Shown: in pieces, positions 1 through 32,519 of the stretch
Position numbering within the stretch: position 1 is the stretch's first letter
How the letters are laid out: each line of letters starts with the position of its first letter
Assembly: GCA_026416035.1 (NCBI GenBank)
Contig: JAOAFY010000002.1
Location: forward strand, 1 to 32,519
Direction of reading: 5' to 3'
DNA: 32,519 bases
From: Coriobacteriia bacterium
Lineage (GTDB): Bacteria > Actinomycetota > Coriobacteriia > Anaerosomatales > Anaerosomataceae
Translations under genes and position numbers: made by a program
Notes under the pieces: model-generated
What the model was told of the DNA's origin: nothing
The model's input: only the letters and a program-made list of their open reading frames with translations
Databases searched by the model: none

Positions 1-205
1 GTCCCGGCTCGTCGGTTCTCGGCAGGATTGCTTCAGCGCGAAGCCACACCCGCACTCGTGCAGGGGCTCCCCCGAGGAGGGAATCCCCCGTCCCCTCTTC
101 TAGGATTTCGAACTCGACAGCATCTTGCTGCACTCCCAGCTGCTCAAGCGCAGCATCTACGGCCTCCGCTACGGAAGGCCCCTCAGCAACGACCTCTCGC
201 TTCAT
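1..205 (-). CDS. jag: Jag/KhpB RNA-binding protein, N-terminal part (partial)
   Basis: The reverse strand from 205 reads MKREVVAEGPSVAEAVDAAL and continues to the window edge as an open frame of 68 codons. The segment has the Jag N-terminal domain pattern: an amphipathic helix (SVAEAVDAALEQLG), an acidic strand (VEFEILEEGT) and a glycine turn followed by ARVRVW. In the family this domain precedes KH and R3H RNA-binding domains, which would lie outside the window. The ATG directly follows the yidC stop codon (TAG at 208–206), so the two are probably translationally coupled. Jag next to YidC is the usual arrangement; Jag/KhpB is an RNA-binding protein linked to cell-envelope regulation in Gram-positive bacteria. 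Confidence 0.85.
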   Translation of the reverse strand, partial: MKREVVAEGPSVAEAVDAALEQLGVQQDAVEFEILEEGTGDSLLGGAPARVRVWLRAEAILPRTDEPG

Positions 206-919
206 CTACTTCGCAGCCTCTTTTCCTGAGTACGTCCGCGTGACCGCGTACTGTTGGGCGACCTGCAAGATGCTGGACGTCACCCAGTATACGAGCACGC
301 CGGCTGGTACGCTCCAGCCGAAGAACAACATCATCACGGCCATGTACAGGCCGATCGTGCGCTGCTGGCGATCGGTAGACTGCATGACCTGGGGCACGTA
401 GAGGCTCAGCCCGAAGAGAACTACGAGAAGCAGGTAGGGAAGAGCTCCTACGATGCCCGCCTCGCCGAACATGACCTTCGGCGTCTTCGTCAGGTCGGGC
501 AGGATGAGCCAGAAGCGCTTCGCAGCCTCGGCCTGTGCAGCGCTCATCGACGCGATGTGTTTCAGGAAGAGTCCCGGCTTCTCAGGAGTCCCCCCGAGGG
601 TCCGATACAGGGCTATCAGCACCGGCATCTGCAGGAGGGCGGGGAGGCATCCCCCGAAAGGATTCACCTTGTGCTCCTGGTAGAACTTCAGGGTCTCCTC
701 CTGCAGCTTCTCCTTGTTGTTCTTGTACTTCTCTTGCAGCTCCTTCAGCTTCGGCTGGATCCTCTGCATCTCGTGCATCGACTTCGCCTGCTTCACGGTA
801 AGCGGCAGCATGACGATGCGGACCGCGACCGTCAGCAGCACGATTGCGAACCCGTAGTCGTGAACCCATCCGTAGAAGAAGTTCAAGATGTCGAACAGCG
901 CCTTCTCAAGAGCCTGCAC
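206..919 (-). CDS. yidC: YidC/Oxa1 family membrane protein insertase
   Basis: A 237-residue protein that inserts and folds membrane proteins, alone or with SecYEG. The YidC core is clear: a first core helix with the conserved groove arginine (R34 in VAVRIVMLPL), a charged cytoplasmic hairpin (residues about 41–85, rich in K/E/Q), NPFGGCLPALLQMPV around 86–100, then hydrophobic helices near 158–178 and 190–218. It lacks the large periplasmic domain of Gram-negative YidC and has no lipobox, as in the short actinobacterial/Gram-positive form. The start is GTG at 919–917, preceded by GAAGGAG. It sits between yidD and jag in the rpmH operon. Confidence 0.95.
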   Translation of the reverse strand: MQALEKALFDILNFFYGWVHDYGFAIVLLTVAVRIVMLPLTVKQAKSMHEMQRIQPKLKELQEKYKNNKEKLQEETLKFYQEHKVNPFGGCLPALLQMPVLIALYRTLGGTPEKPGLFLKHIASMSAAQAEAAKRFWLILPDLTKTPKVMFGEAGIVGALPYLLLVVLFGLSLYVPQVMQSTDRQQRTIGLYMAVMMLFFGWSVPAGVLVYWVTSSILQVAQQYAVTRTYSGKEAAK

Positions 920-1001
920 CGCTCACTCCTTCGCCGCTCTCCTGCTGGCCGCGTAAGGGACCCTCAGGCATCGTCATGTTCTAGGTTCAAGCGCGCACAT
1001 C

Positions 1002-1223
1002 CTACGGCACCGGGTCGAAGCCGCCGGGGTGGAATGGATGGCAGCGAGCGACTCGGCGCACCGCAAGCCATGCGCCGAGTACGAGACCGTGACGCTCGAG
1101 CGCTTCGGCCGCGTACGCCGAGCATGTAGGGTAGAAGCGGCATGAAGCCGGCAAGAGGGGAGAGATGAGTCGCTGGTACGCGCGCACGATCGCGATCGCC
1201 GCTCGGGCTGCGGGGGTCGTCAT
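1002..1223 (-). CDS. yidD: YidD, membrane protein insertion efficiency factor
   Basis: A small protein of 73 residues with the YidD signature: amphipathic [25 protein letters not shown], then [10 protein letters not shown], and the C-terminal [18 protein letters not shown] with conserved cysteines. It is thought to assist YidC-dependent insertion at the inner face of the membrane. I chose the ATG at 1223–1221 because it overlaps the rnpA stop as ATGA, and because the longer frame upstream is low-complexity sequence antisense to nothing conserved. It lies between rnpA and yidC as usual. Confidence 0.9.
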
Positions 1224-1555
1224 CCCGGCACCCCCGCTCGCCGCAGCGCATCCGCGAGGGCCTGGTCGACTTGCTCGTGGCTTGCAAGGAGCAACGGCCG
1301 TTTCGCTACCACTGCCACGTGCCGACCGGGCCACGGCCCGCCCGCCCGTCGCACGGCCTCTCGCAACACCCGCTTTGCGCGGTTGCGTAGGACTGCGCCG
1401 CCTATGCCTCGACCTGCGACGACCATGACACGCCCGTCCGGATCGGCTTCCACGCCGACCTCGCGTACGATTACTGTCAGAAAATGGCTTCTTCCCGCGC
1501 GCCCCTCATCGAACAGGCGTTCGATGTCTCGTCTGTTCGTGAGCGCGCCTTTCAT
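1220..1555 (-). CDS. rnpA: Ribonuclease P protein component
   Basis: A basic protein of 111 residues that binds the RNase P RNA and supports 5' maturation of pre-tRNA. Diagnostic features are the N-terminal [14 protein letters not shown] and the RNR motif in [18 protein letters not shown] (RNR at residues 57–59). It has [12 protein letters not shown] where the family commonly has a K-x-GGAVxRNR-like sequence. The ATG is at 1555–1553, with a GGAG about 11 bases upstream. The 3' end overlaps the yidD start by 4 bases. It is second in the rpmH operon. Confidence 0.93.
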
Positions 1556-1580
1556 GCTTGTGCCGCGCTCCGCCGTCGCG

Positions 1581-1724
1581 TCAGGCCGCGCTCGGCGCGA
1601 GCACCTTCCGTCCTTTGCGGCGGCGCGCTGCGATCACGGCTCGTCCGCCACGGGTCGCCATCCGGGCCCGGAACCCGTGCGTCTTAGCCCGTTTCCGGTT
1701 GTTGGGCTGGTATGTGCGCTTCAC
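1581..1724 (-). CDS. rpmH: 50S ribosomal protein L34
   Basis: A 47-residue, very basic protein beginning (V/M)[18 protein letters not shown] and ending in [10 protein letters not shown], the L34 pattern. I chose the GTG at 1724–1722 because the preceding GGAGG is well spaced and L34 proteins begin at MKRTYQP; the frame is open further upstream but without homology. It is the first gene of the operon running away from the origin and has a good promoter upstream (1774–1803). Confidence 0.96.
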
Positions 1725-1741
1725 GTCGATCCTCCGTTCAA

Positions 1742-1755
1742 GCCACACGCGTGGC
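1742..1755 (-). repeat. Small hairpin in the rpmH leader
   Basis: GCCAC-ACGC-GTGGC forms a short inverted repeat (six pairs if the flanking A/T is included) about 18 bases upstream of the rpmH start and downstream of its promoter. It would sit in the 5' untranslated region of the rpmH mRNA. No function is evident from the sequence. Confidence 0.4.
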
Positions 1756-1773
1756 TGGCATGCAAGCCGCATG

Positions 1774-1803
1774 ATACTACCCGCTCGTCCTCTCCCCGGT
1801 CAA
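1774..1803 (-). promoter_or_regulatory. Sigma-70-type promoter for the rpmH–rnpA–yidD–yidC–jag operon
   Basis: On the minus strand TTGACC (1803–1798) is followed after 18 bases by TAGTAT (1779–1774). This places transcription start near 1767 and gives a leader of about 40 bases before the rpmH GTG. The match to the primary-sigma consensus is good on both hexamers. Confidence 0.7.
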
Positions 1804-1849
1804 GCCGGCCTCCCACCGGAGCACTGCCTGCCGCCGGCCGCCCGCCGGG

Positions 1850-2400
1850 GCCGGAAACAAAAACTTCGAAATCTGTTGATACTGTGGAAAACGCAGGATT
1901 CCATCGTGTGGAACCTGTGGACAACGCTTCGGGGCGCGTTGTTGGGCCGTTCAGCCCTCTGCTAGAATCGCCGCTGTCGCCGGGTCGGTCCCTGCCGGCC
2001 TGCCTCTTTGAAAAACCGCAGGTAGCGGCCACACAACGACGGCTCATCCCGCATACAGCGCCTCGTCGGGCGCAGCTTCCACCACATGCGGACGTACCCG
2101 CCGCCTCCCGGATCGTTCTATCCACAGGAGGGCGAGGTACGAGACCTCTTCTGACGCTGCCGAACTCCCGCTTTCCTGGGAAGGTAGTCCCGACGAGCGT
2201 ACCTTTGGAGTCCGGAAAGACTCATGGACGTCGGTTGTCCACAGATGTGGAAAGCGCTGTGGAAAGTCGCGGAAATGGCCTCGTTGCGGCTTCCGTGCGA
2301 GTGCTCGGGCGGGCCGCGCCCCGTCCGAGGCAAGCGTCCGCGCTGTCGCCCGGGAGCGCGGAGGTTGTGGAACGCCCTGTGGACAACGGTGTGGATTTCC
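1850..2400. other. oriC: Probable replication origin, DnaA-box array 1
   Basis: The gene-free stretch between rpmH and the next plus-strand gene holds many TTNTCCACA-like boxes. Reverse-oriented boxes (TGTGGANNN) start at 1883, 1907, 1916, 2246, 2258, 2366, 2378 and 2390. Forward ones lie at 2118–2126 (CTATCCACA) and 2235–2243 (TTGTCCACA). Boxes at 2366/2378/2390 and 2246/2258 are spaced exactly 12 bp, and 1883/1907 are 24 bp apart. The relatively A/T-rich stretch at 1853–1892, abutting the first boxes, could be the unwinding element. Position next to dnaA and the divergent gene orientation agree. Origin function is inferred. Confidence 0.85.
1939..1968 (+). promoter_or_regulatory. Candidate promoter reading toward the dnaA operon
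   Basis: TTGTTG (1939–1944), an 18-base spacer and the extended -10 TGCTAGAAT (TAGAAT at 1963–1968) form a plausible sigma-70 promoter on the plus strand. The transcript would start near 1975 and run about 450 bases through the DnaA-box array before the first start codon at 2427. Nothing else upstream of 2427 was as convincing. Repression by DnaA bound to boxes downstream would be a natural consequence but is inferred. Confidence 0.5.
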
Positions 2401-2426
2401 CGATTCATGGAACGCGAGGGGGTGCA

Positions 2427-3257
2427 ATGAGACAGTTCTATGGACGCGTGGCGGCTCCGGTGCGCTCCAGCGCGGCTCCGCAACTCGAACAGTCCATCCA
2501 CCCGGCTCATAAGCGGTCGTCTCAGCAATCACCGCTTCGTGCCCGGATCGCGGTCTATGACACGCCGACCGCGCCGCCCCGGGTCGAGGAGGTCGCAGCC
2601 GGAAACCCCCGCGAGTTCATCGACGCGCTCGCGTCCGCCGTCTACGAGCTCGCGCGCGAGGCGGGCGGATCCATACCCTTCGTCGTCATCCGTGAGATCG
2701 CAGAGAACCTCATCCACGCTGACTTCCGTGAAGCGGTGGTGACCATCACAGATGGAGGGGACACCATCCGGTTCGCGGATCAAGGCCCTGGCATCCCGGA
2801 CAAGGAACGCGCATTCCTTCCAGGCTTCTCCACAGCATCCGGCGCTATGAAGTCTGTGATCCGGGGTGTCGGCTCCGGCCTGCCCGTCGCTCGCGAGTGC
2901 TTGTCGTTCTCTGGAGGCACGGTCACCCTCGACGACAACCTCGGTCGTGGCACCGTGGTCACCCTGCGCGCACGGCCGCGTCTTGACGTCCACGCTGCGC
3001 TTCCGGGGCCCGTAGACACGCACATGCGGTTGACGACTCGCCAGAAGCAAATCCTTTCGCTCATGCTCGAACTTGGCTCCATCGGTCCGTCTGCGGTCTC
3101 CCGGGAACTGGGGGTTGGACTGTCGACCGCCCACCGTGACCTGGAAGCGCTTGAACGCCTCTCGCTCATCGCCTCAGATGCGACTGGCAAGCGCTCCCTT
3201 ACCCCCCTCGGCGAGAGCATCCTCGCGCGTCTCTTCGATGGGGGGCTGGCGCCGTGA
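2427..3257 (+). CDS. GHKL-type ATPase / helix-turn-helix fusion protein, coupled to dnaA
   Basis: A 276-residue protein with two recognisable parts. Residues about 60–183 show the histidine-kinase/anti-sigma-factor-like ATP-binding fold: N-box EIAEN (90–94), G1 box DQGPGIPD (118–125), G2 box GVGSGLP (147–153) and a closing strand [10 protein letters not shown]. Residues about 200–270 form a winged-helix DNA-binding domain (TTRQKQIL, then [26 protein letters not shown]). No phospho-acceptor (H-box) domain or membrane segment is visible. The ATG at 2427 is preceded by GAGGGGG; the frame is open upstream through the origin but that part has no protein-like pattern. The stop overlaps the dnaA start (GTGA), so the two genes are probably co-translated. 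The specific function is unknown; a regulator of dnaA expression or origin activity is inference from position. Confidence 0.85.
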
Positions 3258-4627
3258 GCCGGATCGACCCTGCCGCCGTCTGGAGCGACGCCTTGGACAT
3301 AGTCCGGTCGGAGCTCAACACGCCGACTTTCAAGACCTGGTTCGAGCACACTGCGCTCGTCGGCTGTTCTGACAGCACCTTCGTCATCGGTGTACCCAAC
3401 GAGTTCGCTCGTGACTGGCTTGAGTCCCGATACTCAGGCCTTCTTCAGGCAGCGCTCAGCCAGGTCTCCGGGGGCGAGGCACGCGTCGTCTTCGAGGTGG
3501 TCGATGCCGCGTCTGCGCCCGTCGTGCAGGCGCCTGAGCCCCCTGCGGAGCCCGAGACCCCATCACACCGTCCAGATCGCGAACCTCCGGACGCGAGCTT
3601 CAACCCGAAGTACACCTTCGATTCGTTCGTCGTCGGGTCGTCGAACGAGTTCGCCTACCACGCCGCTCTCGCCGTCGCAGAGACGCCTGGCGGCGCGTAC
3701 AACCCCCTGTACATCTATGGCGGCGTCGGGCTCGGAAAGACGCACCTGCTCCAGGCGATCGGCCACTACGTCGCTCAAAGCTTCCCTCACAAGCGCGTGA
3801 AGTACGTCTCCAGCGAGCAGTTCACGAACGACTTCATCAACTCCATCGGAGATCGTGACAAGCGACGCATCGACGGATTCCGCCGACAGTACCGCACCAA
3901 CGACGTCCTGCTCGTAGACGACATCCAGTTCATCGCCGGTAAAGAGCAGACCCAGGAGGAGTTCTTCCACACCTTCAACGCGCTGCAGCAGGCCGGGAAA
4001 CAGATCGTGTTGTCCTCGGATAAACCGCCGAAAGACATCGGAAACATCGAGGACCGGCTGCGCAGCCGTTTCGAGATGGGGCTTATCACAGACATCCAAC
4101 CACCCGAGCTTGAGACGCGTATCGCCATCCTTCGTCGCAAGGTCGAGGCTGAGCGCCTCCTCGTCCCGGACGAGGTCCTCTCCTTCGTCGCCGAGCGCAT
4201 CTCGAGCAACATCCGCGAGCTCGAGGGGGCGTTGATCAGGGTCGTGGCTTTCAGCTCGCTGACGCGAGCTCCCATCGACCTCGACCTTGCATCCAGTGTC
4301 CTCAAAGACATCTTCCCTGAGAGGACGTCCCGTCCGATCTCGATCGCCTCGATCCAGCAGGAGGTGTGCAAGTTCTACGGCATCTCTCGCAACGACCTCG
4401 TCGGGAGCAAGCGGTCGCAGACCTACGTGTATCCTCGCCAAGTGGCCATGTATCTAGCACGAGAACTCACGGACTACTCCTTGCCACGCATAGGACAGGA
4501 GTTCGGGGGTCGCGACCACACCACCGTCATCCACGCGACCGCGAAGATCCGGAAGCTTATGAACGAACAGCGCGAGGTCTACAATCAGGTGCAGACGCTC
4601 ACAAACCAAATCAAACAACGGAGTTGA
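3254..4627 (+). CDS. dnaA: Chromosomal replication initiator protein DnaA
   Basis: A 457-residue initiator that binds DnaA boxes and melts the origin in its ATP form. Domain I is residues 1–80 (TFKTWFEHT), and a short proline/glutamate-rich linker covers about 85–115. The AAA+ domain starts at [16 protein letters not shown] and has Walker [12 protein letters not shown] (156–166), Walker [10 protein letters not shown] (219–227) and an arginine-rich [11 protein letters not shown] motif. The C-terminal DNA-binding domain carries the DnaA signature [11 protein letters not shown] starting near 418. The GTG start overlaps the upstream stop by 4 bases. DnaA-box clusters lie upstream (1883–2398) and downstream (4656–4796), implying autoregulation. 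Confidence 0.98.
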
Positions 4628-4655
4628 CAACCATGTTGTTTCATCGTGGACCGCT

Positions 4656-4796
4656 TGTGGAAAACCCGCTCATTCTGTGGACACCTACAGATCTTGATAT
4701 CTGGTGTGGATGTACGAGTGTTTCTTCCACAGCCGCAATCCTCATAGATACACCCGCTCCGAACTCGCACGACGGCCGTTTTCCACAGTGTCCACA
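4656..4796. other. DnaA-box array 2 between dnaA and dnaN
   Basis: The 217-bp gap between dnaA and dnaN carries boxes TGTGGAAAA (4656–4664), TGTGGACAC (4676–4684), TGTGGATGT (4705–4713), TCTTCCACA (4723–4731), TTTTCCACA (4779–4787) and GTGTCCACA (4788–4796). The last two abut each other. An A/T-rich stretch with the interrupted palindrome CAGAT–ATCTG lies around 4688–4703. In several bacteria the dnaA–dnaN gap is part of the functional origin, so this may be the second half of a bipartite oriC or a DnaA-responsive control region for dnaN. Confidence 0.75.
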
Positions 4797-4844
4797 GGCC
4801 TGAGTACTGTTACGGCATGAGATAAGAAAAAGAGAGGAACAGTC

Positions 4845-5942
4845 ATGAAGGTCTCGCTTGCACGGTCAGAGTTCGCAGACGCCCTTTCTGTGATAAGCAA
4901 GGGTCTTTCGTCCCGTACGACCCTCCCGATCCTCTCCGGCGTCTTGTTCACTGCTGGCGATGACGGTCTCATGCTGTACTCGACCGATCTCGACGTCTCT
5001 GTGAAGACGAAGGTAGAGGCGCGTATCGACGAGAAGGGAAGTGCGGTCCTGCCGGGGCGGCTGCTCGGAGACATCGTCCGGAGTCTCGGAGAGGCTGCTG
5101 TGTCAATCGAAACAGACGGCCATAGCGCACGGATCACCTGCGGCACGAGCTCGTTTGTCTTGAAGACATTGTCGGCTGATGACTTCCCACGCTTCCCTGA
5201 GGTCTCTCCAGAAAGCGAGATATCGCTGACGGGAGAGACCTTGATGAGCATGGTTCAGAAAGTGACGAGGGCTGTCAGTAAAGACGAGACACGACCGGTG
5301 TTGACCGGTGTGTTGGTCGAGGTGAAGGACGGACTCGCTACGATGGTCTCGACCGATTCGTACCGGCTATGCATCGTCGAGACGCAACATCATGAGACCG
5401 GAGAGCCGTTCAACGCCGTCATTCCTGGCCGGGCCTTGGATGACGTCTCAAAGCTGGCGTCAGGCGTCGAGCGTATGACTATCGCGTGTGCACAGAACCA
5501 GGTCGTGTTCCGTTTCGGTGAATCTCTGTTCGTGACGCGGCGCATCGAAGGAGTCTTCCCGAACTATCGGCAGCTGCTGCCTGCCGAGTGGGAGACGCGC
5601 ATCACGGTCGACAAGGAAGAGCTGCTGGCGGCGGTGCGCAGAGTCTCCCTGATGGCCCAACATAGCGCGCCGCTGAGACTCTCGGTGGCTCCAGAGGAAC
5701 GCACGCTCACGCTCTCGGCTCAGACACACGACGTGGGGGAGGCGACCGAAGTCGTCGAGGTGGACTGCGAGGGTCAGCCAGTCGAAATGGCGTTCAACCA
5801 TACCTATCTCGCGGATGGAGTCGCGGGAGCCGAGTCTGAGCGAATCACGCTCGACATCACGAGTCCGATGAAGCCAGGAGTGATCCGGTCGACGGAAGGT
5901 ATGGCCTACACGTACCTTCTCATGCCCGTTCGTCTTGGCTGA
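4845..5942 (+). CDS. dnaN: DNA polymerase III beta subunit (sliding clamp)
   Basis: A 365-residue clamp protein that tethers replicative polymerase to DNA. The N-terminus (MKVSLARSEFADALSVISKGLSSRTTLPILSG in overlapping pieces), the middle DETRPVLTGVLVEV and the C-terminus ending in YLLMPVRLG match the three-fold repeated clamp fold. Length is typical. The ATG at 4845 is preceded by AGAGGAA. It follows the second DnaA-box array and is followed after 9 bases by recF. Confidence 0.97.
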   Translation: MKVSLARSEFADALSVISKGLSSRTTLPILSGVLFTAGDDGLMLYSTDLDVSVKTKVEARIDEKGSAVLPGRLLGDIVRSLGEAAVSIETDGHSARITCGTSSFVLKTLSADDFPRFPEVSPESEISLTGETLMSMVQKVTRAVSKDETRPVLTGVLVEVKDGLATMVSTDSYRLCIVETQHHETGEPFNAVIPGRALDDVSKLASGVERMTIACAQNQVVFRFGESLFVTRRIEGVFPNYRQLLPAEWETRITVDKEELLAAVRRVSLMAQHSAPLRLSVAPEERTLTLSAQTHDVGEATEVVEVDCEGQPVEMAFNHTYLADGVAGAESERITLDITSPMKPGVIRSTEGMAYTYLLMPVRLG

Positions 5943-5951
5943 TCGGATGCC

Positions 5952-7061
5952 GTGCGCCTGACGAGCATCAGACTCGAGCGGTTCCGCAACCACAGATGGT
6001 TCGCGGCCGACGACCTGGGACACGTCGTCGTCTTCGTCGGTCCGAACGGATCAGGCAAAACGAACGTGCTCGAAGCGGTGGACCTGGTGTTAAGCGGGAG
6101 GTCCTTCAGACAAGCGCGGTCAGAAGATGTGGTCGCCTGGGGCGAGGACTCGGCAGACGTGGAGCTGCGCGGTCTACACGACGCCCGAGTCGTGACAGTA
6201 CGAGAGCGTTTCTCGCTCGATGGCGTCCGGAGGTTGTCAGTCGACGGGCAGGAGAAGAAGCGCCGCAAAGAGGCGTTGCGGGGCACCTACACGGTGGTCT
6301 TTAGGCCTGACGACCTCGAGTTGGTGAAAGGGCCGGCTGACGCGAGGAGAGAGGCGATCGACGCCTTAGGGAGCCGGCTCTCAGAAGCGTACACGCACAC
6401 GCGGCGTGAGTATGGCAGGGTGATCAGACACCGGAACGCGCTGCTCAGAGAGTGGAGGGCCTCTCGCGCAGACCTCGCGGTGTGGACTGAGCAGGCAATC
6501 GCGCTCGGGGCGCGCTTGCTCGTGCACAGGAGGAGACTCGTGGCGCGGCTGTTCACCCACGCAGCGGCGCAGCATGCGATTCTCGACCCACAAGGACCGC
6601 TGGCGGTCGAGTACCACGACAGGTGCGGCCTCGGCATTACGGACGCACGGATCGATGTGAGTCTGGACGAAGCGAAAGACGCCCTGAGGGCCGCGTTCGC
6701 CGCTCGCGAGGTGGAGGAGAGACAACGAGCGACGACGGTGGTCGGTCCCCACCGCGACGACCTGGTCGTGCTGCTTGACGGCCGAGAGGCCCGGCGATTC
6801 GCGTCACAGGGCCAGCAGCGCAGCATCGCGCTCGCCTGGCGTATAGGAGAGATGCGGACCGTGCAGGAGGTGTCGGGGTCGACGCCTATCCTGCTGTTGG
6901 ACGACGTGATGTCCGAGCTCGATGAGCGGCGCAGGGCGGCGTTGGAAGCTTGCGTCTCGGATGCCGCACAGACGCTGATCACGACGACCGACAGCGGACA
7001 CGTCCCACAGAGCGATAGCGTGCCGCAAGTGCTGGACATGGAGGTCTTGCGTGGGCAGTGA
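5952..7061 (+). CDS. recF: DNA replication and repair protein RecF
   Basis: A 369-residue SMC-like ATPase that helps load RecA at gapped DNA. Walker A is GPNGSGKTN (30–38) after the N-terminal RLTSIRLERFRNH. The C-terminal part has VVGPHRDDL, the ABC signature-like region FASQGQQRSIALAWR, and Walker B PILLLDDVMSELD. The GTG at 5952 starts the family N-terminus; the upstream ribosome binding site is weak, so coupling to dnaN (9-base gap) is likely. The 3' end overlaps the next gene by 11 bases. Confidence 0.96.
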   Translation: MRLTSIRLERFRNHRWFAADDLGHVVVFVGPNGSGKTNVLEAVDLVLSGRSFRQARSEDVVAWGEDSADVELRGLHDARVVTVRERFSLDGVRRLSVDGQEKKRRKEALRGTYTVVFRPDDLELVKGPADARREAIDALGSRLSEAYTHTRREYGRVIRHRNALLREWRASRADLAVWTEQAIALGARLLVHRRRLVARLFTHAAAQHAILDPQGPLAVEYHDRCGLGITDARIDVSLDEAKDALRAAFAAREVEERQRATTVVGPHRDDLVVLLDGREARRFASQGQQRSIALAWRIGEMRTVQEVSGSTPILLLDDVMSELDERRRAALEACVSDAAQTLITTTDSGHVPQSDSVPQVLDMEVLRGQ

Positions 7062-7572
7062 AGGCCAGAAGGCGCATCCGCAGCGCCTGGCAGACCTGAT
7101 CGAACGGCTGCTTGCGAGGGCGGACAGAGGAGACGGCCTCCTCAAGGCCCGCGTGTGCTCGGCGTGGGAGGAGGTAGCGGGCCCCGCGGCCTGCAAGCAC
7201 TCTCGCGCCGTGCGGCTTTCGGAGGGTGAGCTCGTCGTGGCGGTCGACTCGGCGGCGTGGGCGAACGAGATGTCGCTCATGGCGGGGCGATACCTCGCCG
7301 CTCTGCAGAAACGATTCGGTAATGAAGCGGTTCGCGGGATCCGCTTCACTGTCTCCAGGCTTCCGAAGGCAGTCGCAGGCGAATCCAGAGCCGCCTCCTT
7401 GCATGTCTCGACGGACACGCCTCTGACGCCTGAGCAGATGAGAGCCATCGAAACGCGTGTCGGGCGAGCCGTTGCCGACGACGCGCTACGGACGACGATC
7501 GTCAAGGCCGTGGCAGCCGTCGTCAAGTCGACAGAAGAAGGTGTCCAACACGGGCGCGAAGAGCGGGGCTGA
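7051..7572 (+). CDS. DUF721 (DciA-like) family protein
   Basis: A 173-residue protein with the DUF721 pattern: LADLIERLLARADRG, VCSAWEEVAGPAACKHSRAVRL, LVVAVDSAAWANEMSLM and LNRF-like LQKRFGNEAVRGIRF. DUF721 proteins commonly lie between recF and gyrB in actinobacteria; in many bacteria the related DciA loads the replicative helicase. That role is family knowledge, not shown here. The C-terminal 60 residues have no pattern I recognise. The GTG at 7051 lies within the recF 3' end, with GGAGGT at 7040–7045. Confidence 0.85.
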   Translation: MGSEGQKAHPQRLADLIERLLARADRGDGLLKARVCSAWEEVAGPAACKHSRAVRLSEGELVVAVDSAAWANEMSLMAGRYLAALQKRFGNEAVRGIRFTVSRLPKAVAGESRAASLHVSTDTPLTPEQMRAIETRVGRAVADDALRTTIVKAVAAVVKSTEEGVQHGREERG

Positions 7573-7600
7573 CGGGCGTTCCCGAGACGAGGGAGCACCA

Positions 7601-7619
7601 CAGATTGTGTTAGAATCTG
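7601..7619 (+). promoter_or_regulatory. Extended -10 promoter with overlapping dyad upstream of gyrB
   Basis: TGTTAGAAT (7608–7616) is an extended -10 element; the -35 region is poor. It lies inside a perfect 6-bp inverted repeat, CAGATT (7601–7606) and AATCTG (7614–7619), with a 7-base centre. A start near 7623 gives a leader of about 50 bases to the gyrB GTG. The dyad could bind a regulator or be chance. Confidence 0.45.
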
Positions 7620-7620
7620 A

Positions 7621-9585
<1,965 letters not shown>

Positions 9586-9611
9586 GGGCGTAGCGCGAAG
9601 GCGGGCGAGCG

Positions 9612-10133
9612 ATGGACAACCCCCCGCGTCGAGAACCGAGGAAGTTCGAGCCGCCTCCCTGGGAGCGCGACGCGTTCGAGGAGCTTCGAAGGCGCAAGGA
9701 GCAGGAGCGGGCAGAGCGCGAACTCCAAGAAGCGCTGGAGCGCGCCCGCCAGGCAGCCGCGCAGCCGCCAGCCCCGCCGCCTCAAAGCGCGGAATCGGAG
9801 AAGCCTCCGCCTTCTCAGCAGGAGGCGGCAGAGGCCGCGGGGCTGGACGAGCGGGCGGTAGAGCGGATGTTGATCCAGCTCTCCCTCGAAGAGCCGAAGG
9901 CGACGACGCACGTGGCCACCCTCGCGAACGCGGTGGCGGCGGCCATGGCCGCCGCGGGGCTGGGGTTCGTCGTGTGGTCAGCGGTGCTGTTCGCTCGGAC
10001 GCGCACCGCAGGGGACGCGGTAGCAGTAGCGTCTCCGTTGGTGACGACGATCGCGTCGCTGCTGATGATGCTGTGGGGCTTCATGATGATCGGGGGCGGA
10101 GTGCTCCTGTGGAGGAGGCACAACGTCCGATGA
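9612..10133 (+). CDS. Hypothetical two-helix membrane protein between gyrB and gyrA
   Basis: A 173-residue protein of unknown function. Residues about 1–50 are charged and rich in E/R/Q with a probable coiled coil (EELRRRKEQERAERELQEAL). Residues 50–75 are proline/alanine rich. Two hydrophobic helices follow, about 104–127 (ANAVAAAMAAAGLGFVVWSAV) and 141–165 (PLVTTIASLLMMLWGFMMIGGG), and the protein ends in WRRHNVR. The ATG at 9612 follows GAAGGCGGGCGAG. It fills the space between the gyrase genes with gaps of 26 and 21 bases and is probably co-transcribed with them. A charged cytoplasmic N-terminus with a short periplasm-facing loop is the likely topology. Confidence 0.75.
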   Translation: MDNPPRREPRKFEPPPWERDAFEELRRRKEQERAERELQEALERARQAAAQPPAPPPQSAESEKPPPSQQEAAEAAGLDERAVERMLIQLSLEEPKATTHVATLANAVAAAMAAAGLGFVVWSAVLFARTRTAGDAVAVASPLVTTIASLLMMLWGFMMIGGGVLLWRRHNVR

Positions 10134-10154
10134 CGGACCGTGAGGAGCGCGAGC

Positions 10155-12702
<2,548 letters not shown>

Positions 12703-12716
<14 letters not shown>

Positions 12717-13413
12717 AGCCCGCCGGCCTGACGGCCCGCTCGAGGCCGTGCTGTTCGACTTCGACGGCACGCTCGCCGACAGCATCCCGCACATCCGCGC
12801 GTCGTTCCGCCACGCAGTCAAGGAGGTTCTCGACCGGGAGATCCCTGACGAGGTGCTGCTGCGCAACGTCGGGATGCCGCTTCCGACGCAGATGCGCATC
12901 CTCGCAGGTGACGAAGACGTCGCGGAGCGCCTGCTGCAGGCCTACCGTGCGTACAACCACGCGACGCACGACGAGATGGTACGGGCCTTTCCCGGCGCGC
13001 ACGAGGTCCTGGATGCCGTGCGCTTGGCAGGGGCCCGTGTCGGGCTCGTCACCTCGAAGAGCAGACCGATCGCCGAGCGCGGCGTGCGCCTGCTGGGAAT
13101 GGAGGACGCCTTCGACGTGATCGTGACGGCCGACGACGTAAAGCGCCACAAGCCGGATCCGGAACCGGTCGTCCACGCGCTCGCAGCGCTGGGCGTCTCG
13201 CCGTCCCGCGCGGCGTACGTAGGGGACAGCCCTGCAGACGTGGCATCAGCTCGGGCCGCAGGGGCCCTTGCGGTCGCGGCGACGTGGGGCGTGGCCCCTA
13301 GGGAGCGGCTTGAGGAAGCGCGACCCGACGTGGTGGTGGAATCGCTGCTCGAGGTTCCTGTTGCCCTGGGTCTGTCCCGGCCCGGCGCGTCCTCGCGAAC
13401 GGTGATAGGGTAG
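12703..13413 (+). CDS. HAD-superfamily phosphatase, Gph/PpaX-like
   Basis: A 236-residue haloacid-dehalogenase-type hydrolase. Motif I is DFDGTLADS (nucleophile D19, general acid D21), motif [10 protein letters not shown], motif III K in RHKPDPEP and motif [17 protein letters not shown] helical cap lies between motifs I and II. Family relatives are phosphoglycolate phosphatases and pyrophosphatase PpaX; the substrate cannot be told from sequence. The ATG at 12703 lies 14 bases inside gyrA, without a strong ribosome binding site, suggesting coupled translation. Confidence 0.88.
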
Positions 13414-13451
13414 GTACTCGCACAGGATCCGTGAGGGAACTGGAGGCCGTC

Positions 13452-14972
13452 ATGCCGAGAAAGAGCGTGCTCGTCGGTGCCGCCGCATCCGTGCTGGTGC
13501 TCGGCGGAGTGGCGTGGGCGTTCCTCGCCCGTGATGCGGGGAAGGTGGAGGTCTCCGTCGAGAAGGTGGGCACAGGCCGCCTCGAGGTCACCGTGAGCGC
13601 AGCGGGGAGCGTCGCACCGGGAAGCAAGGCCGACGTCTTCCCGCCTGCCGCCGGGACGCTCGCCTCCATCGAGGTGACCGAGGGTCAGGAGGTGCGCGCA
13701 GGCGACGTGATAGCGGTGATGGACACCAAGCCGCTCGAGCTTCAGGTGGCCCAGGCGCAGGCCGCCTACGACGCGGCGCTAGCCCAGGCCGATGGCGTCT
13801 CGCTGCAGACGCCGTCGTCGGCAGACGAACGCGCCGCCGCAGCTGCGGTCACCGCAGCGTGGTCGGCCTATGAGGCGGCGCAGAAGCAGTACGACCTGGT
13901 GGCTTCAGGCGGCGCGAGCGACCCGGCGGCCGTCCAGCAGGCGCAAGCCGCCGTCGCCCTCGCGCAGGCAGCGTACGACGCGGCGCAAGCCGCGTACCAG
14001 GCGTACAAGACCAGCGTGTACGACCCGGCGCCGGAACCGAAAGACCCCGCAATCGTAGAAGCGCTCGCAGCGCTCGAAGAGGCGCGGGACCAGGCCCAAA
14101 GCGCGCTCGAGGCAGCCCAGGCGAACCTCGCAGCCGTTCAGTCTGCCGGAGCAAGCCCGATCGCTGTGGCCAGCGCGAAGGCGGCACGAGACCAGGCCTG
14201 GGCGGCATACCAGGCCGCCGTCGCCCAACAGCAGAAGCTCGCACGCACAGACACACGAAAGGCTCGCTCGTCGGCCGCCTCCGGCGTGGAGGCTGCACGA
14301 AAGGCGCTGGAGTATGCGGTCGACGTGCTCGAGCGTGCGACGCTGCGCGCGCCGATCGACGGGACCGTCGTGTTCAACAGCCCCGCAGGCGGCTTGGCGG
14401 CAAGCGCTCTCGGAGGCGGCGGATCGGCGGCCGCGGCGGGCAAGCCGGTGGTGGGCGGCACGGTATCGCCCGCAGCCGCGCCGTTCTCCGTCGTGGTCTT
14501 CGACGACCTCGCCTTTGAAGCCCAAGTCGACGAGGCGGACGTCGTGGACATCAAGCCCGGGATGAAGGCGACCGTCTCGCTGGACTCGCTCCCGGGCCGT
14601 TCTTTCTCGACCACGGTCGAGCGCATCGGGACTGCCTCCGTGGTGACGCCGACCGGCGGCACCGCATTTCCCGTGGTGCTGCGGCTCCCCGGGGCGAAGG
14701 GCTCTGTGCTGCTCGGCATGAACGGTACGGCAGAGATCGTCGTGGAGTCGCTCGAAGACGTCGTGAGCGTCCCCGTCGAGGCGGTGCTCGAGGATGCCGG
14801 ACAGAGCTACGTGTTCGTCGTCGAGGGCGGCAAGGCGAAGCGTATCGACGTCGAGGTCGGCCGGATGACCGAGACGCGCGCGCAGATCCTTGGCGGTCTG
14901 GCTCCTGGCAAGAGCGTGATCATCTCCGGGCTTTCGAACCTCAAGGACGGCACGCCGGTCGAGGTGAAGTGA
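13452..14972 (+). CDS. HlyD/MacA-type efflux adaptor protein
   Basis: A 506-residue membrane-fusion-type protein. It has an N-terminal membrane anchor (about residues 5–26) and a first lipoyl half (GTLASIEVTEGQEVRAGDVIAVMDT). A long alanine/glutamine-rich helical hairpin follows at about 95–295, with repeated AAYDAAQAAYQ-like units. Then come the second lipoyl half (LRAPIDGTVVFNSPAGG) and beta-barrel domains. It would bridge the permease to an external acceptor. The ATG at 13452 follows GGAGG at 5 bases; a GTG at 13431 in frame is less well placed. With the next two genes it forms a MacAB-like export system. No outer-membrane TolC-type partner is in the window. Confidence 0.87.
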   Translation: MPRKSVLVGAAASVLVLGGVAWAFLARDAGKVEVSVEKVGTGRLEVTVSAAGSVAPGSKADVFPPAAGTLASIEVTEGQEVRAGDVIAVMDTKPLELQVAQAQAAYDAALAQADGVSLQTPSSADERAAAAAVTAAWSAYEAAQKQYDLVASGGASDPAAVQQAQAAVALAQAAYDAAQAAYQAYKTSVYDPAPEPKDPAIVEALAALEEARDQAQSALEAAQANLAAVQSAGASPIAVASAKAARDQAWAAYQAAVAQQQKLARTDTRKARSSAASGVEAARKALEYAVDVLERATLRAPIDGTVVFNSPAGGLAASALGGGGSAAAAGKPVVGGTVSPAAAPFSVVVFDDLAFEAQVDEADVVDIKPGMKATVSLDSLPGRSFSTTVERIGTASVVTPTGGTAFPVVLRLPGAKGSVLLGMNGTAEIVVESLEDVVSVPVEAVLEDAGQSYVFVVEGGKAKRIDVEVGRMTETRAQILGGLAPGKSVIISGLSNLKDGTPVEVK

Positions 14973-14976
14973 CGCC

Positions 14977-15741
14977 GTGGCCGCTTCTGCGTCGGACCGC
15001 AGGCCCGTGCTCGAGACGGTGGATGTCTGCAAGTCCTACCCGCTCGAAGGGGTGGTCGTCAACGCCCTGTGCGGGGTGAGCCTGCGCATCCGTGAAGGCG
15101 AGATGGTCTCGATCATGGGGCCGTCCGGTTCTGGCAAGTCGACGCTCATGCACATCGTGGGGCTCCTCGACACGCCGACGAGCGGCCAGGTGCTGCTCGA
15201 AGGGGAGGACGTCTCCCGTATGACGCCGAACCAGCTCGCCGCACTGCGCAACAAGCACATCGGATTCGTGTTCCAGGCGTTCAACCTCCTGCCGCGGACG
15301 ACCGCGCAAGCCAACGTCGAGCTGCCGCTCGTGTACGGAGGCGTCCGGGGCGCCGAGCGCGCGCGTCGTGCCGTCGAGGCCCTCGAGCGCGTCGGCTTGG
15401 GCAACCGGACGGGTCACTTCCCGAGCCAGCTCTCCGGCGGGCAGCAGCAGCGGGTGGCGATAGCTCGCGCGCTCGTCAACCGGCCGAGCATCGTGCTCGC
15501 TGACGAGCCGACGGGCAACCTGGACTCGCGCTCCGGTGTTGAGGTGATGGCGATCCTGCAAGACCTCAACGCGCAAGGCATCACGGTCGTCGTCGTCACT
15601 CACGACGACAGGATCGCGCGTCACGCCGAGCGGATCATCCACATCCTCGACGGGCAAGTGCGAAGCGAGGAGATCGTCGCGGAACGAGTGCTCGCCGCGC
15701 AGGAGCTCCGCGCCATGCCTGCAGAGGAGGTGGCTGGATGA
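14977..15741 (+). CDS. ABC transporter ATP-binding protein, MacB/LolD type
   Basis: A 254-residue ATPase with all ABC motifs: Walker [10 protein letters not shown] (48–56), Q-loop Q100 in [10 protein letters not shown], signature LSGGQQQR (152–159), Walker [13 protein letters not shown] (from 172) and the switch histidine H209 in VVVTHDD. The Q-loop context and PTGNLDS are typical of the MacB/LolD/FtsE group that pairs with FtsX-like permeases. The GTG start comes 4 bases after the adaptor stop. The stop overlaps the permease start. Confidence 0.93.
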
Positions 15742-16931
15742 ACTTCGGCGAGGCGTTCCGCATCGCGATGCGGGCGCTGGCGGCGAACAAGGCCCGGAGC
15801 GGGCTGACGATGCTCGGGGTCATCATCGGGGTGGCCGCAGTCATCCTGCTCGTGGCGATCGGCACCGGCGTGCAGGGCGAGATCACGGGCCAGATCGAAG
15901 GGCTCGGTTCGAACCTGCTGTTCATCGTGCCCGGCCAGTACGGCGGCGGGATGGGCGGGGATCAGGCGCCACCGGCGCGCCGCCTGACGCTCGAAGACGC
16001 CGACCTCGTAAAGCGGAAGGTCGAAGGCATCACCGCCGTCGTGCCCGTCCTCCAGGGTGGAGCAACCATCAAGTCCGGCAACCGCTCCATGCGCGTCGTC
16101 GTCGCAGCGGGCAACGAGCAGGGGAGCGAGGTGTTCGCGTCGACGCTTGCAGGAGGGCGCCATTACCGTCGAAGCGAGGTCCAAGTCGCGGCCCGTGTGG
16201 TCGCGCTCGGCTCGCGTGTCGCGGAGACCCTGTTCCCGGGCAAAGACCCGGTCGGCCAGCGGGTGACGATCAACGGGCAGCGGTTCACGGTGATAGGGCA
16301 CTACGAGTCTCTCGGGGGCGGTCTGTCCGGCGACCAGGACAGCCAGGTATACGTCCCCGTCACCACCGCGCAGCGCCTGTTCGGCGTGAACTACATCAAC
16401 ACGATCGTCGTGAAAGCCGCCAGCGCCGACGAAGTCGAGCGCGTCAAGGGTGAGGTCAGGCGCGTGCTCACGCCGCGATACGGCGAGGAGTTCACCGTGT
16501 TCACGCAGGAGCAGACGCTCGGCCTGCTGTCGAACCTTCTCGGGACGCTCACGTACATGCTCGCCGGCATCGCCGGCATCTCGCTCCTGGTTGGCGGGAT
16601 CGGGATCATGAACATCATGCTCGTGAGCGTCACGGAGCGGACGCGCGAGATAGGCGTGCGGAAGGCCGTCGGTGCGCGCACCTACGACATCCTGTCGCAG
16701 TTCGTCATCGAGGCGGTCGCGCTGTCGGTGCTCGGCGGGACGGCGGGGATCGCGCTGGGTTGGAGCGGGGCCGCGGCGATGGCTCGGTTCACGCCAGTGC
16801 CGACGGACGTGACGCCGTGGGCCGTCGCGCTCGCATTCTTCTTCTCGGCGGGCGTCGGGGTGTTCTTCGGCGTCTACCCGGCATGGAAGGCAAGCCGCCT
16901 CGATCCGATCGTGGCCCTCAGGTATGAGTAG
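15738..16931 (+). CDS. ABC transporter permease, MacB/FtsX family
   Basis: A 397-residue permease with the MacB layout. One helix near residues 22–43 (LTMLGVIIGVAAVILLVAIG) is followed by an extracytoplasmic domain of about 220 residues. Three helices then form the FtsX domain (around 275–297, 325–348 and 362–384). SVTERTREIGVRKAVGAR follows the second helix, and the protein ends PAWKASRLDPIVALRYE. The ATG overlaps the ATPase stop (ATGA), with GAGGAGG upstream. The substrate is unknown; relatives export macrolides, peptides or lipoproteins, or transmit force to envelope enzymes. Confidence 0.93.
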   Translation: MNFGEAFRIAMRALAANKARSGLTMLGVIIGVAAVILLVAIGTGVQGEITGQIEGLGSNLLFIVPGQYGGGMGGDQAPPARRLTLEDADLVKRKVEGITAVVPVLQGGATIKSGNRSMRVVVAAGNEQGSEVFASTLAGGRHYRRSEVQVAARVVALGSRVAETLFPGKDPVGQRVTINGQRFTVIGHYESLGGGLSGDQDSQVYVPVTTAQRLFGVNYINTIVVKAASADEVERVKGEVRRVLTPRYGEEFTVFTQEQTLGLLSNLLGTLTYMLAGIAGISLLVGGIGIMNIMLVSVTERTREIGVRKAVGARTYDILSQFVIEAVALSVLGGTAGIALGWSGAAAMARFTPVPTDVTPWAVALAFFFSAGVGVFFGVYPAWKASRLDPIVALRYE

Positions 16932-16935
16932 CGGG

Positions 16936-17433
16936 CTACGAAGTGAAGTCGCTCGGATCGACGTGGTCGAGGAAGTCGCGGAACCTGCGGAGCTCCTCCT
17001 CGACGTCGTCTTCGGTCTCGATGTGGACGGCCGCCTCTGCGAACACGTCCTCCGCGACGTAGATCGGGCAGCCGCACCTGACGGCGAGGGCGATGCTGTC
17101 GGACGGACGGGCGTCGACGACGACCTGGTTCGAGCCGACCGCGAGGACCACTTCCGCGTAGTACGTTCCCTCCTCCAGGCGCGTGACTGCGACGCGCATG
17201 ACGCGTGCCCCGACCGCGTCGATGACGTTCTTGAGCAGGTCGTGCGTGAGCGGGCGAGGGAACTCCTCGCCTTCGAGCGCGAGCAGGATGGCCGTGGCCT
17301 CGGGATGTCCGATCCATATCGGCAGCATCCTGCCGTCGAATCCAAGCAGCTCCTCGTCGAGCGGCTTGAGCAGCACGATGGGCTGACCGGTGGTCGCGTC
17401 GGCGTTCAGACTCGCGATGCGCACTTCGATCAC
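16936..17433 (-). CDS. Bifunctional nuclease family protein (DUF151)
   Basis: A 165-residue protein of the BFN/DUF151 family: LPIWIGHPEATAILLALEG, RPLTHDLLKNVIDAVGARV, TYYAEVVL, VDARPSDSIALAVRCGCPIYV. The family includes nucleases with RNase and DNase activity described in plants, and many uncharacterised bacterial members; activity here is inferred. I prefer the GTG at 17433, which has GGAGG about 10 bases upstream, over the GTG three codons earlier that abuts the site. The acidic C-terminal tail (ETEDDVEEELRRFRDFL) is common in the family. It converges on the permease with only 4 bases between stop codons. Confidence 0.88.
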   Translation of the reverse strand: MIEVRIASLNADATTGQPIVLLKPLDEELLGFDGRMLPIWIGHPEATAILLALEGEEFPRPLTHDLLKNVIDAVGARVMRVAVTRLEEGTYYAEVVLAVGSNQVVVDARPSDSIALAVRCGCPIYVAEDVFAEAAVHIETEDDVEEELRRFRDFLDHVDPSDFTS

Positions 17434-17507
17434 GGCTTGCACTCCTCCTTGTCCTTACGGTACCACGAACAGAGGGGCTCTAACCCATCGCTGCGAGGGA
17501 GGACGTC

Positions 17508-17903
17508 GTGGACGAGGTCGTGATCCGCACCACGAGGCGCGAGGAGCTCGTGGACGTGACGCAGCACATCGAGTCTGCCGTCGTACGCAGCGGCGTGCGC
17601 AACGGCGTCGCGGTGGTGACGGTCCCGCACACGACGGCGGGCGTCACGCTGAACGAGGGGGCGGACCCGTCCGTCGGCCGCGACCTGCTCTCCGCGCTCG
17701 CACGGCTCGTGCCCGCGGCGGGGCCGTGGGAGCACCGTGAAGGCAACAGCGACGCACATATGAAGGCGACACTCGTCGGTTCGAGCGTCGCGGTGCCAGT
17801 GCGCGACGGCCGGGTGAGCCTCGGAACCTGGCAGGCGGTGTTCTTCTGCGAGTTCGACGGGCCACGCCAGCGGCGGCTGGCGGTCACGGTGCTGGCGTCC
17901 TGA
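17508..17903 (+). CDS. YjbQ / UPF0047 family protein
   Basis: A 131-residue protein of the YjbQ family. Motifs are HTTAGVTLNEGADPSV, WEHREGNSDAHMKATLVGSSVAVPV and LGTWQAVFFCEFDGPRQRRL. The conserved histidines (in PHTTAG and SDAHMKA) could bind metal; family members have been reported to have weak thiamin-phosphate-synthase-like activity, but the physiological role is unsettled. The GTG start has GAGGGAGG upstream. It is divergent from the nuclease gene across 74 bases. Confidence 0.88.
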   Translation: MDEVVIRTTRREELVDVTQHIESAVVRSGVRNGVAVVTVPHTTAGVTLNEGADPSVGRDLLSALARLVPAAGPWEHREGNSDAHMKATLVGSSVAVPVRDGRVSLGTWQAVFFCEFDGPRQRRLAVTVLAS

Positions 17904-17953
17904 ACGCTTCACGCAGGCCGCGGGACCCGGCGTTCGCCACCCAGAGCGTCATC

Positions 17954-17982
17954 TTGACGCTGCACGGGGGCTGGGCTATGGT
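17954..17982 (+). promoter_or_regulatory. Promoter of tRNA-Ile
   Basis: TTGACG (17954–17959), a 17-base spacer and TATGGT (17977–17982) match a primary-sigma promoter. Transcription would begin near 17989, about 8 bases before the mature tRNA 5' end. Confidence 0.7.
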
Positions 17983-17996
17983 ATCGGGGCTGTGTC

Positions 17997-18073
17997 GGGC
18001 CCGTAGCTCAGTCGGTTAGAGCGCACGGCTGATAACCGTGAGGTCAGTGGTTCGAATCCACTCGGGCCCACCA
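17997..18073 (+). tRNA. tRNA-Ile (GAT)
   Basis: A complete 77-base tRNA. The acceptor arms GGGCCCG (17997–18003) and CGGGCCC (18063–18069) pair perfectly, followed by discriminator A and an encoded CCA (18071–18073). The D-arm TAGCTCAGTCGGTTAGAGC, the anticodon stem ACGG/CCGT with anticodon GAT at 18031–18033, and the T-loop GGTTCGAATCC are all present. It stands alone: no tRNA-Ala or rRNA follows, and the next gene converges with its stop 8 bases away. Confidence 0.97.
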
Positions 18074-18080
18074 TCCGCCC

Positions 18081-18590
18081 TCATCGCTCGATTGCGAGCT
18101 GCCTCCACTCCAGCGGCCCCGTCCGTTTCAGCCACACCATCTTCGTGAGGTCCACGAGGACGTAGGCAGCGCCCACGGCCTTCCCCGCGTCGCGGCGCTC
18201 GATCCTGACGACGCGCCACCCGGCGGGCCTCGACAGTCCGCTTCCACCTGCGAAGTCGTGGCGGACGCGCACGGTGCCGTCCGGCGATGCGGGGTACGTC
18301 TCGGTGGAGCCTTCCCACAGCGCGAGGGTGGCTCCGCTCACGACCCACTCACGCTGGTTCGACGACCACTGCAGACCCGCGGTGACGCCCTCGACCTCCA
18401 CGCCAGTCTCGCTGACGAGCGCCACCCGCGTGGGCATGAACCACTCCTGGGGGACGAACACGGCATCGAGGGCCGGAAGCCCGATGCCCGTCGAGCCGAC
18501 GAGGGCTCGGATGCCGAACAGGATGGCCACGACGATCGCGACGCCGATACAGACCGTCAGCACCAGGTCGAACAGCCGGCGCGGCGTCAT
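18081..18590 (-). CDS. Hypothetical membrane-anchored protein
   Basis: A 169-residue protein I do not recognise. It has a short basic start (MTPRRL), one hydrophobic helix at about residues 7–31 (FDLVLTVCIGVAIVVAILFG) and then a probably extracytoplasmic domain. That domain contains the pieces VPQEWFMPTRVALVSETGVEVEG, split by WSSNQREWVVSGATLALWEG, and ends in PLEWRQLAIER. The ATG at 18590 is preceded by GGAG. It is the last gene of the minus-strand run, 14 bases after the baeRF gene. Confidence 0.7.
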   Translation of the reverse strand: MTPRRLFDLVLTVCIGVAIVVAILFGIRALVGSTGIGLPALDAVFVPQEWFMPTRVALVSETGVEVEGVTAGLQWSSNQREWVVSGATLALWEGSTETYPASPDGTVRVRHDFAGGSGLSRPAGWRVVRIERRDAGKAVGAAYVLVDLTKMVWLKRTGPLEWRQLAIER

Positions 18591-18604
18591 GTGCGCTCCT
18601 TCGT

Positions 18605-19753
18605 TCAGTAGCGGAGATAGGCGACGGCAGCTTCGTTGAGCGGCATGTGCCGCGGGTCGAGCGAGTGCACGGAGCCGTTCGCTCTGAGGGTAAGGGCTGC
18701 CGCCAGGTCGAGCAAGTCCTCGTCTCCAGGCATCCTGACGGGGTGGACCTCCGGAGCGGAGCTTCCATTGCGCAAGGTCCCCCAGACCTCCGCTCCTTCG
18801 GCGATGAACAGCGCGTCCACGCGGCTCTCGACGGCTGCTGCTACAAGCGCAGCCGGTTCAGCTACTACGCGAGCGGAAGCCCACTGCTGAACGGTCCGAT
18901 CCAGGGCGGCCTTCAGGTCGCGGTCGTAGACGCCGCGCGCGATCTCGAGCGCTCGGGCGTGGATCTCGGCGTCCGTCATGCCATCCGGGCTTCCGACGAC
19001 GGCTTCAGGGGCGAGTGATGGAAGGGCGCTGGCCTCCCGATACAGCGGCACAAGGTACTCGACGGCCGCCAGCACCACTGGGACCCCCTTGTCGAGCCGC
19101 TCGACGAGCACACGGTCGATGCCCCTGAAGTAGCGCAGTATCTCCTCTTTCGGGTCTGGCTCTCCCGACCCGTGGAACACGGCGGGGCGGCGTCCTCCCC
19201 GCGCCGCTGCCGTCCCGGTGTGGAACTGCAAGGATCGCTTCTCGAAGTCGTCCCACTTCAGGGCGTCGGCAAGCCCGGCAGGCATCTCTTCGACGGCCAG
19301 CTCGCGCACGCCCTCGGGCGTGCCAAGCAGCAGCCTCGGGCGCTTGAGGGACAACGACAGGATGTAGAACCGCTCATCTGCGCGCGGAGCGGCCAACAGC
19401 GGCCGGATGCGGAACCGGGTCCCGACCCACACGGCCTCCTCGAATGCGACGGGGAGCCGGAACGCCCTCAGCCCACCGTCCACGAACAGCGCGAGGCCGT
19501 CTCTCGCTTCCAGCCAGAACGGCCGGTCTGCGGAAAGCGCGACCGCCGGCTTGAGCACCGCGTCGGCTTCACCCGGCCTGAGCCCCAGGGACACGAGCCG
19601 AGAGCGGGCTTCCCTGAGGAGGTTCTTCAGCCGCCGGCCGTTCTCGGCGACCGCGTCCGGGCTGAAACGCCGAGTGGGCATGTAGATCGACACGCGGTGC
19701 CCTCCGTCGGCCGAGGCAAGCTCGCGTAGGGTGTCAGCAGACACGACGTCCAT
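18605..19753 (-). CDS. Bacterial archaeo-eukaryotic release factor (baeRF) family protein
   Basis: A 382-residue protein resembling baeRF proteins, distant relatives of eRF1/Pelota. It has an N-terminal VSIYMPTRRF strand, a middle RFYILSLSLKRPRLLLGTPEGVREL and VVLAAVEYLVPLYREAS. The C-terminal L7Ae-like part is ALVAAAVESRVDALFIAEGAEVWG, ending in DLLDLAAALTLRANGSVHSLDP. No GGQ peptidyl-hydrolase motif is present, consistent with the family. Roles in ribosome rescue, hibernation or defence against ribosome-targeting agents have been proposed; the precise role is unknown. The ATG has AAGGAG upstream. It lies 33 bases after the PEBP-like gene. Confidence 0.82.
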   Translation of the reverse strand: MDVVSADTLRELASADGGHRVSIYMPTRRFSPDAVAENGRRLKNLLREARSRLVSLGLRPGEADAVLKPAVALSADRPFWLEARDGLALFVDGGLRAFRLPVAFEEAVWVGTRFRIRPLLAAPRADERFYILSLSLKRPRLLLGTPEGVRELAVEEMPAGLADALKWDDFEKRSLQFHTGTAAARGGRRPAVFHGSGEPDPKEEILRYFRGIDRVLVERLDKGVPVVLAAVEYLVPLYREASALPSLAPEAVVGSPDGMTDAEIHARALEIARGVYDRDLKAALDRTVQQWASARVVAEPAALVAAAVESRVDALFIAEGAEVWGTLRNGSSAPEVHPVRMPGDEDLLDLAAALTLRANGSVHSLDPRHMPLNEAAVAYLRY

Positions 19754-19786
19754 GCTGCGCTCCTTTCAGGACGAAGGCGTCTGAGC

Positions 19787-20449
19787 TCAGCGCGAGTACA
19801 CGCCGGTGAGGACGGCCCGTGCGAGGACGTGCCCGTCGAGCGCCCGTTCGATGTCGGTCGCAGCCGGAGCGTCCGGAATCCTCAACGCCGGGACGTCCAG
19901 GGCGTAGACCACGAACTCGTAACGGTGATCGCCCGTCCCGGGAGGCGGCATCGGTCCGCCCCAGCCGCGGGACCCGAAGGTGTTCACGAGCTCGCGGGCA
20001 GGGGGCTCGAGGGATCCGGAGATGCCGGCCGGCAAGGCCGTCACGGACGGTGGAAGGTCGACGACGGCCCAGTGCACCCAGTTGCGGGCAACCGGGTGGC
20101 GGTCGATGACGAAGACGGCGAACGACTTCGTGGCCGGCGGCGCTCCCGACCACGCCAACGGGACGGACGTGTTGCGAGCGCCGGGGACGCCTTCCATGCA
20201 GTGCTCAGACGGGATACGTCCACCTTCGGCGAAAGCGGGAGACGTCAAGATCATCTCTGCGGCACCTCCCTGCGGCTCGGACGCGCCTGGCGAAGAGGTC
20301 TCCTGGCGGGGTTCGGCCGGCGGCGCTTGCGGGGCCGGCTTGCCGGCACAACCCCATGCGCACGCGAGCAGCGCAAAGCCCGTGCTCCAGGCGACGGTTC
20401 CCGCGGCGATGCGAGTCAAGATGTGAGCTGTATGCGCACCAGGCGCCAT
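19787..20449 (-). CDS. YbhB/YbcL-type PEBP-like putative lipoprotein
   Basis: A 220-residue protein. The C-terminal 155 residues form the phosphatidylethanolamine-binding/Raf-kinase-inhibitor-like fold: ILTSPAFAEGGRIPSEHC, SVPLAWSGAPPATKSFAVFVID, NWVHWAVVDLP, FGSRGWGGPMPPPGTGDHRYEF and VVYALD. The N-terminus has a hydrophobic stretch with ALLAC (C30) and a second cysteine at C34, suggesting a lipoprotein signal, followed by a proline/glutamate-rich linker. The lipobox is imperfect and the start is uncertain, since no strong ribosome binding site precedes the ATG at 20449. A ligand-binding or protease-inhibitor role is known for some homologues; none is shown here. Confidence 0.85.
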   Translation of the reverse strand: MAPGAHTAHILTRIAAGTVAWSTGFALLACAWGCAGKPAPQAPPAEPRQETSSPGASEPQGGAAEMILTSPAFAEGGRIPSEHCMEGVPGARNTSVPLAWSGAPPATKSFAVFVIDRHPVARNWVHWAVVDLPPSVTALPAGISGSLEPPARELVNTFGSRGWGGPMPPPGTGDHRYEFVVYALDVPALRIPDAPAATDIERALDGHVLARAVLTGVYSR

Positions 20450-20481
20450 GTGCAGTACATACCCGTCCGGTGTCTAGCGAG

Positions 20482-21705
20482 TCAGCGCCGGGTGAGCGCG
20501 ACCTGCATGACGTCGATGCGTCCAGAAGAGAACCCCGCTTCGCAGTACGACAGGTAGAATCGCCACAGACGCTCGAAGCGCTCATCGAACCCGAGGCGTC
20601 TGACCTGCTGGATCGCCGCATCGAACCGGGAGCGCCACTCGCTGAGAGTCATGGCGTAGTCGCGGCCGAAGAAGAACGGCGCGTCTGCTGCGAGCCCAGC
20701 GCCTGCGGCGTCAGCGAGGAAGCGCGACGGCGACGGCAGCATGCCGCCCGGGAAGATGCGGCGCTGGATGAAGTCTGGCTTGCTGCGATACCGCTCGAAC
20801 AGGTGGTCGGCGATGGTGATGACCTGGAGCGCGGCGGTCCCGCCGCGACGCAGCCGATCGCGGACGCACGCGAAGAACGTGTCCCAGTAGCGCTCCCCGA
20901 CCGCTTCGAACATCTCGATGGACGCTACGCCGTCGTAGGTGCCGCGCACGTCGCGGTAGTCCTCCAGGCGAATAGAGACGAGGTCGCCGACCCCTTCTTC
21001 GCTGACCCGTCGGGAGGCCCATGCGTGCTGCGCGTCGGATATCGTGATGCCGGTGACGCGAAGCCCTCGCGTCTTCGCGGCGTGCACGGCGAACCCGCCC
21101 CATCCGCACCCGATCTCGAGCAGGTGCTGGCCTCGCTCGAGGCCGAGCAGGTCGAGGAGCCGATCCCACTTCGCACGCTGCGCCTCCGCCAGGTCGGAGC
21201 AGGTCCCGTCGAACAGCGCGCACGAGTAGGTCAGGTCAGGATCGAGCCACGCAGCGTAGAACTCGTTGCCGAGGTCGTAGTGTTCCAATATGTTCTTCCG
21301 CGCTCCGAGGCGGGTGTTGGCTCGCAGTGCGTGCATGAAACGGTGCCACGCTGCGGCCGGCGGTGAGCCGACGAAACGCGACTCGTTCGCGTCGAGGTTC
21401 GCGGCGGCGAAGGAGAGCACGGCGAGGAGGTCGGGACTGTCCCACTGCCCATCGACGAACGAGTCCCCCAGCCCCACCGAGCCTCCTGCGAGCACGCGAA
21501 GCACTGCGCGCGGATCGTGCACGCGCACCTCGGCCGAAGGGCCGTCCAGAGCACCTTCGTGCACGAAAGCGCGTCCGTCGGGCCATCGAACGGTGATGCG
21601 TCCGCGCTGTGCGCGTGCGAGCAGGCGCTCGAACAGCGACTGCATGGGACGGGTAGCGGCCAGGGGCACGCGCGCCAAGCCGCGTGCGCGCTCACTGCGG
21701 GACAA
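20482..21705 (-). CDS. Cyclopropane-fatty-acyl-phospholipid synthase family methyltransferase
   Basis: A 407-residue SAM-dependent enzyme of the CFA synthase group, which methylates or cyclopropanates unsaturated acyl chains of membrane lipids. Landmarks are HYDLGNEFYAAWLD (142–155), YSCALF (160–165), the SAM motif LLEIGCGWGG (195–204), SIEMFEAVG (262–270), RRIFPGGMLPS and the C-terminal FYLSYCEAGF. I chose a TTG start at 21705, because AGGAGG lies about 8 bases upstream and it overlaps the DUF1365 stop by 14 bases; an ATG at residue 21 lacks a site. The neighbours (FAD amine oxidase, DUF1365) are typical partners. Whether it makes a cyclopropane, methyl-branched or other product cannot be told. 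Confidence 0.9.
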   Translation of the reverse strand: MSRSERARGLARVPLAATRPMQSLFERLLARAQRGRITVRWPDGRAFVHEGALDGPSAEVRVHDPRAVLRVLAGGSVGLGDSFVDGQWDSPDLLAVLSFAAANLDANESRFVGSPPAAAWHRFMHALRANTRLGARKNILEHYDLGNEFYAAWLDPDLTYSCALFDGTCSDLAEAQRAKWDRLLDLLGLERGQHLLEIGCGWGGFAVHAAKTRGLRVTGITISDAQHAWASRRVSEEGVGDLVSIRLEDYRDVRGTYDGVASIEMFEAVGERYWDTFFACVRDRLRRGGTAALQVITIADHLFERYRSKPDFIQRRIFPGGMLPSPSRFLADAAGAGLAADAPFFFGRDYAMTLSEWRSRFDAAIQQVRRLGFDERFERLWRFYLSYCEAGFSSGRIDVMQVALTRR

Positions 21706-22462
21706 GGCTCGTCTCCTCCTTCGGAAGTCCGGGGTCGTGGTGGAAGCGTATCCGCTTGGCGAACAGGCGGATGGCCTGGAAGTGGATGAGCAGCCAGATG
21801 CGGAGCGGCAGCGGTCCGTACCGGCGAGCAAGGTCTGCCAGCGTGTCGTCGGCGAGCGGACGTGCGCGCCCCGAGAACCCAGCGATAAGCAAGGGCTCGC
21901 CCTCCACGTCCTCGTGGATGCTCACCGAAACGCCATCGCCCGGCTCGGTGAAGCGGAACCGGTACCGAGCATCCATGCCGATGAACGGCGATACGTGGAA
22001 CACCTTGGTCGCAAAGAGGTCTTCTGAGAATCGGATCGGCGCGCCTGCGCGGTGCATCAGGTAGTTGTGGCGTCCGCCGAAGGTGTTGTGGACCTCGGCC
22101 ATGACCGCGCGCAGGGTCCCGTCTGCGTGGAAGCAGTACCAGAACGCGACCGGGTAGAAGCGGAACCACAGCCCACGCGGGAAGGCGAGGATGCGCACGG
22201 GTCCGCCTCGAAGGTCGACTCCTGCACTCGCGAGCAGACGTTCGACCCATGGGCGCAGGGGGGAGCCGTCTCGAGGGCCGTGATCCGAGTTGTAGAAGGA
22301 GATCCATCCGAACCGATCGAGCCGGAAGCGGCGCACAGCACTGGGCAAGCTGCCGAGCTCGTCGAGGTCCAGGTAGAGCATGTACGCGCGGTACCGGAAG
22401 CGGTTCCGTCTCGGACGAAGCCGCTCGTGCGCGACGTGGCCTTCGAAGACGCGGCTTATCAC
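21692..22462 (-). CDS. DUF1365 family protein
   Basis: A 256-residue protein. DUF1365 hallmarks are the N-terminal FEGHVAHERLRPRRNRFRYRAYMLYLDLDE (in pieces), FGWISFYNSDHG, RILAFPRGLWFRFYPVAFWYC, VMAEVHNTFGGRHNYLM and KVFHVSPFIGMDARYRFRF. The biochemical role is not settled. It almost always occurs next to a FAD amine oxidase and a CFA-synthase-like gene, so a step in fatty-acyl modification is likely. The GTG at 22462 overlaps the upstream TGA (GTGA) and follows GGAGG. Confidence 0.9.
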   Translation of the reverse strand: MISRVFEGHVAHERLRPRRNRFRYRAYMLYLDLDELGSLPSAVRRFRLDRFGWISFYNSDHGPRDGSPLRPWVERLLASAGVDLRGGPVRILAFPRGLWFRFYPVAFWYCFHADGTLRAVMAEVHNTFGGRHNYLMHRAGAPIRFSEDLFATKVFHVSPFIGMDARYRFRFTEPGDGVSVSIHEDVEGEPLLIAGFSGRARPLADDTLADLARRYGPLPLRIWLLIHFQAIRLFAKRIRFHHDPGLPKEETSLVPQ

Positions 22463-23742
22463 GACACCCCCTCCTGCGTCGTGAGGATGCGGCCCCACGG
22501 GGGCTTGATGCCCATGGCCCCGGCGACTGCGAGCCCTGAGACGAGGCCGTCCTCGTGGAATCCATACCTGGTCCACGCTCCTGCGAACCAGGTGCGCCGC
22601 CGCCCCTGGATCTGCTGAAGTTGCTCGCGGACGACCGTCGATCCGGGTCCGAACTGCGGGTGCGCGAGGAAGTAGCGTCCGAAGACGGCATCGCTTCGGA
22701 CCGGCGCGAGCGGGTTGAGCGTCACCAGGATCTCCTGCCTGACGCCAAGGCGCTGAAGCACCTTCAGGCGGTAAGTGACGCTGACCGGGGCGTCGCTCCG
22801 GCCGCCGACGACGTGGTTCCAGGCGGCCCAGGCCGCCTTCCGCGGCGGCATCTGCGAGGTGTCGGCGTGGAGCACGACTTCGTTGTCCTGGTAGGGGACG
22901 GCAGCGAGCACGCGGCGCTCGTCGCCGTCGGCATCTGCGAGGATTGCGAGCGCCTGATCCGCGTGGCAGGCCAGCACGACCGCGTCGTACGTCAAGCGCT
23001 CGCCGGTCTGGAGGATGGCTTCGACGTGCGAATCGTGGCGGACGATCGTCGAGACGGCCGTGCCGGTCCTGACCGCGCCGCTTATGGAGCCGGCCAGCCT
23101 GGCGACGTACCGCCGAGCGCCCCCAGGAACGCTCTTCCACTGCGGCTTGCCGGTTATCCGGATAAGGCCGTGGTTGTCGAAGAATCGGAGCATGGTCTGT
23201 GCCGGGAACTGAAGCACGCGCTCACGCGGCATCGACCAGATTGAGCCGGCCATCGGCACGATGTACCAGTCTCTGAAGCCGGGGCCGTACCCCTCTCGTT
23301 CCAGGACCTCCCCCAGCGTGGCGTCCGAAAGCGCCTCGCTGCGGGCGAGCCGCTCGCCTGATTTGGAGAAGCGCACGATGTCTGCCAGCATCCTCCAATA
23401 CGCAGGGCGGGCGAACGTCCGAGGGTCCGCGAAGATGCCGCGCAGATCGCCTCGCCAGATCACGTGTGCCTTCGGGGAGTACACCGAAAACGACATGTCC
23501 GCGTCCTGCTCAGGCACCCCGAGGTGCTCGAAGAGGCGAACGAGGTTCGGGTAGGTCCGATGGTTGAACACCATGAAGCCGATGTCGCACGCCACCGACA
23601 CGCCTTCGGCTTGCACGTCGACCGTCTTCGTGTGCCCGCCCAGCGCCGGTTCGCGCTCGATGACGTCGACTTCGTGCTCAGACGACAGGAGCCAGGCAGC
23701 GGCAAGCCCCGAGATGCCAGAACCAACGACGCAGATCCGCAC
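22459..23742 (-). CDS. FAD-dependent amine-oxidase-family protein
   Basis: A 427-residue flavoprotein with the dinucleotide-binding motif VVGSGISGLAAAWLL (G7, G9, G12), the FAD-contacting acidic stretch EVDVIEREPALGGHTKTV and a C-terminal WFAGAWTRYGFHEDGLVSGLAVAG. The subgroup paired with DUF1365 and CFA-synthase-like genes is usually annotated NAD/FAD-binding protein and in Rhodobacter is linked to furan fatty acid formation; that is family knowledge and only suggestive here. The GTG at 23742 has GGAGG upstream. It is first in a six-gene run on this strand. Confidence 0.88.
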   Translation of the reverse strand: MRICVVGSGISGLAAAWLLSSEHEVDVIEREPALGGHTKTVDVQAEGVSVACDIGFMVFNHRTYPNLVRLFEHLGVPEQDADMSFSVYSPKAHVIWRGDLRGIFADPRTFARPAYWRMLADIVRFSKSGERLARSEALSDATLGEVLEREGYGPGFRDWYIVPMAGSIWSMPRERVLQFPAQTMLRFFDNHGLIRITGKPQWKSVPGGARRYVARLAGSISGAVRTGTAVSTIVRHDSHVEAILQTGERLTYDAVVLACHADQALAILADADGDERRVLAAVPYQDNEVVLHADTSQMPPRKAAWAAWNHVVGGRSDAPVSVTYRLKVLQRLGVRQEILVTLNPLAPVRSDAVFGRYFLAHPQFGPGSTVVREQLQQIQGRRRTWFAGAWTRYGFHEDGLVSGLAVAGAMGIKPPWGRILTTQEGVS

Positions 23743-23752
23743 CGGCCCTCCA

Positions 23753-23785
23753 ATGTCGCGTGATGTCGCATGGGAATATCCCCAT
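23753..23785. promoter_or_regulatory. Direct repeat and dyad between divergent genes
   Basis: The 84-base gap between the amine oxidase and the dehydrogenase contains ATGTCGC twice (23753–23759 and 23763–23769), exactly 10 bp apart. A near-palindrome, ATGGGAATATCCCCAT (23770–23785), follows immediately, with 14 of 16 positions symmetric. It may be an operator for one or both divergent transcripts. No convincing -35/-10 pair was found. Confidence 0.4.
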
Positions 23786-23826
23786 CGGACGCGGATGATG
23801 CTGCCTGAGCTTCGGGAAGGGGCGCC

Positions 23827-24639
23827 ATGCCACGAATGTTGATCACGGGGGTCTCGTCCGGGATAGGCAACGCGCTCGCTCGAAGGGCGGTGGCGGACGG
23901 ATGGGAGGTCGTGGGCACCGTACGGTCAGAGACACGACCAGAAGCGTATGGGCTCCCGAGCTCTGTGGGCCTGGAGCCGTTCGATGCCGCCGTTCCAGGA
24001 GCGGCTCGCGAGCTCGCCGAGCGGGTGCTCGAGCGCGCCGGCTGCCCCGACGTGCTCGTGAACAACGCGGGAGCGGTCCTGTACGGCCCAGTCGAGGAGA
24101 TCGCGCCAGAGCGCGTAAGGAACCTGTTCCAGGTCAACGTGTTCTCGCCGATCGAGTTGGTCGCTGCGCTTGCCCCTGCGATGCGCGAACGCGGGTCGGG
24201 GACCATCGTCAACGTCACGTCGCTCGGCGGCCGGATGGTCTTCCCGTTCTTCACTGCGTACAACGCCACCAAGCATGCCCTGGAGGGGTTCTCGGAGGGC
24301 CTGTGGCACGAGCTGAAGCCCTTCGGCATACGCGTCAAGGCGGTGGAGCCTGGCTACGTCGAGACGCCCATCTACCGGGCGATGGAGGAGCGCGAACGGC
24401 CGTTTGGGCCGTACGCGAAGTACCTGGAGGCCATGAACCGCTTCAGCGAGAACGTCCGCAAGCGTACGGCTCCTGAGGATGCGGCCGATCAGATCATGCG
24501 CGCGATCCTCGACGAGAGCGATCGGCTCCGGTATCCGATCGCCGCGTATGCCCGGCCGCTGCTCGCTGCCCGCGCCGTTCTCGGCGCGCAGCGGGTCATG
24601 CGCTTCATGCACAGCCGATGGATGGGTCGTGACGCGTGA
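23827..24639 (+). CDS. Short-chain dehydrogenase/reductase
   Basis: A 270-residue classical SDR: cofactor motif TGVSSGIG (7–14), NNAG at 79–82, and the catalytic S132, Y145 and K149 in SLGGRMVFPFFTAYNATKH. The T-x-R pattern after the second strand suggests NADP, but this is weak. The C-terminal region resembles retinol/3-ketosteroid-type SDRs that act on hydrophobic substrates. The ATG is preceded by GGAAGGGG. It is divergent from the lipid-modification genes and may act on related fatty-acyl intermediates (inference). Confidence 0.9.
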   Translation: MPRMLITGVSSGIGNALARRAVADGWEVVGTVRSETRPEAYGLPSSVGLEPFDAAVPGAARELAERVLERAGCPDVLVNNAGAVLYGPVEEIAPERVRNLFQVNVFSPIELVAALAPAMRERGSGTIVNVTSLGGRMVFPFFTAYNATKHALEGFSEGLWHELKPFGIRVKAVEPGYVETPIYRAMEERERPFGPYAKYLEAMNRFSENVRKRTAPEDAADQIMRAILDESDRLRYPIAAYARPLLAARAVLGAQRVMRFMHSRWMGRDA

Positions 24640-24655
24640 CGGGCTTGCGCTTCGG

Positions 24656-24693
24656 CCCTTCCGATGCCACGCTGCGCGTACGCATCGGAAGGG
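24656..24693 (+). promoter_or_regulatory. Perfect 12-bp inverted repeat covering the subtilase ribosome binding site
   Basis: CCCTTCCGATGC (24656–24667) and GCATCGGAAGGG (24682–24693) are exact reverse complements with a 14-base loop. The right arm contains the Shine–Dalgarno sequence GGAAGGGG of the next gene. No T-run follows, so it is not a classic intrinsic terminator. As RNA it would hide the ribosome binding site of the subtilase. Confidence 0.7.
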
Positions 24694-24703
24694 GTCTGTG
24701 GCG

Positions 24704-26878
24704 ATGAGGTGGGTGCGGACGGGACGAGCGGCGATCGCGCTCGCGGTGGTGCTTGCTGCCGCGGGACCTGCTCCCACGGGCGCGGCGGACCTGGCTCGGA
24801 CGCGGAGCGACAGGGCCGAGGTCATCGTGTCGTTCGACGCCGGTCGCCGCGCGGAGGCGCTCGCCGCGATCCGCGAAGCAGGCGGACGGGTCGTGCGGGA
24901 GCTCCGGAGCGAGACCGACCTGCTGGTGGAGCTGCCTTCCGAGACAGCCAGTGGCTCCGCCCGCAAGCGCCTGCTTCGACACGCCGCCGTCCGCCGAGTG
25001 GCTCCGAACGGCGTGCTGCGCCCGGCGTGGATTCCGAACGACCCGCTGCTCGACAAGCAGTGGGCGCTGACGATGACCGGGGTGCCGCAGGCGTGGGACC
25101 TGACGCGCGGATCGGGCACCGTGCGGGTCGCGGTCATCGACAGCGGCGTCGACGTGAGCCATCCCGATCTGGCCCGGAACCTCGATCTTGTGAACGACTG
25201 GGACTTCGTGCGCAACGACGGCACTGCAGACGAGGAGTATCCGCACGGAACGCACGTCGCAGGCATCGTGGGTGCCGTCGCGAACAACGGGCAAGGCATC
25301 GCGGGAGTGGCACCTGGCGTGAAGGTGCTGCCGATCAAGATCATCGACGCTGCCGGGATCGCCAGCACCGCAGACTTCGCCGACGCGGTGCGCTACGCAG
25401 CCGACAAGGGCGCGCAAATCATCAACGCGAGTTTGGGAGACGACCTGGACCCTTCGAATGCGAGCGACGCTGCCGAGATCGCCGTCCTCCAGGAGGCGGT
25501 CGACTACGCACGCTCGAAGGGGTGCCTCGTCGTGGCGGCAGCGGGGAACGGAAGCGGGCCGCCGGTGTGGTATCCCGCCGCCTGCCGCGGCGTCGTCGCA
25601 GTCTCGGCGGTCGCTCGGACCGGATCGCTCGCCCCGTACTCCAGCACCGGTTCCGAGGTGGACCTCGCGGCGCCGGGCGGCTACGCGACGTCGTATGAGG
25701 GGCGCGAGGACGCTGTCCTCTCCACGTGGAACGGGGGCGGGTACGCGTACGCGGCGGGAACCTCCATGGCCGCGCCGCACGTCGCGGGCATCGCCGCCCT
25801 GCTGAAGTCGGCTCGACCAGACGCGTCGCGAGCGGTTCTCGAGGCGGCGCTCGAGTCGGCAGCGCACGACCTGGGGGTGCCGGGGCGCGACGAGCAGACC
25901 GGCTACGGCCTCGTGCACGCCGCCGACTCGCTCGCCCTGCTCCGGCGCGTGCCCAGGCTGGCAGGCGCGGACCGGTACGCCACCGCCGTAGCGGTCTCGA
26001 AGGCGGCCTTCGCGGCAGGGTCGTGCCCTACGGTGGTCATGGCGAGCGGGGAGCGGTATCCCGATGCGCTCGCCGGGGCGGGGTTGGCGGGACGCCTCGG
26101 CAGCCCCGTGCTTCTGACCAGGCGCCTTGCGCTGCCGAGCGACGTGCTCGCAGAGCTGAGGCGACTCGGCGCCACCAAGGTGCTGATCGTCGGAGAGGCT
26201 GAAGCCGTCGGCGCGCCGGTCGAAGAAGCGCTCAGGCGGGCCGGTCTTGCTGTGGAACGCCTGGGAGGAGCCGATCGCTACGCCACGGCCGCCCTCGTCG
26301 CCGGCCGGACGCTGGCCTCGCGCACGGGGACGGCCACGGTCTTCGTCGTGCGCGGCGACGAGTTCGCGGACGCGACCGTCGCCGGTGCGCCCGCGGCTGC
26401 TTCGGCAAGCCCCGTGGTGCTCGTCAAGCCCGACTCGCTCCCTTCGAGCGCACGGGAGGCGATCGAGGGTGCGAAGCCGTGCCGGGTGGTGATCGTCGGT
26501 GGACCCGCGGCGGTCTCGGATGCCGTCAAGGACGCGATTGGCGGCATCGAGGGAGTCGTCGGCGTCGAGCGGTGGAGCGGGACCGACCGATACGAGACTG
26601 CTGCCGCGGTCGCCCGCAGCGCCGTCGCAGCAGGGCTGTGCGCGCGGAGGTTGGCGGCCGTTGCGAGCGGCGCGGACTTCCCGGACGCCCTCGCCGGCGG
26701 TGCGGCAGCGGGAGCGGCTGACGGGGTCGTGGTGCTGTCTCGCCCCAGCGCCCTGCCGTCTGCAGCCGGGGCCTACATCGCCGGCCAGATGGAGCCTCGG
26801 GGAACTGCCTGGATCCTCGGGGGAGCGGGAGCGCTCGCGCACGACGTCGTGGCAGACGTGATCCGCGCTTTGCCGTGA
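24704..26878 (+). CDS. Secreted S8 subtilisin-like protease with three cell-wall-binding type 2 repeats
   Basis: A 724-residue exported protease. A signal peptide covers about 1–28 (basic start, hydrophobic IALAVVLAAAG, then AAD). An inhibitor-I9-like propeptide spans about 36–105. The catalytic domain has D146 (VAVIDSGVD), H181 (HGTHVAGI), oxyanion N282 (AAGN) and S354 (GTSMAAPHVAG). Residues 418–724 are three repeats of the cell-wall-binding type 2 family, each beginning R-x-x-G-x-DRY-x-TA (RLAGADRYATA, RLGGADRYATA, RWSGTDRYETA), which should hold the enzyme on the wall. The ATG at 24704 is 9 bases after GGAAGGGG; GTG at 24698 is an alternative. The substrate is unknown. Confidence 0.92.
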   Translation: MRWVRTGRAAIALAVVLAAAGPAPTGAADLARTRSDRAEVIVSFDAGRRAEALAAIREAGGRVVRELRSETDLLVELPSETASGSARKRLLRHAAVRRVAPNGVLRPAWIPNDPLLDKQWALTMTGVPQAWDLTRGSGTVRVAVIDSGVDVSHPDLARNLDLVNDWDFVRNDGTADEEYPHGTHVAGIVGAVANNGQGIAGVAPGVKVLPIKIIDAAGIASTADFADAVRYAADKGAQIINASLGDDLDPSNASDAAEIAVLQEAVDYARSKGCLVVAAAGNGSGPPVWYPAACRGVVAVSAVARTGSLAPYSSTGSEVDLAAPGGYATSYEGREDAVLSTWNGGGYAYAAGTSMAAPHVAGIAALLKSARPDASRAVLEAALESAAHDLGVPGRDEQTGYGLVHAADSLALLRRVPRLAGADRYATAVAVSKAAFAAGSCPTVVMASGERYPDALAGAGLAGRLGSPVLLTRRLALPSDVLAELRRLGATKVLIVGEAEAVGAPVEEALRRAGLAVERLGGADRYATAALVAGRTLASRTGTATVFVVRGDEFADATVAGAPAAASASPVVLVKPDSLPSSAREAIEGAKPCRVVIVGGPAAVSDAVKDAIGGIEGVVGVERWSGTDRYETAAAVARSAVAAGLCARRLAAVASGADFPDALAGGAAAGAADGVVVLSRPSALPSAAGAYIAGQMEPRGTAWILGGAGALAHDVVADVIRALP

Positions 26879-26883
26879 GGGCG

Positions 26884-29800
26884 TCAGCCCCCGAGCATCA
26901 CCACGCGCACCAGGTGCGTTCTGCCGTCGTCGTGTAGCGGCACGAGGCCGTCCGGTACCAGCTGGCCATCGCACTCGACCCGCTCGACCCCGCGGTTGAC
27001 GCCACGCGGGTTCTCGAATGCGATCTCGTACGTGCTTGAGCCGTGCCGGTAGCGGACCGACCACGAACCCCAGGACTTCGGCACGCACGGCTCGAACGCG
27101 AGGAAGCGGGTGCCGTCGCGCGCGACGAGGCGCAGTCCGCAGATGTCGCGGATCGCGACCCGGTAGTACCAGGCCGCGGAACCCGTGTACCACGTCCATC
27201 CTCCGCGGCCCACGTGGGGATCGACCGAGTAGACGTCTGCGGCGAGCACGTAGGGCTCGACCTTGTAGCGGGCGACCGTCTCGGCGTCGACCGCGTGCGT
27301 GAGCGGGTTGATGAGGTCGAGTATCGCGACGGCCTCGTCGCCGTCTCCGATGGACGCATACGCCAGGGCTACCCAGACGGCGGCGTGCGTGTACTGCCCG
27401 CCGTTCTCGCGGACGCCGGGTACGTAGCCCTTGATGTAGCCCGGGTCGTTCGGCATCCGGTCGAACGGAGGCGTGAGCAGCGCGACCAGGCCATCGTCCC
27501 AACGGATGAGCTTCTCCTCCACGCTCTCGAGCGCACGCTGGACGCGGGCAGGGTCGCCCGAGCCTGCGATCGCGGCCCACGACTGCGCGATCGCGTCGAT
27601 GCGGCACTCGTCGTTCGCGCGGCTGCCGAGCGGCGTGCCGTCGTCGAAGTACGCGCGACGGTACCAGGCGCCGTCCCACGCCTCTCGCTCCACGGCGGCG
27701 ATCAGCTGGTGCGCCCGCGACCGCCAGCGCTCGGCGGCAGCCAGGTCTCCGCGTCGTTCGGCGATGCGTGAGAATGCGCGCAGCACGACGTCGAGGAACC
27801 ACGCCATCCACACGCTCTCCCCAGCACCGCCGATCCCGACGCGGTTCATCCCGTCGTTCCAGTCGCCGCCGCCCATGAGCGGCAAACCGTGCGGCCCCAC
27901 ACCTGAGCTCGCCTCGATGGCCCGCACGCAGTGCTCGTAGACGGTGGCGACGTGAAGCGACGGCTGGGGCTCGAAGTAGAGGTCTTCCCGCCCTTCCGGC
28001 ACGGGCGGTCCCTCGACGAACGGCGTCTCGACGTCGAGGATGTCCTCGTCGCCCGTGGCCTCGACGTACTCGGCCACCAGGAGCGGGAGCCACAGCCGGT
28101 CGTCGACGAACCGAGTCCGCACCCCGCGGCCGCTCACCGGCTGCCACCAGTGCAAGACGTCGCCTTCTATGAACTGGCGGCGCGACGCCTCGACGATATG
28201 CTCCCTGACGAGGTCTGGGCGGACGTACATGAGCGCGAGGCAGTCCTGCAGCTGGTCGCGGAACCCGAATGCGCCGCTGGACTGATACAGCGCCGTGCGA
28301 CCCCAGAAGCGGCATGCCAGCGCCTGGTAGAGGAGGAAGCCGTTGACGAGGCGATCCAGCGTCTCGTCCGGCGTCCTGATCTCGAGGCGGCCCAGCGTCT
28401 CGCGCCACAGCGCTCGCGCCGCGTCCCGTTCGCGCGCGGCCGTCCCCGGCTCGCGCAGTGCATGCAGGAGCGCGTGCGCCTGCTCCACGGTGTCTGCTTG
28501 GCCGAGGAAGAACGAAACCTCGACGTGCGCGCCCGGAACGAGCGTGACGGCGTGGTGCAACGCTCCGCAGTTGTCGAGGAAGCGGCCGGTGGTGCCCGCG
28601 AGGCGTTCCGCGCGCATTGCGGCTGGCCGGGCAGGGTGGCCGTTGCGCCCGAGGAACTCCATCCGGTCCGCCGTGAACGACGTCGGGTCGCGATCGGCTG
28701 CCAGGAAGGCGGGGCGTCCCGGAAAGTCGGGGTTGAACCAGTTGTGCGCCATGAGCGCCTGCGCGTGGTCGTCCCACCAGGTCACGACGCGCTGCTGCGC
28801 TTTGCTGCGCGAGTCGCCGATGCTCCACTCCACGACGTGGAACAGCGACACGCGGCGCTCTCTCCCGGTGAGGTTCTCGATGCGCACGGTAGCGATGCGC
28901 ACGGGCTTGTCGGCAGACACGAAGTACGCCACCTGCTGCTTCAGCCCATGGCTGGTGTGCTCGAAGGTCGTGCAGCCTGGCGAGTGGCGGATGACATACG
29001 GCGCGTCGGCACGCGCGGGAGCGGGCGTCGGGCTCCAGTGCTCGCCCGTCTCGTCGTCGCGGACGTAGAACAGCTCGCCTGTGCCGTCGCTGACCGGATC
29101 GTTGTTCCAGGTGGTGATGCGGTTCTCGTGGCTGTTCAGCGCCCACGTGCAGCCGACGCCGGCCTCCGAGATGTACGATCCGAAGGTGGGATTGGCGAAG
29201 ACGTTGATCCACGGAGCCGGCGTCGTCACACCCGGCTCCAGCACGACGACGTACTCGCCGGTGGCTGGATCGAAGCCGCCAAACCCGTTGTCGTGCACGA
29301 GCGCGGGCCGCTCGAACGCGGGCAGCGGATCGTGGGAGGGCGAGGCCGCCGGATGCAGCGGGTTCGGAGGCAGCGGGCGCACCGCGCGCTGATCGAGCTG
29401 CAAAGCGATCGGTCCGGCGTCGGCCTTGAGCACGGCCCGCGCGGTGCTGCGGAGCGCGTCTATCACCTCGGGAGCGATCTGGTCCGCGGTCCGAAGGTGG
29501 ACGCCGGCAGGCCGGTCGAGCATCTGGAGGGCATGGCCTGTGCGTACGAGCGCCCGCAGGCGGCCGTCGAGCGCAGACGAATACGCGCTCGGCTTGGTGT
29601 TGAGGATGACAAGGTCGCACTCGAAGCCGCGGCTGCGCCAGTACTGGTGCGCGAGCAGCGCCTGGCGCACGAGCGGGGTGTCCTCAAGCCGCTCGATCTC
29701 GACGAGCAGTATCGGGTAGTCTCCCGAGATGCCGATCGACCACAGCGCGGAGACGGGAAGACGGTTCTCCGTCTCGGTGTAGACCTTCAGCCGCGAGTAT

Positions 29801-32519
29801 GGATCTGTCAGCAGGAGGCGGGACGCCAGCCGCTGGTAGATGACTGCTTCTTGCGGAGTGATGCCGAGGTCCCTGAGCTCGATCTGGCTGGTCGACCATG
29901 CCAGGTCAAGCGCTCGTTGGGCGCTGCGGATGTCCCGGTACTTCTCCGCCAAGGCGACGGCCTTCTCCCGGCTGTCCGCTGCCCCGAGGGCCACAGCAAG
30001 CCGGGCCGACTGTCCCGGTTCGAGCACGAGCGTCTGGCGGATCGAGCAGATCGGGTCGAGGACCGGCCCCGTCGTGCCGGTCAGCCTGCCGTCACCGACG
30101 ATCGCCGCGGCGGTCGCAGGGGTCCCGAGCCGGCCGAGGAACGCCGCCCGATCCGTCTCGTACGACCACGTGCAGCGCGTCCCGATGTCGCACGCGATCA
30201 CGTGCACTGCCCAGACGCGGGGCTCTTCAGAGGATCGCGGCCGCCGAGAGAGCAGCAAGGCGCCAAGCTCGTCGAGCGCCTCGGTCTCGACGAAGAGGTT
30301 GCTGAAGGCTCGATGCGCCTGATCCGCGCCGCGGGGAGCGAGCGTGACCTCTGCGTAGGAGGTCACTTCGAGGTACGCCGCCTCGCGGCGCCGGTTCGTG
30401 ACGGTGACGCGACGGACCTCGACGTCGTCTTCGGGAGAGACCACCACCTCGGTGTGCGACTCGATGCCGTCATCGACGCGTCGGAACTCGGCCTTGTCCG
30501 GCGAGAACACGACGTGGTACTCGTCCGGCTCAGCGCACGTCGGCTGGTACGCGACGGACCACGCCTTCTTCTTCTCGACGTCTTTCAGGTAGATGAAGAA
30601 TCCCCAGCAGTCGCGGGTGATGTCCTCGCGATAGCGTGTGACGGTCCTGTCGCGCCACCGCGAATACCCGCCGCCCGCGTTGGTGACCATCACGGAGTAC
30701 GAGCCGTTCGACAGGAAGTGCGTGGCCGGGACGGGGGTGTGAGGCGTCGGGTATGAGCGCGTCACGGGAGGAGGAGTCTCGCGAACAGGCCTGACGAACT
30801 CGACCTCCTCGACGTGGGGCCGGGCGAGCTGGACCCGCCGTGGTGCGCGCTCCTGCAGCAGCAGCTCGGCTGTCTGGACGACGGGATCGTGGTGGAACCG
30901 GCGCTGCGCGGCACCGTCGACGAGCACGTTGCCCAGCGCGACGAGGCTCATGCCCTGGTGGTGGGCCATGTACGCCCGTACGACGGCGCGTTCACGGCCG
31001 GCCGGGACGCGGCCGGGGGTGTAGTCGATGGCCTCGTAGAAGCCGAACCGGCCGCGAGCCCCCTGGTCAGCCAACGCCCCGAGGTTCTCGGCAGCAGCCG
31101 CAGGCTCCACGAGGAGCGCGAGCATGGTGGCGTACGGAGCGATGACCACGTCGTCCGACAGGCCGCGCTTGAGTCCGAGGCCTGGGACACCGAATGCCTG
31201 GTACTGATAGGTCATGGCCGCGTCTCGTGCGGCGAATGCGGATTCGGAGACACCCCATGGCACGCCGCGCTGCCGTCCGTACTGGATCTGGCGCCGGACG
31301 ACGGATCGATAGGTGATGTCAAGCAGCGTGCCGGGGTAGTTCCGCATGACCAGGAGCGGCATGAGGTACTCGAACATGCTCGCGCTCCAGCTCACGAGAG
31401 CCTTGCCCGCGCCCGTCTCCGTGATCGCCCTGCTCAGGCGGAACCAGTGCTCCTGGGGGACGTCGCCTTTCGCGATGGCGACGAAGCTCGCAAGCCGGCA
31501 CTCGCTCGCGAGCATGTCGTAGAAGGACGGGTCGAGGCGGCCTTCGGCGGTGTTGAATCCGATCGAGAACACCTTGCGGTTCTCGTCGAACAGCATGCGG
31601 AAATCCATGCTCTGCCACATCTGCTGGGCGATGTCGGCAGCGAGCCTGAGTTCGGCCAGGAGGCGGCCGTTCGCCTCCCGTGCGCCCCGGATGCCAGCCA
31701 GCACCGCCGCCGACCACTCCGCGGCTTCAGGCATCGCAGACAGCTCCGCCAGGCAGGCTTCGACGAGGTCGAGACCTTCGGCGAGGCCTACCAGGCTCGG
31801 GACGTGGCGCATCAGCGGTGCGAGACGGTCGTCCTCGCGCGCGGCTTGAGGGGCGGTGGCAAGCAGCGCCGCCCACGGCGCGAGCGCATCGATCTCCTCG
31901 ACCAGCGAGTCGATGTGGCGGACGACAGCACGCACCGCGTCGCGCACCGCCTCGCAGTCGCACGCGGCGCCTTCTCCTGAAGCGACGAGCCCGGAGGCCA
32001 AGTCGGCGGCCTTCTGGGCAAGCGGGCGCCACGACAGCAGTGCAGAGCGCCACTCCGCGAGGTTGCAGGGCTCGGTGTCGAGCTCGATGCGCCGGGACAG
32101 CTCCTCCAGGGCGGTCCGGACGGCTGCCGCCGAGCGCGCGTCGGCGTACGCTCGCCGGTTCTCTATCACGTCTTCGAGCGCCACGCGGACCGTGTCGAGC
32201 ACGCCGTGACGCGCGCGCGGCGGGACGATCGGGGCTTCCGACAACTCGAGGAGCCCGTGCCTGAGCGCGATCAGGTGGCCGGCCAGGTTGCCGCTGTCGA
32301 CGGTAGAGACGTACGTCGGGCGCAGAGGCTGCAGAGTCGAGGTGTCGTACCAGTTGTAGAAGTGGCCGCGGAAGCGCTCCAGCCCGGCCATCGTCGCGAG
32401 GGTGCGCGAGGTGCGGTCGACTGCATCGGATGTCGTGAGGTAGCCCAAGTCGTGGGCGGTGAGCGTCGCAAGGAGCTGGAGCCCCATGTTCGTCGGCGAC
32501 GTGCGGTGCGCGACGACGG
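26884..32519 (-). CDS. GH94 / cyclic beta-1,2-glucan synthase-like protein (partial, N-terminus outside window)
   Basis: An open frame of 1877 codons that continues past the window end. The first visible part (RTSPTNMGLQLLATLTAHDL, GHFYNWYDT, YVSTVDSGNLAGHLI, and later FRMLFDENRKVFSIGFN and AYMAHHQGMSL) is the glycoamylase-like domain of NdvB-type proteins. Two GH94 supersandwich domains follow, at about 30720–30180 and 29300–28480. The (alpha/alpha)6 GH94 domain is at about 28400–27080, with GGGDWNDGMN; the likely general-acid Asp codon is 27853–27855. In NdvB the GT84 synthase lies further N-terminal, which would be beyond 32519. Phosphorolysis or chain-length control of beta-1,2-glucans is the family role. 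It could instead be a phosphorylase without GT84. Confidence 0.88.
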   Translation of the reverse strand, partial: VVAHRTSPTNMGLQLLATLTAHDLGYLTTSDAVDRTSRTLATMAGLERFRGHFYNWYDTSTLQPLRPTYVSTVDSGNLAGHLIALRHGLLELSEAPIVPPRARHGVLDTVRVALEDVIENRRAYADARSAAAVRTALEELSRRIELDTEPCNLAEWRSALLSWRPLAQKAADLASGLVASGEGAACDCEAVRDAVRAVVRHIDSLVEEIDALAPWAALLATAPQAAREDDRLAPLMRHVPSLVGLAEGLDLVEACLAELSAMPEAAEWSAAVLAGIRGAREANGRLLAELRLAADIAQQMWQSMDFRMLFDENRKVFSIGFNTAEGRLDPSFYDMLASECRLASFVAIAKGDVPQEHWFRLSRAITETGAGKALVSWSASMFEYLMPLLVMRNYPGTLLDITYRSVVRRQIQYGRQRGVPWGVSESAFAARDAAMTYQYQAFGVPGLGLKRGLSDDVVIAPYATMLALLVEPAAAAENLGALADQGARGRFGFYEAIDYTPGRVPAGRERAVVRAYMAHHQGMSLVALGNVLVDGAAQRRFHHDPVVQTAELLLQERAPRRVQLARPHVEEVEFVRPVRETPPPVTRSYPTPHTPVPATHFLSNGSYSVMVTNAGGGYSRWRDRTVTRYREDITRDCWGFFIYLKDVEKKKAWSVAYQPTCAEPDEYHVVFSPDKAEFRRVDDGIESHTEVVVSPEDDVEVRRVTVTNRRREAAYLEVTSYAEVTLAPRGADQAHRAFSNLFVETEALDELGALLLSRRPRSSEEPRVWAVHVIACDIGTRCTWSYETDRAAFLGRLGTPATAAAIVGDGRLTGTTGPVLDPICSIRQTLVLEPGQSARLAVALGAADSREKAVALAEKYRDIRSAQRALDLAWSTSQIELRDLGITPQEAVIYQRLASRLLLTDPYSRLKVYTETENRLPVSALWSIGISGDYPILLVEIERLEDTPLVRQALLAHQYWRSRGFECDLVILNTKPSAYSSALDGRLRALVRTGHALQMLDRPAGVHLRTADQIAPEVIDALRSTARAVLKADAGPIALQLDQRAVRPLPPNPLHPAASPSHDPLPAFERPALVHDNGFGGFDPATGEYVVVLEPGVTTPAPWINVFANPTFGSYISEAGVGCTWALNSHENRITTWNNDPVSDGTGELFYVRDDETGEHWSPTPAPARADAPYVIRHSPGCTTFEHTSHGLKQQVAYFVSADKPVRIATVRIENLTGRERRVSLFHVVEWSIGDSRSKAQQRVVTWWDDHAQALMAHNWFNPDFPGRPAFLAADRDPTSFTADRMEFLGRNGHPARPAAMRAERLAGTTGRFLDNCGALHHAVTLVPGAHVEVSFFLGQADTVEQAHALLHALREPGTAARERDAARALWRETLGRLEIRTPDETLDRLVNGFLLYQALACRFWGRTALYQSSGAFGFRDQLQDCLALMYVRPDLVREHIVEASRRQFIEGDVLHWWQPVSGRGVRTRFVDDRLWLPLLVAEYVEATGDEDILDVETPFVEGPPVPEGREDLYFEPQPSLHVATVYEHCVRAIEASSGVGPHGLPLMGGGDWNDGMNRVGIGGAGESVWMAWFLDVVLRAFSRIAERRGDLAAAERWRSRAHQLIAAVEREAWDGAWYRRAYFDDGTPLGSRANDECRIDAIAQSWAAIAGSGDPARVQRALESVEEKLIRWDDGLVALLTPPFDRMPNDPGYIKGYVPGVRENGGQYTHAAVWVALAYASIGDGDEAVAILDLINPLTHAVDAETVARYKVEPYVLAADVYSVDPHVGRGGWTWYTGSAAWYYRVAIRDICGLRLVARDGTRFLAFEPCVPKSWGSWSVRYRHGSSTYEIAFENPRGVNRGVERVECDGQLVPDGLVPLHDDGRTHLVRVVMLGG

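Follow-up and report, generated by a model that had tools for sequence, protein, structure and literature searches.

What is the protein encoded in the origin region of this Coriobacteriia bacterium, directly ahead of dnaA, and does it act together with DnaA, the initiator of chromosome replication? The window analyzed here, a stretch of 32,519 nucleotides (contig JAOAFY010000002.1), contains a gene for a 276-amino-acid protein that combines a GHKL-type ATPase domain with a C-terminal winged helix (Table 1). Its ATG start is preceded by a good ribosome-binding site (GAGGGGG), and its TGA stop shares bases with the GTG start of dnaA, the overlap that a preliminary description of this DNA had pointed out and that is present as GTGA. 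Within the genus, dN/dS is 0.11-0.29 for the gene as compared with 0.05-0.11 for dnaA, so that the gene is under purifying selection and evolves faster than dnaA. These values, together with the position beside dnaA in 115/116 distinct loci (see below), exclude a chance open reading frame. An assembly or reading-frame artefact was also ruled out, as congeners and distant relatives carry the same gene under purifying selection.

Table 1. Positions of the gene, its neighbors, the upstream elements and the protein domains in the window.
Feature	Position	Strand	Remarks
rpmH, conserved divergent neighbor	1581..1724	-	
Upstream DnaA-box region	1874..2398		best boxes 1883, 1916, 2118, 2235, 2378
Likely operon promoter, TTGTTG-N18-TAGAAT	1939..1968	+	conserved in alignment of 31 relatives
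Conserved triple box, TCCACA-N2-TGTGGA-N6-TGTGGA	2238..2263		
GHKL ATPase-winged helix protein gene, dnaA-linked family	2427..3257	+	276 aa
GHKL ATP-binding domain (predicted), residues 34-184	2526..2978	+	includes N-terminal beta hairpin (37-43, 52-58)
N box, residues 90-100	2694..2726	+	E90, E93, N94, H97 invariant
G1 box DQGPG, residues 118-122	2778..2792	+	31-member alignment
G2 box GVGSG, residues 147-151	2865..2879	+	31-member alignment
C-terminal winged helix (predicted), residues 201-272, MarR/IclR/TrmB-like	3027..3242	+	recognition helix near 232-244
GTGA, stop of the GHKL-winged helix gene overlapping the dnaA start	3254..3257	+	
dnaA	3254..4627	+	457 aa; Bac_DnaA 1.6e-72
Second DnaA-box cluster, dnaA-dnaN gap	4628..4844		best boxes 4656, 4779

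Homologues were found in 45/61 genomes of the order (E < 1e-50), in 218/248 Coriobacteriia genomes (207/221 among good genomes), in 157/396 sampled Actinomycetota genomes and in 32/299 genomes sampled from a phylum taken as Bacillota. They nearly always occur as one copy per genome, the exceptions being split matches in a few genomes. When gene surroundings were compared at 116 distinct family loci, dnaA came next, in the same orientation, in 115: directly in 112, and in three on chromosomes cut open at dnaA, their first gene; at the remaining locus the contig breaks off within the gene. The distance to dnaA is short, with a median of about 19 nt (by projection) and at most 60 nt in 97/112 loci. 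The usual order is rpmH on the minus strand, the DnaA-box region, the GHKL-winged helix gene and dnaA; wherever rpmH is found it lies divergently upstream, and in most lineages the intergenic region between it and the gene abounds in DnaA boxes. The preliminary description had proposed looking in relatives for the same two-domain protein ahead of dnaA, an expectation that was borne out very strongly and in two phyla.

This linkage bears on the simplest alternative, that the gene is a passenger of the operon, encoding a regulator or enzyme of some other process and held beside dnaA by gene-order inertia and shared expression. The neighboring rpmH and dnaN likewise keep their order, and the gene has been lost in some lineages, as a passenger might be; but we could not detect any strong family member away from dnaA in the searches made across two phyla, in very different genomes, and plasmids gave weak partial matches only and phages none. 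We therefore consider the passenger alternative very unlikely. A mobile or defence origin was rejected as well: phages had no match, and the one plasmid match examined was an ordinary kinase-type gene. PADLOC matches, considered as a possible defence link, are confined to CARF proteins and there to the winged helix.

The losses themselves are real. Of 20 Coriobacteriia in which the gene is missing, 12 have no detected dnaA either and in two dnaA is broken at a contig end; the other six (L171, L173, L177 and L187-L189) have dnaA and have truly lost the gene. The gene has been lost in at least three lineages and is therefore dispensable in some. Patristic distances in the family tree and the dnaA tree correlate at 0.60; the Bacillota form one clade in the dnaA tree and not in the family tree, which is short and poorly resolved and was not used as evidence.

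The gene lies at the replication origin. DnaA boxes were scored against TTATCCACA with up to one mismatch: five lie within 654 bp upstream of the gene and two in the dnaA-dnaN gap of 217 bp, as compared with a single one in the remaining 27.7 kb downstream. About 40 bp separate the end of the last good box from the start codon. The gene had been described as directly following the DnaA-box array; its position in the origin region holds, but the box region has two parts, and the gene lies within it and not behind a single array. On the closed chromosome of the congener G002 the gene is located at 1464.6 kb, and GC skew shifts from -0.077 to +0.043 as the locus is crossed; this change of sign falls between 1445-1460 kb and 1470-1485 kb, and the opposite switch occurs near 600-700 kb.

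Footprinting in 31 relatives revealed four conserved elements upstream of the gene: the rpmH promoter, the likely operon promoter with boxes on both sides, the triple box, and a block at 2003-2030 that contains no DnaA box. The operon promoter is missed by a simple consensus scan, in which TTGTTG/TAGAAT falls below the threshold. The rpmH promoter lies on the minus strand at 1774-1803, with the consensus TTGACAC and TATAATC among relatives. A known structured leader RNA was excluded, the one Rfam match in the window being a tRNA.

Among these conserved upstream motifs we found no gene-specific operator. The N2 pair of the triple box (TCCACA-N2-TGTGGA, at most one mismatch) occurs in 78/100 family loci, as compared with at most 27/100 for each of the other head-to-head spacings from 0 to 13 bp; a spacing of 14 bp gives 71 loci and represents the same triple box. 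As an operator this palindrome was ruled out, because exact copies occur in the gene-negative L172, L175, L176, L181 and L184. The triple DnaA box in the dnaA leader, which apart from the promoters is the best-conserved motif upstream, keeps its preferred spacing in most loci of the two phyla, and also in Actinomycetota that do not have the gene. The non-box block (CCTTGAAAAC..CAGGTA..GGCC), conserved just downstream of the operon promoter, was similarly discarded as a gene-specific operator, because L171 and L173 retain its CCTTGAAAAC..CAGGTA part despite having lost the gene; in these two genomes the promoter and the leader block are both still kept. A related sequence, AAAACCGCAGGTCAGAGGCTT, is present in L187-L189. 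Enrichment of 8-mers in four lineages returned mainly DnaA-box variants and parts of the promoter. No operator can thus be assigned, because both the triple box and the 2003-2030 block persist in genomes without the gene.

The upstream region also bears on the idea that the protein is simply an autoregulator, acting as a transcription factor on the dnaA operon and not directly on the origin. It is encoded by the first gene of the operon, behind a conserved promoter, and carries a MarR/IclR-like domain, as such a regulator might. However, the block near the promoter, surviving as it does in two gene-loss genomes, is not an obvious operator, and an ATPase domain would be unusual in a simple autoregulator, so that we regard this explanation as improbable.

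Sequence and model agree in placing the protein in the GHKL ATPase superfamily, with the N, G1 and G2 boxes and a predicted Bergerat-type alpha/beta fold. Pfam detects HATPase_c at residues 87-182 (E 8.4e-12), and in an alignment of 31 diverse members the nucleotide-binding motifs are invariant at E90, E93, N94 and H97 in the N box (ENLIHADF), at D118, G120, P121 and G122 in G1, and at G147, G149 and G151 in G2, as well as at G175. For the C-terminal part, Pfam winged-helix matches (IclR, DeoR and TrmB types; residues 198-268) all fall below the cut-off; L228, L232, R237 and L239 are nevertheless invariant, and the domain is present in 31/31 aligned members as well as in seven divergent Coriobacteriia forms. 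Mean conservation decreases from the N box (0.78) through the rest of the ATPase domain (0.66) to the winged helix (0.59), and is low in the linker (0.29) and the N-terminal tail (0.23). The linker varies greatly in length among homologues, up to well over 100 residues. The divergent Coriobacteriia forms keep both domains and are extended by long low-complexity linkers, with the winged helix still recognizable at the end; in L119, L120 and L123 the linkers separating the two domains are long and rich in proline and glutamine.

An AlphaFold2 model built with 31 homologues forms both domains (mean pLDDT 84; GHKL domain alone 89), with low confidence over the linker and most of residues 1-33, a segment modelled as disordered. 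Both Foldseek and VIA match the modelled ATPase domain to the Bergerat-type fold. Leading its fold list, three Z units above the next entry, is 3lmm (DIP2311; Z 15.0, 152/153 residues, rmsd 2.8), a match that takes in the extra N-terminal hairpin as well. Tied behind it are SpoIIAB (Z 11.8, rmsd 3.3 over 128 residues) and histidine kinases (Z about 11.7, rmsd 2.7 over 117 residues). 3lmm is the top match of the whole protein as well (Z 14.9, 208 residues, aligned over 34-266), at an rmsd of 9.9 because the relative arrangement of the domains differs. Next in the whole-protein list are MarR-type chains, which superpose on the winged helix over about 77 residues at an rmsd of about 1.6 (Z 12-13); in the model the C-terminal domain thus has a winged-helix fold. 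We found no HisKA-type Pfam match (DHp/phospho-acceptor domain) in the window protein or among the families listed for the 31 members, and no helical hairpin precedes the ATPase domain in the model. The architecture proposed in the preliminary description, with intact N, G1 and G2 boxes and a winged helix in place of a phospho-acceptor domain, is therefore upheld by Pfam, the 31-member alignment and the AlphaFold2 model.

Whether such a protein would act on DNA or on another protein is less clear. The helix-turn-helix core carries a net charge of -4 to 0 and the whole winged-helix domain a median of +1. Since neither an operator nor the charge of the core supports DNA binding, a mechanism akin to that of SpoIIAB/RsbW stays in play, in which the GHKL domain would bind or phosphorylate a protein (DnaA, a helicase-loading protein or a growth-state protein), the winged helix would serve as a protein-protein module, and control would be exerted by sequestration or phosphorylation without DNA binding. 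Consistent with this, SpoIIAB shares second place among the fold matches of the ATPase domain, the E90-x3-N94 spacing suits GHKL kinases, and production alongside DnaA fits a stoichiometric partner. However, the winged helix shows the pattern LSTAYRDLxxLE, which is characteristic of DNA-binding domains of the IclR/TrmB type, the best fold, 3lmm, is no anti-sigma factor, and besides dnaA there is no obvious partner gene in the loci examined. On balance we view this protein-acting mechanism as possible but rather doubtful.

The exclusive linkage to dnaA, the co-production, the intact nucleotide site and the position at the origin are most economically explained by a role with DnaA or the origin, and the linkage in particular gives good support to a dedicated role of this kind. 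Of the mechanisms for such a role we favor, tentatively and at somewhat less than an even chance, a DNA-acting one over the protein-acting one: an ancient single-copy partner of dnaA, in which an ATP-binding GHKL domain is coupled to a winged helix acting on DNA at the origin or the dnaA promoter. We infer ATP binding, dimerisation, the DNA target and the effect on initiation. The protein would be cytosolic and bind ATP through its GHKL domain, and would be made together with DnaA from a gene that overlaps dnaA, as here, or is closely spaced with it. Its winged helix would act on the DNA of the origin and dnaA promoter, the region that drives expression of its own operon. Most likely, the nucleotide state (ATP-bound, as compared with free or ADP) would change dimerisation or conformation and hence binding in the box region, and the altered binding may tune dnaA transcription, DnaA assembly on the origin, or both. 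Against the DNA-acting mechanism stand the lack of an operator, the non-basic helix-turn-helix core, the gene losses, the faster evolution as compared with dnaA and the sub-cut-off Pfam scores of the winged helix.

The family may represent a widespread class of initiation regulators that has escaped description, ATP-gated GHKL-winged-helix proteins that in deep Actinomycetota and a number of Bacillota lineages would cooperate with DnaA at the origin, with the known brakes YabA and Hda undetected in the sampled relatives; we judge this broader proposal equally likely to be right or wrong. Control of initiation is largely open outside a few model bacteria, and the family provides a concrete protein to test, encoded by a single-copy neighbor of dnaA in two phyla and probably present in gut genera. 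Were ATP sensed, it would be a second nucleotide-dependent origin factor beside DnaA and could link the energy state of the cell to replication.

GHKL ATPases and winged-helix regulators are both known, and no curated NCBIfam model reaches its cut-off for the window protein. The preliminary description knew of no characterised protein of this architecture at oriC. The domain pair itself has a precedent, in the same order, in DIP2311 of Corynebacterium diphtheriae (3lmm), an uncharacterised structural-genomics protein that we take to be of the COG2865 type, with the domains AlbA_2 - GHKL (HATPase_c_4) - winged helix; a GHKL-winged-helix partner of dnaA is apparently undescribed as far as we could find, no published account having turned up among open-licence papers. 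Sequence identity to 3lmm is 15-19%, the chains in 3lmm are 480-560 residues long, and the dnaA-linked family does not have the AlbA_2 (Schlafen) part, neither AlbA_2 nor HATPase_c_4 being among the families hit by the 31 members. With the anti-sigma factor kinases SpoIIAB and RsbW the family shares the GHKL fold, with a comparable ATP lid and N box, and 17/31 members match TIGR01925 (spIIAB) weakly. SpoIIAB, however, consists of one GHKL domain and has no winged helix, whereas the dnaA-linked proteins have an added N-terminal beta hairpin and a second domain, and are thus not stand-alone GHKL proteins of the SpoIIAB/RsbW kind. The catalytic domains of histidine kinases (HK853, CpxA, WalK) have HATPase_c with its N, G1 and G2 boxes in common with the family, which differs in having a winged helix instead of DHp helices, a phospho-acceptor histidine and a sensor or membrane part. 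Models of YabA and Hda gave nothing above the cut-off in 21 genomes of the order (20 relatives and the present genome), which leaves room for another regulator. Should the regulator reading be right, the family would do the same job as Hda, YabA and SirA, control of DnaA at the origin, and would do so with a fold unrelated to theirs.
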